Source: an uncultured Pelagibacteraceae bacterium (lineage in GTDB: Bacteria; Pseudomonadota; Alphaproteobacteria; Pelagibacterales; Pelagibacteraceae). Taken from it: a stretch of 64,000 bases of DNA. The notes under the pieces were generated by a model, which was not told the origin of the DNA, ran no database searches, and saw nothing but the letters and a program-made list of their open reading frames with translations. Numbering within the stretch: position 1 is the first letter of the stretch; the number at the start of each line of letters is the position of its first letter. This document shows positions 1 through 64,000 of this stretch, one piece after another. Location of the stretch: the NCBI GenBank assembly GCA_902601315.1, contig CACKMS010000005.1:1-64000 (forward strand). The letters are read 5' to 3'. Both the position numbers and the translations under genes were made by a program.

Positions 1-43
1 TCTAAAAAAATATTCTGCTTTAAACAAAGCGCCTTCAATCTAA

Positions 44-596
44 GTGCCAGATTTCAAACAAAACTATTTTCAGAAAAGAACAAAGCCAAAAGGTCCTAGA
101 TCAAACAACAGGATTACTTCACATGAGGTTCAGGTAATAGCAAGTGATGGTGAAAATTTAGGAATTTTGAATTTAAATGATGCAATTAATCGTGCGAGGG
201 ACGAAGGACTTGACTTAATTGAAATTGCACCAAATGCCAAACCTCCTGTATGTAAAATAATGGATATGGGTAAATATAAATATGATGCTCAGAAAAAAGC
301 CAACAAAGCAAAAAAGAAACAAAAAAAAATTGAGTTAAAGGAAATAAATAATAAAATTAAGACCTGTAACAGAGGTACATGACTATACTTTTAAGATAAA
401 GAACGCTCAAAAATTTTTAGCAAAAGGGGATAAAGTAAAATTTACAATACGTTTTAAAGGTAGAGAACTGCAACACTCTAGCTTAGGGAATGAGTTAATG
501 GATAAAATTAAGCATGATATGCAAGATATTGGACGTATAGAATTACAGCCTAAATTTGACGGCAAACAAATGATAATGGTTATTCAGCCATTATAA
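44..596 (+). pseudogene. infC: translation initiation factor IF-3, interrupted by a frameshift
   Basis: IF-3 binds the 30S subunit and polices start-codon and initiator-tRNA selection. The first frame starts at GTG 44 (an in-frame TAA immediately precedes it) and encodes the N-domain and a lysine-rich linker, then drifts to a TGA at 380-382. The C-domain continues in the +1 frame from about 348 to TAA 594-596, with recognisable IF-3 residues (RPVTEVHDY, KFTIRFKGRE, MIMVIQPL). The break follows KEI near 347-353, where about 7 extra A/T bases sit compared with the expected KEIKLRP junction. IF-3 is essential, so this is either a sequencing/assembly error, a recent lesion, or +1 recoding. It heads the rpmI-rplT-pheST block, the usual gene order. 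Nothing certain can be said about bases 1-43. Confidence 0.85.
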
Positions 597-650
597 GTCA
601 CATTTCTAGTTGTAAATTAATATTAATGTTTGTATAAGGCACCACAAATT

Positions 651-857
651 ATGCCTAAATTGAAAACAAAAAGCTCAGCAAAAAAAAGATTTAAAATTTC
701 AGCCAAAGGAAAAGTGATTACTGCACAGGCAGGTAAAAGGCATGGGATGATAAAAAGAACTAATTCTCAAATAAGAAAACAAAGAGGAACAACTGTGATG
801 GCGAAACAAGACGGAAAGATCGTTAAATCATATATGCCTTATAGTTTAAGAGGATAA
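651..857 (+). CDS. rpmI: 50S ribosomal protein L35
   Basis: Small basic protein of the large ribosomal subunit, 68 aa from ATG 651. It opens [15 protein letters not shown], the L35 signature, and has the usual family length. An in-frame TTG at 630 would add seven residues (MYKAPQI) not seen in the family; an AAGG at about 635-638 lies upstream of ATG 651, so the ATG is preferred. It lies between infC and rplT in the classical infC-rpmI-rplT order, one base before rplT. Confidence 0.97.
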
Positions 858-858
858 A

Positions 859-1215
859 ATGGCTAGAGTTAAAAGAGGTGTAACCAGTAGAGCAAAACAT
901 AAAAAAGTTCTAAAAGCTGTAAAAGGCCAATGGGGCAGACGAAAAAATACCATTAGAGTTGCAAGACAAGCAATGGAAAAGGCTATGCAATATGCATATA
1001 GAGATAGAAGAAATAAAAAAAGGGATTTTAAATCTTTATGGATTCAAAGAATTAATGCAGGAGTAAGAGAAGAGGGTTTAACTTACTCTAAATTTATAAA
1101 TGGTTTAAGTAAATCAGGAATAAAATTAGATAGAAAAATTCTAGCAGAAATCGCATATGATAACCCACAAGCATTTAAAAAGATTGTAAAAAAAGCACAA
1201 GCAGCTTTAAATTAA
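859..1215 (+). CDS. rplT: 50S ribosomal protein L20
   Basis: Large-subunit assembly protein of 118 aa, the normal length. The N-terminus is rich in Arg/Lys ([16 protein letters not shown]) and forms the rRNA-binding tail; the C-terminus holds the globular domain ([21 protein letters not shown]). In many bacteria L20 represses its own operon by binding the rpmI leader; I could not identify such an operator in the 54 bases before rpmI. The start is one base after the rpmI stop, so translation is probably coupled. Confidence 0.98.
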
Positions 1216-1258
1216 TCTTCACTATTGTTTTTCTTAAGTTAACAAATAATCTATTAAA

Positions 1259-2326
1259 ATGTCTGATATTAAAAAAATAAAAGACGAATATCTTAATATA
1301 ATCGATAAAGATCATAACATTGAGTCTATAAATCAAATAAAAACTGAATTATTTGGTAAAAATGGAGTTGTCTCTAACGAGTTCAAAAAGTTAGGATCAG
1401 TTTCTCAAGAAGAGCGGAAAAAATTTGCATCAGACTTAAATTATATAAAAGAAGAGCTACAAAATAAAATTACAAGCAAAATTGAGGAAATCCAAACAAA
1501 AGAGATAAACCTAAAGTTAGAAAATGAAAAAGTAGATGTCACTTTACCTGAGAGAGATTTTAAACAAGGAAAGATTCATCCAGTTTCACAAGTAATAGAT
1601 GAAATTTCATCTATTTTTTCTGAAATAGGTTTTAGTGTTGAAGAGGGTCCAGATGTGGAAAATGAATATAATAATTTCACAGCACTTAATACGCCTGACA
1701 ATCATCCAGCAAGAGATATGCATGACACATTTTACTTAGATGAAAAAAAAGAATTATTATTAAGGACGCACACCTCTCCTGTACAAGTTCGTACTATGTT
1801 AAAAGGCAAACCTCCATTTAAAATAATTGCACCTGGAAGGACTTACAGATCTGACAGTGACCAAACACATGCGCCTATGTTTCATCAAGTAGAAGGACTA
1901 CATATAGATAAAGATATAAATATGGGACACCTTAAAGGTTGTCTAAATTATTTCATTAAAGAGTTTTTTGAAGTGGACAAATTGAAGATGAGATTTAGAC
2001 CAAGTCACTTTCCATTTACAGAACCATCAGCTGAAGTTGATATAGGTTATGAAATTAAAGATGGAAAAATAATCATAGGTGAAGGAGACAAATGGTTAGA
2101 AATTTTAGGATGCGGAATGGTTCATCCAAATGTTCTAAAAAATGTAAATGTTGATCCATCGAAATTTCAGGGTTACGCCTTTGGAATTGGAATAGATAGA
2201 TTGGGTATGCTAAAATATGGAATTAATGATTTAAGAGCTTTTTTTGAAACAGATTATAGATGGCTAAGCCATTTTGGGTTCGATCCTTTAGATGTACCAT
2301 CAAGCTATAGAGGATTGAGTAGATGA
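1259..2326 (+). CDS. pheS: phenylalanyl-tRNA synthetase alpha subunit
   Basis: Catalytic subunit of the heterotetrameric PheRS (355 aa, normal bacterial length). Residues 1 to about 95 form the Lys/Glu-rich coiled coil that contacts tRNA-Phe. The class II core follows: motif 2 around [23 protein letters not shown] and motif 3 [11 protein letters not shown] near the C-terminus. The stop overlaps the pheT start by four bases (ATGA at 2323-2326), consistent with stoichiometric translation of the two subunits. The cognate tRNA-Phe lies elsewhere in this window, at 31800. Confidence 0.98.
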
Positions 2327-4728
2327 AATTTACAATTGATTGGCTTAAACAACATTTAGATACAGATCTTAATGATAGAGAAATAATTAATAATTTAACA
2401 AATGTTGGTCTTGAGGTTGAGAGTTTTGAAAATGCACCTTCTGAATTAGATGATTTTATTGTTGCAAAAATAATAAATGTGCAACAACACCCTAATGCAG
2501 ATAGATTAAGAGTTTGTGACGTTGACATTGGTAAAAGTGAAACTGTTAAAGTTGTGTGCGGAGCTCCTAATGCAAAAAAAGGTTTGTTCACAGTATATGC
2601 AGGACCGGGTGCAATTATACCAAAAAATCAAATGAAACTATCAATCAGTAAAATAAGAGGTGTTACTTCTTATGGAATGTTGTGTTCTGAAGCTGAGCTT
2701 AAATTATCAGATGAAAGCGAGGGAATTACAGATTTATCAGAAAAGTATAAAGAAAAAATTGGAAAAAAATATTTTGATGCCAAAACTCCTAAAGTTGTAG
2801 ATTTATCTATAACACCAAATCGACCAGATTGTCTTGGTGTTAGAGGTATCGCAAGAGATCTTGCTGCAGCTGGAGTTGGTTCTTTAAAAAAAATAAAAGA
2901 TAGTAAATTAAATCAAAATTTTGATCAGGACTTAAAAGTAACTATTAAAAAAGAAAAAAAACAAGGCTGCACAATTTTTGGTAGTTGTTTAATAAAGGGG
3001 GTTTCAAATAAAGAAAGTCCTCAGTGGTTAAAAGATAAAATTGTTTCGTTAGGTCAAAAACCAATTTCTGCAATTGTAGATATAACAAACTATGTGATGA
3101 TTGATTTAAATAGGCCACTTCATGCATATGATGCTGATAAAGTAAGTAACGAAATTATAGTAAGAAATTCAAAAAAAGGTGAAACTTTTGAAGCACTAGA
3201 CAATAAAAAATACTCCTTAGATGATGATATGTGTGTAATTTCTGACCAATCTGGAGTCTTAGGATTAGGTGGAATCATAGGTGGAACACGTTCAGGAACC
3301 GAACTAGAGACAAAAAACATATTACTAGAGTCAGCGTATTTTTTACCAAGATCAATTAGAAAAACTTCAAAATTACTAAATATAGATACAGACGCAAAAT
3401 TTAGATTTGAAAGAGGAATTGATCCAAAATCAATTGAAGCTGGGCTAATCAAAGCAGCAGATTTAATAAAAGAGGTGTGTGGGGGCGAAGTAAGTAAATT
3501 TGATATTCAAAGATTGGAAGAGAAAAAAACAAATAAAGTAAAATTTAAAATTTCTTTGTTTGAAAAAATAACAGGATTTAAAATTAAAAAAAAAGAAATA
3601 ATTAAAATAATTTCCAATCTTGGTTTTAAAATCAAAGAGAATAACGAAAATTTAGATTTAGAAATTCCCTCATGGAGACCAGATATCACTCAACCAATTG
3701 ACATTGTTGAAGAAATTGTTCGAATCAAAGGTTATGAACATATTCAAACACTAATACCAGAAAAATCTCGACTTAAACCAACTTTAAATAGGCAGCAAAA
3801 ATTATTCCATTTCTTACAACGCTCTGTGGCGTCCAAAGGTTTTTTTGAGACAGTTACTTGGTCATTTACAGACTCTAAAATAAATAATTTATTTAGAGAA
3901 AAATATAAAGAAATAAAAATTGTTAACCCAATTAGTTCAGATTTAAATGTTTTAAGAAATTCAATATTTTCAAATTTAATTTTTTATCTAAAAAAAAATA
4001 TAGACAGAGGATTCAAAGATTTATCTTTTTTTGAGATAGGGCCAGTTTTTTCAGGCACTAAGCCAGGCGAGCAACTAACAGTAATTGGTGCTTTACAAGC
4101 TGGAAAGCATTTTAGATTAAATTGGCAAGAATCAGAGAGAAATGTTGATGTATTTGATGCAAAGAGAGATACTGTTCAAACTATAGTAGAGGCAGGATTC
4201 AGCAAAAATAAACTAATAATAAAAGATCAAGCCCCATCTTATTATCATCCAGGCAAATCAGGATCAGTTTTTCTAAGTACTGAAGAAGATAAGCCAGTTG
4301 CATTTTTTGGTGAAATACATCCAAATATTGTAAAAAAACTTGATATTAAAACTGATTCTTTAATAGGATTTGAAATATATTTAGATTTTTTTAAAGAAAC
4401 TAAGAAAAAACTTAAAGATCAAAAATCTCAATTCGAATATTCAGATTATCAAAAATCCGAAAGAGATTTTGCGTTTGTAATTGATAAAAAAATTAAAGCA
4501 CAAGATTTGATAGATATAATTGTATCAATAGATAAAGATTTAATTAAAAATGTTAAGGTTTTTGATGTTTATGAAGGCGAAAATATTCCAAAAGATAAAA
4601 AATCAATCGCACTTAATGTTACAGTACAATCATCTGAAAAAACGTTAAACGAAAAAGATTTAGAAAAAATTAATAATTTAATTATTTCTACAGTTGAGAG
4701 TAAGTCTGGCGCTAAAATTAGATCCTAA
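2323..4728 (+). CDS. pheT: phenylalanyl-tRNA synthetase beta subunit
   Basis: Editing and tRNA-binding subunit of PheRS, 801 aa as in other bacteria. The domains run in order: an EMAP-II-like OB fold (about 40-150, [16 protein letters not shown]), the B3/B4 editing domain ([23 protein letters not shown]), B5, a catalytic-like domain, and a C-terminal FDX-ACB domain from about residue 705 ([13 protein letters not shown]). The start is ATG 2323 inside the end of pheS. The stop is two bases before lepA. Confidence 0.98.
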
Positions 4729-4730
4729 TA

Positions 4731-6542
4731 ATGACAACTACAATTAATAATATAAGAAATTTTGCTATTATTGCGCATATAGATCACGGTAAATCAACTA
4801 TAGCTGACAGAATAATTCACAAATGTGGTGGGCTTACGGACAGAGAAATGAAGGCACAAGTTTTAGACTCTATGGATATTGAGAGGGAAAGAGGAATTAC
4901 AATTAAAGCACAAACTGTAAAATTAAACTATAAAGCTAAAGACGGAAAAAATTATGTTTTAAATATAATTGATACACCAGGACATGTTGATTTTAGTTAT
5001 GAAGTAAGTAGGTCATTATATGCATGCGAAGGCTCAATTTTAATTGTTGATAGCACTCAAGGTGTTGAGGCACAAACACTTGCAAATGTATATCAAGCAC
5101 TTGATATAAATCATGAAATAATACCTGTCTTAAACAAAATTGATTTACCCGCATCTGATATTGAAAGAACAAATAAACAAATTGAAGATGTTATAGGGAT
5201 TGATACCACTGGAGCAGTTCCCTGCTCAGGAAAAACAGGAGAAGGTATAGAAGATATATTAGAGCAAATAATTCATGTACTTCCTGGTCCAAAAGGAGAG
5301 GCGAATAATAAATTAAAATGTCTGCTAGTTGATAGTTGGTATGATACTTACCTTGGAGTGGTAATTTTGGTTAGAGTTATAGATGGAAATATATCAAAAA
5401 ATATGAAAATTAAAATGATGTCTACAAATCAAGATTATTTTGTGGAAAAAGTTGGTGTTTTTACACCCAAACCTAAAGACATAAATGAGTTAAATGCAGG
5501 TGAAATTGGTTTTATAACAACTGGCATAAAAGTTTTATCTGATACAAAAGTTGGAGACACCATATGCGATGCAAATTATCCGCTTCAAGAGGCTTTGCCT
5601 GGTTTTAAACCAAGTAAACCAGTTGTATTTTGTGGTTTGTTTCCGGTAGATAGTTCAGAATATCAAAAATTAAAAGACGGTTTAGCCAAGTTACAATTAA
5701 ATGATGCTAGTTTTTCTTATGAGCCAGAGTCTTCATCTGCTTTAGGACTAGGTTTTAGATGTGGGTTTCTAGGTCTACTTCATTTAGAAATTGTTACTGA
5801 AAGATTAGAAAGAGAATTTGATATCAATCTTCTTACAACAACACCAGGTGTTGTTTATAAAATTCACATGAACAATGGCGATATAAATGATTTACAGAAT
5901 CCATCAAGTTTGCCAGATCCTACACTAATCAATTTTATCGAGGAGCCATGGATAAAAGCAACTATTATCACACCTGATCAATATCTTGGTTCAATTATAA
6001 AAATATGCCAAGACAAAAGAGGAATACAAACAAATTTAAGCTATTCAGGAAATAGAGCAGTTGTAAACTATGAACTACCTTTAAATGAAGTTGTTTTTGA
6101 TTTTAATGATAGATTAAAATCAATGACAAGTGGATACGCAAGTTTTGATTATGAAATAATAGGCCACAGAGAAGGTGATTTAGTAAAAATGAGTATTTTA
6201 GTAAATTCAGAACCAGTAGATGCGCTCGCAATGATGATACATTCAGATTTTGCGCAATCAACGGGGAGAGAAGTTTGTGAAAAATTGAAAGATTTAATTC
6301 CAAGACATAACTTTATGATACCTGTACAGGCTGCTATTGGTGGTAAAATTATTGCAAGAGAAACCATAAAAGGCTTTAAAAAAGATGTATTAACAAAGAT
6401 ACACGGTGGAGGCGCACTAGATAGAAAAAGAAAACTTCTTGAAAAACAAAAAAAAGGTAAAGTAAGAGCTAAACAATTTGGAAAAGTTGAAATACCACAA
6501 GAGGCGTTTATAGGTGTATTAAAAATTTCAAAAGAAAGTTGA
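4731..6542 (+). CDS. lepA: elongation factor 4 (back-translocating GTPase LepA)
   Basis: Ribosome-associated translational GTPase of 603 aa, the family's usual length. G motifs are complete: G1 AHIDHGKST near residues 14-22, the switch II/G3 region DTPGHVDF, and G4 NKID. The LepA-specific C-terminal domain is present, with [30 protein letters not shown]. It starts two bases after the pheT stop, so it probably belongs to the same transcript; tRNA-Ser follows six bases after its stop. Confidence 0.98.
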
Positions 6543-6548
6543 TTTTTT

Positions 6549-6638
6549 GGAGAGGTGGCCGAGCGGTTGAAGGCGCACGCTTGGAAAGCGTGTATAGGGG
6601 AAACCCTATCATGGGTTCGAATCCCATTCTCTCCGCCA
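6549..6638 (+). tRNA. tRNA-Ser (anticodon GGA)
   Basis: Cloverleaf with acceptor GGAGAGG paired to TCTCTCC (last pair G-U), discriminator G and encoded CCA. The anticodon stem CACGC/GCGTG encloses loop TTGGAAA (anticodon GGA). The long variable arm (GTATAGGGGAAACCCTATC) is typical of class II serine tRNAs, and the T arm GGGTTCGAATCCC is intact. Confidence 0.97.
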
Positions 6639-6702
6639 TATTAGAGTCAAAAATGCAGATTATTTCACTAAATTTAAAAAGAAGAAAAAAAAACTAAAAA
6701 AC

Positions 6703-6760
6703 GTCAAAAAAGCTTTGATTATCAATAGTTTTTGACTGTTAAATACCTTCTGTATTTTAT
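6703..6760 (+). promoter_or_regulatory. inverted repeat and candidate promoter upstream of gyrB
   Basis: GTCAAAAA (6703-6710) and TTTTTGAC (6729-6736) form a perfect 8-bp inverted repeat around an inner TTGAT-T-ATCAA palindrome. A third, direct copy of GTCAAAAA lies at 6646-6653. The right arm runs into TTGACT (6732-6737), a plausible -35, with TTTTAT (6755-6760) 17 bp downstream as a weak -10. Hairpin and promoter would overlap. This is inference from motif matching only. Confidence 0.35.
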
Positions 6761-6783
6761 TAAAAATTTCAAAAATGGTATAA

Positions 6784-8862
<2,079 letters not shown>

Positions 8863-8863
8863 A

Positions 8864-10141
8864 ATGGAGTTTGGAAAAACTTCACAACTCTACTCTTTGA
8901 ATAAGTCTACTTACATTAATTTAAGATGGATAGGGATCATTGGTCAATTTATAACTATAAATAGTGTTAGATTTATATTTGATTTTGAATTCAATTATAT
9001 TTTTGCCAACATTATTATTTTAATAGGCGCCTTAAGTAATTTATTTTTAATTTTTATTTATAAACAAACACACCTATCAAATAGATCTGCATTTAATTTC
9101 TTATTAATAGATATTATTCAATTAGCAGCTTTATTATACTTATCAGGTGGAATACTAAATCCATTTGCTATATTTTTATTAATACCAAGTGTGTTTGCCT
9201 CATCAAGTTTAGATATTAAGACAAATATTATTCTTATAAGTTTTACAATAATATGTATAATATTACTTACTTTTTATCATGAACACTTACCTGCACCACT
9301 AGATCAATCAATCACAAACATTTATATTTATTATTCAATTCCTTTAGCATTAATTATAGCTTTATTATTCCTAAATTATTTTGCTTTATCATTTGGAAAA
9401 GAATCTAATCTTAGAAAAGAAGCTTTAGATAAGATACAAGAGGAAATTTCTAAAGAACATGAACTTATATCTTTAGGAGGTCAAGCAGCAGCGGCAGCAC
9501 ATTCATTAGGTACTCCTCTTTCCACTATCAAAATAATATCACAAGAATTATTTGAACAATTTAAGAATGATGATGATATAAAAAAAGATATCGACCTTCT
9601 TGTAAGCCAAGTAGATAGGTGTAATGAGATATTAAAAAGATTAACTTTAAATCCAATTGTGGAAGACGAGTTTATTGATAAAGACTTGAGTTTGTACGAT
9701 TATGTCAAAGAAATAGTTACATCGTTCAACGAAATTTCTGACAAAAATTTTGATATTGATATCGAACAAAATGCTAATTCGTTCGATGTTACAAAATCGA
9801 TTGAGATTGTATATGGTTTAAGAAACTTTATTGGTAATGCGAATAAATTTTCTAAAAATAACATCTACATTGCAATTAGAAGTGATAGTGAGGTATCCGA
9901 AATAACAATCGAAGATGATGGACCAGGATTTCCAAAAGACGTTCTTGGTAAAATTGGTGAACCCTATATTAAATCAATAAAATCAAAGGATAAAAGTAAG
10001 TCTGGCTTAGGTTTAGGCATATTTATTGGCAAAACTTTACTTGAGAAAAACAAAGCTAAACTTATATTTAGAAATTCAGAGACAAGAGGTGGTGCGGAAA
10101 TTAAAATAGAATGGCTGAATAAAAATTTGGCAAATATTTAA
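8864..10141 (+). CDS. regB: RegB/PrrB-type redox-sensing histidine kinase
   Basis: Membrane sensor kinase of 425 aa. About six hydrophobic segments fill residues 20-175. The heptapeptide GGILNPF (about 95-101) matches the GGxxNPF quinone-binding motif of RegB/PrrB. The dimerisation/phosphoacceptor region [18 protein letters not shown] places the phosphoaccepting His at about 213. A Cys follows in [11 protein letters not shown], in the region where RegB carries its redox-active Cys. The ATPase domain has DDGPGFPKD and [15 protein letters not shown]. In other alphaproteobacteria RegB phosphorylates RegA to control respiration and carbon/nitrogen genes. No response regulator is adjacent. The gene starts one base after gyrB and its end overlaps the cobT end. 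Confidence 0.9.
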
Positions 10142-11940
10142 TGTAACTTTTTTTTATTTTCGAATAATCCACTTAATTGTCCAATCATTACATCTCCTAA
10201 TTCTTGAACATCAGTTATTTTTATTGCTTTTTTATAATATCTAGAAACATCATGTCCAATACCGATTGCTAAAATTTCAATATCACTTTTGTTTTCAATA
10301 AACTTAACGGTTTTCTTTAAGTGTTTCTCAAGAAAATCACCAGAATTGACTGATAAAGTTGAATCATCCACCGGTGCTCCATCAGAAATCACCATCAAAA
10401 TTTTTCTTTCCTCTTTTCTTTTTTTAAGTCTATTAAATGCCCAGGTAATAGCCTCTCCATCAATATTTTCTTTTAGAAGACCCTCTTTAAGCATAAGTCC
10501 TAAATTTTTCTTCGATTGTCTCCAATGTGTATCTGCTGATTTATAAATTATGTGTCTCAAATCATTTAATCTTCCAGGATTTTTTGTTTTACCAGATTTG
10601 TTCCATTCTTCTCTAGATGATCCACCTTTCCAGTTTTTTGTTGTGAATCCAAGAATTTCAACTTTTACTGAGCATCTTTCCAAAGTCCTTGATAAAATAT
10701 CAGCACAAAGAGCAGCAATTGTAATTGGTCTTCCTCTCATTGATCCAGAATTGTCAATTAATAATGTTACAACTGTATCTTTAAAATCTAAGTCTTTTTC
10801 TTTTTTAAATGACAAGGAATTATATGGATCAATAATAATTCTAGGTAATTTAGAACTATCTAATAAACCCTCTTCTAAATCAAATTCCCATGCTCTGTTT
10901 TGTTTTGCTAATAATTGACGTTGCAACTTATTTGCAAGTTTAGTTATAATATCTTGAAAACTTGTTAGCTGTTGGTCTAAATTTTTTCTGAGTTTAGAAA
11001 TTTCTTCAGGGCTTTCAAGGTTTTCTGCTTTTTCAACTTCATCAAATTCGGTTGTAAATACTTTATAATCTTTATCTCCAACACCTAAATTTTTCTTTTG
11101 AACAACACTTTCAGATTGTTGGTTTTCATTTTCTTCACTGGTTGTCTGTTCATCAAGTCTAAATTCGTTTATATCGTCTAAACCATCTACTCCCTCATTT
11201 AAAGGGTCATCTTCTTTTTTATCTTCAGAGCTATCTGAGACATTATCATCTTGATTATTAGAGCTTGAATTATCTTGATTATTATCTTCTTGAGTCTCTT
11301 TTTTTTCATCATTTTCTTCATTTTCAAAAATTTCCATATTCTCTAATATTTCTGAAAATTTTGAATTGTAGATCTCTTGATTTTCTAAGTTTTTATTTAA
11401 ATATGTAATATGTTTATCAAAGGAATCCCTCAACTCTCTCTCCCAAAAACTTAAAATTTTTTGAGCCTCTGGCTCAATTTCTACTTTTAAAAATTTGTCT
11501 AACATATAAATTTCAAATGCATCTGAAATATTTACATCGTCTTTCTTTTTGATTTTTGTAAGATCAATTTTTTTTAATTTATTTGAATAGTTATTTTGAA
11601 AATTCTTTGAAATTCCCATTAACATTTCTGATCCTAACATTTCATATCTAATTTTTTCAGACAATTTATATAGCGATTGGCAACCATGATTGGATGGCAT
11701 ATTTTTTTCAAAAATTAATTTATTTGAAAATTTTATTTTTAAAGCTTCAGAATCATTTTCTGCTCTTATTTTTATAAATTCATTTTTATCTTTAATATTT
11801 TCAATGTTATTTACCTTAAAGTTTTCCTCATTTAATTGTTTTTTATTTTTGGGATTTGAAAAGTCATCCTCAGAAATTACTTTTACGGTTGATAATATTG
11901 CTTGCTTAAATTTTTCTTTGAAACTGTCTTCTTTGTTCAT
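10138..11940 (-). CDS. cobT: cobaltochelatase CobT-like protein (VWA domain)
   Basis: 600-aa CobT homologue. The N-terminal half is charged, with a very acidic low-complexity stretch (about residues 200-275, Glu/Asp/Asn-rich). The C-terminal von Willebrand A domain has a MIDAS motif [11 protein letters not shown] near residue 395 and the CobT pattern [26 protein letters not shown]. With CobS it forms the AAA+ chaperone-like part of aerobic cobaltochelatase. The start ATG lies directly next to the cobS stop. No CobN or other cobalamin gene occurs in the window, so its role may not be cobalt insertion. Confidence 0.93.
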
Positions 11941-12915
11941 TTAAATTTGAACATTTATCATGGATTCGGGTAAATCTTCTCCAAAACATCTTTGATAGTA
12001 TTCTGCAATAATATTTTTTTCTACATCATCACATTTATTTAAAAATGTTACCCTAAATGCATATCCAGTATCTTTAAATATTTCTGAATTTTCTGCCCAA
12101 TGCAAAACAGTACGTGGGCTCATAACAGTTGAAATATCACCAGCCATAAAACCTTTTCTCGTAAGTGTTGCTACTTTGATCATATTAGAGACTTTTTCTT
12201 TACCTTTAGCATTATTAAGATTTTTGTTTTTGCTTAAAATGATTTCCATTTCCTTCTCTAAACTTAGATAGTTTAGTGTGGTAACTATATTCCATCTATC
12301 CATTTGGCCTTGATTTATCTGTTGTGTTCCATGATATAATCCAGTTGTATCGCCTAAACCAACAGTATTTGATGTTGCAAATAATCTAAAAAATTTATTT
12401 TGCTTTATTACTTTATTTTTATCTAATAATGTAAAATTACCTTCTGCTTCTAATACTCTTTGAATTACAAACATTACATCTGGTCTACCAGCGTCATATT
12501 CATCAAAAACAAGAGCAACTGGATTTTGAATTGACCAAGGAAGGATTCCTTCTTTAAACTCTGTGACTTGCTTCCCCTCTTTAATTACAATTGAATCTTT
12601 ACCAATTAAATCTATCCTACTAACATGACTATCTAAGTTAATTCTAATACATGGCCAATTTAATCTCGCAGCTATTTGCTCAATATGTGTAGATTTTCCA
12701 GTACCATGATAGCCTTGAACTAAAACTCTTTTATTAAAAGCAAAACCGCTTAAGACTGCCAAAGTTGTTTCTTTATCAAATTTATAGCTTTTATCTATTT
12801 CAGGCACATATTCTGACTTTTCAGAAAATGCATCAACTTCCATGTCGCTTTCAAAACCAAAAGTTTGGTTAACTGATAATTTAATATCTGGTGTTTTTTC
12901 AATATTAGGTGTCAA
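11941..12915 (-). CDS. cobS: cobaltochelatase CobS-like AAA+ ATPase
   Basis: MoxR/CobS-type AAA+ ATPase of 324 aa. Walker A (QGYHGTGKST) lies near residues 68-77 and Walker B is VALVFDEYDAGRPDV; FATSNTVG fits sensor 1 and SPRTVLHWAEN the sensor-2 region. Length and wording match alphaproteobacterial CobS. It starts inside the last 11 bases of the upstream J-domain gene and stops right against cobT, so the three form one translationally coupled unit. Confidence 0.94.
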   Translation of the reverse strand: MTPNIEKTPDIKLSVNQTFGFESDMEVDAFSEKSEYVPEIDKSYKFDKETTLAVLSGFAFNKRVLVQGYHGTGKSTHIEQIAARLNWPCIRINLDSHVSRIDLIGKDSIVIKEGKQVTEFKEGILPWSIQNPVALVFDEYDAGRPDVMFVIQRVLEAEGNFTLLDKNKVIKQNKFFRLFATSNTVGLGDTTGLYHGTQQINQGQMDRWNIVTTLNYLSLEKEMEIILSKNKNLNNAKGKEKVSNMIKVATLTRKGFMAGDISTVMSPRTVLHWAENSEIFKDTGYAFRVTFLNKCDDVEKNIIAEYYQRCFGEDLPESMINVQI

Positions 12916-13432
12916 TTCTATCCTTATAAGTATTTTTAAGTTGAGTATAAGCTAAAGTTATTACTTTGAGTTTATCTTCAAATTTTTTATTTCCAGAATT
13001 CATATCAGGGTGAAATTTTTTAACAAGTTTTTTAAATTTTTCCTGAATTTTTTCCCATTTTAGTCCCACCGATACTCCAAGTATTCCGAATGCTTTAATA
13101 TCATTGCTATTAAACTTAAATTTGTTCATATGATTAAATTCATTATCAAATTTCATTTTATCCATTTCATCTTTTAATGCGTTATTCCATAAAACTTTGA
13201 AAAAATTATCTGACGAACTAAAGCTCTGCGTCGGTTTGTGCCAGGTTAAATCTGATCTCAAAAAATCCATTATCTGCTGATCGTTCATACCAGAGAAATA
13301 ATTCCAATTTTTATTGAATTCCTTTACATGTTCTAAACATAGTAATCTAAAATTTTTACTATTATCTCTTTCTTTGGGTGCTTTATACAACCCTTCCTCA
13401 AAACAATTATTCCAATCACAGATATTTTTCAT
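12905..13432 (-). CDS. J-domain protein encoded upstream of cobS
   Basis: 175-aa protein whose C-terminal 70 residues form a DnaJ (J) domain: FGILGVSVGLKWEKIQEKFKKL, the HPD tripeptide in KKFHPDMNSGNKKFEDK, then LAYTQLK. J domains stimulate DnaK ATPase. The N-terminal part (two Cys in ICDWNNC, later CLEHV) could be a small metal-binding knuckle followed by a helical segment. It is the first gene of a unit with cobS and cobT, so it may recruit DnaK to the CobST complex; that is inference. Its ATG is only 20 bases from the bolA ATG. Confidence 0.9.
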   Translation of the reverse strand: MKNICDWNNCFEEGLYKAPKERDNSKNFRLLCLEHVKEFNKNWNYFSGMNDQQIMDFLRSDLTWHKPTQSFSSSDNFFKVLWNNALKDEMDKMKFDNEFNHMNKFKFNSNDIKAFGILGVSVGLKWEKIQEKFKKLVKKFHPDMNSGNKKFEDKLKVITLAYTQLKNTYKDRIDT

Positions 13433-13436
13433 GTAA

Positions 13437-13442
13437 TATAAT
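13437..13442 (+). promoter_or_regulatory. -10 element for bolA in the 20-base divergent gap
   Basis: A consensus TATAAT lies 10 bases before the bolA ATG (13453), within the only 20 bases separating it from the divergent J-domain gene. A start about 7 bases downstream would give a leader of some 3-4 bases. No convincing -35 was seen. Confidence 0.4.
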
Positions 13443-13452
13443 ATTTATTTAA

Positions 13453-13713
13453 ATGGATATTAATCAACTTTCAGAAATAGTAAAAAAAAAAATCTTAGAA
13501 AATCAATCAATCGAAGAAGTTTATCTAGAGGATAAATCTTTTTTACATAAAAAACATAAAAATAATGATCCTAAAAAATTTCACATTAAATTGAAGATTA
13601 AGTCAGAAAAACTAAAAAAAATGACTCAAGTGCAATCTAATAGATTAATTTTTAAAATATTAGAGAATGAAATGAGAGATTATATACATTCCTTACAGAT
13701 TTTAATTACTTAG
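13453..13713 (+). CDS. bolA: BolA family protein
   Basis: 86-aa BolA/YrbA-like protein; the family partners monothiol glutaredoxins in Fe-S handling and some members bind DNA. Family features are VYLEDKSFLHKKH, then KKFHIKLKIKSEK, then QSNRLIFKILENEM and a closing IHSLQI. The residue usually written as His in the IHAL motif is kept. It is divergent from the J-domain/cobS/cobT unit and convergent with aroB, whose 3' end overlaps by 12 bases. Confidence 0.9.
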   Translation: MDINQLSEIVKKKILENQSIEEVYLEDKSFLHKKHKNNDPKKFHIKLKIKSEKLKKMTQVQSNRLIFKILENEMRDYIHSLQILIT

Positions 13714-14808
13714 CTGCGAATTTAAAAAATTTTTTAAAGAAAATTCGGTGATTTGAAAATCAGTTTTTATTTTCCCAAAATTTTTAAATAGTATCAAATT
13801 AATTTTTTTTGAACTATTTTTTTTGTCAGATTTCATAAATGATATAATTTTATTTATATCTTTTTTCTTAAATAATGATTTAAAACTTTTATTTAATGGT
13901 ATTTTATTTATATGATTTTTTATGAACTTATAAGATTTGTTATTTATTAAACTTTGCTTTTTACTAAATTCGATTGAATTCTTAATTCCAATTATAACTG
14001 CCTCACCATGATTTAGTTTTTTTGAAAATCCTAGACAACTTTCATACGCATGTGCAAATGTATGTCCTAGATTTAAAACTTTTCTTAAATTTTTCTCTGT
14101 CTCATCCTTTTGAACTATTTTTTTTTTTAAATTACAACTTTTGAGAATAGCTTTGTTTATAAATGGCTCTTTAAGCTTTAAAATATTTTTAACATTTTTG
14201 TCTAAGTAGTTAAAACTTTGATAGCTCTCTAATAGGCTACTTTTTAATATTTCAGCATATCCACAAATAATTTCCCTGGTATTTAATGATTTTAGTAAAT
14301 TTATATCTGATACCACAGCGTCTGGTTGATAGAAACTTCCAATTAGATTTTTGCCATATGAATTATTAATACCTGTTTTCCCACCTACAGAGGAATCTAC
14401 TTGAGCCAACAGAGTTGTGGGAATGTTAACAAATTTAATACCTCTTTTATATGTGCTTGCAGAATATGCAGCAATATCCCCAGTGATGCCTCCTCCAAAT
14501 GCAATTAAACAATCATCCCTATTAAATCTATTCTTAAAAAGAATGTTCTGAATAATTTCAACGTTTTTTTGACTTTTGTTCTTTTCACTGGGGTTAAATA
14601 CATGAATCTTTTTCAGCTCAGTTTTCAGATTACTGATTAACTTTTTTCTAAATTTAATAGGAACATTTTTATCCACTACAACCAAAATTTTAGAAAATGA
14701 TAATTTTTGTGATGTAAAAATTCTGTCTATATTTGAGATTAAATTTGAACCTATAAAAATAGAATATTTTTTTGTTTTAGTATTAATACTTAAATTATGA
14801 ACCTTCAT
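13702..14808 (-). CDS. aroB: 3-dehydroquinate synthase
   Basis: Second enzyme of the shikimate pathway; NAD- and metal-dependent conversion of DAHP to 3-dehydroquinate. It is 368 aa, normal length. The core signature GGGITGDIAAYSASTYKRG and QVDSSVGGKTGIN is intact, and metal-ligand regions GHTFAHAYE and NHGEAV are present. Its start lies within the last 14 bases of aroK, so the aroK-aroB pair is translationally coupled. Confidence 0.97.
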   Translation of the reverse strand: MKVHNLSINTKTKKYSIFIGSNLISNIDRIFTSQKLSFSKILVVVDKNVPIKFRKKLISNLKTELKKIHVFNPSEKNKSQKNVEIIQNILFKNRFNRDDCLIAFGGGITGDIAAYSASTYKRGIKFVNIPTTLLAQVDSSVGGKTGINNSYGKNLIGSFYQPDAVVSDINLLKSLNTREIICGYAEILKSSLLESYQSFNYLDKNVKNILKLKEPFINKAILKSCNLKKKIVQKDETEKNLRKVLNLGHTFAHAYESCLGFSKKLNHGEAVIIGIKNSIEFSKKQSLINNKSYKFIKNHINKIPLNKSFKSLFKKKDINKIISFMKSDKKNSSKKINLILFKNFGKIKTDFQITEFSLKNFLNSQLSN

Positions 14809-15307
14809 ATATATCTTTTATTTTTTTTACAATTTCAAATTTATCAAGCTTATCACAATTAATTTTATAATCAGACGAAATATATATTTTTGATCTTTCA
14901 TCTATCAATTTCTTTATCTCATTTATTTTTAAATTTAAGACTAATGGTCTTTTTTTGTTATCTTTAATTCTTTTTATTAGTGTAGATGAGTTCCAGTTTA
15001 ACCAAAAACTAGTTGATTTAGCTAAAGTTTGTTTTCTTATATTTCGATTTAAATATGCACCACCACCTAAGGCAATCACTTGATTAGTATTTTTAAGTTT
15101 TTCTATTGAAATCTTTTCCTCTAAGTCTCTAAAATAATTTTCACCACTTATTCTGAATATTTCTACAATAGTTTTATCTTCTTTTTCCTCTATTAATTTA
15201 TCGATATCAACAAAATCAAATCCAATTTTCTTGGATAATAATTTTCCAATTGAGGATTTTCCAGCTCCCATCATACCGACTAAAACGATGTTTTTTTTTG
15301 ATTTCAT
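14795..15307 (-). CDS. aroK: shikimate kinase
   Basis: Phosphorylates shikimate at the 3-hydroxyl using ATP. It is 170 aa with P-loop GMMGAGKSS at about residues 11-19, the shikimate-binding aspartate in DFVDID, Walker B-like ALGGGAYL, and the LID arginine in NKKRPLV. It is first in the two-gene aroK-aroB unit. The ATG lies 56 bases from the divergent small membrane-protein gene at 15364. Confidence 0.96.
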   Translation of the reverse strand: MKSKKNIVLVGMMGAGKSSIGKLLSKKIGFDFVDIDKLIEEKEDKTIVEIFRISGENYFRDLEEKISIEKLKNTNQVIALGGGAYLNRNIRKQTLAKSTSFWLNWNSSTLIKRIKDNKKRPLVLNLKINEIKKLIDERSKIYISSDYKINCDKLDKFEIVKKIKDIYEGS

Positions 15308-15363
15308 AGGTTTCTATATTGAAAAAACACAAATATGTCTTATTCTGAAATTACTTAAACTAT

Positions 15364-15549
15364 ATGCAATTCACAAAAAAAACAAGTACAGGTGGAATAT
15401 TTGCTATAGGTAAATTTTTAATTAAACTTATTTTAGTAGTTATTGTTCTTTTTATTGGAGTTGTTCTTGTTGCTAAAGTTGATTTCCCAGCACCAAATAA
15501 AAAAATTGAAAAAGTAATACCTAATGAAAATTTTAAAACTATTAAATAG
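15364..15549 (+). CDS. small single-pass membrane protein, unknown function
   Basis: 61 aa. A short polar start (MQFTKKTSTGG) is followed by a strong transmembrane segment (about residues 12-41, IGKFLIKLILVVIVLFIGVVLV) and a short tail. It overlaps the next gene by 26 bases in another frame, which supports a real, coupled gene. An opposite-strand ORF covers nearly the same span but lacks a plausible context. I do not recognise a family. It may act with the secreted 578-aa protein that follows. Confidence 0.6.
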   Translation: MQFTKKTSTGGIFAIGKFLIKLILVVIVLFIGVVLVAKVDFPAPNKKIEKVIPNENFKTIK

Positions 15550-17260
15550 TATCTTTTTTGTATTTTTTGTTTGTAACCCAATAAATAATATAGAGGCCAA
15601 TGAGCCAGTAGATATTTGGAATATTGAAAAAAAAGAAATCCCAGATGATCAATCTATAATTCAAAATAAAAATGAAGATACCACTGAGGCTATTCAAGGA
15701 ATAAAAATTGAACAACAAAACGAAAAAATATTAGTTAACAACTCCTTAAGTGTGTCAGACATTAAACTAGCTGGTTTATATGATCCTGAAGAAAATGGAC
15801 TATCAATAGATATGTGGTCAAATAGCAATGGAGAAGATATCAAAAGCACTTTAAAAAATTTAACGTCAAAGGATTTGTCAAAATTTTCAGAAAAAATCCT
15901 TGATATTGCATTATTAACAAACTCTTACATTCCAAATACAAATATTTCCTCAAAAGAATTTTTGGACTTTAAGTTTGATTATTTAATTAAAAAAGAAAAT
16001 TTCGATTTAATAAAAGAATTTCTAATTAAAAACCCAAATTTAATTGAGGGTGAAAAATTAATCAAATTTTATACAGACCATTATTTGTCAAACTCTCAGT
16101 TAGATAAATCATGTGAAATATTTGAGATAACAAATTTAATTTCTAGCGATTACCTTACAAATTTTAAAATGTATTGTTTAATATATCAAGACAGGAGAGA
16201 CGAAGCACAATTATTATTCGATCTTAAAACTGAGCTTGGAGATCTAGATAAATTTTTCGTAAATAAATTTAATATTTTAATGGGTTATAAAAAATCAAAT
16301 GAAGAACTATCAGAGAAAAATATTCTTTATTTCCATTTATCCCACAAAACTATCAAGGATTTTGAATATGAACCCAAAATTGAAACTCCTAAATTTATAT
16401 GGAACTATTTAGCGACGTCCAATTTACTTAAAAATATGGAATTTGTTGATATAGAAAATGAAGAACAAATTAAATTAATTGAGATAGCAACTAATGATGA
16501 AGTTTATAAAGAAGAAGATTTGTTTAAATTATATATGAGATTTCAATTTGATATCAATCAACTACTAAATTACAGAAATGCATATAAACTGCTAGAAGAT
16601 TACGAAGCAAGAGCATTATTATATCAAAGATTATTATTGACCAGCGAAATCCCTAAGCAATTAAATTTGCTTTCTTTACTAAAAAAATCATTTGATCAAT
16701 CAAATCTACCTAATGCTTTTGATGAAAAACTTGCAAGTTTTTTAAAAAATATCCCAGAGGATGAAATACCCTCAAATTACACAACTTTTTTTATGAAAAA
16801 TAAGGAGCCAGAGAAGCTTGCTGAGCTAAAAATTAAAGTGAATAATAAAGTTTTTCATCAATCAAAAGTTTTGAACTATTTTCAAAATAAAACAAGTCTT
16901 CCCCAGGTAGAAAAGGAGACCAATGATTTACTTAAAAAAATAAAAAAAAACAAAAAATATGTTTTTTCTTTAAAGGATATAATTGTAGTAGAGTCACTAA
17001 AATCAGACGGAGTTCAAATACTGAGAAAATATCAAAAGATGTATGATTACAACAATAATTTACCATCTGAAATAAATACCATGATTGTTAATGGAGAAAC
17101 TGGATTGGTACTTTTAAAAATTTCTGAAATTATTGGAGAAGATAATTTAGAAGATCTTGGTGTAGAATCTGTAGATTACATTGTTAGTATTTTGAATGAA
17201 TTAAAACTGGTAGATTTGAGGAATGAAATTTTACTAAAAGTTCTGCCTTTAAAAGTCTAA
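15524..17260 (+). CDS. secreted protein of unknown function, helical repeat-like
   Basis: 578 aa beginning with a signal peptide (basic MKILK, then hydrophobic LLNSIFFVFFVCNPI, plausible cleavage after IEA near residue 25). The mature part starts with a polar low-complexity linker and continues as predominantly alpha-helical, Leu/Lys/Glu-rich sequence resembling a solenoid of helix pairs. No catalytic motif is evident. Start ATG 15524 is inside the upstream small membrane-protein gene. The stop is 20 bases before def, so it may share the def-fmt-truA transcript. A periplasmic or lipoprotein-like envelope role is inference; the Cys at about 17 lacks a clear lipobox. Confidence 0.75.
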   Translation: MKILKLLNSIFFVFFVCNPINNIEANEPVDIWNIEKKEIPDDQSIIQNKNEDTTEAIQGIKIEQQNEKILVNNSLSVSDIKLAGLYDPEENGLSIDMWSNSNGEDIKSTLKNLTSKDLSKFSEKILDIALLTNSYIPNTNISSKEFLDFKFDYLIKKENFDLIKEFLIKNPNLIEGEKLIKFYTDHYLSNSQLDKSCEIFEITNLISSDYLTNFKMYCLIYQDRRDEAQLLFDLKTELGDLDKFFVNKFNILMGYKKSNEELSEKNILYFHLSHKTIKDFEYEPKIETPKFIWNYLATSNLLKNMEFVDIENEEQIKLIEIATNDEVYKEEDLFKLYMRFQFDINQLLNYRNAYKLLEDYEARALLYQRLLLTSEIPKQLNLLSLLKKSFDQSNLPNAFDEKLASFLKNIPEDEIPSNYTTFFMKNKEPEKLAELKIKVNNKVFHQSKVLNYFQNKTSLPQVEKETNDLLKKIKKNKKYVFSLKDIIVVESLKSDGVQILRKYQKMYDYNNNLPSEINTMIVNGETGLVLLKISEIIGEDNLEDLGVESVDYIVSILNELKLVDLRNEILLKVLPLKV

Positions 17261-17280
17261 AATTTGTTATAAAGTTAGTT

Positions 17281-17805
17281 ATGTCAATTAAAACGATAAT
17301 CACAGAACCTAATAAAATATTAAGGCAAAAATCCAAAGATGTAATTTCAGTGGGTAAACATGAACAGAAATTGATGGATGACATGCTAGACACAATGTAT
17401 GCTGCTAATGGAATAGGTTTAGCTGCAATTCAAATAGGTATACCCAAAAGAATTATTGTTATGGATATTTCCAAAGGCGAAGAAAAAAAAAATCCTTTGT
17501 ACTTTGTAAACCCAGTTATCAAAAATAAAAATACTGAACTTTCAACATATGAAGAAGGCTGCTTATCAGTTCCAAATTATTTTGCAGAAATTGATCGCCC
17601 AAAAAAATGTAATGTTGAATACTTAGATTATAACGGTAAAAAAAAAGTTTTGAATGCAGAGGGTTTGTTGGCAACATGTATCCAACATGAAATGGATCAT
17701 TTAGAGGGAATACTATTTATAGATTATTTATCAAAATTAAAAAAAACAATGATTATCAAAAAGCTTTCAAAACAAAAAGAGAAGCCCGATAGAATTATTG
17801 TTTGA
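17281..17805 (+). CDS. def: peptide deformylase
   Basis: Removes the N-formyl group from nascent proteins; metal enzyme of 174 aa. All three motifs are present: GIGLAAIQIG (motif 1), EEGCLSVP (motif 2, Cys ligand) and QHEMDH (motif 3, two His ligands and the catalytic Glu). It is followed by fmt after three bases, so the enzymes that add and remove formyl groups are co-expressed. Confidence 0.98.
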   Translation: MSIKTIITEPNKILRQKSKDVISVGKHEQKLMDDMLDTMYAANGIGLAAIQIGIPKRIIVMDISKGEEKKNPLYFVNPVIKNKNTELSTYEEGCLSVPNYFAEIDRPKKCNVEYLDYNGKKKVLNAEGLLATCIQHEMDHLEGILFIDYLSKLKKTMIIKKLSKQKEKPDRIIV

Positions 17806-17808
17806 TAA

Positions 17809-18729
17809 ATGGATAAAAAAATAGTTTTTTTAGGGACACCTAATTTTGCAGTTCCTATCTTAAAATCTATCCATCAAAGTAATTACAAAATATCTTGTGT
17901 ATTCAGTCAACCTCCAAGAAAGTCAAATAGAGGACATAAATTAAATAAATCTCCAATACATTTATTATCTGAAGAATTAGGCATTCAAATTAAAACACCT
18001 GAAAATATTGAAAAAGAAATAGATTACATAAAATCTTTAAATTTAGATTTAGCAATTGTAGTTGCTTATGGACAAATTCTTTCAAAGGATATTTTAAGTT
18101 TAAGCAAAAATGGTTTTATAAATATTCATGCATCTCTGCTGCCTAAGTGGAGAGGAGCAGCACCCATACAAAGATCATTAATCAATATGGATAAAATTAC
18201 AGGCTTAAGTATTATGAAAATAAATCCAAAGTTAGATGAGGGTCCAGTTTGTAACAAATATCCATTAGATATATTGGAAAACGAAAATGCTAAGAGTTTG
18301 GCTGATAGGCTTTCAAATTTGGCTGCTGAAAAAATATTAACTAATATTGAAAATATTTTACAACAAACAGCTAATTTTGAAGAGCAAGATTCTTCAACGG
18401 CTACATATGCAAAAAAAATTCAAAAAATCGAAGGTAAAATAAACTGGAATGATGGAGCTGATGAAATTTTGGCAAAGATAAATGGATTGTATCCACAACC
18501 TGGTGCTTGGTTTAGTTTCGAGAATGATAGGCACAAAATATTGAGAGCCAATTTATCAAAAACTACTATGAGACCTGGTGAAATAATTGACGATGAACTA
18601 ACGATTTCTTGTGGCAATAAATCAATCAAAGTAACTGAAATTCAGAGAGAAGGTAAAAAGCCACAAAAAACTAGGTATTTTCTTTTAGGTAGCAAACTAA
18701 AAAAAGGGATCATCTTAAAAAATGAATAG
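17809..18729 (+). CDS. fmt: methionyl-tRNA formyltransferase
   Basis: Formylates initiator Met-tRNA using 10-formyl-THF. It is 306 aa, the usual length. The N-terminal formyltransferase domain carries NIHASLLPKWRGAAPIQRS (catalytic Asn-His region and the SLLPxxRG signature); the C-terminal OB-like domain follows from about residue 205 (KIQKIEGKINWNDGADEI). It overlaps truA by eight bases. Confidence 0.98.
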   Translation: MDKKIVFLGTPNFAVPILKSIHQSNYKISCVFSQPPRKSNRGHKLNKSPIHLLSEELGIQIKTPENIEKEIDYIKSLNLDLAIVVAYGQILSKDILSLSKNGFINIHASLLPKWRGAAPIQRSLINMDKITGLSIMKINPKLDEGPVCNKYPLDILENENAKSLADRLSNLAAEKILTNIENILQQTANFEEQDSSTATYAKKIQKIEGKINWNDGADEILAKINGLYPQPGAWFSFENDRHKILRANLSKTTMRPGEIIDDELTISCGNKSIKVTEIQREGKKPQKTRYFLLGSKLKKGIILKNE

Positions 18730-19462
18730 ATATCAAATACTCACAGAATACGTTGGTACTTCATATATTGGTTGGCAAACTCAGAAAAAGGGAAATTCAA
18801 TTCAAAAAACAATTCAAAATGTTATTTCAAAACTATTAAAGGAAAATATTAAACTTCATGGATCTGGAAGAACTGATAAGGGTGTTCACGCGTTAGAACA
18901 ATCTGCCCACTTTGACTGTCAAAATAAAATAAAAGATATTAATAAATTAGTCAAATCCCTTAATTTTTTTTTAAATAAAAAAAGTATTTCAATTCTTAAA
19001 ATAAAATTAAAAAAGAATAATTTTCATTCAAGATTTTCTGCAAAAGAGAGAACTTACTTATATATAATTAGAAATGATCAATCTCCGTCGACAATAAATC
19101 ATAATAGAGAATGGAATATCCGAAATAAATTAGATCTCAATATGATGAAAAAAGGTGCTAAAAAATTAGTTGGAACACACAATTTTTCTACTTTCAGAGC
19201 AGCAAACTGCGGTGCGAAAAGTCCAATAAGAACTATAAAAAAAATACAAATTTTAAAATCAAAAAAACAAATTAAAATTAGAATAAAATCCCAGTCCTTT
19301 TTAAAAAGCCAGGTAAGATCAATGATAGGGTCATTAAAATATTTATCTGAAAACAAATGGAATTTAAAAAAATTTGAAGATGTCTTTAATTCCAAAGATA
19401 GAAAAAATTGTGCACCACTAGCCCCAGCACACGGGCTTTATTTAGAAAAGGTTAGCTATTAA
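18722..19462 (+). CDS. truA: tRNA pseudouridine synthase A
   Basis: Makes pseudouridine at tRNA positions 38-40. It is 246 aa; the catalytic Asp is in GSGRTDKGVHALEQ (about residue 52), and HNFSTFRA and FLKSQVRSMIGSL match the family. It begins inside fmt. Its last 11 bases overlap the convergent SET-domain gene, leaving no room for a terminator between them. Confidence 0.97.
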   Translation: MNRYQILTEYVGTSYIGWQTQKKGNSIQKTIQNVISKLLKENIKLHGSGRTDKGVHALEQSAHFDCQNKIKDINKLVKSLNFFLNKKSISILKIKLKKNNFHSRFSAKERTYLYIIRNDQSPSTINHNREWNIRNKLDLNMMKKGAKKLVGTHNFSTFRAANCGAKSPIRTIKKIQILKSKKQIKIRIKSQSFLKSQVRSMIGSLKYLSENKWNLKKFEDVFNSKDRKNCAPLAPAHGLYLEKVSY

Positions 19463-19931
19463 CTTTCTTATTACTCATTGCAAATTTTTTATTTATTCTC
19501 CACCTTGACTCTGCTCTCACTATGTAGCCACAGCAATTTTTTGATCTACATTTACAAGGAAACTGCTTATAATCTTTATCATATCCAAAACCATAATCAC
19601 AAGTCAGCTCTTCACCTCTTTTAATATCTTTGATAGCTGTAACCCATATTTTCATACCTTTTCCCTCATATTCACAATTATTTTCACATGAATGATTTAT
19701 TAATCCCGCTATGTTCCAAGAGAAATCTCCATCCAAAGTATATCTCTTGTTTAGCGTGAAAAGATAAATAGGCTTTGAATTATCATACTTGTCTGACTCA
19801 TCAATTTGTTTATTGGTAATTATTTTTCCTATGTAATCTATTATTTTTGTTCCAGCTTTAATATTCTTTGATGCATAAAGACCTTTACCTTTTTTATCGA
19901 TGTCAGATTTTTTTATTTTGTACAATTTCAT
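19452..19931 (-). CDS. SET-domain protein lysine methyltransferase
   Basis: 159 aa, essentially a free-standing SET domain. It contains KGKGLYASKNIKAGTKIIDYIG near the N-terminus, the pseudoknot motif LINHSCENNCEY (compare NHSCxPN), GEELTCDYGFGY with the catalytic Tyr, and a post-SET zinc-type cluster CKCRSKNCCG. SET proteins transfer methyl groups from SAM to lysine in proteins. The substrate is unknown. It lies directly downstream (32-base gap) of an HDAC-fold amidohydrolase on the same strand and overlaps truA's end. Confidence 0.88.
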   Translation of the reverse strand: MKLYKIKKSDIDKKGKGLYASKNIKAGTKIIDYIGKIITNKQIDESDKYDNSKPIYLFTLNKRYTLDGDFSWNIAGLINHSCENNCEYEGKGMKIWVTAIKDIKRGEELTCDYGFGYDKDYKQFPCKCRSKNCCGYIVRAESRWRINKKFAMSNKKVNS

Positions 19932-19963
19932 ATAATTTCCATTTAGATATAAGAATTAATTAA

Positions 19964-20893
19964 TCAATTAAATTCGATAAGTGCATCTACATGACGTTGA
20001 GTACTTTCTTGAAGAGCTCTAAGGTCATATCCACCTTCTAGTATAGATACAATATTTCCGTTACAAAAAGGTTTTGAAACTTCCAATGTTCTTTTTGTAA
20101 TCTTATAAAAGTCCTCTGAACTTAATCTTAATTGAGCAAGTGGATCATCAATATGTGCATCAAATCCTGCTGAAAATAGTAAAAATTCTGGTTTAAACTC
20201 TTTTAATTTATCTAAAACTTTTTCATAAGCATTAAGATACTCATTTCCAGTAATGCCCGCCTCTAAAGGAATATTAAGAACATTATTGTATTTTCCATTT
20301 TCTTTTTCAGAGCCAGAACCTGGATAGTAGGGATACTGATGGGTAGATATATATAAAACATTTTTGTCGTTATAAAAAATATCTTGAGTACCATTTCCAT
20401 GATGTACATCAAAATCAATGATAGCAATTTTTTTATATTTGTATTTCTCTATTAAATAATTTGCTCCAACTGCAACATTATTAAATATACAAAATCCCAT
20501 TGCTTTCTCTTTTTCAGCATGGTGCCCAGGAGGTCTTACACAACAAAAAGCGTTTTTAAATTCTTTTTTTTCAACACCGTCAATTGCCGATATAATTGAT
20601 CCTACTGCATCTTTCGTTGCATCTTTACTACCAGGAGAGACAACTGTATCACCGTCAAGAAATTTTAAACCACTCTGAGGAAAAGATAAGTTAACCTGTT
20701 TAATATAATCTTTTGTGTGGGTTTTAATTAAAATGGACTGCTCAAAACTTGATGGTTTTTTCCAAACAAGATTTTTGTTATCTAATTTTTTAAAATTTTC
20801 TATTACAGCTGTAACACGATCTATTTTTTCTGGATGTCCTTCTCCAGTATTATGATCTTGATAAGTATCTGAGGTAATTAGACCAGTTTTCAC
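19964..20893 (-). CDS. histone deacetylase-fold amidohydrolase
   Basis: 309-aa zinc amidohydrolase of the HDAC/AcuC/acetylpolyamine family, closest in wording to class II. Motifs are complete: RPPGHHAE (catalytic His pair), DFDVHHGNGT (zinc Asp and His), SAGFDAHIDDPL (zinc Asp) and LEGGYD. It would deacetylate a lysine side chain or a small acetylated amine; the sequence does not decide which. It overlaps the dapE stop by four bases, so it is at the distal end of the argB-dapD-dapE run, followed by the SET gene. Confidence 0.92.
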   Translation of the reverse strand: MKTGLITSDTYQDHNTGEGHPEKIDRVTAVIENFKKLDNKNLVWKKPSSFEQSILIKTHTKDYIKQVNLSFPQSGLKFLDGDTVVSPGSKDATKDAVGSIISAIDGVEKKEFKNAFCCVRPPGHHAEKEKAMGFCIFNNVAVGANYLIEKYKYKKIAIIDFDVHHGNGTQDIFYNDKNVLYISTHQYPYYPGSGSEKENGKYNNVLNIPLEAGITGNEYLNAYEKVLDKLKEFKPEFLLFSAGFDAHIDDPLAQLRLSSEDFYKITKRTLEVSKPFCNGNIVSILEGGYDLRALQESTQRHVDALIEFN

Positions 20894-22047
20894 TTAAAAT
20901 AATTTTCTAAAATATTTGAGTATATTAAAGTTAATTTTTTTAAATCTTTTAGAGCAACAACTTCATCTACTTTATGCATTGTTTTTCCTACTAAACCAAA
21001 TTCCAAGCATGGAGAAATCTTTCGAATAAATCTTGCATCAGATGTACCACCAGTTGTTGATAGCTTAGTTTTAATCTTTGTAATTTTTTTTACTGTATTT
21101 TGTATCATATAGGTAGTCTCATTTGGACTGGTTAAGAATGCTTCACCAGAAACATTATATTCAATTTTATATTTTGATTTATTTTTATTACAAATTTTTT
21201 TTACAATTTTATTAATTTTACTCTTCAATGTATTAGATGAATGTTTGTTATTAAATCTGATATTGAAGCTAGCATACGCTAAACCAGGAATTACATTGTC
21301 AGCTGAATTATCAATATTAATTTTAGTTATTTCTAAATTTGTAGGTTGAAAATCTTTTGTTCCTTTATCAAATTTAATTCCTTTTAATTCTTTTAGAATT
21401 TGAACTAGAGCTGTTGATGGATTATTCGCTCTGTTTGGATAAGCGACATGACCTTGCACCCCAATGATAGTTAGTTTCCCAGTCACACTTCCTCTTCGAC
21501 CAATTTTAATCATCTCTCCAAGTTTATTTGGATTTGTTGGCTCACCGACTAAACAAAAATTTATTTTTTCTTTTTTCTTTTTTAAATATTCTACGACTTT
21601 TTTAGTTCCATTAATTGCAACACCTTCCTCATCTCCAGTGATTAAAAGACTGATTGAGCCATTAAATTTTTTATTTTTTTCGATAAACTTGCTTACAGCT
21701 GTAACAAATGCTGCAATAGAACTTTTCATATCATTAGCACCTCTGCCAATTAAATGACCATTTTTAATGGATGGTTTAAATGGGTTTACTGTCCAATCTT
21801 TTAAATTTCCTGCTGGAACCACATCTAAATGACCTGCATAGCAAAAGTTTGGATTTTCTTTTCCAAGTCTTGCGTAAAGATTTTTTACAGGTTTTGTATT
21901 TTTTTCCTTAAATTCAAGTATTTTTGTTTTAAATCCAAGTTTTTTTAATTTCTTTTCAAGAAAACCCATTACCCCTGCATCAACTGGCGTAACAGAAGGA
22001 AATCTAATTAGCTCCTTAGCTAATTGAAGTTCATTTAGTCTTAACAT
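20890..22047 (-). CDS. dapE: succinyl-diaminopimelate desuccinylase
   Basis: Zinc-dependent M20 peptidase-family enzyme of the succinylase lysine/DAP pathway, 385 aa. The metal-site motifs are CYAGHLDVVPAG, GANDMKSS, TGDEEG (catalytic Glu) and LVGEPT; a distal zinc His appears in GKTMHKVDE. It follows dapD by one base, placing consecutive activities together: DapD adds the succinyl group and DapE removes it after transamination. Confidence 0.96.
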   Translation of the reverse strand: MLRLNELQLAKELIRFPSVTPVDAGVMGFLEKKLKKLGFKTKILEFKEKNTKPVKNLYARLGKENPNFCYAGHLDVVPAGNLKDWTVNPFKPSIKNGHLIGRGANDMKSSIAAFVTAVSKFIEKNKKFNGSISLLITGDEEGVAINGTKKVVEYLKKKKEKINFCLVGEPTNPNKLGEMIKIGRRGSVTGKLTIIGVQGHVAYPNRANNPSTALVQILKELKGIKFDKGTKDFQPTNLEITKINIDNSADNVIPGLAYASFNIRFNNKHSSNTLKSKINKIVKKICNKNKSKYKIEYNVSGEAFLTSPNETTYMIQNTVKKITKIKTKLSTTGGTSDARFIRKISPCLEFGLVGKTMHKVDEVVALKDLKKLTLIYSNILENYFK

Positions 22048-22048
22048 T

Positions 22049-22876
22049 TTATTCCCTTAAAAGATCGTTGATAGATGTTTTTGATCTTGTTTTTTCATCA
22101 ACTTGTTTAATTATCACCGCGCAATATAATGATGGGGCTGAAGCATTATTTTTATCTGGTAATGAGCCTGGGACAACCACTGAATAAGGTGGAATGTTTC
22201 CATATGTTATTCCACCGGTTTTTCTGTTCACAATTTTAGTTGATTGACCTATGTACATTCCCATACTTAAAACTGAACCTTTACCCACAATAACTCCCTC
22301 AACTACTTCTGACATTGCACCTAGGAAAACGTTATCTTCAATAATTGTTGGTAATGCTTGTGCTGGTTCTAGTACCCCTCCTACACCACTACCTGCTGAG
22401 ATATGACAGTTTTTTCCTATTTGACAGCAGCTTCCTGCTCTTGCAAAAGTATCTATCATAGTGCCTTCATCAATATAAGCTCCAATGTTAATATAGCATG
22501 GCATTAAAACTGCATTCTTTCCAACAAATGAACCTTTTCTTACTGGAGAGTTAGGTACCATTCTAAATCCAGCTTTCTCGTGATCTTCTTTTGTCCAGCC
22601 TGCAGTCTTTCCTTTTAATAAATGAGCTTTATCATACCAACTACTGTATGGGCCATTTAAATTTTCCATTGGATACATTCTGAAACTTAGCATAATAGCC
22701 TTTTTAATATGCTGATGTGTAACCCATTCACCATTTATTTTTTCAGCTACTCTTACTTTTCCACTGTCTAGATCTTCAATAATTTGATTAACCGTATCCT
22801 TTAGATTTTGATCAGAGTCTTGATTTACTTGATCTCTTTTCTCCCAAGCTTCATTTATAATATTTTCTATATTCAT
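22049..22876 (-). CDS. dapD: tetrahydrodipicolinate N-succinyltransferase
   Basis: 275 aa, normal length. An N-terminal helical domain is followed from about residue 100 by the left-handed beta-helix of hexapeptide repeats (GSFVGKNAVLMPCYINIGAY, IDEGTMIDTFARAGSC) that trimerises and binds succinyl-CoA. It is four bases downstream of the HAD phosphatase gene and one base before dapE. Confidence 0.97.
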   Translation of the reverse strand: MNIENIINEAWEKRDQVNQDSDQNLKDTVNQIIEDLDSGKVRVAEKINGEWVTHQHIKKAIMLSFRMYPMENLNGPYSSWYDKAHLLKGKTAGWTKEDHEKAGFRMVPNSPVRKGSFVGKNAVLMPCYINIGAYIDEGTMIDTFARAGSCCQIGKNCHISAGSGVGGVLEPAQALPTIIEDNVFLGAMSEVVEGVIVGKGSVLSMGMYIGQSTKIVNRKTGGITYGNIPPYSVVVPGSLPDKNNASAPSLYCAVIIKQVDEKTRSKTSINDLLRE

Positions 22877-22880
22877 AATT

Positions 22881-23570
22881 TTATGAGTTTTTTAATAACC
22901 TTATTTCTTTAAGAAAGAAAGACAGATTTTCGATTTTGTATGAAATAAAATCTTTATCTGCATCCATTTTTCCAAAATGCTCGTCATTAATTAACCAAAC
23001 AGTTGTGCATCCTCGTTCGTGACCTATACTTAAATTTTTAGCTATATCTTCAATGTAAACAGTCTCTTTTGGATTTATGCCAAATTTTTTAACCATTAAG
23101 TCGAAAGTTTCAGCTTCTGGTTTGGGTACATAGCCAGCGTCTTTAATATCAAAAACTTTATCTCTACCAAATAAATCATACACACCTAGGTGAGTTAATA
23201 TATTGGCAGCATGTTCAGCACTACCATTGGTAAAGATGAATTTTTCCATATCTAATTGTTTAAGCTCATTTCTCATAATTTTATCCTCTTTCATAAACGA
23301 TAAATCAATATCGTGAACGTAAGACAAAAATTCATCAGGTGATATTCCATTATGGACCATTAATCCTCTTAATGATGTATTATATTTGTAGAAATAATTT
23401 GTTTGTAGTTCCTTAGCTTTATTTTTATCAATTTTAAGTTTTTCAGATATAAATTGTGTCATCTTTTTTGAAACTTGGCCAAATACACGCTCTAAAGAGT
23501 AGTTATTGTGCTTTCCATAACAAACACCATCAAGATCGAGAAGCAGATATTTTTTTTCTTTTAAGTTCAT
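22881..23570 (-). CDS. HAD-family phosphatase (pyrimidine 5'-nucleotidase type)
   Basis: 229-aa HAD hydrolase. Motif I is LLLDLDGVCYG (nucleophile Asp and DxD), motif II FTNGS, a Lys-containing segment GYVPKPEAETFD, and motif IV VYIEDIAKNL. The sequence resembles the pyrimidine 5'-nucleotidase (SDT1/YjjG-like) group common beside argB/dapD in alphaproteobacteria. Its ATG overlaps the argB stop by four bases. The substrate is not provable from sequence. Confidence 0.85.
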   Translation of the reverse strand: MNLKEKKYLLLDLDGVCYGKHNNYSLERVFGQVSKKMTQFISEKLKIDKNKAKELQTNYFYKYNTSLRGLMVHNGISPDEFLSYVHDIDLSFMKEDKIMRNELKQLDMEKFIFTNGSAEHAANILTHLGVYDLFGRDKVFDIKDAGYVPKPEAETFDLMVKKFGINPKETVYIEDIAKNLSIGHERGCTTVWLINDEHFGKMDADKDFISYKIENLSFFLKEIRLLKNS

Positions 23571-24415
23571 CTTCGTATTAATGTACCTGATCCCTTATCA
23601 GAGAAAATTTCCCATAAACATGAATGTTGTTTTGTGCCATTAATTATACCAGCTGCTGTAACTCCATTTTTAACAGCCTCCAAACAAGCGTTTATTTTAG
23701 GTATCATGCCCTCAGTAACTGTTTCATCTTTTACCATCTCTAATATTTCAGATGACGATATCTCATCTATGAGTTTTTTTTCTTTATCTAAAACACCATC
23801 AACATTTGTCATCAATAACAATCTTCTTGATTTAACAGATTTTGCTACAGCCATAGCCGCAGTATCGCCATTAATATTATGTGTTTTACCATTTTTATCC
23901 AAACCCAATGGGGAAACAATGGGTATTTTATTTTGTTTAATAACATCTAATAAAATACTTTTATTAATTTTATTTGGTAGACCTACAAAACCAAGTTCTT
24001 TTACTTCTGGTTCGACTTCGATAATATTATCTTTTTTCGTGTGAATTGAAACTGCCACTGTATTTTTTTTTTCTAAAGAACTTACAATATCATTATTAAA
24101 ATCTATTAAAACTGACTCAACAATATTTATAATTTTTTTATCAGTTACTCTTAGCCCTCTTATGAATTTTGATTGAATATTAGATTTATCTAATTCTCTT
24201 TTGATTCTAGGACCACCTCCGTGAACCACAATAACTGAAAGACCTAATTTATTTAGAATACTTAAATCAGTAATAAAATTGTCAAAGATATTTCTATCAA
24301 TTAAAACATTTCCCCCATATTTAATGACTATCAATTCATTTCTATATTTTTCGATATATTTATTTACCTCATCGATTGGTGGTCCATTTTCAGGAAGAAT
24401 TTTTTCTAATTCCAT
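23567..24415 (-). CDS. argB: acetylglutamate kinase
   Basis: Second step of arginine synthesis: phosphorylates N-acetylglutamate. It is 282 aa with VIKYGGNVL (ATP-phosphate Lys), VVHGGGPRI and NINGDTAAMAVA. There is an N-terminal extension before the kinase core as in arginine-sensitive hexameric enzymes, but I cannot establish feedback inhibition. The ATG abuts the yidC stop. The pathway continues with argD-argF at 53930. Confidence 0.96.
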   Translation of the reverse strand: MELEKILPENGPPIDEVNKYIEKYRNELIVIKYGGNVLIDRNIFDNFITDLSILNKLGLSVIVVHGGGPRIKRELDKSNIQSKFIRGLRVTDKKIINIVESVLIDFNNDIVSSLEKKNTVAVSIHTKKDNIIEVEPEVKELGFVGLPNKINKSILLDVIKQNKIPIVSPLGLDKNGKTHNINGDTAAMAVAKSVKSRRLLLMTNVDGVLDKEKKLIDEISSSEILEMVKDETVTEGMIPKINACLEAVKNGVTAAGIINGTKQHSCLWEIFSDKGSGTLIRR

Positions 24416-26098
24416 CTATTGGGCAGTTTTTACAGTAGTTCTTTTTATTATGACGTACTGCTGTGCCATAGTAAGTATGTTATTAATTGTCCAATAAATT
24501 ACCAACCCTGATGGAAATGGTGCTAAAATAACTGTAAGGAATAAAGGAAAGAACGCAAATATTTTTGCCTGAATAGGATCAGGAGGTGTTGGATTTAGTT
24601 TTTGTTGAAGATACATACTTAGACCCATTAAACACGGCCATACACCAATAAGTAAAAATGATGGTGGGTCCCATGGGATAAGCCCAAATAAATTAAAAAT
24701 TGAAGTTGGATCTCTCTCACTTAAATCTTTTATCCATCCATAAAATGGTTGATGCCTCATTTCTAAAGTTACAAATAAAACTTTATAAATTGCGAAGAAG
24801 AAAGGTATCTGTATAAAAATTGGAAGGCATCCGCTTACAGGATTTACTTTTTCCTTCTTATACAATGCCATCATTTCTTGCTGCAGTTTCATTTTATCTT
24901 CTTTATGAAGCTCTTTTAATCGTGTCATTTCAGGTTGTAGAACTTTCATTTTTGCCATTGACTTAAATGAGTAATTTGCAAGTGGGAAAAATACTACTCT
25001 AATACAAATAGTAATTAGAATAATAGCTATACCAAAGTTACCAGTGAGTTTAAAAAAGTAATCTATTACAAAGAAAAGTGGTTTTACTAAAAAATAAAAC
25101 CAGCCCCAATCAATCGCTAAGTCATATTTACTAATATTAAGATTTTCAGCGTATCCATCAATAATATCAACCTCTTTTGCCGCTATTATAATTTTAATCT
25201 CATTCGATTTTGTTTCATTAGCACCAATTTCCGTTGCACTTGTTTCAATAAAGTTTGCTCTAAACTTATTTTTATAATCAAAGTCAGTTCTAAATCCTCT
25301 ATTTCCTTGTGGTATTAAACTTGTAATCCAATACTTGTCAGTAATTCCCAACCATCCTTTATCAGCATTAATTGAAAATTTTTTTTCCTCTATATCATCA
25401 TAGTCTTCTTCAACTAATTGATCATCAAATACACCTATAAGACCTTCGTGTAGAATAAAAAAATCAATTATCTCTGGTGCTAGGTTTCTTACAATCTGGC
25501 CATAAGGGTAAAAATTATAAGTTTTTTCTGAATTATTAATTATTGTTTGATTTACTTTAAATAAATATTGATCATCAATACTAATATCTTTTATAAATTT
25601 AATATTTTGATCATTTGTCCATGAGAGCTTTATTGGAGAATTAGGGGTTAATTTATTATTTCCTTCAACTGTCCAAATTGTTTTAGAATTTGGAAGATTA
25701 ATATTTTTGTTTGCTGTTGCCCACCCGGTTTCAATATAATAACCATCCTCTACTTTTTTTGGATTTAACAAAACAACATTATCATCACCATTAAGAGTAT
25801 TAGTGTACTTTTTAAATGTTAAATCATCTATAGATGCTCCAACTAAAGAAATTGATCCAATTACTTTACTATTTTCGAATTGAACTCTATCGTCATTTTC
25901 AATAGCTTCATTTCGAGAAATTTTTGAAACCTCAACATTTTGATCTAATGATGGTGCTTCACTCGTCGACTCAACAACACTATTTTTTTCATTATTGATT
26001 TTTTTTGGATCTGGGGGCGGAGGAGCAAAAAATAATCCATAAATTATTATCACCGCTGCACTCAATGAAATTGCTGCTATTACGTTTTTAGAGTCCAA
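24416..26098 (-). CDS. yidC: membrane protein insertase YidC
   Basis: 560-aa Oxa1/YidC insertase that places proteins in the inner membrane with or without Sec. The N-terminal transmembrane segment (VIAAISLSAAVIIIYGLFFAP) is followed by a large periplasmic domain (about 30-340), then the conserved 60-kDa core with GNFGIAIILITICIRVVFFPL, NPVSGCLPIFIQIPFFFAIYK and C-terminal helices. It overlaps yidD by 11 bases, in the classical rpmH-rnpA-yidD-yidC order. Confidence 0.98.
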   Translation of the reverse strand: MDSKNVIAAISLSAAVIIIYGLFFAPPPPDPKKINNEKNSVVESTSEAPSLDQNVEVSKISRNEAIENDDRVQFENSKVIGSISLVGASIDDLTFKKYTNTLNGDDNVVLLNPKKVEDGYYIETGWATANKNINLPNSKTIWTVEGNNKLTPNSPIKLSWTNDQNIKFIKDISIDDQYLFKVNQTIINNSEKTYNFYPYGQIVRNLAPEIIDFFILHEGLIGVFDDQLVEEDYDDIEEKKFSINADKGWLGITDKYWITSLIPQGNRGFRTDFDYKNKFRANFIETSATEIGANETKSNEIKIIIAAKEVDIIDGYAENLNISKYDLAIDWGWFYFLVKPLFFVIDYFFKLTGNFGIAIILITICIRVVFFPLANYSFKSMAKMKVLQPEMTRLKELHKEDKMKLQQEMMALYKKEKVNPVSGCLPIFIQIPFFFAIYKVLFVTLEMRHQPFYGWIKDLSERDPTSIFNLFGLIPWDPPSFLLIGVWPCLMGLSMYLQQKLNPTPPDPIQAKIFAFFPLFLTVILAPFPSGLVIYWTINNILTMAQQYVIIKRTTVKTAQ

Positions 26099-26336
26099 TT
26101 TTTTTACCTCTTATCTTTTCAACAGGATCATGCCCTCCATGACCAAACCATGGATTACATCTTAAAATTCTAACAAATGATTTACAGATTGCTTTGATGA
26201 AATTATATTTTTCAAAACATTCTACACAATAACTGCTGCAAGTTGGATGGAATTTACATGAATTATAAAAAAAAGGACTTAATAAAAATTTGTAAGCCTT
26301 AATAAGAAAAATAAAAATATAATTTATAATTTTCAT
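26088..26336 (-). CDS. yidD: membrane protein insertion efficiency factor YidD
   Basis: 82-aa YidD: a hydrophobic N-terminus (YIFIFLIKAYKFLLSPFF), the Cys-rich core CKFHPTCSSYCVECFEKY, and the conserved RCNPWFGHGGHDPVE. It assists YidC-dependent insertion. It sits between rnpA (one-base overlap) and yidC (11-base overlap). Confidence 0.97.
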   Translation of the reverse strand: MKIINYIFIFLIKAYKFLLSPFFYNSCKFHPTCSSYCVECFEKYNFIKAICKSFVRILRCNPWFGHGGHDPVEKIRGKKIGL

Positions 26337-26677
26337 TATTTTATTTTTTCAAAATCTTGAAAAACTTTCTTTTTTATAATTTTATAATTGCCATCCAAAA
26401 CAGATTTCCGAGATATCAAAAGATATGAATAATTAAAGTTTATATTGATTGATTTCACAGCATCATTCATAATATTTTTTAGTCTTCTTTTTATTTTGTT
26501 TCTACTAACAGCGTTACCAATTTTCTTTTTAGTTACAAAGCTAATATTTAATTTTTTGTTGTTCTTACCAGATAATCTCTTAAAAAAAATTGTTAAATAT
26601 TTATTGGATATTTTTTTTCCACTAAGGATTGATTTAAATTCTTCGTTTTTAGAAAGGCTTACTATTTTGCTTTTCAT
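26336..26677 (-). CDS. rnpA: ribonuclease P protein component
   Basis: 113-aa basic protein that supports the RNase P ribozyme in trimming tRNA 5' ends. The RNR motif is visible as AVSRNKIKRRLKN. The ATG shares one base with the rpmH stop (TAATG at 26675-26679 on the minus strand). The rpmH-rnpA pairing is near universal. Confidence 0.96.
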   Translation of the reverse strand: MKSKIVSLSKNEEFKSILSGKKISNKYLTIFFKRLSGKNNKKLNISFVTKKKIGNAVSRNKIKRRLKNIMNDAVKSININFNYSYLLISRKSVLDGNYKIIKKKVFQDFEKIK

Positions 26678-26814
26678 TAAGCATTAGTTAACTTTTTTCT
26701 ACCTTTGGCTCTTCTTCTTTTTAGAACTTTTCTTCCACCTTTGGTTTTCATTTTAGCCCTGAACCCCACAGATTTTTTACGAACTCGATTACTTGGTTGA
26801 TATGTACGTTTCAT
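26677..26814 (-). CDS. rpmH: 50S ribosomal protein L34
   Basis: 45-aa ribosomal protein. It begins [20 protein letters not shown] and ends KGRKKLTNA, an unmistakable L34. It is the first gene of the rpmH-rnpA-yidD-yidC cluster. The 83-base gap to the divergent gene at 26898 must hold its promoter. Confidence 0.98.
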
Positions 26815-26841
26815 GATTAGTCAATTTATTGTTAAATTCAC

Positions 26842-26871
26842 GTACTTATACAAATAAATATATATAAGTAC
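26842..26871. promoter_or_regulatory. inverted repeat between rpmH and the divergent VTT gene
   Basis: GTACTTATA (26842-26850) and TATAAGTAC (26863-26871) are perfect 9-base inverted arms with a 12-base A/T spacer. TATA elements fall in both arms, so the repeat could overlay divergent -10 elements or bind a dimeric regulator. Function is inferred only from position and symmetry. Confidence 0.4.
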
Positions 26872-26897
26872 AGCGATTTTTAATAAATTAAAGATCG

Positions 26898-27611
26898 ATG
26901 AATAAAGAAAAAAAAATTAAAATTTTTTTAGGTTCTGCTTATATTTTGATTGTATCTATTTTCTTATGGTTCTTTTTTAGCAAATTTTCATTTCAAGATT
27001 TCTCAAGTTATGAATTGATTAGAGAAAATAGAGATACATTGGAGCAAATTAAAAATAGTAATATTTTTATATCAAGTATTTTATTTTTATTAGGAACAAT
27101 TATTTGGGTCTTATTATTAGGATTTGGGTCTCCAGTTTTTTTAGTAGGGGGTTTTATCTTTGGTAAATGGATAGGTACTATAATAATTGTTTTTGGATTA
27201 TCAATTGGTGCTACACTTTTGTATATGTTTGCCAATTATTTTTTAAAAGATTTAATTGAAGAAAAGTTTTCATCTCGTTTTAATAATTTAACCGAAAAAT
27301 TTAAAGAGAATGAGTTTACGTTTTTTTTAATTTATAGATTTATAGGTGGTATACCTTTTTTTATATCAAATATTTTACCTACAATTTTTAATGTTAAGAT
27401 AAGAAATTTCTTTCTAGGTTCAGTTATTGGAATGACACCCCAGTTGTTTGTAGGAGCATCTCTTGGCGCTGGCCTAAATAAAATTTTGGAGGAAAATTCT
27501 GAGGCACCTAGTCTTTTACAATTACTTTTGACACCAGATATCTATTTACCAATTATGGGAATTATAACTTTAGTTTTGATTGGATTTCTTTTAAGAAAAA
27601 AATTTTACTAA
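26898..27611 (+). CDS. TVP38/TMEM64 (VTT-domain) inner-membrane protein
   Basis: 237 aa with about six hydrophobic segments. The VTT/SNARE-associated core is visible: a glycine-rich re-entrant stretch VFLVGGFIFGKWIGT, then FFLIYRFIGGIPFFISNILP and FFLGSVIGMTPQLFVGASLGAG. Members of the wider DedA/VTT superfamily act in lipid scrambling or envelope homeostasis; a specific role cannot be given. It is transcribed divergently from rpmH and ends 9 bases before an opposite-strand tRNA-Thr. Confidence 0.85.
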   Translation: MNKEKKIKIFLGSAYILIVSIFLWFFFSKFSFQDFSSYELIRENRDTLEQIKNSNIFISSILFLLGTIIWVLLLGFGSPVFLVGGFIFGKWIGTIIIVFGLSIGATLLYMFANYFLKDLIEEKFSSRFNNLTEKFKENEFTFFLIYRFIGGIPFFISNILPTIFNVKIRNFFLGSVIGMTPQLFVGASLGAGLNKILEENSEAPSLLQLLLTPDIYLPIMGIITLVLIGFLLRKKFY

Positions 27612-27620
27612 AAATAATTC

Positions 27621-27694
27621 TGGTGCCCCCATCCAGAATTGAACTGGAAACTCATCCTTACCATGGATGTGTTATACCATTTAACTATAGGGGC
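27621..27694 (-). tRNA. tRNA-Thr (anticodon GGT)
   Basis: On the minus strand the acceptor GCCCCTA pairs with TGGGGGC, followed by discriminator A and encoded CCA. The anticodon stem CATCC/GGATG holds loop ATGGTAA (anticodon GGT). The T arm reads CCAGTTCAATTCTGG. The gene lies alone on the minus strand between two plus-strand genes. Confidence 0.95.
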
Positions 27695-27790
27695 TATTTC
27701 TATTTTAAATTTAGTGTATAAAATTAATTTTTTCAAATTATTGCCTTAATTTTTTTCAAAAATGAGTTATATCTATTTTAAGGAAATGCT

Positions 27791-27988
27791 ATGGGAATTC
27801 ACTACGACTATAAATCTACACGAGGTGCAAAAGCTATGGAGAAGCAAGCCAAAAGAGAAAAGAAGCTTGCTGAAAAAAGAGCTAAAAAACAAGCAAAGCA
27901 TGGAGAAGTAAAAAAAGAGATAGATAAAACAATTCCTATAGACCAAGTTATAACTTTAGATCACCTTACGAATCCTGATAAAAAGTAA
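27791..27988 (+). CDS. small lysine-rich protein, unknown function
   Basis: 65 aa starting MGIHYDYKSTRGAKAMEKQ with a Lys/Arg/Ala/Glu helix (about residues 12-45) and an acidic end. A purine-rich AAGGAA lies before the ATG, a good ribosome-binding site for this AT-rich genome. No membrane segment or catalytic motif. It is followed after four bases by another tiny basic ORF and then dcd. The composition suggests RNA or ribosome association; that is inference. Confidence 0.65.
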   Translation: MGIHYDYKSTRGAKAMEKQAKREKKLAEKRAKKQAKHGEVKKEIDKTIPIDQVITLDHLTNPDKK

Positions 27989-27992
27989 TTCA

Positions 27993-28097
27993 ATGAATTC
28001 TAAGAAGGATAAGCTTAGTAAACTTGAACTTGCATTAAAAAAGAATTTAAAAAAGAGAAAAATTTTTCAAAAGAAACAAAAGAAAAATAATAAATAG
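27993..28097 (+). CDS. 34-aa basic helical protein upstream of dcd
   Basis: ATG 27993 to TAG 28095-28097, two bases before dcd. The product has 34 aa ([20 protein letters not shown] then Lys/Gln-rich). The pattern LxxALKxNLKRRK resembles a short alphaproteobacterial family that I recall as annotated hypothetical (ALKANLxRRKAQ). It fits tightly between the 65-aa gene and dcd in the same direction, which supports translation. Confidence 0.55.
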
Positions 28098-28099
28098 AT

Positions 28100-28657
28100 A
28101 TGTCCATTCAACCAGATTCTTGGATTAAAAAAATGTGTAAAGAACAAAATATGATCGAACCGTTTTTAGATCATCAAGTTTCTGATGGAAAAATATCTTA
28201 TGGACTAAGTAGCATGGGTTATGATGTCAGAATTTCAGATGAATACAGAATTTTTACAAATGTAAATAGTTCGTTAGTAGACCCTAAAAACTTTTCAGAT
28301 GATAATTTTATTGAAAGAAAAGGTCCTTACTGCATAATTCCACCTAATTCATTTGTTTTAGCAAAAACAGTTGAATATTTTAGAATTCCAAAAGATGTCC
28401 TCTGCATTTGTGTTGGAAAAAGTACTTACGCAAGAACTGGTATTATTTGTAATGTAACTCCAATTGAAAATGAGTTTGAAGGAAATATTGTTATCGAGCT
28501 GAGCAATACAACTCCAAATCCAGCAAAGATCTATTCAAATGAGGGCATAGCTCAATTTTTATTTTTTAAGTCAGAGACAGAACCAGAAACTACATATAAA
28601 TCGAAGAACGGAAAATATCAGGGTCAAACAACCATTCAGGTCGCAAAAATAAAATAA
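28100..28657 (+). CDS. dcd: dCTP deaminase
   Basis: Converts dCTP to dUTP for thymidylate synthesis. It is 185 aa with KSTYARTGI, the catalytic Glu region [18 protein letters not shown], and GIAQFLFF. The length agrees with the monofunctional trimeric enzyme. It is one base upstream of murA in a co-directional run. Confidence 0.97.
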
Positions 28658-28658
28658 A

Positions 28659-29921
28659 ATGGACAAGTTTTTGATTACGGGTCCTTGTAACGTCAAGGGA
28701 CAAGTCTCAATCAGTGGTTCAAAAAACGCGGCATTACCAATTTTAGCTTCAACATTATTATTTGATAAACCTGTGGTTATAGAAAATCTTCCAAGAGTTA
28801 GAGATATAGATACAATGTTAAATCTTTTAAAGTCTCTTGGCTCAAAAATTAAACTCTCGAAAAATAAAAAAACTGTAAAGATTTATAAAACAAAAAAACA
28901 AAATTATTTTGCTTCTTACTCACTAGTGAAAACGATGAGAGCAGGGATATTGGTTTTAGGACCTTTAATTTCAAAATATCATAGATCTATAACATCATTA
29001 CCGGGAGGATGCTTAATTGGGGCAAGACCTGTAAACTATCATTTAAATGCACTTAAAAAACTTGGAATGAAATACGAAATTAAAAAAGGATATATTCATG
29101 CAATTTCAAAAGGAAAACTAAAGGGCACTAAGATTAAATTTTCGAAAATTAGTGTTGGAGCAACTGAAAATTCAATTATTGCAGCCACCCTTGCACAAGG
29201 AAAAACTACCTTAAAAAATTGTGCAATTGAACCTGAAATAAAGGATCTAACAAATTTTCTTAAATCAGCAGGTGCAAATATAAAATGGATTGGAAAAAGG
29301 ACTTGTCAAATAATTGGTGTAAACTCTTTGAACCCTACCACTTATTCTGTAATGGGAGACAGAATAGAAACAGGAACTTTTTGTGTCGCAGCAACTTTAA
29401 CAAAAGGTGATCTTACAATTAAAAATTTTAATCCAAAATTGATCCAGACAGAATTAAATCTATTAAAGAGATCTGGTGCAAAAATAAAGACGAATAAAAA
29501 TGAAATAAAGATTAAAGGGCCACAAAAAGTTAAAAGTATTAATAGTATTGTTACAAAAGAATATCCAAACTTTCCAACTGATTTACAAGCACAGTTTATG
29601 GTTTTGATGTGTAAAGCAAGTGGAAGAAGTTCAATAACTGAAAGTATATTTGAAAATAGATTTATGCATGTTGCCGAGTTAAGAAGATTAGGTGCAAAAA
29701 TAGTTATAAAGGATAACAAAGCCACTATGGAAGGCAATAATGATTTTACTGGGGCAGAATTAATGTCTAGCGATTTAAGAGCGTCTGTTGCTTTAGTTTT
29801 AGCTGCAATTATTTCAAAGGGTCAGTCAGTAATCAATAGAATATACCACCTAGATAGAGGGTATGAAAACATTGAAAATAAACTAAAAAAAATTGGAGTT
29901 AAAATTAAAAGACTTTCCTAA
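28659..29921 (+). CDS. murA: UDP-N-acetylglucosamine 1-carboxyvinyltransferase
   Basis: First committed step of peptidoglycan synthesis; transfers enolpyruvate from PEP to UDP-GlcNAc. It is 420 aa. SGSKNAALPI holds the conserved Lys-Asn pair, and PGGCLIGARPVNYHL carries the active-site Cys (fosfomycin target). DLRASVALVLAA and RIYHLDRGYENIE close the fold. It shares one base with the next gene. Confidence 0.98.
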   Translation: MDKFLITGPCNVKGQVSISGSKNAALPILASTLLFDKPVVIENLPRVRDIDTMLNLLKSLGSKIKLSKNKKTVKIYKTKKQNYFASYSLVKTMRAGILVLGPLISKYHRSITSLPGGCLIGARPVNYHLNALKKLGMKYEIKKGYIHAISKGKLKGTKIKFSKISVGATENSIIAATLAQGKTTLKNCAIEPEIKDLTNFLKSAGANIKWIGKRTCQIIGVNSLNPTTYSVMGDRIETGTFCVAATLTKGDLTIKNFNPKLIQTELNLLKRSGAKIKTNKNEIKIKGPQKVKSINSIVTKEYPNFPTDLQAQFMVLMCKASGRSSITESIFENRFMHVAELRRLGAKIVIKDNKATMEGNNDFTGAELMSSDLRASVALVLAAIISKGQSVINRIYHLDRGYENIENKLKKIGVKIKRLS

Positions 29922-30328
29922 TGGATAAAAAGTATTTAAAAAAAATTATTGCTCAATCCCCAGAAGACCTTCAAATGATATCTGCATGTTGCTCTGAAGG
30001 CAAAGTTAAAATATCAGATATCAAATATCTTCCTTCAAATAAAATATTTCTAATTTCAATTCTAAGAAAAGATAGAGAAAATGAAGACGACAATAAAATA
30101 ATAAATAGCATTATAAAATTCGAATTTGTTCAATCTACTAAATCAAAAAACATTGATCAGAATGAGCCAGAAACAGAAATTGAATTACTAGCAATAGATT
30201 TATTTAAAAGAGAACATAATTTTGAAATAACCCTATTATTTTCAAAAAATAGATTTATAACACTCACTTCTGAAATTATAGAAGCAGTATTGGAAGATCA
30301 AAAAATAGAGAATGATAAAAGTAATTAG
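29921..30328 (+). CDS. DUF2948 family protein
   Basis: 135 aa matching the alphaproteobacterial DUF2948 family found between murA and hisD. It contains SPEDLQMISACCSEGKVKISDIKYLP, an acidic middle, and LLAIDLFKREHNFEITLLFS with a C-terminal amphipathic stretch. The function is unknown. It overlaps hisD by 17 bases, so its translation is tied to histidinol dehydrogenase. Confidence 0.8.
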   Translation: MDKKYLKKIIAQSPEDLQMISACCSEGKVKISDIKYLPSNKIFLISILRKDRENEDDNKIINSIIKFEFVQSTKSKNIDQNEPETEIELLAIDLFKREHNFEITLLFSKNRFITLTSEIIEAVLEDQKIENDKSN

Positions 30329-31577
30329 TTGTAAAAAAAAAAATTATAAAAGAGAACTAATATCTTTTTTAGATAAAAGAAGATCTGGAAAAGAAGTAGA
30401 TACTTCAATTGTCCCGAAAATTATAAAAGACATAAGAAAAAATGGGAAAAAAGCTCTCTTAAAGTATGAGAAAAAATTTAGTAAAAATACAGAGATAGTT
30501 CCTTCAAAGGATAAAGTAAACAAAGCAATAAGAGCATTAAACCCTAAGATTAAAAAAAGTATCGATTTAGCCTATAAGAGAATTTTTAAGTTTCATTCAC
30601 TACAAAAACCAAAAGACATTAAGTATGTAGATAATTTAAAAAATAAACTTGAATATAAGCATGTGCCTTTACAGTCAGTGGGAATTTATGTTCCAGCTAA
30701 TTTACCATCTACATTACTAATGAATGCAGTCCCTGCAAAAATTTCAGGTGTTAAAAGAATTGTTTTAGCTAACCCAAAACTTGATGGAAAACTTAATCCC
30801 GCTGTTATTTATGCGGCTAAAAAAGTTGGAATTAAGGAAATTTACTCAATGGGCGGGGCACAAGCTATAGCAAGCTTAGCATATATTCAAAAAGTGAACA
30901 AAATTGTTGGGCCTGGAAATATATATGTCGCAAGAAGTAAACGTGAGGTTTTTGGTGATGCTGGGACAGAAGGAATGGTAGCTGGGCCTAGTGAAATTTG
31001 TGTATTAGCAGATGGAAAAACTGATCTAAATCAAGTTATAACTTCTATGATTGGTCAAGCAGAGCATGACGTTAACTCACAATGTATTTTAATTACGAAA
31101 GATAAAAAATTAGTAAATAAATTTAATATTGAAATTAGAGGAAGGATACAAAAAGTTCAGAGAAAGAGTGTTGTTTTAAAAAGTTTGAAAAATAATGGCT
31201 TAATTGTATTTGCTCAAACTGATAAGCAAATAATAGAAGTAATTAACGAAGTAGCTCCCGAACACTTAGAAATTAATGTGTCTAATTATAAAAAGTATTT
31301 AAATCAAATTTATAATGCAGGAAGTATTATGATTGGAAAATATTCTCCAATGGCTGTTTCAGATTATAATGTTGGTACTAACCATGTTTTACCAACCTTA
31401 GGCTCTGCAAAGTATTCATCTGGATTAAACTCAAGTGAGTTTTATAAAAAAATTAGCCATATAACTCTTACAAAAAAAGGTATTGAGAAATTAGGAGAAT
31501 CCGCTACACATCTCGCTGAGTATGAAGATCTAGATAATCATGCTCAAAGTATTAGATCTAGAATGAAAGGTAAATAA
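30312..31577 (+). CDS. hisD: histidinol dehydrogenase
   Basis: Last two oxidations of histidine synthesis (histidinol to histidine), NAD- and zinc-dependent. It is 421 aa with MGGAQAIASLAY, AGPSEICVLAD, GQAEHDVNSQCILIT (zinc/catalytic region) and APEHLEIN. It begins inside the DUF2948 gene and its stop abuts the TTG start of infA. The rest of the histidine genes in the window (hisZ, hisG) lie about 2.3 kb downstream. Confidence 0.97.
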   Translation: MIKVISCKKKNYKRELISFLDKRRSGKEVDTSIVPKIIKDIRKNGKKALLKYEKKFSKNTEIVPSKDKVNKAIRALNPKIKKSIDLAYKRIFKFHSLQKPKDIKYVDNLKNKLEYKHVPLQSVGIYVPANLPSTLLMNAVPAKISGVKRIVLANPKLDGKLNPAVIYAAKKVGIKEIYSMGGAQAIASLAYIQKVNKIVGPGNIYVARSKREVFGDAGTEGMVAGPSEICVLADGKTDLNQVITSMIGQAEHDVNSQCILITKDKKLVNKFNIEIRGRIQKVQRKSVVLKSLKNNGLIVFAQTDKQIIEVINEVAPEHLEINVSNYKKYLNQIYNAGSIMIGKYSPMAVSDYNVGTNHVLPTLGSAKYSSGLNSSEFYKKISHITLTKKGIEKLGESATHLAEYEDLDNHAQSIRSRMKGK

Positions 31578-31793
31578 TTGGGAAAACAAGATACGTTAGA
31601 ATTTGAAGGCGTCGTAACTGACCTGCTTCCAAATGCAATGTTTAGAGTAAAGCTAGACAATGGGCACAACGTAACCGCTCATACTGCAGGTAAACTTAGA
31701 AAAAACCGTATCAGAGTTTTACAAGGGGACAGAGTTAAATTAGAAGTTAGTCCCTACGATTTATCTAAAGGTAGGATAATTTTTAGATCTTAA
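31578..31793 (+). CDS. infA: translation initiation factor IF-1
   Basis: 71-aa OB-fold factor that binds the 30S A site. The sequence [20 protein letters not shown], then [22 protein letters not shown], is diagnostic. The start is TTG 31578, immediately after the hisD stop, with a GAAAGG about 10 bases upstream inside hisD; no ATG/GTG alternative would keep the conserved N-terminus. tRNA-Phe follows after six bases. Confidence 0.95.
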
Positions 31794-31799
31794 AATGAT

Positions 31800-31875
31800 G
31801 GCTTCGTAGCTCAGGTGGTAGAGCAGAGCCCTGAAAAGGCTTGTGTCGCTGGTTCGAGTCCCGCCGAAGCCACCA
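31800..31875 (+). tRNA. tRNA-Phe (anticodon GAA)
   Basis: Acceptor GGCTTCG/CGAAGCC, discriminator A, encoded CCA. The anticodon loop CTGAAAA gives GAA. The T loop GGTTCGAGTCC is standard. Bases 31870-31875 (CCACCA) are complementary to TGGTGG at 31881-31886 just downstream. Confidence 0.97.
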
Positions 31876-31952
31876 CATCATGGTGGTAAAATAAATAATT
31901 CCAGACTAAATATAATCTTGCTATATCTGGCAATTTCTTATACTCAGCGACT

Positions 31953-31967
31953 GCTAAGTAAATTAGC
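31953..31967 (+). promoter_or_regulatory. 5' UTR hairpin of the cold-shock gene
   Basis: GCTAA-GTAAA-TTAGC, a 5-bp stem with a 5-base loop, lies 37 bases before the cold-shock ATG. A consensus TATAAT at 31911-31916 upstream could be the -10 but lacks an evident -35. A near-identical TGCTAA-A-TTAGCA recurs in the 3' UTR at 32256-32268. Confidence 0.35.
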
Positions 31968-32004
31968 GAGTAAATAAACTAATAAGAAAGAGTAAAATAT
32001 AAGT

Positions 32005-32217
32005 ATGAGTACATTAAAAGGTAAAGTTAAGTGGTTCAACGGTAAGAAGGGCTACGGTTTTATAGAAAGAGAAGACGGTGAAAAGGATTGTTTCGTTCAT
32101 GCGAGCGCAGTTCGTGAAGCAGGGCTTCGTTTTTTGAATGAAAATGATGCAATAGAATTCGAAATTCAGGACGGAGACAAAGGTCCAAGCGCAGTAAATT
32201 TAAAGAAAATTTCTTAA
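32005..32217 (+). CDS. cspA: cold-shock domain protein
   Basis: 70-aa single OB-fold nucleic-acid-binding protein. RNP1 is [11 protein letters not shown] and RNP2 is CFVHASAV; the KGKVKWFNG opening is typical. CspA-like proteins melt RNA structure. It stands as a monocistronic gene between tRNA-Phe and the histidine cluster with hairpins on both sides, an arrangement suggesting post-transcriptional control. Whether it is cold-induced cannot be judged. Confidence 0.95.
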
Positions 32218-32239
32218 AAATTTATTTCATTTAAAACAT

Positions 32240-32314
32240 TTGTATAGGGATAGATTGCTAAATTAGCATTTTTATTCCTATACAATTCAGTATTGCATTT
32301 TAGATTTAAAATGC
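32240..32314 (+). terminator. two structured hairpins after the cold-shock gene
   Basis: A long stem pairs TTGTATAGGGATA (32240-32252) with TATTCCTATACAA (32273-32285), 13 contiguous pairs counting one G-U, and encloses a second small palindrome TGCTAA-A-TTAGCA (32256-32268). A second perfect stem GCATTTTA/TAAAATGC with a GATT loop spans 32295-32314. Neither is followed by a long T run, so they may stabilise or process the csp mRNA as well as end it. Confidence 0.55.
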
Positions 32315-32328
32315 TAAACCACTCACCG

Positions 32329-32403
32329 ATGATTAAAAAAATTAAAACATCCAGAAGTACACACAGACATCATTTTCATGCTGGCTGCATGCTAGCTATT
32401 TAA
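32329..32403 (+). CDS. candidate histidine leader peptide
   Basis: A 24-codon ORF from ATG 32329 to TAA 32401-32403, with four His in six consecutive residues (HRHHFH at residues 12-17) and a fifth motif AGC behind. It lies about 50 bases before tRNA-His and 130 before hisS-hisZ-hisG, as expected for an attenuation leader. A CATGC/GCATG hairpin (32377-32391) overlaps its end, and a T6 run follows at 32420-32425 after an A/T-rich near-palindrome. No clear ribosome-binding site is seen. Related short His-rich leaders control his operons in enterobacteria; assignment here is inference. Confidence 0.45.
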   Translation: MIKKIKTSRSTHRHHFHAGCMLAI

Positions 32404-32435
32404 TTATTTATAAATTTAATTTTTTCCACAATTAG

Positions 32436-32441
32436 TATAAA
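32436..32441 (+). promoter_or_regulatory. -10-like element before tRNA-His
   Basis: TATAAA 19 bases ahead of the tRNA-His 5' end could start the tRNA-His-hisS-hisZ-hisG transcript independently of the leader ORF. There is no good -35, only the T-rich run near 32420. Confidence 0.3.
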
Positions 32442-32454
32442 ACAATAATAAGGA

Positions 32455-32531
32455 GCACGGGTAGCTCAGTTGGTTAGAGCAGCGGTTTGTGGAACCGAAG
32501 GTCGACAGTTCGAATCTGTCCCCGTGTACCA
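32455..32531 (+). tRNA. tRNA-His (anticodon GTG)
   Basis: Acceptor GCACGGG pairs with CCCGTGT (first pair G-U); discriminator is A73 and CCA is encoded. The anticodon loop TTGTGGA gives GTG. The base before G1 is A, not G, and position 73 is not C, so the usual G-1:C73 identity pair is not encoded. This atypical form is known for many alphaproteobacteria together with a matching HisRS. Confidence 0.96.
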
Positions 32532-32535
32532 AAAA

Positions 32536-33924
32536 ATGAACAAAGAAAAAAAACTTCAAGCCTCTTTACCTAAAGGTTTCAAAGATCGTTGGGGTGAAGA
32601 ACTAAATCTTAAGAATAACTTAGTAGATACTATAAAAGATGTATTTATTAACTATAGTTTTGAGCAATTAGAGACCCCAGAATTTGAAAAGAGCGAAAAT
32701 ATAGGATCATTTCTAGCAGAAGACGAAAATAATCCTATGAGCGATGTTTTTTCATTTGTGAATGAAAAAGAATCTTTAACATTAAGATATGATTTAAGTG
32801 CTCCTTTAGCACGTTTTTGTGCAGAGAATTTTAGAGATTTAGTTTTTCCCTACAAAAGATTTGCATATGGAAATGTGTTTAGACAAGAAAAAGCTGACAG
32901 TGCTAGGTTCCGATCATTTGCACAATTGGATGCAGATATAATTGGAGATGTAAACCCATCACAGGCAGATGCAGAAATATGCAATATTATTAGCGAGTCA
33001 TTTAAAAAAATTGGGCTTACTGATGAACAGTTCACTATCAATGTTTCAAATAAAAAAATCTTACAAGGTTTAATCAATGATCTTAAAATTGAAGAAGATA
33101 AACAATACAAAGTTCTAAAATCGATGGATAAATTAGATAGGTTAGGAATTAAAGGTGTAGAAGAATTATTAAAAACGGGAAGAAAAGATCAATCTGGCGC
33201 TTTTACAAAAGGTTGTGAATTATCAGATAACCAAGTTTCAGAAATAATAAATTTTCTCAATTTAAAAGAGATAAAAGATTTAAAATCAAATCTAAAAAAT
33301 GATTTGTCAATTGAAGGTATAAATGAATTAGAGGAGTTATTTGAGGTATTATCTTTTGGAAACAATAAAGATTCAATTAGTATTGATGTTACAAAAATTA
33401 GGGGTCTTAGCTACTATACAGGGTTCTTAGTTGAGACTAATTTAAACTTCAAAGTAACAAATGCAAAAGGTAAAGAAATAAATATTGGTAGCGTTGCAAG
33501 TGGTGGGCGTTATGACAACTTAATTGCAAGATTTAAAGGTGCTGATTACAAAGGAAGTGGAATGTCTATCGGTATAGACAGACTTTTATATGCTGTTAAT
33601 CAATTAGGAAAAATTAAAGTAAATAAAAATAAACCAGTGCTAGTATGTATTTTAGATAAAAATTTTATCCAAAAATATTATGAAATAGTAAATGAATTAA
33701 GAAATAACAATATTCCTGCAGAAATATATTTAGATCAAAACAAAAATCTTAAAAAACAACTTCAGTACGCTGATAGAAAAAAATTAGATTTAGTGATTAT
33801 TTGTGGTGAAAACGAGTTTAAAGATGAAAAACTAACAATAAAAAAACTAAACTCTTCAAAAGAAAACGATCAGTTATCAATAAGTAGAAATGAACTTATA
33901 AATGAAATCAAAAAACTTATCTGA
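32536..33924 (+). CDS. hisS: histidyl-tRNA synthetase
   Basis: Class IIa synthetase of 462 aa from ATG 32536. Motif 2 is in RYDLSAPLARF and YGNVFRQEKADSARFRSFAQLD, and the histidine-A motif is RGLSYYTGFLVET; an anticodon-binding domain follows from about residue 365. A longer reading frame runs back through tRNA-His and is rejected. The ATG lies only four bases past the tRNA CCA, so no ribosome-binding site can exist outside the tRNA. It overlaps hisZ by 23 bases. Confidence 0.95.
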   Translation: MNKEKKLQASLPKGFKDRWGEELNLKNNLVDTIKDVFINYSFEQLETPEFEKSENIGSFLAEDENNPMSDVFSFVNEKESLTLRYDLSAPLARFCAENFRDLVFPYKRFAYGNVFRQEKADSARFRSFAQLDADIIGDVNPSQADAEICNIISESFKKIGLTDEQFTINVSNKKILQGLINDLKIEEDKQYKVLKSMDKLDRLGIKGVEELLKTGRKDQSGAFTKGCELSDNQVSEIINFLNLKEIKDLKSNLKNDLSIEGINELEELFEVLSFGNNKDSISIDVTKIRGLSYYTGFLVETNLNFKVTNAKGKEINIGSVASGGRYDNLIARFKGADYKGSGMSIGIDRLLYAVNQLGKIKVNKNKPVLVCILDKNFIQKYYEIVNELRNNNIPAEIYLDQNKNLKKQLQYADRKKLDLVIICGENEFKDEKLTIKKLNSSKENDQLSISRNELINEIKKLI

Positions 33925-34954
33925 CAATATTCTTAAATCTGTAAGATCAAAAGGATTTAATTATATAGAACTTGATTCCGTTATTGAAACTAATCACATA
34001 GTTGAAAGATCGGGTGAAAGTTTTAGAAGATTTATATTTTCTTTTAATGATCAAAATGGAAATGAACTTTGTTTAAGACCTGACTTAACAATTGCATCTT
34101 GTTTAAAATATTTAAACGATAATGAAAAAGGTACCAGAAAAGTATTTTATAATGGTCAAGCATTTAGGAAAACCTTGAATAGATCAGATCCTATAATAAG
34201 AAATCAAATTGGATTTGAAATCATTGGTTCAAAAAAAGAAAAAGAAGATGATAAAAAAATTATAGAAACTGCAATTAAATCTTTATCAAAAATTAACTAT
34301 ACTTCAGGAAGTCTCACTATAGGCAATGTAGAGATATTTAAGCTTCTTTTGAATAAATTGGATATACCAAAGAGATGGAGATTAAGACTTCAAAGACATT
34401 TTTGGAGAGAAAATTATTTTAATGAATTATTAAAACGTCTTGAAACTAATTCCGATGTTGATCCGACAATTGTTGAGATTGATAAAAAAAGATATCAACA
34501 AATGCTTAAGCAAGATCAACACAAAATGATTGCAGGAAGATCTGTTAATGAAATTTTAAAAAGGTTTAATAATAAAATAAAAGATCCAAGAAAAGCCAAA
34601 AAAGGGAAAAATGTTGCAAAAATTATTAAAGAATTTCTCAAAATAAAATGTTCAATAGATCAAGCAGCAAATAAATTAAATTATTTTTTTAAAAAAAATA
34701 AAATTAATTTACGAGTTGAGAATAACTATTTTCCAATAACTAAAAACAAAATCTCAAAATTAAATATTAGATATTCAGCTTCGTTTGGAAGACAATTGGA
34801 ATATTACACTGGCCTTGTATTTAAAATTGAAATTAAAAAAAAATCTAAAAATATAAATATTATCAACGGTGGTAGGTACGATAATTTAATTGGAGATCTT
34901 GGATCAAACAAAAAAATACCAGCGGTAGGAGCTGCAATAAATTTAAATGATTAA
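33902..34954 (+). CDS. hisZ: ATP phosphoribosyltransferase regulatory subunit
   Basis: 350-aa HisRS paralogue without aminoacylation function that activates short-form HisG. It keeps the class II fold (LRPDLTIASCLKYL, YNGQAFRKTLNRSDPIIRNQIGFEIIG, YYTGLVFKIEI, GGRYDNLIGDLG). Its presence fits the short HisG encoded next. It overlaps hisS by 23 bases and hisG by eight bases, giving a translationally coupled trio. Confidence 0.94.
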   Translation: MKSKNLSDNILKSVRSKGFNYIELDSVIETNHIVERSGESFRRFIFSFNDQNGNELCLRPDLTIASCLKYLNDNEKGTRKVFYNGQAFRKTLNRSDPIIRNQIGFEIIGSKKEKEDDKKIIETAIKSLSKINYTSGSLTIGNVEIFKLLLNKLDIPKRWRLRLQRHFWRENYFNELLKRLETNSDVDPTIVEIDKKRYQQMLKQDQHKMIAGRSVNEILKRFNNKIKDPRKAKKGKNVAKIIKEFLKIKCSIDQAANKLNYFFKKNKINLRVENNYFPITKNKISKLNIRYSASFGRQLEYYTGLVFKIEIKKKSKNINIINGGRYDNLIGDLGSNKKIPAVGAAINLND

Positions 34955-35624
34955 TATTGGAATACCAAGCAAGGGAAGATTAAGAAAAGACGTTTTAAAA
35001 ATTTTTTCAAAAAACAAATTAAAACTTTTATCTGAACGAGGAGAGAGAGATTTATTTGGATATATTAAAGGATATAAAAATATCAATATTACTTACCTGC
35101 ACGCAAGAGAGATTGTAGAAAGATTAGGAGATGGATCCTTAGATATTGGTTTCTCAGGTTATGATTTATTGAAAGAAAGTGAAATTAATATTCAAAAACA
35201 AATTTTAGTTAAAAAAAAATATAACTTTGGGGATGCAACACTGGTAATAGCTATACCTAATGATTGGATTGATGTTCAGACATTAGCTGATTTAGAAGAA
35301 ATAGCTTTTGAGTTTAAAGATAAAAAGAAAAGTAGATTAAGAGTTGCAACTAAATATCCTAACTTAACTAGGGAATTTCTATTTCAAAGAGGTGTAACTC
35401 AATTTAAGTTAGTTAAAAGTCTTGGTGCAACAGAAATTTATCCATTTACAGGATCTTCTGAAATCATAACTGACATAACATCAACTGGTGAAACCCTAAA
35501 AGCCAACAATCTTAGAATTCTTAAAGATGGTGAAATTTTAAAATCTCAAGCTTGTTTACTGATATCTAAAAAAAGTGTGAAAATTCAGGGAATTAAAAAA
35601 GTTATTAATTTGATTTCAAAATAA
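34947..35624 (+). CDS. hisG: ATP phosphoribosyltransferase, short form
   Basis: First enzyme of histidine synthesis: joins PRPP and ATP. With 225 aa it is the short HisG lacking the C-terminal regulatory domain and needing HisZ. GIPSKGRLRKDVL opens the fold, and the PRPP-binding loop region is EIYPFTGSSEIITDITSTGETL. Feedback control by histidine would act through HisZ. Confidence 0.97.
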   Translation: MINIGIPSKGRLRKDVLKIFSKNKLKLLSERGERDLFGYIKGYKNINITYLHAREIVERLGDGSLDIGFSGYDLLKESEINIQKQILVKKKYNFGDATLVIAIPNDWIDVQTLADLEEIAFEFKDKKKSRLRVATKYPNLTREFLFQRGVTQFKLVKSLGATEIYPFTGSSEIITDITSTGETLKANNLRILKDGEILKSQACLLISKKSVKIQGIKKVINLISK

Positions 35625-35662
35625 AAAACTTTAGTCTTATTATTAGTAACTACTTACGAATC

Positions 35663-36757
35663 ATGGATGTAATTTTATTAATTATTCTAATTTTAATATT
35701 TGGTGTTGCCTTAGCAATACTGTTCATAAATTTGAAATCTAACCAAAAAAAAGACGAAAAAAAGGAAGAAGTGGAAATTGCAAATCTAAAATCAGAAATT
35801 TCAAGTTTAAAAGATACGCTTAATTCTACTATTAATAACTCACTTGGCGCAATGTCGACCTCATTTAATAACCTGTCAACTGGTGTTACAAAAGACATGA
35901 CTGAGGCACTTACAAAAGTGGATGAAAAAGTTGGAAATTTTAATCAGCAAGTACAATTATTAAATCAAAGCCAAGAAGGCATAACTAAAATCTTAGCAGG
36001 TGTTAAAAAATATGGAGTTTTAGCTGAATTTAGTTTGGATGCTTTAATAAAAGATTTATTGCCAGCGTCACAATTTATGACAAATGTGAAGATGAAGGAG
36101 AGTACCAGTGAGAATGTTGAATTTGCAATTAAACTTCAAGGAGATGTTTTGGTTCCAGTAGACTCTCATTTCCCAGTTGAAAAATATAAAGCAATTACAG
36201 ATGGCTATGATGCAGATGATAAAAAAGCAGTCGTGGATGCTAAAACAAAACTAGCATCTGCATTTAAAGCAAAAGCCAAAAGTGTGAATGAAAAATATAT
36301 TGTTCCACCGAAAACAACAGATTTTGCAATTGTATATGCTCCTACCGAAAGTTTGTATAAAGAGTTAACTGAATATCAAGATCCAAGTACTAAAGAGTTA
36401 TTAACCCAAGAACTAATGAAAAAATATAAAGTTGTAATTTGTGGACCAAATACACTTTCAGCATATCTTCAATCTCTACATATGGGTTTTCAATCTCTAA
36501 AAGTTCAAAAGGGCGCAACTGAAATTTATAATCATTTAAAAACAATAAGTACAAGATTTGCTAAACATTTTGATAATATAATCTCACTTAGAAAAAAATT
36601 AGAAGAAGCGATGACTGTTGTTGATAAGTTTGGAACGGACGCTAGATCAATTACAAGAACGCTAGAAAACATTAAAGATCCTGAACAAATAGAAAAAGCT
36701 ATAAAAACTGAAAACGTTGAAAGAATAGAGAACCATCCAAAACAACTTAAAAATTAG
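35663..36757 (+). CDS. rmuC: DNA recombination protein RmuC
   Basis: 364 aa. An N-terminal transmembrane helix (VILLIILILIFGVALAILFI) is followed by a coiled coil (about 30-110) and the RmuC nuclease-like domain (LAEFSLDALIKDLLPASQF, FAIKLQGDVLVPVDSHFPVEKYKAI, VYAPTESLYKEL, VVICGPNTLSAYLQSLHMGFQSL). RmuC limits sequence rearrangements. It is followed by two more nuclease genes in the same direction. Confidence 0.93.
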   Translation: MDVILLIILILIFGVALAILFINLKSNQKKDEKKEEVEIANLKSEISSLKDTLNSTINNSLGAMSTSFNNLSTGVTKDMTEALTKVDEKVGNFNQQVQLLNQSQEGITKILAGVKKYGVLAEFSLDALIKDLLPASQFMTNVKMKESTSENVEFAIKLQGDVLVPVDSHFPVEKYKAITDGYDADDKKAVVDAKTKLASAFKAKAKSVNEKYIVPPKTTDFAIVYAPTESLYKELTEYQDPSTKELLTQELMKKYKVVICGPNTLSAYLQSLHMGFQSLKVQKGATEIYNHLKTISTRFAKHFDNIISLRKKLEEAMTVVDKFGTDARSITRTLENIKDPEQIEKAIKTENVERIENHPKQLKN

Positions 36758-36794
36758 TTTCATTTTTAGTTTAAATCCAAATATAAGAAATTTA

Positions 36795-37481
36795 ATGGAG
36801 TGGAATAATAAATTTACTTACCCAAAGTCATCAAGATCAATAGAGAACGGATATAGAAAATATTTATTTGGAGATGAAAAATTACCAAGTGTAACAAGTA
36901 TTTTAAGTGCTACCAAATCTGAGGAAGAAAAAGCAGCTCTTGCAAATTGGAAAGAAAGAGTAGGTCACAAAGAAGCTAATAGAATAAAAACCGAAGCTTC
37001 AACCAGAGGCACATCCATGCATTCATACATTGAAGATTTTTTAAGAGGAAGAATTAACGAAAGTTTTTTTGAAACGAATGAACAATATAAAAATATGGCA
37101 AAAGAAATAATTGAAAAAGGAATCAAAGGAAGATTACATGAAATTTATGGTATGGAGGAAACACTTTATTACCCTGAACAATACGCAGGGACTGCCGACC
37201 TTATTGGTTTTTATGAAGGAAAAGATGTTGTTGTAGATTTTAAACAAGCAAATAAACCAAAAAAAGTTGATTATATTCAAGATTATTTTCTACAACTGGG
37301 AGCATACACTTTAGCTCACGATGTAGTACATCGAACAAAAATGAAAGCAGGAATAATACTTCTATGTACTAAAGATAATTTATTTCAAGAATTTAAAATT
37401 GAAGGTGCCGAATTAGAAATGTATCAAAATTTATTTATGGGAAGGGTAAAAAAATTTTACGAAATGAATAATATATCTTGA
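36795..37481 (+). CDS. PD-(D/E)XK exonuclease, MGME1/phage-type
   Basis: 228 aa. The core YPEQYAGTADLIGFY followed by KDVVVDFKQANKPK gives the acidic/Lys set of a PD-(D/E)XK nuclease (GTAD for the catalytic Asp, DFKQ for the last pair), then a helix with QLGAYTLAHD. The N-terminus LPSVTSILSAT and TRGTSMHSYIEDFL are typical of MGME1-like and phage single-strand exonucleases. It lies between rmuC and an exonuclease I homologue. The activity and substrate are inferred. Confidence 0.82.
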   Translation: MEWNNKFTYPKSSRSIENGYRKYLFGDEKLPSVTSILSATKSEEEKAALANWKERVGHKEANRIKTEASTRGTSMHSYIEDFLRGRINESFFETNEQYKNMAKEIIEKGIKGRLHEIYGMEETLYYPEQYAGTADLIGFYEGKDVVVDFKQANKPKKVDYIQDYFLQLGAYTLAHDVVHRTKMKAGIILLCTKDNLFQEFKIEGAELEMYQNLFMGRVKKFYEMNNIS

Positions 37482-37608
37482 CTTTAACTTTCCAATTCAT
37501 AAAAGAGATATTACTAACTAGAAGCTACTTGTTTAGATGCAAACGGTTTAGTTTAAATAAAAACTTTACAAATACCCATCAAAACTTAGCTAATTTAAGG
37601 AATAAAAT

Positions 37609-39042
37609 ATGAATTTAGCAATTTGGGATATAGAATCATCAAGCGCCAGCACGGACTTTGGTAGCATAATTGAAATCGGTGGATTACTTGTTGATGAAAA
37701 CTTCAAAGAAAAAGATAGATTTAATCTACGATGTCGTTTGCCAGAAGGTGAAATTTTTCAGGCGATGGCGTTAATAGTAAATAAAACTTCAATTAAACAA
37801 CTTACACAAGCTAACTTAAGCCATTATCAAATGTTGGCCGAGGTAGAGAAAATCTTCAAAAAATGGAGTCCCGCAATTTTTCTTGGTTGGTCAAATATTG
37901 GGTTTGATGATGAAATGATCAGAAAAGAATTCTTTAAAGGAATAAGATATCCCTATTTAACCAATGCAGCTCCAAATAAAAGACATGATGGAATTAATAT
38001 TGCTCGAGCAGCTTATGCAGTAGATCCAAATATTTTAGAGGTAGAATTCAATGAAAAGAATAATGCAGTATTTAAATTAGAATCGCTTGCACGTATGCAA
38101 GGAATAGACTCAAGCGATGCTCACTCAGCACTAGCTGATGCAGAGATGACTGCTAAAGTATTAAGCATTGTTAAAAAAAAACAAGGACATACTTGGAATG
38201 ACTTTTTAAAGACAGCGAATAAATCTGATACTGAAACTATTATTAAAAAAGGTGATATTTTTACTTTAAACGAATATTATTATGGAAAGTCACGGCTTCA
38301 TTTAGTGGTTCCGCTGCATCCAAAATATTGCATGCATCCAATCTACCAAGGTTGGTATTATTCTGTTGATTTAAGAACAGATGTTGAGCAATTGTTAAAT
38401 TTATCAATAAATGAATTAAAAGTAGAAATGAAAAAATCACCTAAGTTTTTAAGAACTATTAGATCAAATAAAGCACCAATTATTGTTGATGCAAAACATG
38501 GAATAAAAGCAGAACCCTATAATGCAATGGATAAAAGTTTAATAAAGAAAAGAGCAGAAATTGTTCAAAAAAATGAAAAATTTTCTCAAAATATTCTTGT
38601 TGCTTTAAGAGAAGTGGCAGAGGAAAAAGAACAATCAAAATCACAAGAAGATGTTTATGCTGAAGAAAGTATTTATACAAAGTTTACTTCAAACAAAGAT
38701 ACCGCATTATTCCCAGCCTGGCATGCTGCATCGTGGAAAGATAAATTAAAGTTATTAGATAAATTTGATGATGATAGATTGGTTGGTTTTGGAAAAAAAA
38801 TTATTTATCAAGAGGCACCTGACACATTACCGCCTGATATTCTTAAATCTATGAAAAGAGATATCGCTAAAAGAGTATTAAGTGAAAGAAAAGAAAAATG
38901 GTGGACAATTCCTACTCTTTATACTGAGATAGATACTTTAAGAGAAAAATATACAAATGAAAATGACGAAGAAAAATTAAATCTTCTTGATGAATTTAAT
39001 AATTATGCGATGTCAATACAGAAAAAATATGAAAATGCATGA
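37609..39042 (+). CDS. sbcB: exodeoxyribonuclease I (SbcB-like)
   Basis: 477 aa. The N-terminal DEDDh 3'-5' exonuclease domain has WDIESSS (DxE), GWSNIGFDDEMIRKEFF and DAHSALADAEMTAKVL (HxxxxD). The central and C-terminal parts match the SH3-like and helical accessory regions of exonuclease I. It degrades single-stranded DNA from 3' ends in repair. A 127-base gap upstream holds no obvious gene; an AAGGAA lies just before the ATG. Confidence 0.88.
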   Translation: MNLAIWDIESSSASTDFGSIIEIGGLLVDENFKEKDRFNLRCRLPEGEIFQAMALIVNKTSIKQLTQANLSHYQMLAEVEKIFKKWSPAIFLGWSNIGFDDEMIRKEFFKGIRYPYLTNAAPNKRHDGINIARAAYAVDPNILEVEFNEKNNAVFKLESLARMQGIDSSDAHSALADAEMTAKVLSIVKKKQGHTWNDFLKTANKSDTETIIKKGDIFTLNEYYYGKSRLHLVVPLHPKYCMHPIYQGWYYSVDLRTDVEQLLNLSINELKVEMKKSPKFLRTIRSNKAPIIVDAKHGIKAEPYNAMDKSLIKKRAEIVQKNEKFSQNILVALREVAEEKEQSKSQEDVYAEESIYTKFTSNKDTALFPAWHAASWKDKLKLLDKFDDDRLVGFGKKIIYQEAPDTLPPDILKSMKRDIAKRVLSERKEKWWTIPTLYTEIDTLREKYTNENDEEKLNLLDEFNNYAMSIQKKYENA

Positions 39043-39108
39043 TGTGGATAATTTGAACATATCTATATTTAGTATTGAATTAAAAAATTAAATTTATATA
39101 TAAACCAT

Positions 39109-39429
39109 ATGGCAACATTAAAAATTACAGACGAAAATTTTGATACAGAAGTCTTAAAATCATCCAAACCAATTGTAGTTGATTTTTGGGCAGAATGGTG
39201 CGGACCATGCAAAATGGTAGGACCGATTTTAGAGGAAATCTCAGATGAAATGGCAAAAGATGTATCTATTGCAAAACATAACATTGATGAAGAGCCTAAT
39301 ACGCCAACAAAATATGGTGTCAGAGGTATACCTACAATGTTACTTTTCAAAGATGGAGAGTTAAAATCGACTAAAGTTGGAGCAACACCAAAATCAGATA
39401 TTGTTTCTTGGATAAAAGAAAATATCTAA
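39109..39429 (+). CDS. trxA: thioredoxin
   Basis: 106-aa cytosolic thioredoxin with active site WCGPC (Cys31, Cys34), the preceding buried Asp in VVDFWAEW, and the cis-proline RGIPTMLLF. It is convergent with folC with a four-base overlap, as in many alphaproteobacteria where trxA lies beside folC. Confidence 0.98.
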
Positions 39430-40691
39430 TTTAAATTTAAAACTTCCCCAGCGAGGTAAAGAGATCCTGTGATAAGTATGATGTCATCTTTGTCACTAGA
39501 AATTTTCTTTAAAGCATCTTCAATAGATTTTTCATAATTTAAATTAGGAAATTTATTTAACTTATTTTTCAGATCCTTACCTTTAATTGAGTTAGGATGA
39601 TTTGGAATATCTATTGTTGTTAATGAAGAAATATTCTTAAAATAGCTTATGTATTCTTCATGATCTTTATTAGCCATCATACCTAAAATAATATGTTTTT
39701 TACATTTCAGTGTTTGTAAATAATCATTTAATACTTTTGCTCCCAAAGGATTATGAGATCCATCAACAAATAGTTGATTATTTTTACATAAATCCTTTAA
39801 TTTACCTGATTTAATCTCTTGAAGTCTTGCAATACTTTTAATTTTTGTAATTCCAGATTTAATATTTTCATCAGTTATATTTAAATCTAGATTTCTAGCA
39901 GCTGCAACTGCTGTAGCTGAATTATCAATTTGGAATTGTCCCATTAAATTTGGTTGAGGTAATTTTATTCCTCCAAACTCATCTTCAAAATAAATAAATT
40001 CATTTTCATTAATTGAATAACTAAAATTATCATTAAATATGATCTTTTTTGCTTCATTTGAGGATAAAGATTGTTTTATTAATTCTTGTGTATCATCACT
40101 ACTTTGTTTGGCGACAACAATTTTAGAATTTAATAGAGCTGATGTTTTTTCGTAAATAATTTTTTCAATGGTTTGTTCATTTTTAGGAAGCCAATCTAAA
40201 TGATCTAAGCCTATAGTAGTAACAACACTTAATATATTTTTATCAATTATGTTAGTTGCATCAAATCTGTGAAATAAACCACTTTCAATTATATTTATAT
40301 TTTCCCTATATTTGCTTGCATGAAAAAAATAGGCTGCGGTTAAAATTTCAAAATAAGTAATTTCCTCCCTATTGTTCACTTCCTCAACTTGTACTAATAA
40401 ATCTGATAGATCAGGATCTGAAATTTCCTCATCATTAAATATAAATCTTTCATTGATTCTTTGAATATGGGGGCTAGTATAAATATTACATTTAATGTTG
40501 GCTTCTTTCAAAATTGATCTTAGCGCTTGAATTGTTGAATACTTTCCATTTGTTCCAACAACAGAAATATATTTTAAATCTTTTTGAGGATTACCAAGTT
40601 TTTTACAAAGATTTTTAACTCTATCTAGACTTAAATCTATTTCTTTAGGATGCAGCTTTTGTAAGCGGTTCAATATTGTCTGAAGAGTCAT
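39426..40691 (-). CDS. folC: folylpolyglutamate/dihydrofolate synthase, divergent glycine motifs
   Basis: 421-aa Mur-ligase-family enzyme adding glutamate to folates and making dihydrofolate. The P-loop at about 46-53 reads GTNGKYST where GTNGKGST is usual, and the second signature at about 138-147 reads [10 protein letters not shown] instead of GLGGRxDATN. DGSHNPLGA and the overall order are normal. The ATG at 40691 makes a 47-base overlap with accD; no other in-frame Met is near, so the overlap is likely real. It ends the long minus-strand run. Confidence 0.92.
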
Positions 40692-41577
40692 TTAATTTTT
40701 CTGAATTTAACTCAGTTTCTCTCTTAAGCAATATTGATAAAAGGGTGCTGATTTCTTTTTTTATGTCTTTCCTTTGAACAACTCTGTCAATAAATCCATG
40801 TTTTTCGACGAACTCTGACGTTTGAAAGTCTGAGCTCAATTCCTCTTTAACTGTTGCTTGAATTACTCTTTTACCAGCAAATGCAATCAAGCATCCAGGT
40901 TCAGCAAAATGAATATCACCTAACATTGCAAATGATGCTGTGATACCTCCTGCAGTTGGATCAGTAAAACAAACTAAGTAAGGCAAATTATTTTTCTTTA
41001 ATTCATTAATTGCCAAGGTTGTTCTAGTCATATTTGCTAGTGCAATAGGCGACTCGAACATTCTTTGGCCACCCCCACAAGGAAAGAAAACATATGGATT
41101 TTGATTATCAATTGCATGTTGAGCACCGTAAATAATAGCCTCTCCTTCCGCTGCTCCCACTGATCCACCAATAAAATCAAAATTAATTGCACCAGCAGTG
41201 ATTTCAATTCCATCAACTTTTCCTCTTGCAATCATTACAGCACAGTTCTGATTAGTTTTCTTTCTAGCGGACTTTAACCTATCTCTATAAGATTTTGTAT
41301 CGACCCAATTTAAAGGATCTTCAGCTGGTATAGGCGTTTCAAGAATTTCATAAGCATTCTTACCAAATAAAATGTCAAATCTTTGTCTACAACTTATTCG
41401 ATGGTGTTTACCACAAGAACCACATACCCATAAATTATCTTCAAGTTCTTTTTTTAAAACAGGACCTTTGCAACAACTCGTCCAATCTGAATTCTCAATA
41501 TCTTCTTTTGAAGGTCTTTTCTTTAAAACCTTTTTTATTTTTTCACCAAATTTAATTGCTTTTGTTAACCAGTTCAT
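40645..41577 (-). CDS. accD: acetyl-CoA carboxylase carboxyltransferase beta subunit
   Basis: 310 aa. The C-terminal crotonase-type carboxyltransferase domain is normal (GGGQRMFESPIALANM, FTDPTAGGITASFAMLGD). The N-terminal zinc ribbon has CGSC at 52-55 but the first knuckle is CC at 35-36 instead of CxxC. The alpha subunit gene starts at 63327. Here accD sits between trpA and folC, the usual alphaproteobacterial arrangement. Confidence 0.96.
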   Translation of the reverse strand: MNWLTKAIKFGEKIKKVLKKRPSKEDIENSDWTSCCKGPVLKKELEDNLWVCGSCGKHHRISCRQRFDILFGKNAYEILETPIPAEDPLNWVDTKSYRDRLKSARKKTNQNCAVMIARGKVDGIEITAGAINFDFIGGSVGAAEGEAIIYGAQHAIDNQNPYVFFPCGGGQRMFESPIALANMTRTTLAINELKKNNLPYLVCFTDPTAGGITASFAMLGDIHFAEPGCLIAFAGKRVIQATVKEELSSDFQTSEFVEKHGFIDRVVQRKDIKKEISTLLSILLKRETELNSEKLNDSSDNIEPLTKAAS

Positions 41578-42374
41578 GAAATTTTATTTTTTAATTTAGC
41601 CACCACTTTACTTACATTTGTGACAGGATTTTGTCTATTGTTTAAACTCCTTGTTATTTCTTTGCAAATAGCACTTCCAACCACCAATCCGTCAGCAGAT
41701 CTTAACTTTGCAATAGTTTTTTCAGTTATTCCAAAGCCAATTACACAATTCTTTTTTGGATCAATTTTTTTTATTTTATTATAATTATTTAAAATTTGTT
41801 TTGGAGTTACTTTAAGCTTTCCTCCTGTAGTTGATAACATGCTTATATAGTAAATCATATCATGAGAATCTTTTATTATGTTTTTTAGTCTTTCTTTTGA
41901 TGTAGTAGGAGATAGTAATTGAACAAAGCTAATAGCTTTAGATTTACACTTTCTTGCAAATCCTTTATTTTCCGGCCAAGGTAAATCAACAACAATTAAT
42001 CCATTTACCCCAGAACTTTTACATTTTTTTATAAAATTATTTTCCCCATATTGATAAATCATATTGTAATAACCCATCAATATTACAGGTTTTGAATTTT
42101 TTGTTTTTTTAAAATCATTCACTATTTGAAATACATCGGAAATTTTTAATCCATTTTTTAGTGCTCTATATGCGCTTGTCTGAATTTGGCCTCCATCAGC
42201 TATCGGTGTGTTGTGAGGAAATCCAATTTCACAAATATCAACATCCTTTGAAATTGATTTTAATATTTCTAATGATTTCTTTTTAGTGTTATCGCCTGCT
42301 ACGGTATAGGTTAATAAAGCTGGCCTTTTTTTTTCTTTTGCATTTTTAAACGCTAGGTTTATTGGGTTAATCAT
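41574..42374 (-). CDS. trpA: tryptophan synthase alpha chain
   Basis: Cleaves indole-3-glycerol phosphate to indole. It is 266 aa from ATG 42374, which overlaps the trpB stop as ATGA; a longer frame to 42431 would add 19 basic residues and is rejected. The catalytic Glu (ICEIGFP) and Asp (IADGG) are retained, with phosphate-binding VIGFGI and GLVVGSAI. The segment after Glu reads HNTPIADGGQ instead of FSDPxADGP, unusual but with the key acids intact. It overlaps accD by four bases. Confidence 0.94.
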   Translation of the reverse strand: MINPINLAFKNAKEKKRPALLTYTVAGDNTKKKSLEILKSISKDVDICEIGFPHNTPIADGGQIQTSAYRALKNGLKISDVFQIVNDFKKTKNSKPVILMGYYNMIYQYGENNFIKKCKSSGVNGLIVVDLPWPENKGFARKCKSKAISFVQLLSPTTSKERLKNIIKDSHDMIYYISMLSTTGGKLKVTPKQILNNYNKIKKIDPKKNCVIGFGITEKTIAKLRSADGLVVGSAICKEITRSLNNRQNPVTNVSKVVAKLKNKIS

Positions 42375-43606
42375 ATTCTTTTTCCCAATCTTTTTTTTAA
42401 AATATCTCTGTCTTTTTTGGCGTCTCCACATGAATTTACTATTATAACCGTATCTTTATTTAAACTTGGGGCAATTCTAATTGCCTCAGCAAATGCATGA
42501 CTGGGTTCTAAACTTGGATTAAGTTTTTCGAGTTTTGTTAAAAGTTTATAAGCATTCAATGCATCTTCATCTGTTGCATATGTATATCTTGCTCTTTTTG
42601 TATCTTTTAGAAAACAATGTATTGGACTTACCCCAGGATAATCCAATCCAGCACTTATCGATTCAGTCTCATTTATTTGTCCTTCATTATTTTGACAAAC
42701 GTATGAAGCTGCTCCATGCAGCACACCTAATTTTGCACCTCTACTTAATGGAGCGGCATGTAATTTTGAGTTTTTTGGACCTCCTGCTTCAACACCTACT
42801 AATTCAATTTGTGACTTTGGAAAATCAATAAATTCGCTCCAGAACCCATAAGCTGAACTACCTCCACCAACACAATTGATCAATTTAATTTTTTTTGGAA
42901 TTTTGTTGAATTTAATTTTTATTTGTTTTTTTAATTCTCTTGAAATTTGTGCTGTGCTCCAGCCGCAAATTTTTACAAATATATTTGGACCAACTGTTGA
43001 ACCTACACACATATGAGTAGTATCACAATTTGATACCCAGTATCTCATACATTCACTAACTGCATCCACTAAAGTTTGACTTCCTGTTGTAACCGGAACA
43101 ATCTCAGCACCATTTTTTTTCATGGCATCGCAATTTGGCTTTTGACGTTTAATATCTTTGGCTCCCATAAATATTTTACATTTAAGTCCAAATTTTTTTG
43201 CAGCCATGCTTAACATCTTGCCCGCGTATCCTGCTCCAGTATCTCCAACAATGTATTTTTTCCCCATACTTTTACAAAGCAAAGCATGAACAGTCGCATT
43301 ATATATTTTATGAGCACCACCATTTGCGTCAGAAACAACCTTAGCCCAAATTTGAGCACCACCTAAATGTTTAGAAAGATTTTCTAATTTAATAAAACGA
43401 GTAGGAGCACCAATGTAATTATTAAAATAAAAGTCCCTTTTTTTTATAAAACTTTTATTTTTTCTTAACTTAGAGAATTCTTTTGTAAGATCATCTACAG
43501 GTTTTTTTAATGTTTCTGGGATATAACTTCCACCAAATTTACCACCCCAAAAACCAAATTTATCGTGTTGATCAATAAGTGGAATTTTTTTTTTAAGTTT
43601 CATCAT
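42371..43606 (-). CDS. trpB: tryptophan synthase beta chain, active site divergent
   Basis: 411-aa PLP enzyme that joins indole and serine. The PLP Lys is K100 in GAHKIYN, and long stretches are standard (ISAGLDYPGVSP, GVLHGAASY, GGGSSAYGFW). The catalytic Glu of ETGAGQHG is Asp122 here (GDTGAGYAG), the EDLNHTGAHK lead-in is SDANGGAHK, and the cofactor Ser of LSGRGDKD aligns with Cys393 in NSCGDAKKD. The frame is uninterrupted and the partner trpA is coupled. It may be a functional variant or have altered chemistry. Confidence 0.92.
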   Translation of the reverse strand: MMKLKKKIPLIDQHDKFGFWGGKFGGSYIPETLKKPVDDLTKEFSKLRKNKSFIKKRDFYFNNYIGAPTRFIKLENLSKHLGGAQIWAKVVSDANGGAHKIYNATVHALLCKSMGKKYIVGDTGAGYAGKMLSMAAKKFGLKCKIFMGAKDIKRQKPNCDAMKKNGAEIVPVTTGSQTLVDAVSECMRYWVSNCDTTHMCVGSTVGPNIFVKICGWSTAQISRELKKQIKIKFNKIPKKIKLINCVGGGSSAYGFWSEFIDFPKSQIELVGVEAGGPKNSKLHAAPLSRGAKLGVLHGAASYVCQNNEGQINETESISAGLDYPGVSPIHCFLKDTKRARYTYATDEDALNAYKLLTKLEKLNPSLEPSHAFAEAIRIAPSLNKDTVIIVNSCGDAKKDRDILKKRLGKRI

Positions 43607-44216
43607 TTAATTTTTTAATGTTATTTAAAAAAATATTAATTTTAGAAATATCTTTTTCTCCAGAAGTTTCCAAGCTTCCTGAGATATCAATAATATCTGT
43701 TATTTTAATATATTTATCAAGCTTATCATTATACTTAATGTTGCCAGCCAACATTTTAGTTATTGATGTGGGCACTTCATTTAGCAGTTCATGATTAAAG
43801 CCAACAGACTTTTCATAACCTTTACTATCAAATAAAATTATATCTGATATTTTCTCGTATTGTTTATAAATTAAAACATCATTAATATCTTCTATTGTAA
43901 GAGCAGTTATTATTTTGATATTAAATATTTCTTTTATTTTTTTTGTTCTATCTGGTGAAACTTTATAGAGTTGTAGATAATCAAAATTTAACTTATTTAT
44001 TTTTTCAAGTATTTCGTCATCAGGATCAACCAATACACAAACAAAATTGATATTTTTTTTGTCAACATTTGAAATTTTTTTCAGTTGATTAAATTCTAAA
44101 TATCTTTTTGATTTAGGATAATTAGCAATAAATCCTATAAACTTTGGGGGGTGATTGTGATTAATTATATAGTCTAAAGTTTTTGGATCTTTGACACCAC
44201 AAATCTTTGCATCCAT
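43593..44216 (-). CDS. trpF: phosphoribosylanthranilate isomerase
   Basis: 207-aa TIM-barrel enzyme of tryptophan synthesis. The catalytic Cys is in KICGVKDP near residue 7, IGFIANYPKSKRYL follows, and the catalytic Asp region is IILFDSKG. It overlaps trpB by 14 bases and follows pyrF after one base. Confidence 0.94.
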   Translation of the reverse strand: MDAKICGVKDPKTLDYIINHNHPPKFIGFIANYPKSKRYLEFNQLKKISNVDKKNINFVCVLVDPDDEILEKINKLNFDYLQLYKVSPDRTKKIKEIFNIKIITALTIEDINDVLIYKQYEKISDIILFDSKGYEKSVGFNHELLNEVPTSITKMLAGNIKYNDKLDKYIKITDIIDISGSLETSGEKDISKINIFLNNIKKLNDET

Positions 44217-44217
44217 T

Positions 44218-44889
44218 TTAATTTAAGTGTTTTATTAATTTTTGGATATTTTTTTTAATATTTCCTTTTGTAATGGGTCTTCCTATAACTAGCCAATCGC
44301 TACCATTTTTAAATGCTCGTTTTGGAGTTAAAGTTCTTTTTTGATCATTTGTATTTGAACTAAATCTTATCCCAGGAGTTATTATTTCTTTTTTAAATAC
44401 TTTTTTGACAATTTTTACTTCTTGGGCACTGCATACTATGGCATCAAGTTTAGCTTTATTTGCTAATCTTGCTTGATGATGAACTATTTTTTTAACATCC
44501 TTATTAAATCCAATTTCTTTCAAAGCCCTATTGTCTAATGAGGTTAAAATTGTTACGCCAATCAATTTAATTTTCCCTGATACTTTTTTTGCAGCTCTTA
44601 GTGCATCAAAACCGGAACTTATATGTATTGTTAAATAATTAACTTTTAAATCTTTAATTGCTTTAATAGTAGATGCACAGGTATTTGGGATATCATGAAG
44701 TTTTAAGTCAGCAAAAACTGTTTTATTTTTTATTGTTGATACAAACCTTCTTCCATTTTTAGAATTTAAAAACTCAAGACCAAACTTATATCCAAACTTT
44801 ATTTTGGAATTGTTTGTTTTATTTATTATCTCTTGAATTTTTTTTGTATTTGTGGTGTCACAAGCAACGAATATCTTACTCTTTTTCAT
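44218..44889 (-). CDS. pyrF: orotidine 5'-phosphate decarboxylase
   Basis: Last step of UMP synthesis. It is 223 aa with the catalytic set FADLKLHDIPNT (Asp-x-Lys-x-x-Asp), TIHISSGFDALRAA, ITPGIRFSS and DWLVIGRPIT. It begins inside ihfB's last 14 bases. Confidence 0.96.
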   Translation of the reverse strand: MKKSKIFVACDTTNTKKIQEIINKTNNSKIKFGYKFGLEFLNSKNGRRFVSTIKNKTVFADLKLHDIPNTCASTIKAIKDLKVNYLTIHISSGFDALRAAKKVSGKIKLIGVTILTSLDNRALKEIGFNKDVKKIVHHQARLANKAKLDAIVCSAQEVKIVKKVFKKEIITPGIRFSSNTNDQKRTLTPKRAFKNGSDWLVIGRPITKGNIKKNIQKLIKHLN

Positions 44890-45166
44890 TTATTTTGTTG
44901 GCCCATCCTTTCGACATTTTAAATAAAATATTCTTTTTTTCTTTTACAAATACTTTTTCCCCAGTTTTTGGATTTCGTCTTATGCCCTCTTTTTGTATCC
45001 TAGGATCTAATGTAAAAACGTCTCTTAATTCAACCCTTTCTCCACGCTTTAATGAATTTTGTATTTCATAAAGAATTACATCAACCAACTTGATTAAGTC
45101 TTTTCTAAGAAAATTTGGGTAGTTGTCTGCAAGTTCTTTTATTAAATCTGATTTTACTACTGACAA
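44876..45166 (-). CDS. ihfB: integration host factor beta-like DNA-bending protein
   Basis: 96-aa HU/IHF family protein. The DNA-contacting arm RRNPKTGEKVFVKEK includes the Pro that kinks DNA, and the N-terminus (SDLIKELADNYPNFLRKDL) fits IhfB. The arm start reads IRRNPKTGEK. It follows rpsA by seven bases, the typical rpsA-ihfB order. Confidence 0.9.
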   Translation of the reverse strand: MSVVKSDLIKELADNYPNFLRKDLIKLVDVILYEIQNSLKRGERVELRDVFTLDPRIQKEGIRRNPKTGEKVFVKEKKNILFKMSKGWANKINEKE

Positions 45167-45173
45167 TTTAATT

Positions 45174-46904
45174 TTATTCAGTTTCCTTTTTCTTTTTATC
45201 GTCTAACTTTTCAGAAAGTGATGAGAACGGAAGGTTTTTTCCAGAAAGTGGCGAGCTAAATTTATTAACTGCCTCTTTGTTTTGAAGTTCCTCTAGCAGT
45301 TTAATACTTAAACTTACTTTTCTTTTATCAAAATTTAATTCTGCTATTGCAGCATCAATTCGTTCTCCACCAACAAATCTTGAGGGCCTTGCATCTGCTG
45401 AATTTACTGCTATTTGAGATTTCTTAATTATGAATTCTAGGTCGCATCCCTCTGGTTTTACCATTAAACCTTTGCTATCAGACGATGTAACTTGGACAGT
45501 GATTGTATCATTTACTTTTTTATCTTTGAACCAACTAAATGGATCCTTTTCTAGTTGTTTTAGACCAACTCTTACTTTTTGATCGTCTTTTTTAATTTCT
45601 AAAATTTTAACTTTTAATTTATCTCCCTTTTTATATTTTTTTAATTCATCTTCAGGTTTTCCAATATATGAAAGATCATTTGAATGTAAGAAGCCATCAA
45701 TATCGAAATCACCAAGTTTTATATAAAGCGCATATTCGTTTGCACTTGTTACAACTCCATTGATGTCTGTACCAACGGGATGTTTATTTTCTAAAGCTGT
45801 AAATGGATTTTCAGTTGTAAGTCTGTGTGAAATAGCAACTCTTCTTTTATCCTTGTCAATTTCAGTAATTACACAATCAATCTGATCACCAACTTTAAAA
45901 AGTTTTTTTGGCGAAGTATTCTTCTTCGTCCAGCTAATTTCGCTACTATGCAATAGCGTGCTTAAGCCTGGCTCAAGTTCACAAAAACAACCATAATCTG
46001 TGATTTTTACAACCTTAACTTTATATGGTTTTCCAGTTTCATAATTTGAAATATGTTCAAAAGGATCTGGAGATAATTGTTTAATTGAACAGCCAATTTG
46101 AAGTTTATCCATATCAATCGAAATAACTTTCAAATCATGCTTTTCACCAATATTAAAAATTTCATCAGGGTGGTTTACCCTTGAATAGGAAATTTCTTGC
46201 AGATGAACTAATACGTCAATTTCGTTGTTAACCTCAAAAAAACATCCAAAAGATGAATAACCTTTAACTACAGCATCCTTAATAATGTCACCAACTTTAA
46301 ATTTTTCTATTATTTTTGCTTTGTCCTCTTTTTTATGGGAAGACACTATTTGCCTTCTAGATACGCACGCATTTCCTCTGATCTTATCTAACTTAATAAT
46401 TGCAAATTTTTGTTCCACACCGATTAAATGATCAATATTTTTCATTGGCTTATCAGAAATTTGTGATCCAGGACAAAACATGAGTGAACCTGTCTCTAAA
46501 TGTTCAACTATTACACCACCCTTGCATTTAGATGTGATCTTTCCATTAATTGACAGATTATCTTCATAAGCCTTCTCTAACTCGTACCAGCCTTTTATTT
46601 TTTGTGCTTTCTGCGCTGAAACTATAACGTCACCATTTTTATCCTCAATCTTTTCAAGCAGAACAGATACTGTTGCACCCTCCACAACTTTATCTTGCAT
46701 ACCAATCATTTTCATTTCATTGATGTCAATAACAGGTTCACTTTTAAGACCGGGTATGAATAAAAATATATATTTGTCAGTTATTTTGGTAATTTTTCCT
46801 TCGATTATTTTGCCTTCTTCTATCTTGTCTTTTGATAACTGGCTGTTAAGTAATTTTTCAAACTGTTGAGTGGCTGGTGAGCTTAAATCTTTATAAATTT
46901 CCAT
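45174..46904 (-). CDS. rpsA: 30S ribosomal protein S1
   Basis: 576 aa with six S1 RNA-binding repeats across about residues 30-545 (for example KGYSSFGCFFEVNNEIDVLVH and KITDYGCFCELEPGLSTLLHSSEISW). S1 unfolds mRNA at the 30S subunit, important where Shine-Dalgarno sequences are weak. It overlaps cmk by 14 bases; cmk-rpsA-ihfB is a conserved order. Confidence 0.97.
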   Translation of the reverse strand: MEIYKDLSSPATQQFEKLLNSQLSKDKIEEGKIIEGKITKITDKYIFLFIPGLKSEPVIDINEMKMIGMQDKVVEGATVSVLLEKIEDKNGDVIVSAQKAQKIKGWYELEKAYEDNLSINGKITSKCKGGVIVEHLETGSLMFCPGSQISDKPMKNIDHLIGVEQKFAIIKLDKIRGNACVSRRQIVSSHKKEDKAKIIEKFKVGDIIKDAVVKGYSSFGCFFEVNNEIDVLVHLQEISYSRVNHPDEIFNIGEKHDLKVISIDMDKLQIGCSIKQLSPDPFEHISNYETGKPYKVKVVKITDYGCFCELEPGLSTLLHSSEISWTKKNTSPKKLFKVGDQIDCVITEIDKDKRRVAISHRLTTENPFTALENKHPVGTDINGVVTSANEYALYIKLGDFDIDGFLHSNDLSYIGKPEDELKKYKKGDKLKVKILEIKKDDQKVRVGLKQLEKDPFSWFKDKKVNDTITVQVTSSDSKGLMVKPEGCDLEFIIKKSQIAVNSADARPSRFVGGERIDAAIAELNFDKRKVSLSIKLLEELQNKEAVNKFSSPLSGKNLPFSSLSEKLDDKKKKETE

Positions 46905-47556
46905 ATTTTTCTTTAATAGAACTTCTCACTAAATTAGTAAGTTTTGCCTCCATTTGTTTAATAGTTAATTTAGTGGTGTCGACTAATACAGCATTTTCGG
47001 TCATAATCAAGGGACTAATTTTTCTTTTAGTGTCTTCATTATCCCTTTGAATTAAAGCTTTTTCGACTTGTTTTAAAGTTATCTTTTTATTTAGACTTTT
47101 AAACTCTTTAAGTCTTCTTTTTGCTTTTTCTTTTGTAGAGCACGTGAAGAAAAGTTTTAAGTCCGCTGTGGGCATTATTTTTGAACCTATATCTCTTCCT
47201 TCAACAACAACTAATCTATACTTATTAATAAAATTTTTTTGAAAACTTTTTAAAGCTTTTCTAACATAAGATTTTTTTGCAATAATTGATGATAATTTTG
47301 CTACCTCAGGATTATAAAGTTTTTTATTTTGTAATTTTTTTAAAGTTATGGACTTTGCAATTTTACCAATAAATCTTACGTTATATTTATTTTTATTCTC
47401 TAAAACTTTAAGAGCACAAAATCTATACAAGGTTCCACTTGAAAGGAATTTCATATTTAATTTTTTTGCAATTTGCTTACCACCAGTTGTTTTCCCAGAA
47501 GCACTACTTCCATCTGCTGCAATCTTAAATTCAATATTTCTATTTAGTTTTTTCAG
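46891..47556 (-). CDS. cmk: cytidylate kinase, CTG start
   Basis: CMP/dCMP kinase of 221 aa. The P-loop region (IAADGSSASGKTTGGKQIAK) lies upstream of the first ATG (47454), so an ATG start would remove the nucleotide-binding loop. The in-frame stretch back to a TAG contains no ATG, GTG or TTG. A CTG at 47556-47554 overlaps the aroA TGA as CTGA and is preceded, after 10 bases, by AGGAG (47571-47567), so CTG is the best start. Later motifs (EGRDIGSKIMPTADLKLFFT) are normal. It overlaps rpsA by 14 bases. Confidence 0.88.
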   Translation of the reverse strand: MKKLNRNIEFKIAADGSSASGKTTGGKQIAKKLNMKFLSSGTLYRFCALKVLENKNKYNVRFIGKIAKSITLKKLQNKKLYNPEVAKLSSIIAKKSYVRKALKSFQKNFINKYRLVVVEGRDIGSKIMPTADLKLFFTCSTKEKAKRRLKEFKSLNKKITLKQVEKALIQRDNEDTKRKISPLIMTENAVLVDTTKLTIKQMEAKLTNLVRSSIKEKYGNL

Positions 47557-48878
47557 TTTATGCTAGCTCCTAATTTTTTTAAAATTTTAAGAAATGTGGG
47601 AAATGATGTATTAATTGAGTCTTTATCGTTTATTTCCCATTTACCACCAAACGATAATGCAGCGATACAAGACATCATAAAAACTCTATGATCTTTTAAA
47701 TAATTTTTAATATAAATATTCTTGTTGATCTCGATATTAGGATTACCAAATATTTTAAGATTATCCTTTTTTCTCTCAACTTTAACTCCAATATTCTTTA
47801 GAAAACTTATAGCAATATCTAATCTTGGACTTTCTTTTTTATTCAGCTCTCCTAAATCTTTAAAGCTAGATATACCTTTTGCTTTTGCGGCTATTAAAAA
47901 AATTATTAGGAATTCATCTATCGCAGCACTATTTAAATATGAAGGACAATTAAAACCTTTAATATTTTTTGAACTCTCAACAACTATGTCAGATGTTTCC
48001 TCTCCTTTATACATTTGTTTATTTTTTAAACTAATTTTGCAATTCATTTTTTTTAAAATTGTAATTATTCCAGTTCTACTTTTATTGATATTAATTTTTT
48101 TAATTCTAATTTTTGAATTTTTTGAAAGAGCAGTTAAGACTATAAAAAAAGCACATGAACTAATATCTCCTGGAACATCATAATCAAATGCATCAAATTG
48201 CTTTAGACCATTAACTTCTATAAAATCAAAATTTTTATTTGATTTTATTTTGATTGGTAATTTTAAATATTTAAATAAAAGTTCAGTATGATTTCTTGAT
48301 TTTTTTGCTTTTATAATAGTGGTTCCAGGAGTATTTAAAGCTGCAAGCATTACAGAGCTTTTACATTGCGCACTTCCTCTTGTCTCAAAATAATTTATTG
48401 GTCTTAAAAAGTTAGTACCTAATATTTCAACTGGTAATGAGTTTGTTTTTGATCTTATATTTGTCCCAAATTTTTTTAATGGCTCTGTTACTCTTGAAAA
48501 ATCCCTTTTGGACAGACTTTTATCTCCAATAATTTTTACAGTTTTTTCTGATTTTACCAATAAACCTAATATCAACCGTGCAAGTGTTCCCGAGTTTCCT
48601 GCGCAGATTGTTGTTTTTTTTTTTATATTAAAGCCGTTTAATCCATATCCAAGAATTTTATATTTATTTCCTACTTTCTTGCATTCGATACCAAGTTTTT
48701 TTATACATCTAATTGCATTTAATACATCCTCAGATTCCAGTAAATTTGATATTGTAGAAACACCAATAGCTTGGCTCGCCAACAAAATTGCCCTGATAGA
48801 TAGACTTTTATCTGATGATACTTCTATTGTTTTATTAAATGGTTTAATTTTGTTAAATATTTTTATCTGGTTTGGCAT
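47553..48878 (-). CDS. aroA: 3-phosphoshikimate 1-carboxyvinyltransferase
   Basis: EPSP synthase, sixth shikimate step, 441 aa. It contains SDKSLSIRAILLASQA, the PEP-site GNSGTLARLILGLL (compare GNAGTxxR), RGSAQCKSSVMLAALN and KESPRLD. The loop GNSGT has Ser where class I plant-type enzymes have Ala. Its stop overlaps the cmk start; it begins seven bases after lptB. Confidence 0.95.
   Translation of the reverse strand: MPNQIKIFNKIKPFNKTIEVSSDKSLSIRAILLASQAIGVSTISNLLESEDVLNAIRCIKKLGIECKKVGNKYKILGYGLNGFNIKKKTTICAGNSGTLARLILGLLVKSEKTVKIIGDKSLSKRDFSRVTEPLKKFGTNIRSKTNSLPVEILGTNFLRPINYFETRGSAQCKSSVMLAALNTPGTTIIKAKKSRNHTELLFKYLKLPIKIKSNKNFDFIEVNGLKQFDAFDYDVPGDISSCAFFIVLTALSKNSKIRIKKININKSRTGIITILKKMNCKISLKNKQMYKGEETSDIVVESSKNIKGFNCPSYLNSAAIDEFLIIFLIAAKAKGISSFKDLGELNKKESPRLDIAISFLKNIGVKVERKKDNLKIFGNPNIEINKNIYIKNYLKDHRVFMMSCIAALSFGGKWEINDKDSINTSFPTFLKILKKLGASIN
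47567..47571 (-). promoter_or_regulatory. Shine-Dalgarno element deciding the cmk start
   Basis: AGGAG on the minus strand, within the last codons of aroA and 10 bases before the CTG start of cmk. Strong purine boxes of this kind are rare here, which makes it informative. Confidence 0.65.
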
Positions 48879-48885
48879 TTATGGA

Positions 48886-49662
48886 TTAGTTTATTTTGAA
48901 TTCATCACCAAAATAAGCTGATCTTGCATTTGTATCATTGATTATCTCACTCGGACTTCCAGATGCAATAATTTTTCCATTTGATAATACTATTGCTCTA
49001 TCAACGCAGCTTAAAAGATCTCTCGCTTGGTGGTCACATACAACTACTGTAATTCTTTCCATTGATTGTAAATTTACAATAATTTCCTGTAACATTTTAA
49101 TCGTCAATATATCTAAAGCTGCAAATGGTTCGTCTAGTAGCAAAATATTTGGATCATTTATTAAAGCCATTGCAATAACCAATTTTTTTTTTTGACCTCC
49201 TGACAAGTGTTTTGCTTTAATTTTTAAAAGAGAGTCGAATTCAAACTGAGAAATAATTTTCTCAATTTTTGTTTGTCTAAGATCTTTTTCTTTAACATGA
49301 ATTTCTGCAACAAGTTTCAAATTTTCATGAAGATTTAAATCCTGAATAAAGCCACCATGTTGTGGAACATAACCAAGTTTAAATCTTGTTGCTCTTTCGT
49401 AAATTGGAATATTTGTACAATCAACGTTATTAATTAAAACTTTTCCATAGCTAGGATCTTTCAATCCTGTGATGATATTAAAAATTGTAGATTTTCCAAC
49501 ACCATTTGGACCAAGCATTCCTAATACCTCGTTTCTATTAATCTTTAGGTTGAGATTATTTAATATTTGTCTTTTGTTGTAAAACATCGAGACTTTATTT
49601 AATTCAACAAGCGTTTCCTGTTCTTTAAAACTTTTAATTCTGAATTTTTTTATAACTGCCAT
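48886..49662 (-). CDS. lptB: LPS export ABC transporter ATP-binding protein
   Basis: 258-aa ABC ATPase. Walker A GPNGVGKST, signature LSGGQKKKLVIAMAL, Walker B ILLLDEPFAALD, and the switch His in VVVCDHQ. Context (after lptC and kdsD) identifies it as LptB, which powers LPS transport with LptFG. It shares one base with lptC. Confidence 0.92.
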   Translation of the reverse strand: MAVIKKFRIKSFKEQETLVELNKVSMFYNKRQILNNLNLKINRNEVLGMLGPNGVGKSTIFNIITGLKDPSYGKVLINNVDCTNIPIYERATRFKLGYVPQHGGFIQDLNLHENLKLVAEIHVKEKDLRQTKIEKIISQFEFDSLLKIKAKHLSGGQKKKLVIAMALINDPNILLLDEPFAALDILTIKMLQEIIVNLQSMERITVVVCDHQARDLLSCVDRAIVLSNGKIIASGSPSEIINDTNARSAYFGDEFKIN

Positions 49663-50420
49663 TATTGCTCAGTATTTATTTGTATTTTATCTTTTTCACT
49701 TTTATCAGGATTTATATCTATTTCTTTAGTTTCTATATTTAAGGCTATTTTTCCTGCCCTCATAGTTGAATTAGGATCAGTTACCACAACATTGTTATAT
49801 GCTATTGCAATATTTGTATCCATATTTATATCAAAATTATCGCAATTTATTTGATTGTCTTCATAATTTATTACCACATCCTTGTAAAATTTTGAACCAA
49901 GAGTTGATGAATTATATTCAGCAAAGTCTGAAATTATATATATTGTAGATCTCTCATTAGAGGTAATCTCGCCACTAACATTTTCAAGATCTAAGATATT
50001 TTTATCATTCTGATTAGTTTTTCCAGATGTTGCTAAAATTTTGTATTTATTGCCATTCTTATCTGCAGTTAAGTATTCAACATTCTTTACAGTATTTAAC
50101 ATATCAGAATCAATTTTATTTGCGACTGATTTTGAATTTCCCTTTTCAGCCTTTTTTTCTTTTGATTTTTCTAAATCTATTTTGTTTGTTTCAGTTTTTT
50201 TTTCCTTTCTTGATTCATCTATATTAGCTGAATTAACAACCTCTTTTTGATAATCAGTTTTGTTTTTTTCTTCTGAATTAGTATTTATTGTTCTCTCGTT
50301 TTGCTGAGGCATTTGGTCAACAACAATTCTTTCTTTCGAAAAATATTTAATATAAACGCCAGCAACAATAACAAAGATAATCACTAAAATAACTAATTGA
50401 ATTGCAGTTTTCGCTGACAT
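49662..50420 (-). CDS. lptC: LPS export periplasmic protein LptC-like
   Basis: 252 aa: an N-terminal membrane anchor (IQLVILVIIFVIVAGVYI), a polar Lys/Glu/Asn linker of about 75 residues, then a beta-rich OstA/LptC-like jellyroll (VEYLTADKNGNKYKILATSG to the C-terminus). LptC passes LPS from LptFG to LptA. The linker is long for the family. No separate lptA lies between it and lptB, unlike the common lptC-lptA-lptB order. Fold assignment is from pattern and context. Confidence 0.78.
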   Translation of the reverse strand: MSAKTAIQLVILVIIFVIVAGVYIKYFSKERIVVDQMPQQNERTINTNSEEKNKTDYQKEVVNSANIDESRKEKKTETNKIDLEKSKEKKAEKGNSKSVANKIDSDMLNTVKNVEYLTADKNGNKYKILATSGKTNQNDKNILDLENVSGEITSNERSTIYIISDFAEYNSSTLGSKFYKDVVINYEDNQINCDNFDINMDTNIAIAYNNVVVTDPNSTMRAGKIALNIETKEIDINPDKSEKDKIQINTEQ

Positions 50421-51398
50421 CTAGCTTATGTTAGCGTTAAGAATGTTATGGATATGTAATATTCCAATAGTTATATTTTTTCGTTTTCCACTATGAACAC
50501 ATAAACTTGTAATACGGTTAGTATTCATTATCTCTAAAGCTTTTACAGCCAAAGTATCTTTTTCTACGCTTATTGGATTTTTTTTCATAACATCATTTAT
50601 TTTAACTCTCTGAAAATCTAAATTTCTTTGGTTTATTCTTTTAATGTCACCATCAGTTAAAATACCAACTGTAAATTTATTTTTTCTTACGAATAATACA
50701 CCTAAACCTTTTTTTGAAATAAAATTTATTGCTTTTTTCATTGTAATATTATGATTAACAAAAGGAATTTTGTTCCCTTTTAACATAATATCTGCAACAG
50801 TTTTTAATTTTGTGCCCAATGATCCTGCTGGATGGTATTTTTTAAAATCTAATTTGCCAAATTTTTTTGCAACCATGCATGTAATTGCAATTGCATCACC
50901 AAGAGCAAGTTGATTTGTTGTGCTTGAAGTTGGAACAAAATTTCCAGGTCCAGCTTCTTTCACATTTGGAATTAATACTTTAATATCTGAATTTTTATAC
51001 AATAGTGATTGTTTATTTGATGTAATTCCAATTAGTTTAATACTCCTGTTTCTTGAGCAAAATTGAATTATATTTTTTAATTCATTTGATGATCCACTCA
51101 AACTAATTAATATTACAACATCATTAGAATTTATTTGACCCATATCACCATGAGATGCATTAGAGGCATCCATAAAGAATGAAGGTGTTCCAGTAGATGA
51201 AAAAGTTGCAGCCCATTTTTTACTTATAATTCCACTTTTTCCTACACCAGATACAATCACTTTTCCATGTTTACAATTCAATATAACTTTAATTATTTGA
51301 TCAAAAGAAGGTCCAATCGACAATTTTAATTTTTTTAATCCTTCAATTTCATTTTGAATTACTTTCTTGGCAATAATTTTATATTTTATCTTTTTCAT
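50421..51398 (-). CDS. kdsD: arabinose-5-phosphate isomerase
   Basis: 325-aa KpsF/GutQ family enzyme making D-arabinose 5-phosphate for Kdo. The SIS domain (VSGVGKSGIISKKWAATFSSTGTPSFFMDASNASHGDMGQ) is followed by two CBS repeats. The start is ATG 51398, overlapping the rnd stop as TAATG; a TTG at 51410 is less likely. Together with kdsB at 56661 it shows the cell makes Kdo-type LPS. Confidence 0.94.
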   Translation of the reverse strand: MKKIKYKIIAKKVIQNEIEGLKKLKLSIGPSFDQIIKVILNCKHGKVIVSGVGKSGIISKKWAATFSSTGTPSFFMDASNASHGDMGQINSNDVVILISLSGSSNELKNIIQFCSRNRSIKLIGITSNKQSLLYKNSDIKVLIPNVKEAGPGNFVPTSSTTNQLALGDAIAITCMVAKKFGKLDFKKYHPAGSLGTKLKTVADIMLKGNKIPFVNHNITMKKAINFISKKGLGVLFVRKNKFTVGILTDGDIKRINQRNLDFQRVKINDVMKKNPISVEKDTLAVKALEIMNTNRITSLCVHSGKRKNITIGILHIHNILNANIS

Positions 51399-52009
51399 TA
51401 ATGAGACCAAATATCGTCCTTGAATGAAGCTAGGTCCAGATCAACTCTGGTTGCTATAAAATTAATTGTGCTTTTGTAGAGATTTATTCTTTTTTCCCGG
51501 ATTAATATTTTTTCTAAGCCCTCAAAAATCTTATGTAAGTGAATTACATCATTGGCACAATATTTAAGTTGTTTTTCTGTGAGTTCTCCACCAAAGTCAG
51601 ACGTTTGCAATTGTTTATTCACATCTATGCCTATAAATTCTTTTATAAGATCTTTTAACCCATGTTTATCTGAAAAAGTTCTAGCTAATTTAGAAGCTAT
51701 TTTAGAACATTCTATATTTTGGACATCCACCTTTAAATATTTTTTAATGAAAAGCATATCTGCTCTAGCAAAATGAAAAATTTTTTTTATATTTTTATCA
51801 TTTAATAGTTTTTTTAAATTTGGGGCATTATAATTTTCTTTGTCCAATTGAATAATATGAGCATCATTATTTCCATTAGAAATCTGAACTAAACACAGTC
51901 TATCTCTTTCGACATTTAGTCCCATGAACTCGCAATCGATTGCAATTTTGTCACTAAAAGCTAAATCATCTGGTAAATCGAACTTATGTAATTTAATATC
52001 CAAATTCAT
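51398..52009 (-). CDS. rnd: RNase D-like 3'-5' exoribonuclease
   Basis: 203 aa holding only the DEDDy exonuclease domain: IAIDCEFMGL (DxE), HFARADMLFI, KHGLKDLIKEF and YCANDVIHLHKIF. The C-terminal HRDC domains of full RNase D are absent, as in the short alphaproteobacterial form. It heads the 12.6-kb minus-strand run and is divergent from the gene at 52027 with 17 bases between starts. Confidence 0.9.
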   Translation of the reverse strand: MNLDIKLHKFDLPDDLAFSDKIAIDCEFMGLNVERDRLCLVQISNGNNDAHIIQLDKENYNAPNLKKLLNDKNIKKIFHFARADMLFIKKYLKVDVQNIECSKIASKLARTFSDKHGLKDLIKEFIGIDVNKQLQTSDFGGELTEKQLKYCANDVIHLHKIFEGLEKILIREKRINLYKSTINFIATRVDLDLASFKDDIWSH

Positions 52010-52026
52010 TTGAGAAAACTATATAT

Positions 52027-52989
52027 ATGAAACTTAAAGAAATTCTAGTTTTTGGAGCTACAGGAAATATTGGACGAAATCTTATTCGTAAACTTACTAA
52101 AAATAACTATAAAGTAGTAGCTGTTACAAGGAATATTCACCAAAAAGGCTTTAAATTAAAAACTCAAGCCAATCCAGGATATTTAGACTTAGTAGAATTG
52201 GAGAGCCTTGATGAGAAAAAAATTAAGGATTTATTTGATGGTTGCTCTATATGTGTAAACCTTGTCGGTATTTTATATGAAAAAAAAAAAGGTCAATTTA
52301 ATAAGATACACTCAAAATTTCCAAATATTCTCTCAAAAATTGCAAAAGAAAAAAAAATTGATCAATTCATTCACGTTTCTGCATTAGGAGTTGAAAATGC
52401 TCTAGACAGTATTTATGCAAAAAGTAAGTTAGATGGAGAAATAAATGTAAGAAAAAACTTCAAAAATTCACTAATTTTAAAACCATCAATTGTTTATGGA
52501 ATTGATGATAATTTTACAACAAATTTTATGTCTCTTTTATCTAAACTACCGTTTATGCCATTATATTATAATGGTGAAACAAAATTTTATCCAATACATG
52601 TCTCAGATTTAACAGAAATAATATTCCAGATAATTTCTAAAGAAATTAAAAATGAGATTATAGAATGTGTAGGTCCCGAGGAATTTACGTTCAAAGAAAT
52701 TCTAAAAAAAATATTAAAATCTATTCGTAAAAAACGTTTATTAATTCCAATGCCTTTGCCGATTGCAAAAATTACGGCCTTATTTTTAGGACTTTTACCT
52801 AAACCATTGTTAACCTCTGATCAATTAATACTATTGAGATATGACAACATACCTACAAAGAAGTATAAAACTAACTTTGATCTTGGATTAGGTGCAAATA
52901 AAAAGTTTGAAGATGAGATAGAAAAATATAGTTATAATTGGAGATCAGGCGGTCAATATACTAGAAAAAATAATCAGGAGATCACTTAA
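52027..52989 (+). CDS. NAD(P)-binding protein, complex I NDUFA9-like
   Basis: 320 aa of the atypical short-chain dehydrogenase class. A Rossmann GATGNIGRNLI opens the protein, followed by the NLVGILYE and FIHVSALGVE strands and a YAKSK segment (Tyr-x-x-x-Lys) near residue 140. The overall pattern is that of alphaproteobacterial NDUFA9-like proteins of complex I or ubiquinone-related reductases. It shares one base with the next gene. Confidence 0.82.
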   Translation: MKLKEILVFGATGNIGRNLIRKLTKNNYKVVAVTRNIHQKGFKLKTQANPGYLDLVELESLDEKKIKDLFDGCSICVNLVGILYEKKKGQFNKIHSKFPNILSKIAKEKKIDQFIHVSALGVENALDSIYAKSKLDGEINVRKNFKNSLILKPSIVYGIDDNFTTNFMSLLSKLPFMPLYYNGETKFYPIHVSDLTEIIFQIISKEIKNEIIECVGPEEFTFKEILKKILKSIRKKRLLIPMPLPIAKITALFLGLLPKPLLTSDQLILLRYDNIPTKKYKTNFDLGLGANKKFEDEIEKYSYNWRSGGQYTRKNNQEIT

Positions 52990-53267
52990 TGTTAAATTAT
53001 TTAGTTTTTGGTATTGCAATCATTATTTTTGCTACAGTTTTAATAATTTCAGGAAAAGCCATTAGTAGAGGTATAGAGGCAAAACAAAATATGAAACATA
53101 AATCTGAGGATGAAAAAATAGCTATAAGTGATACCGAGGAAAATGCAAACATCTCAAAATCTAATCCTAATTTCATTGATCAAATTAATGATTTAAATAA
53201 ACTTAAAGAGCAGGGCATTATTTCAGATGAGGAATTTAAGAAAGCTAAAGAAAAGATCTTAAATTAG
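52989..53267 (+). CDS. SHOCT-domain small membrane protein
   Basis: 92 aa: an N-terminal transmembrane helix (YLVFGIAIIIFATVLIIS), a polar linker, and a C-terminal SHOCT motif (DQINDLNKLKEQGIISDEEFKKAKEKIL). SHOCT domains are short oligomerisation modules. It overlaps gcrA's end by four bases. Confidence 0.8.
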   Translation: MLNYLVFGIAIIIFATVLIISGKAISRGIEAKQNMKHKSEDEKIAISDTEENANISKSNPNFIDQINDLNKLKEQGIISDEEFKKAKEKILN

Positions 53268-53755
53268 GCTGATTTAATTTTTTTCTCTATGAACTGCGGA
53301 ACCTCATCATCTTTTTCAACAACATCATCTTTTTTACCTTTTGGTTGGAAAACAACCATTAAATGAAGTGGGCAGTACGAAAACTTTTCTACAGTTTTTC
53401 TTCCACAAAAAGATGAACTTTCCTCATCTGGATGCCCCTCCATATATTTGCAGGTATCCTCTGTAAGTTCCTCAAGTTGTAAATTTTTAGCTGGTTCGAA
53501 ATTTTTATCTAAAAGTAAAGATCTAAATTTACTTTTTCTTCCTTTCTTTGCATTGATATTTTCATTTGCTTTCCGAGAATTGTTAAGATTAATAGCTGAT
53601 CTAGTTTTTATTTTTGCGGACAAATTTAGTCTATGAGCTTTACCAATAACTGCATTTCTGCTGATACCGCCGATTATTTCTGCTATCTGACTTGCAGTTT
53701 GGCCCTTACCCCATAACTCTTTTAATTTATTAACTTTTTCTTCTGTCCAGCTCAT
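53264..53755 (-). CDS. gcrA: GcrA cell-cycle regulator
   Basis: 163 aa. The helix-turn-helix starts MSWTEEKVNKLKELWGKGQTASQIAEIIG with NAVIGKAHRLNL, the GcrA signature. The C-terminal sigma-70-binding part contains CKYMEGHPDEESSSFCGRKTVEKFSYCPLHLMV, with conserved Cys and His. GcrA acts with CcrM methylation (GANTC) in Caulobacter. It is divergent from argD across 174 bases. Confidence 0.95.
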   Translation of the reverse strand: MSWTEEKVNKLKELWGKGQTASQIAEIIGGISRNAVIGKAHRLNLSAKIKTRSAINLNNSRKANENINAKKGRKSKFRSLLLDKNFEPAKNLQLEELTEDTCKYMEGHPDEESSSFCGRKTVEKFSYCPLHLMVVFQPKGKKDDVVEKDDEVPQFIEKKIKSA

Positions 53756-53929
53756 ATTTTACTACATTTTGTAGTTTATATTATTTATATAACATTATGT
53801 TGAAACATAAATAACCTAAAATACAAGACAAATTTTGGTTTTTTTAACAAGTTAATAATTTATATAATAATAACCTATGGTTGCAATATAACGATTAGTA
53901 AAAACCAATATTAAACAAATTTATAATTA

Positions 53930-55105
53930 ATGAATAAAAGCTCTTTAGCAAATAACTATAAAAGAAGAAATTTATCTTTTAAAAAAGGAATTGGCAGTTT
54001 TCTTTATTCATCAAAAGGAGAAAAGTATTTAGACTTTGTTCAGGGAATAGCTGTAAACTCTCTCGGACACGCTAATCCATATTTGTATGGGAAATTAAAA
54101 GATCAAGCCAAAAAACTTTGGCATGTATCTAATGCATTTATAATTCCTGAGGGAGAAAATTTAGCAAAAAGACTTACAAAAAATACATTTGCAGATGCTG
54201 TAATCTTTCAGAATAGTGGTGCAGAGGCAACTGAGGCAGCTATAAAAGTTGCAAGAAGATATTTTTATTCTATTGGAAAACCAAACAAAAATAGAATTAT
54301 ATGTATTAAAAACTCATTTCATGGAAGAACTATTGCTGCAATAAATGCTAGTGGATCAAAAAAAATGACAGAGGGCTTTGGACCAAAAGTTCCGGGTTTT
54401 GACCACTTTGAGTTTGGAAATCACAAAAAAATGCAGAAACTAATAAACAAAAATACAGCCGCTATAATGGTTGAAACAATTCTTGGAGAAGGCGGCATCA
54501 AGACTATTCCAGATTTTTGTATCAAAGAATTAAGAAAACTTTGCAATAAGAAAGGTATTTTGCTTATTTTGGATGAAGTCCAGTGTGGTATTGGAAGATC
54601 AGGTACTTTTCTTGCATTCGAGTCTGCGAAAGTAAAACCTGATATTGTGCCTATAGCAAAAGGTATCGGTGGAGGATTCCCAATTGGAGCAGTTTTAATG
54701 ACAAAAAAAGTTGCAAATGGAATGTTGCCTGGAACTCATGGTTCCACATTTGGTGGTAATCCTTTAGCAATGACAGTCGGCAATGCAGTACTTGATCAAA
54801 TTTTAAAAAAAGGATTTCTACAAAATGTTAAAAAATTATCAAAATATTTTCATTCAGAATTAAATAAAATTAAAGAACAATTTCCTAAAATTATTAAAGA
54901 GGTAAGAGGCAGAGGTTTATTAATTGGTTTACAATTAAATTTTGATCAGACAAAATTTATTCAGCAACTGATGAACAATAGGTTGCTTACAATACGCGCG
55001 GCAGAAAATGTAATAAGAATATTGCCTCCGCTTAATGTAAAAAAATCCGAGATCAATTTTGCTTTAAAAATAATAAGAAGAGTTTGTAAAAATTACAAAA
55101 TATGA
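53930..55105 (+). CDS. argD: acetylornithine aminotransferase
   Basis: 391-aa class III PLP transaminase of arginine synthesis (may also serve DAP). It contains VQGIAVNSLGHANP, the pocket FQNSGAEATEAAIKVAR, the Asp of ILDEVQCGIGRSG and the PLP Lys in PIAKGIGGGFPIGA, plus THGSTFGGNPLA. Four-base overlap with argF. Confidence 0.96.
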   Translation: MNKSSLANNYKRRNLSFKKGIGSFLYSSKGEKYLDFVQGIAVNSLGHANPYLYGKLKDQAKKLWHVSNAFIIPEGENLAKRLTKNTFADAVIFQNSGAEATEAAIKVARRYFYSIGKPNKNRIICIKNSFHGRTIAAINASGSKKMTEGFGPKVPGFDHFEFGNHKKMQKLINKNTAAIMVETILGEGGIKTIPDFCIKELRKLCNKKGILLILDEVQCGIGRSGTFLAFESAKVKPDIVPIAKGIGGGFPIGAVLMTKKVANGMLPGTHGSTFGGNPLAMTVGNAVLDQILKKGFLQNVKKLSKYFHSELNKIKEQFPKIIKEVRGRGLLIGLQLNFDQTKFIQQLMNNRLLTIRAAENVIRILPPLNVKKSEINFALKIIRRVCKNYKI

Positions 55106-56031
55106 GACATTTTATAAATATAAAAGATATATCATCAAAAGACCTTCGAAAAATCTTAGATGATGCAAAAAAAAGAAAAAACAGAAGAAAAAATTTAAGT
55201 ACACTTGATATTGATAAAGATAGACCACTTCGTGGAAAGTTATTAATACAAATGTTTGAAAAACCTAGTTCTAGAACAAGGCTAAGTTTTTATCTTGCTA
55301 TAAAACAATTAGGTGGTGGCACATTAACTGTAAAATCTAAAGAAATTCATCTGGGCAAAGGCGAAGAGAGTCTTGCAGATACAGCTAAAATTTTATCTAC
55401 TTATGGTGATGGTTTTATGCTTAGAACTGATAGTGATAATAAAATACAAGAATTTTGTAAATACTCAAATATCCCAGTAATTAATGGCCTAAGTCCATCA
55501 TCTCATCCTACACAAATTCTCTCAGATGTTTTTACAGTTGAGGAATTAAAAAAAAAACCAATTTCAAAACTCAATATATCTTGGATAGGTGACTGTAATA
55601 ATGTTCTAAATAGTTTGATTGCTGCAAGTGTAAAATTTTCTTTTCAATTAAATATTGGATGTCCAAAAAATTATAAACCTAAAAAGTTTGTTTTGAATTG
55701 GGTTAAGAAGAATAAAAGAGCCATCAATATTTTTCATGACCCAAAAAAAGCAGTAAAAAACGCTGATGTAATTTTTTCAGATAAAGTAATTTCTCTTAAC
55801 GATCGTGTGAATATAAAGAAAAAGATTAAAGAATTTAAAAAATTTATAATAGATGAAAAATTATTAAACAGTGCAAAAAAAGATGTAATTTTTCTTCACT
55901 GTTTACCAAGAGGAAATGAAGTTACAAACAAAGTATTCCTTGGAAAAAAATCTCATGTTTGGCAGCAAGCAGCTAATAGAGTGCATGTTCAAAAAAGTAT
56001 TTTGTTATATTGTTTTGATAAATTAAGGTAA
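55102..56031 (+). CDS. argF: ornithine carbamoyltransferase
   Basis: 309 aa. The carbamoyl-phosphate motif FEKPSSRTRLSF (compare STRTR), HPTQILSDVFT, and the ornithine-site HCLPRG are all present. It is coupled to argD and convergent with cycM with a nine-base overlap. Confidence 0.97.
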   Translation: MRHFINIKDISSKDLRKILDDAKKRKNRRKNLSTLDIDKDRPLRGKLLIQMFEKPSSRTRLSFYLAIKQLGGGTLTVKSKEIHLGKGEESLADTAKILSTYGDGFMLRTDSDNKIQEFCKYSNIPVINGLSPSSHPTQILSDVFTVEELKKKPISKLNISWIGDCNNVLNSLIAASVKFSFQLNIGCPKNYKPKKFVLNWVKKNKRAINIFHDPKKAVKNADVIFSDKVISLNDRVNIKKKIKEFKKFIIDEKLLNSAKKDVIFLHCLPRGNEVTNKVFLGKKSHVWQQAANRVHVQKSILLYCFDKLR

Positions 56032-56562
56032 AGGTAGTGGATTATCAGAATTTTTATTTAAAAAAAGGATAACAGAGGCTCTATCTTTTTCTTTTCTTAA
56101 ACCCGCAAATGCCATTTTAGTACCTTTTATGTAAGATTGAGGTTTTCTTAAATAACCATTCATCTCTTCAAAAGTCCAACTTTTATCATAACTCGCCATT
56201 GCTTTTGAATATTTATAATCACTGATCGCTGCAACTTGTCTTCCTAATACACCATAAAGTGCCGGTCCAATTTTGTTTGCACCACCTTTATTTACTACAT
56301 GACAGGCTGTACATTTTTTAAAAACTTTTTCTCCATGCTCAACTGTACCAAGTGCTAAAAGAGCTGCAATATCAACTTCTTGAACCTTAGCAGCTTTCAC
56401 ACTTTGAGAACTAATGTCAGTATCAGGTAGCTCAACCTTGTAACCAGCTTTCTCAGGCTTTTCTATAAAGAAGACTATGTCAGCTATTTTTCCAATACCT
56501 ATAACTAATAGAGCCACAAGTAATACTGCAGCAATAATTTTATTTACTTCAAATGAGTCCAT
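56023..56562 (-). CDS. cycM: membrane-anchored cytochrome c (CycM-type)
   Basis: 179 aa. An uncleaved N-terminal anchor (IIAAVLLVALLVIGIGKIADIVFF), a linker, then a class I cytochrome with CTACH haem motif, YKYSKAM, and the Met ligand in GTKMAFAG. In alphaproteobacteria CycM carries electrons between complex III and cytochrome oxidase. It is divergent from kdsB. Confidence 0.93.
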   Translation of the reverse strand: MDSFEVNKIIAAVLLVALLVIGIGKIADIVFFIEKPEKAGYKVELPDTDISSQSVKAAKVQEVDIAALLALGTVEHGEKVFKKCTACHVVNKGGANKIGPALYGVLGRQVAAISDYKYSKAMASYDKSWTFEEMNGYLRKPQSYIKGTKMAFAGLRKEKDRASVILFLNKNSDNPLPLP

Positions 56563-56628
56563 GATTTTTAATTAATATGGTCGTATAACATGATAAACGT
56601 AAAAAATACTAAATTTAATTTTTAATTT

Positions 56629-56645
56629 TGCGTCTGAAAGACGCA
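56629..56645. repeat. small GC-rich hairpin before kdsB
   Basis: TGCGTC-TGAAA-GACGCA forms a perfect 6-bp stem in the cycM-kdsB gap, 15 bases before the kdsB ATG. It is markedly GC-richer than its surroundings. No T run follows on either strand. Confidence 0.5.
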
Positions 56646-56660
56646 TAATACTTAGAATTT

Positions 56661-57410
56661 ATGGCAAAAAGTATAATTTTAATTCCCTCTAGGCTCGCAG
56701 CTACAAGACTACCAAATAAACCTCTTTTAAAAATTAATAATAAATCGATCATTATGCATGTTTATGAAAAGGCAATTGAGTGTGGAATTGGAGATGTTTT
56801 TGTAACTACTTGCGATGAAGAAATCATAAGTGAAGTTCAAAAAAATGGAGGAAAATCAATACTTACAAGCAAAGATCATAATACTGGCACGGATAGAATT
56901 GCTGAGGCCCTAGATAAAATTAAATTAGAAAATGAAGTAGATTATATAATTAATTTGCAGGGAGATGAGCCGCTAATTGACATCTCTGATATAAAAAATT
57001 TAAGCAATAAAGCAATTAATAATAATTCAGATCTCGCAACTTTAGCATGTAAAATAGATAAATCTAATCAAGATAAATATACAAACTCAAACATAGTTAA
57101 AGTAGTGACGCAAGATAATTTGCAACAAACAAGTATTTCTCAGGCGGTAAAGTTTGAGAGAATTATTGACGTTAAAACAAACAATTATATATACCAGCAC
57201 ATAGGTATTTATATTTACAAAAAATCTATTCTTAGAAAATTTATAAACTTAAATCAAACTGAGAATGAAAAAGTTAAGAAACTTGAACAATTAAGAGCTT
57301 TAGAGAATGGTATAAATATTGATGTTGCTTATGCAAAAACAATGCCAATCGGAGTTGATACAAAAGAGGATTATGTAGAATTAAAAAAATTAATGAAATA
57401 TAAGAAATAG
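56661..57410 (+). CDS. kdsB: 3-deoxy-manno-octulosonate cytidylyltransferase
   Basis: Activates Kdo as CMP-Kdo for lipid A assembly. It is 249 aa with LIPSRLAATRLPNKPL (CTP-binding), GDEPLID, and IGIYIYKKSIL. It is three bases upstream of pheA. Confidence 0.96.
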   Translation: MAKSIILIPSRLAATRLPNKPLLKINNKSIIMHVYEKAIECGIGDVFVTTCDEEIISEVQKNGGKSILTSKDHNTGTDRIAEALDKIKLENEVDYIINLQGDEPLIDISDIKNLSNKAINNNSDLATLACKIDKSNQDKYTNSNIVKVVTQDNLQQTSISQAVKFERIIDVKTNNYIYQHIGIYIYKKSILRKFINLNQTENEKVKKLEQLRALENGINIDVAYAKTMPIGVDTKEDYVELKKLMKYKK

Positions 57411-57413
57411 AAT

Positions 57414-58241
57414 ATGAAAATTGCTTATCAAGGAATACCTGGAAGTTATAGTGAAAGTTGTGCAAAAAAATTGTATCCAGACTGTGAAACTATTTCTTGC
57501 AAAACATTTGACGAATGTTTTGAAAAATCGATTGGGAATAGTGAAATCAAAGCAATTATTCCAGAATCAAATAAAACAACTGGCAATATAGGTGTTGAGT
57601 ATTTGATTTTCAAATATAGGTTAAATATCTACGAGGAGCACTTTTTTCCAATAAAACATAATTTGCTTGGATTAAAAGGGTCTAAAATAAATGAAATTAA
57701 AAATGTATATTCACATGCACAAGCATTAAGTCAATCATCAAACTTTATAAGAAAGCATAATTTAAATGAAAATGTTCGGGCAGATACAGCTGGATCTGCT
57801 AAGTATATTTCTGAGAATAAAGATAAAACTAAATCTGCGATTGCCTCACTACTAAGCGCTGAAATTTATAATTTAGAAGTCTTGCAAAAAAATATTCAAG
57901 ATGATGAAAATAATGTAACAAGATTTTTACTAATGGGAAAAGATATTTCTCAACCAGAATTTATCAAAGGAGACTTTTTAACATCATTTTTATTTAAACT
58001 TAAAAGCAAACCTGCTGCATTATACTCTGCGCTATCAGGTTTCGCATTAAATGGGGTAAATTTAACAAAATTACAAAGTTTTCCTGAAAAGAATTCTTTT
58101 TCCTCCTTTTTTTTTCTATGTGATATTGAGGGTCATATAGAAGAAGATAAAATTAAAAACTCACTAAAAGAATTAGGTCTACATTGTGAAGATATGCACG
58201 TCCTAGGTGTTTATAAGGCTGATAAAATTAGAAAAAAATAA
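57414..58241 (+). CDS. pheA: prephenate dehydratase
   Basis: 275-aa monofunctional enzyme of phenylalanine synthesis. The catalytic region includes VRADTAGSAKYIS and NNVTRFLLMG (Thr-Arg-Phe). The C-terminal ACT domain (SKPAALYSALSGFALNGVNLTKLQSFPE) is present, but the Phe-binding ESRP equivalent reads QSFP, so feedback control may be weaker or different; that is inference. It ends 48 bases before the SRP RNA. Confidence 0.95.
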   Translation: MKIAYQGIPGSYSESCAKKLYPDCETISCKTFDECFEKSIGNSEIKAIIPESNKTTGNIGVEYLIFKYRLNIYEEHFFPIKHNLLGLKGSKINEIKNVYSHAQALSQSSNFIRKHNLNENVRADTAGSAKYISENKDKTKSAIASLLSAEIYNLEVLQKNIQDDENNVTRFLLMGKDISQPEFIKGDFLTSFLFKLKSKPAALYSALSGFALNGVNLTKLQSFPEKNSFSSFFFLCDIEGHIEEDKIKNSLKELGLHCEDMHVLGVYKADKIRKK

Positions 58242-58253
58242 GCTTTAACTTTA

Positions 58254-58283
58254 TTGTAGAATAGAAAAAATTATTGGTATAAT
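58254..58283 (+). promoter_or_regulatory. promoter of the SRP RNA
   Basis: A perfect -10 TATAAT (58278-58283) sits seven bases before the RNA's first G (58290). TTGTAG (58254-58259), 18 bases upstream, is a partial -35. Confidence 0.6.
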
Positions 58284-58289
58284 AGTTTT

Positions 58290-58377
58290 GGGGGCCAATC
58301 AGGTGGAGTTACCATGAACTCCCCCAGGCTTGAAAAAGAGCAAGGGTAATGAGTATTTTCCAGGTTGGTTGGTCTCC
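58290..58377 (+). ncRNA. ffs: signal recognition particle RNA (4.5S)
   Basis: About 88 nt. The SRP apical motif is visible as CAGGCTTGAAAAAGAGCA with GGGTAA following (GAAA tetraloop flanked by the asymmetric AGCA and AGG sides). The ends GGGGGCCAA and TTGGTCTCC pair, with G-U wobbles, and a TTTT run follows. Location directly upstream of dnaX is the common alphaproteobacterial position. The RNA partners Ffh in membrane targeting. Confidence 0.9.
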
Positions 58378-58387
58378 TTTTATATTA

Positions 58388-60031
58388 ATGAAAAATAATT
58401 CAAAAGTATTAGCTTTAAAATATAGACCTCAGATACCTGAAGATTTAATTGGACAAGAAGTTGTAATTGAAACAATTGTCAATGGGATTAAATCTGAAAA
58501 AACACCAAATGCTTATCTTTTTACCGGTATCAGAGGAGTAGGCAAAACTACCTTAGCCAGGATTGTTGCAAAGGCTTTGAATTGTAAAAAAGGTATTGAG
58601 GGTCTTAGCAATTATCAAACATGTGAAAACTGTACGTGTAAATCTATCGCTGATTCAAACCATATTGACATTTTAGAAATGGATGCGGCTAGCAAAACTG
58701 GTGTTGATGATATTAGAGATTTAATAGAATTTTCCAGATACGGTCCCACTTCAGCAAAATTTAAAATATTCATTATCGATGAAGTACATATGCTTAGCAA
58801 ACAAGCATTTAATGCATTATTAAAAACACTTGAAGAGCCCCCAAGTTATTTGAAATTTATATTTGCAACGACTGAAATAAAAAAAATACCTGTTACTGTA
58901 GTTTCTAGATGTCAAAGATTTGATTTATCTAGAATTCAGTCCGATAAACTGTTTTATTATTTAAAAGATATTACTTTAAAAGAAAAAGGACTAGTTTCAG
59001 AAGATGCATTAAAATTAATTGTCAAAATTTCTGAGGGATCAGTAAGAGATTCACTTTCGTTGTTAGATCGTGGATTGATGAGTAATAAAGATGGTGGTGA
59101 ATTAACTTTAGAGAAAGCACAAAAAATTTTTGGATATTTTGATAAAAGTTTTCTCTTAGAATTAATCGAATACTTATTTAAAGGTGATGAAAAAAAAGTA
59201 ATTGAAAACTATAGAAAATCATTTGATGCAGGAATTGACCCAAAATTATTTTTAAACGATTTCCTTGAGGTGCTCTACTATATAAAAAACATCAATTCTA
59301 TAAGTCTTGGTGGAACAAATTTCAATCTTAATGATAATGAATTTAAGAAAATTTCAGAAATAGCTAATAAAACAAATGTTCAAGAGATCATTCTATTTTG
59401 GCAATTTACAATTAAAACTATTGAGGAATTAGAAATTGTTTCAAATCCAAACTTATCTGTTGAGATGTTTCTAATAAGATTAATTTATTTAAAAGGATTT
59501 AAAATCAAAGATGATACACCCAAACATTCATTAAATTTATCAGTCAATAAACAAAATACAAAAATAGATAAATCTGTAGAGATAGTAAATCAGATTAAAA
59601 ATGTGGCCCAAGAAGATAAAATTGATCCTAAGTTAGAATTAGACATAAAAAAAACGGAAATAAATTCTTTTCAAGAGTTACTCAATTTTTGTAACACATA
59701 TAAAGAAGTACAATTAAAATATGAATTAGAAACAAATGTCAATCTTGTATCTTTCGAAAATTGTAGAATGGAAATATCTTTCAATGATAAATTAGATAAA
59801 AATTTTATAAAAGAATTATCAAATAAACTTTTTTTATGGACAAATAATAGATGGATAATTACCCTTTCAAAAAAAAGGGGAGAGGTTTCAGTAAAAGATA
59901 AGAATCAAATTAACCAGAAGCAAATTTTTGAGGAAGTAAAAAAAAGTAATATTTATAAACAAGTTTTAGAAATCTTACCTGACGCCGAACTTATTGATGT
60001 GAAAAAAATAGATAAGGAGAATAATGACTGA
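58388..60031 (+). CDS. dnaX: DNA polymerase III subunit gamma/tau
   Basis: 547-aa clamp-loader ATPase. Walker A GIRGVGKTT, a four-Cys zinc module (CKK...CENCTC), Walker B IIDEVH, and sensor 1 with VVSRCQRF. The C-terminal part beyond residue 370 is Lys-rich and less conserved. ATG 58388 starts ALKYRPQ in register; a longer frame from 58349 lies inside the SRP RNA and is rejected. The ATG is only 10 bases past the RNA. It overlaps ybaB by eight bases. Confidence 0.95.
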   Translation: MKNNSKVLALKYRPQIPEDLIGQEVVIETIVNGIKSEKTPNAYLFTGIRGVGKTTLARIVAKALNCKKGIEGLSNYQTCENCTCKSIADSNHIDILEMDAASKTGVDDIRDLIEFSRYGPTSAKFKIFIIDEVHMLSKQAFNALLKTLEEPPSYLKFIFATTEIKKIPVTVVSRCQRFDLSRIQSDKLFYYLKDITLKEKGLVSEDALKLIVKISEGSVRDSLSLLDRGLMSNKDGGELTLEKAQKIFGYFDKSFLLELIEYLFKGDEKKVIENYRKSFDAGIDPKLFLNDFLEVLYYIKNINSISLGGTNFNLNDNEFKKISEIANKTNVQEIILFWQFTIKTIEELEIVSNPNLSVEMFLIRLIYLKGFKIKDDTPKHSLNLSVNKQNTKIDKSVEIVNQIKNVAQEDKIDPKLELDIKKTEINSFQELLNFCNTYKEVQLKYELETNVNLVSFENCRMEISFNDKLDKNFIKELSNKLFLWTNNRWIITLSKKRGEVSVKDKNQINQKQIFEEVKKSNIYKQVLEILPDAELIDVKKIDKENND

Positions 60032-60341
60032 TTTTAGCAAGATTTTAGATAAAGCAAAAGAACTTGAGGCAAAAATGAAAGAAAGCCAAGAAAAAATTAA
60101 ACAAATTGAGGTAGTAGGGAGTTCTGGAGCAGATGCAATAAAAGTTACCCTGAATGGTGATGGAGAAATGACAAATATTCAGTTAAGTGAAGAAATTTTA
60201 AAAGAAGAGAAGGGTATAATACAAGATCTAATCACAGCTGCACATAATAATGCGAAATCACAGCTTAAATCTAAAACTTCCGAGGAAATATCAAAAGCAA
60301 CTGGTGGATTTGGAATACCTGGTTTTAAGTGGCCACTTTAA
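60024..60341 (+). CDS. ybaB: YbaB/EbfC nucleoid-associated protein
   Basis: 105 aa. An N-terminal coiled coil (ILDKAKELEAKMKESQEKIKQI), a beta hairpin (VTLNGDGEMTNIQLSEEIL) and the closing helix KATGGFGIPG. YbaB binds DNA as a dimer. It lies between dnaX and recR in the widespread dnaX-ybaB-recR order. Confidence 0.95.
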   Translation: MTDFSKILDKAKELEAKMKESQEKIKQIEVVGSSGADAIKVTLNGDGEMTNIQLSEEILKEEKGIIQDLITAAHNNAKSQLKSKTSEEISKATGGFGIPGFKWPL

Positions 60342-60346
60342 AATAA

Positions 60347-60958
60347 ATGAAAAATATTTCTGAGATTGAAACTTTAATCAAACTAATTTCTAAGCTACCT
60401 GGTCTTGGTCCAAAATCAGCTAAAAGAATTTTATTAAAACTATTAAATAATCGTGACGAGATTTTTAAACCATTATCGAAAGCATTGACTGAAGTTTACA
60501 AAAATGTCTCAAGGTGCAAAATATGTGGAACATTAAAACCCTCATCACTGGAATGCGATTTTGATTCATGTAAGTTTATAACAAATAAGCATAGCAAAAT
60601 ATGTGTTGTTGAAAATATTGCAGATCAATGGGCAATTGAAAGCTCTAGTATCTTTCAAGGATACTTCCACATTTTAGGAGGCACTATTGATAATTCAACT
60701 AATCAAAGAAAAGAAGATTTACTAATAGAATCATTAATTCATAGAGTAAAAAAAAATAATATTGATGAAATAATTTTAGCAACTTCGGCTACAGTAGAAG
60801 GCCAAACAACAGCTTTTTATATACAGGATAGTCTAAGAAATATTGATGTAAAAATTTCTAAACTTGCACAAGGTTTACCTATTGGGGGTGAAATTGAAAA
60901 TTTAGATGATGGAACTCTTATTTCAGCATTTAAAAATCGCAAAAATCTAAGTCAATAA
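60347..60958 (+). CDS. recR: recombination mediator RecR
   Basis: 203 aa. Helix-hairpin-helix LPGLGPKSAKRILLKLL, a zinc finger with CKICGTL and a Cys pair spaced wider than usual (CDFDSC), and a Toprim-like domain (KICVVENIADQWAIESS, YFHILGGTID). It loads RecA with RecFO at gaps. It is convergent with glcB, one base apart. Confidence 0.95.
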   Translation: MKNISEIETLIKLISKLPGLGPKSAKRILLKLLNNRDEIFKPLSKALTEVYKNVSRCKICGTLKPSSLECDFDSCKFITNKHSKICVVENIADQWAIESSSIFQGYFHILGGTIDNSTNQRKEDLLIESLIHRVKKNNIDEIILATSATVEGQTTAFYIQDSLRNIDVKISKLAQGLPIGGEIENLDDGTLISAFKNRKNLSQ

Positions 60959-60959
60959 T

Positions 60960-63110
60960 TTAATTTTTCTTGATAATTCTGTTTAAATGCAGAAGTGGTT
61001 CTGTGTAACCAGATGGTTGAGATTTACCATGAAAGATAAGTTCACAAGCGGCTTTAAATGCGATTGATTTGTAATACTTTGGGGACATATTTTCATAATT
61101 TGGATCACCTCTGTTTTGATCGTCAACTACCTTGGCCATTTTTTTCATGATTTCAAGCACTTGCTTGTTTGAACAATATCCATGGTGTAACCAATTTGCG
61201 ATATGTTGTGAAGATATTCTTAAAGTTGCCCTATCCTCCATTAAACCTACATTATTTATATCTGGAACTTTAGAGCAACCTACACCTTGATCTACCCATC
61301 TTACTACGTAACCTAAGATTGTTTGAGCCGAGTTTGATATCTCATTTTCTATTTCCTCAACAGACCAATTTGGCCTATCAGCTATTGGTATATTTAATAG
61401 ATCGTCTAATTTTGCTGAAGATCTTGACTTTAGTTCCTCATGTTTTTTGAAAATATCAATTTCATGATAATGTAAGGCATGTAATGCTGCAGCTGTAGGT
61501 GATGGCACCCATGCACAATTAGCACCAGAATTTAAATGGCCAATTTTTTGATCCATCATATCTTTCATTTTATCAGGCATTGCCCACATTCCCTTACCGA
61601 TTTGAGCCACACCAGAAAAACCACATTTTAAACCAATATCGACATTATTGTTTTCATAAGCTTCAATCCATTTTGACTTTTTCATATCTCCTTTTTTAAT
61701 CATTGGGCCTGCTTCCATTGAGGTATGCATTTCATCGCCTGTACGATCTAAAAATCCAGTATTGATAAAAAAAACTCTGTGTTTTAAAGTTCTTATACAC
61801 TCCTTTAAATTTGCAGAGGTTCTTCTTTCCTCATCCATAATTCCACATTTAATCGTATTCTTCTCTAATTCCAAAACCTCTTCCACTTTTCCAAAAATAA
61901 TATCAGTAAATGCTGTTTCATCTGGTCCATGCATTTTAGGCTTAACAATATAAATTGAACCTAATCTAGAGTTGCCTTTACGTTTTAAATCATGAAGGCA
62001 AGCTGCTGATGTAATAAATGCATCTAAAATTCCTTCAGGAACTTCAGATCCATCATTTAATATAATTGATGGATTAGTCATTAGGTGTCCAACATTTCGA
62101 ACTAATAACAAACTTCTTCCATGAAGTTTCATATTTTTTCCCGTGTTAGATATATAACTTCTATCTGGGTTTAGTTTTCTTTTTAATTTTTTTCCTTGTT
62201 TTTCAAAAATTGAAATTAAATCTCCCTTCATTAATCCTAACCAATTTCTATAGCACGCAACCTTATCTTCTGCATCAACTGCAGCCACACTATCTTCATG
62301 ATCACATATAGTCGAAATTGCTGACTCTATTATAATGTCACTTATTCCGGCTGCATCTTGTGCTGCACTAAAAGCTTTTGGATTTATTATAATTTCTAAG
62401 TGTAAATTATTATTATTTAGTATTATCGCAGAGGGTTTTAATACGTCTCCTCTAAAACCTGTAAATTTTTCATTTTGTTTTAAGTCAAACCAATCTTTAT
62501 CTTTTTTAATCTTCAAATTTCCATCATAAACTTCAAATCCAGAAATTTCTCTCCAACTAATACCATCTATAGGAAAGTGTTTATTTAAAAAATCTCTGGC
62601 ATAATTAATTACCTGTTCACCTCTTAGAGGATCATATTTTTCACCTCCACTCTCTTCTGACTCAATTACATCAGTGCCATATAAACTGTCATACAAGCTC
62701 ATCCATCTCGCATTAGCTGCATTTAAACTATATCTAGCATTCATTATTGGCACAACCAATTGAGGTCCTGCTATACTTGAAATTTCAGTGTCCAAATTTT
62801 TAGTTTCGATTTTGAATTCTGGACCTTCTTCCTTGAGATAGCCAATATCCTTAAGAAATTTTTTGTAGTCTTTTATGTTAAAATTTTCAAATTTATTTTT
62901 TTTGTGCCAAAGATCAATTTCTTTTTGTATGGTTTCTCTTATTTCTAAAAGCTTTCTATTTTTTGGAGCAAGCTCATGTACTACCTTATCAAAACCATCC
63001 CAAAATTTTTTAGGACTAATATTGCTACCTAGTAATAGCTCATTATCTATAAAATCTGCAAGTATTTTATCAACAGATAAATTATTAATTTTAATAAATC
63101 TTTCTTTCAT
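60960..63110 (-). CDS. glcB: malate synthase G
   Basis: 716 aa, isoform G length. It condenses glyoxylate and acetyl-CoA to malate. Typical parts are ILNNNNLHLEIIINP, DHEDSVAAVDAEDKVACYRNWLGLMKGDL, HMTSMEAGP-like DEMHTSMEAGPMIKKGD, and the C-terminal RISSQHIANWLHHG. A tandem glycine riboswitch lies in its leader (63131-63268), so expression responds to glycine, a plausible link because glycine can become glyoxylate. Confidence 0.97.
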   Translation of the reverse strand: MKERFIKINNLSVDKILADFIDNELLLGSNISPKKFWDGFDKVVHELAPKNRKLLEIRETIQKEIDLWHKKNKFENFNIKDYKKFLKDIGYLKEEGPEFKIETKNLDTEISSIAGPQLVVPIMNARYSLNAANARWMSLYDSLYGTDVIESEESGGEKYDPLRGEQVINYARDFLNKHFPIDGISWREISGFEVYDGNLKIKKDKDWFDLKQNEKFTGFRGDVLKPSAIILNNNNLHLEIIINPKAFSAAQDAAGISDIIIESAISTICDHEDSVAAVDAEDKVACYRNWLGLMKGDLISIFEKQGKKLKRKLNPDRSYISNTGKNMKLHGRSLLLVRNVGHLMTNPSIILNDGSEVPEGILDAFITSAACLHDLKRKGNSRLGSIYIVKPKMHGPDETAFTDIIFGKVEEVLELEKNTIKCGIMDEERRTSANLKECIRTLKHRVFFINTGFLDRTGDEMHTSMEAGPMIKKGDMKKSKWIEAYENNNVDIGLKCGFSGVAQIGKGMWAMPDKMKDMMDQKIGHLNSGANCAWVPSPTAAALHALHYHEIDIFKKHEELKSRSSAKLDDLLNIPIADRPNWSVEEIENEISNSAQTILGYVVRWVDQGVGCSKVPDINNVGLMEDRATLRISSQHIANWLHHGYCSNKQVLEIMKKMAKVVDDQNRGDPNYENMSPKYYKSIAFKAACELIFHGKSQPSGYTEPLLHLNRIIKKN

Positions 63111-63130
63111 AAACTAAATAAATTTTTAAC

Positions 63131-63268
63131 CCCATCTGTTGATTAACCTGAGAGCTTTACTCCGTCGGTGAGAAATATTCTCTTTCCAGATAATTATGTT
63201 AGAATGGTCCTTTTGCCTGAGAGTTTCCGGGGAAGTTGCTCCTTCGGCGCTATAATAGTCTCTCCCAT
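63131..63268 (-). promoter_or_regulatory. tandem glycine riboswitch
   Basis: On the minus strand two glycine aptamers precede glcB. The first has GGGAGAGAC, GCGCCGAAGGAGCAA and CTCTCAGGCAAAAGGACC; the second, after an A/T-rich linker, has GGAAAGAG, ACCGACGGAGTAAAGC and CTCTCAGGTTAATC. Core positions of the gcvT-type motif are kept in both. The RNA ends about 20 bases before the glcB ATG, suiting translational control. This riboswitch on malate synthase is known from SAR11. Confidence 0.95.
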
Positions 63269-63326
63269 AAAAACATAAAATTTTAAGACATCTTATTGCC
63301 TTTTTTAGATATAATAAAGCTTTTAA

Positions 63327-64000
63327 ATGAAAAATTACCTTAATTTTGAGACGGAAGTAAAAAACTTAGAAGCAGAACTTGATCAATTAAAAGATCCATA
63401 TAATCAAGAAGGATTGTCTGAAGTTGATACGTCTAAAATTTCAAAAGTTCAAAAAGAGATTGATGAAAAGTTAAGTGAGATTTACTCAAATTTAGACCCA
63501 TGGCAAACAGCTTTAGTTGCAAGACATGAAGACAGACCCAAAGCTAAATTTTTCATTGATAATTTGTTCGAGGAGTTCGTAGCTCTTTCTGGAGATAGAT
63601 ATTATGGAGAAGACAAGTCTGTCATCTCAGGATTTGCTAAATTCAATGGAAAGTCAGTACTAGTTATTGGTCAAGAAAAAGGTGAGAATTTAGAGACAAG
63701 AATAGAGAGAAATTTCGGTATGATGCGACCAGAAGGTTATAGAAAAACAATTAGACTTATGAAGTTAGCAGATAAGTTTAGAATTCCTGTAATTTCATTT
63801 ATAGACACACCTGGCGCATATCCAGGAGTTGGAGCAGAGGAAAGAGGTCAAGCAGAGGCTATAGCAAAATCTATTGAATGTTGTATGGAGCTTACCGTTC
63901 CAACTATTTCCGTGATAATTGGCGAGGGTGGATCTGGTGGCGCAATCGCTCTTGCATCATCTAACAAAGTATTAATGTTACAAAATGCTATATACTCGGT
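63327..64000 (+). CDS. accA: acetyl-CoA carboxylase carboxyltransferase alpha subunit, 3' end outside window
   Basis: Open from ATG 63327 to the window edge (about 224 codons). The N-terminus YLNFETEVKNLEAELDQLKD and the core GDRYYGEDKSVISGFAKF, RNFGMMRPEGYRKTIRLMKLADKF, DTPGAYPGVGAEERGQAEAIA and GEGGSGGAIALA identify AccA. It pairs with AccD (40645) in the carboxyltransferase. It is divergent from the glcB riboswitch, 58 bases away. Confidence 0.97.
   Translation, partial: MKNYLNFETEVKNLEAELDQLKDPYNQEGLSEVDTSKISKVQKEIDEKLSEIYSNLDPWQTALVARHEDRPKAKFFIDNLFEEFVALSGDRYYGEDKSVISGFAKFNGKSVLVIGQEKGENLETRIERNFGMMRPEGYRKTIRLMKLADKFRIPVISFIDTPGAYPGVGAEERGQAEAIAKSIECCMELTVPTISVIIGEGGSGGAIALASSNKVLMLQNAIYS

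What the first reader, a model, noticed from the sequence alone, without database searches (positions are those of the whole stretch)
47550..47575. cmk most likely starts at CTG, overlapping the aroA stop
The P-loop lies upstream of any ATG/GTG/TTG. The only in-frame candidates are CTG and ATT codons; CTG sits in a CTGA overlap like the common ATGA and has an AGGAG 10 bases upstream. CTG starts are rare.
Basis: partly seen in the sequence, partly recalled or inferred. Interest (0 to 1): 0.6.

Follow-up and report, generated by a model that had tools for sequence, protein, structure and literature searches.

The report
Rare CTG start of cmk
In this SAR11-type ocean bacterium the gene for cytidylate kinase most probably begins with the very rare start codon CTG, which replaces the TTG used by its relatives through a change that is silent in the overlapping gene aroA; it is a well-supported but small curiosity that gene finders will tend to misread.

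Summary
On the minus strand aroA ends AAC TGA (47553-47555) and an intact cmk frame crosses this stop. The P-loop (47488-47514) precedes the first in-frame ATG/GTG/TTG (ATG, 47452-47454). Before it the frame offers only CTG (47554-47556) and two ATT codons.

Of 47 distinct aroA-cmk junctions from the same clade, 41 have the identical 4-base in-frame overlap: TTG 37, CTG 2, GTG 1, ATG 1. The rival ATT codon is ATT, ATA, ATC, GTT, GTA or ACT in the 31 junctions of equal spacing, never ATG/GTG/TTG. CTG also stands in a separate assembly, AG-898-G21; parsimony gives two changes, though cmk alone does not exclude one origin. The window differs from relatives by AAT>AAC, silent for aroA's last Asn. 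cmk is single-copy in the assembly and under purifying selection.

In 462 kb of this genome, 39 in-frame NTGA overlaps have ATG 29, TTG 5, GTG 4 and CTG 1, cmk alone. This is an isolated, probably genuine CTG start, a new instance of a known rarity. Initiation itself is inferred; no proteomic or ribosome data were available.

The parts
47554..47556 (-). CTG, most probable start codon of cmk, overlapping the aroA stop in CTGA
   Evidence: the same slot is TTG, GTG, ATG or CTG in 41 of 47 distinct clade junctions
46891..47556 (-). cmk, cytidylate kinase, 221 residues plus stop when read from CTG
   Evidence: translation; TIGR00017 140.1 bits against cut-off 135.55, match over residues 10-202; the version from the ATG has 109.6 bits; only PF02224 match in its assembly
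47488..47514 (-). P-loop of cmk, DGSSASGKT, upstream of the first ATG
47553..48878 (-). aroA; its stop TGA (47553-47555) overlaps the CTG, and its last codon AAC (47556-47558) supplies the C
47567..47571 (-). AGGAG, Shine-Dalgarno-like, 10 bases before CTG; also aroA codons for Leu-Gly-Ala
   Evidence: anti-Shine-Dalgarno ACCTCCTTT in the genome's 16S
47533..47535 (-). ATT, rival start codon seven codons before the P-loop; judged not the start
   Evidence: aligned codon in the 31 equal-spacing junctions: ATT 22, ATA 3, GTT 2, ATC 2, GTA 1, ACT 1
47452..47454 (-). first in-frame ATG; a start there would remove the P-loop

Best explanation
cmk is translated from the CTG at 47556-47554. Shown by sequence: in relatives the slot is mostly a TTG inside a TTGA overlap with the aroA stop, and in this lineage the base before TGA is C (aroA's last codon AAC where most relatives with Asn have AAT), which makes the start CTG without changing AroA. 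Inferred: ribosomes that finish aroA at UGA, perhaps held by AGGAG pairing, step back one base and re-initiate with fMet-tRNA at CUG, pairing at the second and third positions. A low yield is presumably enough for cytidylate kinase. The change looks like tolerated drift at an overlap, not a special code.
For: 41 of 47 distinct clade junctions have an in-frame NTGA overlap at this spot, N = T 37, C 2, G 1, A 1, with 35, 38, 41 or 44 bases from stop to P-loop; these 41 are also the only TGA-ended junctions of the 47, so every TGA there is in frame. TGA is only 64 of 440 stops in the genome sample. CTG is shared with AG-898-G21 (L044; L050 is a duplicate), whose aroA lies in another clade (grouping it with the window rejected, p = 0.0015 for aroA, 1e-53 for aroA and cmk joined), and parsimony gives 2 changes on the joined, aroA and cmk trees. 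cmk dN/dS of the window against seven relatives is 0.10-0.18, and 0.11-0.16 in five pairs of relatives: the gene is not decaying. No second cmk in the assembly.
Against: No protein or ribosome data. In E. coli CUG gives 0.86% of AUG activity and makes up 0.024% of bacterial starts (PMC11497404, passages), and UUG to CUG was seen for 1 of 2,468 ancestral UUG starts (PMC5622118, passages). Conservation of NTG is partly tied to aroA, which contributes its first base. With cmk alone the window and L044 cannot be ruled out as one group (p = 0.204), so one origin plus recombination is possible. Family profile and solved structures do not separate CTG from ATT: TIGR00017 matches from residue 10, and the best stretch begins at residue 10-12 in 6 of 11 solved chains and at 80-90 in the other 5, all past the ATT at residue 8. 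Two relatives of another family (L030, L031) have an ATG seven codons before the P-loop, so a start at ATT would give a workable length. The assembly is estimated 86% complete, so a second cmk in a missing part cannot be excluded.
Confidence: 0.86

Rival explanations
1. cmk starts at the ATT at 47535-47533, giving MEFKIAADGSS..., a length seen in other SAR11 relatives with ATG at that place.
For: It also precedes the P-loop; L030 and L031 (another family) have ATG seven codons before their P-loop. The codon is ATT in 22 of 31 aligned clade junctions. Profile and structure matches begin after it and so do not speak against it.
Against: The aligned codon is ATA, ATC, GTT, GTA or ACT in 9 of 31 and never ATG, GTG or TTG, while the NTG slot upstream takes all four NTG forms. 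The codons between the slot and the P-loop stay open and change length by whole codons in the 41 overlap junctions. The AGGAG is 31 bases away from it. ATT is quoted at about 0.3% of ATG activity in PMC10666635 (passage), no better than CTG.
Confidence: 0.07
2. Base-calling or assembly error: the true codon is TTG (or another start).
For: The nearest relatives L032 and L033 have TTG here; only one draft assembly of this species was examined.
Against: The same CTG stands in a separate assembly of another lineage (L044); the surrounding sequence and spacing are normal; it is a single-base difference that is silent in aroA.
Confidence: 0.05
3. Cmk is made as an AroA-Cmk fusion by a -1 shift of ribosomes before the aroA stop.
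For: A fused aroA/cmk family exists (PRK11860; this protein scores 113.5 bits against a cut-off of 943); the cmk frame is -1 relative to aroA and open from just before the stop.
Against: A TAG three codons before CTG leaves only a few bases for the shift; aroA's last codon varies between relatives (AAT, GAT, ATT, CAG, AGA and others) and I saw no shared slippery run by eye; six clade junctions separate the genes differently, four of them with plain ATG starts (L069, L071, L072, L111).
Confidence: 0.02

Closest known systems
CUG as a bacterial start codon (a listed start in NCBI table 11, recalled; measured in E. coli)
   Same: NTG codon read by initiator tRNA with a first-position mismatch; rare use given as 0.024% of bacterial starts (PMC11497404, passages)
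   Different: Here supported by phylogeny of the slot only, not by expression data; sits in a stop/start overlap
4-base stop/start overlap with termination-reinitiation (PMC10666635, passages)
   Same: Same geometry, same strand, downstream gene in the -1 frame, anti-Shine-Dalgarno present
   Different: The overlapping start is CTG; the only one of 39 in-frame NTGA overlaps in the 462 kb sampled
Bacterial operon aroA-cmk-rpsA
   Same: aroA, cmk and a 576-aa protein that looks like ribosomal protein S1 follow one another (the S1 name and the operon are recalled, not searched)
   Different: Only the start codon

Membership tests
CTG (CUG) translation start | Conserved coding sequence begins before any ATG/GTG/TTG | tested here: met
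   P-loop at 47488-47514, first ATG at 47454; TIGR00017 cut-off passed from CTG, not from ATG (a version from ATT was not scored)
CTG (CUG) translation start | Homologous slot holds accepted start codons in relatives | tested here: met
   TTG 37, GTG 1, ATG 1, CTG 2 in 41 of 47 distinct clade junctions
CTG (CUG) translation start | Protein N terminus or initiating ribosomes mapped to CTG | not testable with these tools
   no proteomic or ribosome data held
CTG (CUG) translation start | Not a sequencing error | tested here: inconclusive
   a second assembly (L044) has CTG too; own reads not available
4-base overlap with translational coupling | In-frame NTG sharing its TG with the upstream TGA stop | tested here: met
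   CTGA at 47553-47556
4-base overlap with translational coupling | Translation of cmk depends on translation of aroA | not testable with these tools
   needs a reporter experiment
cytidylate kinase (cmk) | Match above the curated cut-off | tested here: met
   TIGR00017 140.1 bits, cut-off 135.55; PF02224 159.2 bits, cut-off 26
fused AroA/CMK (PRK11860) | One continuous reading frame, score over cut-off | tested here: not met
   separate frames; cmk protein 113.5 bits against 943

The most novel reading that the evidence does not exclude
In SAR11, overlaps that keep initiation running by re-initiation tolerate CUG well enough that TTG to CTG drifts in repeatedly through silent changes of the upstream gene, so CUG there is far stronger than its 0.86% in E. 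coli; a partner in this may be the initiator tRNA of this genome, whose anticodon stem has A-U instead of G-C at 29-41.
Probability: 0.15. Interest if true: 0.5.

Novelty: new member of a known kind. Interest (0 to 1): 0.3.

Why it matters
It is a clean natural case in which a start codon class that is very weak in E. coli (CUG) seems to drive a conserved nucleotide kinase, with the relatives' TTG and the silent cause of the difference both visible. It gives a direct test of whether a stop/start overlap rescues weak start codons. In practice, gene callers limited to ATG/GTG/TTG would start this gene at the ATG and drop the P-loop, and that product falls under the NCBI cut-off for cmk.

Tried and rejected
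ATT as the start: disfavoured on the aligned codons. Frameshift fusion with aroA: disfavoured on the variable last codons of aroA and the upstream TAG. Pseudogene: disfavoured on dN/dS. Many CTG starts in the genome: not seen in the sample, 1 of 39 in-frame NTGA overlaps (frames of 100 codons or more chosen mechanically, not curated genes; starts outside such overlaps were looked at only through the next test). Two other frames had their first ATG/GTG/TTG at least 60 bases past the upstream stop (L123:4972-6930 and window 39069-39425), with no CTG among their earlier codons listed; not followed.

Selection against C at the slot: aroA's last Asn is AAC in 2 of 26 (37-junction set) against 154 of 942 elsewhere in aroA; binomial P(2 or fewer) 0.18, so no clear depletion, and the rows are related. 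G1338A in 16S (said in PMC11497404, Discussion part 1, to raise initiation at CUG): the GGAA run is unchanged (placement by recalled numbering). Literature searches: (listings only, except the three papers). No paper on a CTG start of cmk or in SAR11 showed (20 of 39 papers listed) or (1 paper); these searches were narrow and the library is partial.

Rows dropped: each genome search gave loci for at most its 30 best matches, so weaker relatives (325 of 399 genomes matched) were not read at the junction. Of 86 loci held for cmk (L001-L073, L100-L112), 60 gave a junction by the script's rule (P-loop motif, upstream frame of 300 codons or more); 26 did not (L007-L029 and the non-SAR11 L046-L048) and were not counted; 11 of the 60 were duplicates; L030 and L031 (other family) were left out of the 47. 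The trees used 37 distinct junctions (6 rows with another start arrangement or GTG left out of the change count) or 24 chosen from them, before L100-L112 were fetched.

Full report
What is there. The window is part of a contig of a SAR11-type genome (G000, 1,205,625 bases in 31 contigs, 86% complete; 14 of the 17 loci are titled Pelagibacteraceae). On the minus strand aroA (47553-48878) is followed by cmk. The cmk frame is open from 47562 to 46891. Its P-loop DGSSASGKT is at 47514-47488 and the first ATG/GTG/TTG is the ATG at 47454, so the default ORF of 187 aa lacks the P-loop. Before the P-loop the frame holds one CTG (47556-47554) and two ATT codons (47535, 47523) as near-start codons. CTG shares TG with aroA's TGA. 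AGGAG lies 10 bases before CTG, and the 16S tail reads ACCTCCTTT. The protein from CTG is 221 aa and passes the NCBI cmk cut-off (140.1 against 135.55 bits, match from residue 10); the ATG version does not (109.6). PF02224 matches once in the assembly.

The same junction in relatives. Searches of the genus (399, 398 and 312 genomes drawn, overlapping sets), of 101 relatives and of genome contigs (17 loci), the genome searches giving loci for their best matches only, yielded 60 loci with a readable junction, 49 distinct, 47 in the same clade of the genus. In 41 of 47 an in-frame NTGA overlap stands at the spot: TTG 37, CTG 2, GTG 1 (L067), ATG 1 (L105). The six others, as I read them: ATG directly after a TAA stop (L069, L071, L111), ATG inside the aroA end (L072), and TTG inside the aroA end (L006, L070). 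Among the 41 the distance from stop to P-loop is 35, 38, 41 or 44 bases, differing by whole codons. No TGA-ended clade junction is out of frame. aroA ends in TGA in 41 of 47, while TGA is 64 of 440 stops in the genome sample (binomial p about 2e-28, not corrected for relatedness). So the slot is kept as a start.

How CTG arose. L032, for example, reads ATA AAT TGA; the window reads ATA AAC TGA. The difference is silent in aroA (Asn) and makes TTG into CTG. The other CTG genome, AG-898-G21 (L044; L050 is a duplicate), has AAC TGA too. On the joined tree the window groups with L033 and L044 with L003 (GOM-A1), and parsimony gives two changes; the same count holds for aroA and cmk apart. Grouping the two CTG rows is rejected for aroA (p 0.0015) and for both genes joined (p 1e-53), but not for cmk alone (p 0.204). 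L003 and L044 have an aroA of one clade and a cmk close to the window's, with identity to L032 rising from about 70% to about 90% near the end of aroA, so recombination has passed close to the junction, and a single origin with transfer cannot be excluded.

Is it working. dN/dS of cmk (P-loop to stop) between the window and seven relatives is 0.10-0.18, and 0.11-0.16 in five pairs of relatives. The CTG copy is not decaying.

How unusual in this genome. In 462 kb (window plus the 20 stretches) with 440 mechanically chosen frames of 100 codons or more and 261 close same-strand pairs, in-frame NTGA overlaps are ATGA 29, TTGA 5, GTGA 4, CTGA 1, the last being cmk. By the literature CUG is 0.024% of bacterial starts with 0.86% of AUG activity in E. 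coli (PMC11497404; passages and Discussion part 1 seen); UUG switched to CUG in 1 of 2,468 (PMC5622118; passages and abstract seen).

Mechanism. Inferred: coupled re-initiation. Ribosomes ending at UGA sit one base from placing CUG in the P site, and AGGAG may hold them. AGGAG is also the coding of Leu-Gly-Ala in aroA, so its conservation does not prove the role; some relatives, for example L004 and L062, lack GGAG there and still have TTG. The initiator tRNA of this genome (L090) has a 29-41 A-U pair with G-C at 30-40 and 31-39 (numbering recalled); whether that relaxes start choice is unknown, and I did not look at it in other genomes.

Against the reading. Profile and structure matches begin past the ATT codon and so do not separate CTG from ATT; the first base of the slot is also aroA's; AAC is not clearly depleted at the slot (2 of 26 against 154 of 942), which fits tolerance of CTG but would also fit a slot that no longer matters; no expression data exist here.

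Verdict. It is a real but small oddity: a new instance of a known rare start.

Noticed in passing
L003 and L044, last part of aroA (about 100-200 bases before the cmk P-loop): aroA and cmk have different histories: aroA of GOM-A1 and AG-898-G21 falls in another clade, while cmk is close to the window's clade; identity to L032 jumps near the end of aroA, a sign of recombination.
   Followed up: partly
L090:1498-1574 (-): Initiator tRNA of this genome has A-U instead of G-C at anticodon-stem position 29-41, so two rather than three G-C pairs next to the loop (numbering recalled).
   Followed up: no
window 39069-39425 (-): Frame whose first ATG/GTG/TTG (a TTG) is 75 bases after the upstream stop although the frame is open from there; a late or unusual start, or just an intergenic gap.
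   Followed up: no
L123:4972-6930 (+): Long frame whose first ATG is 66 bases after the upstream stop though open before it.
   Followed up: no
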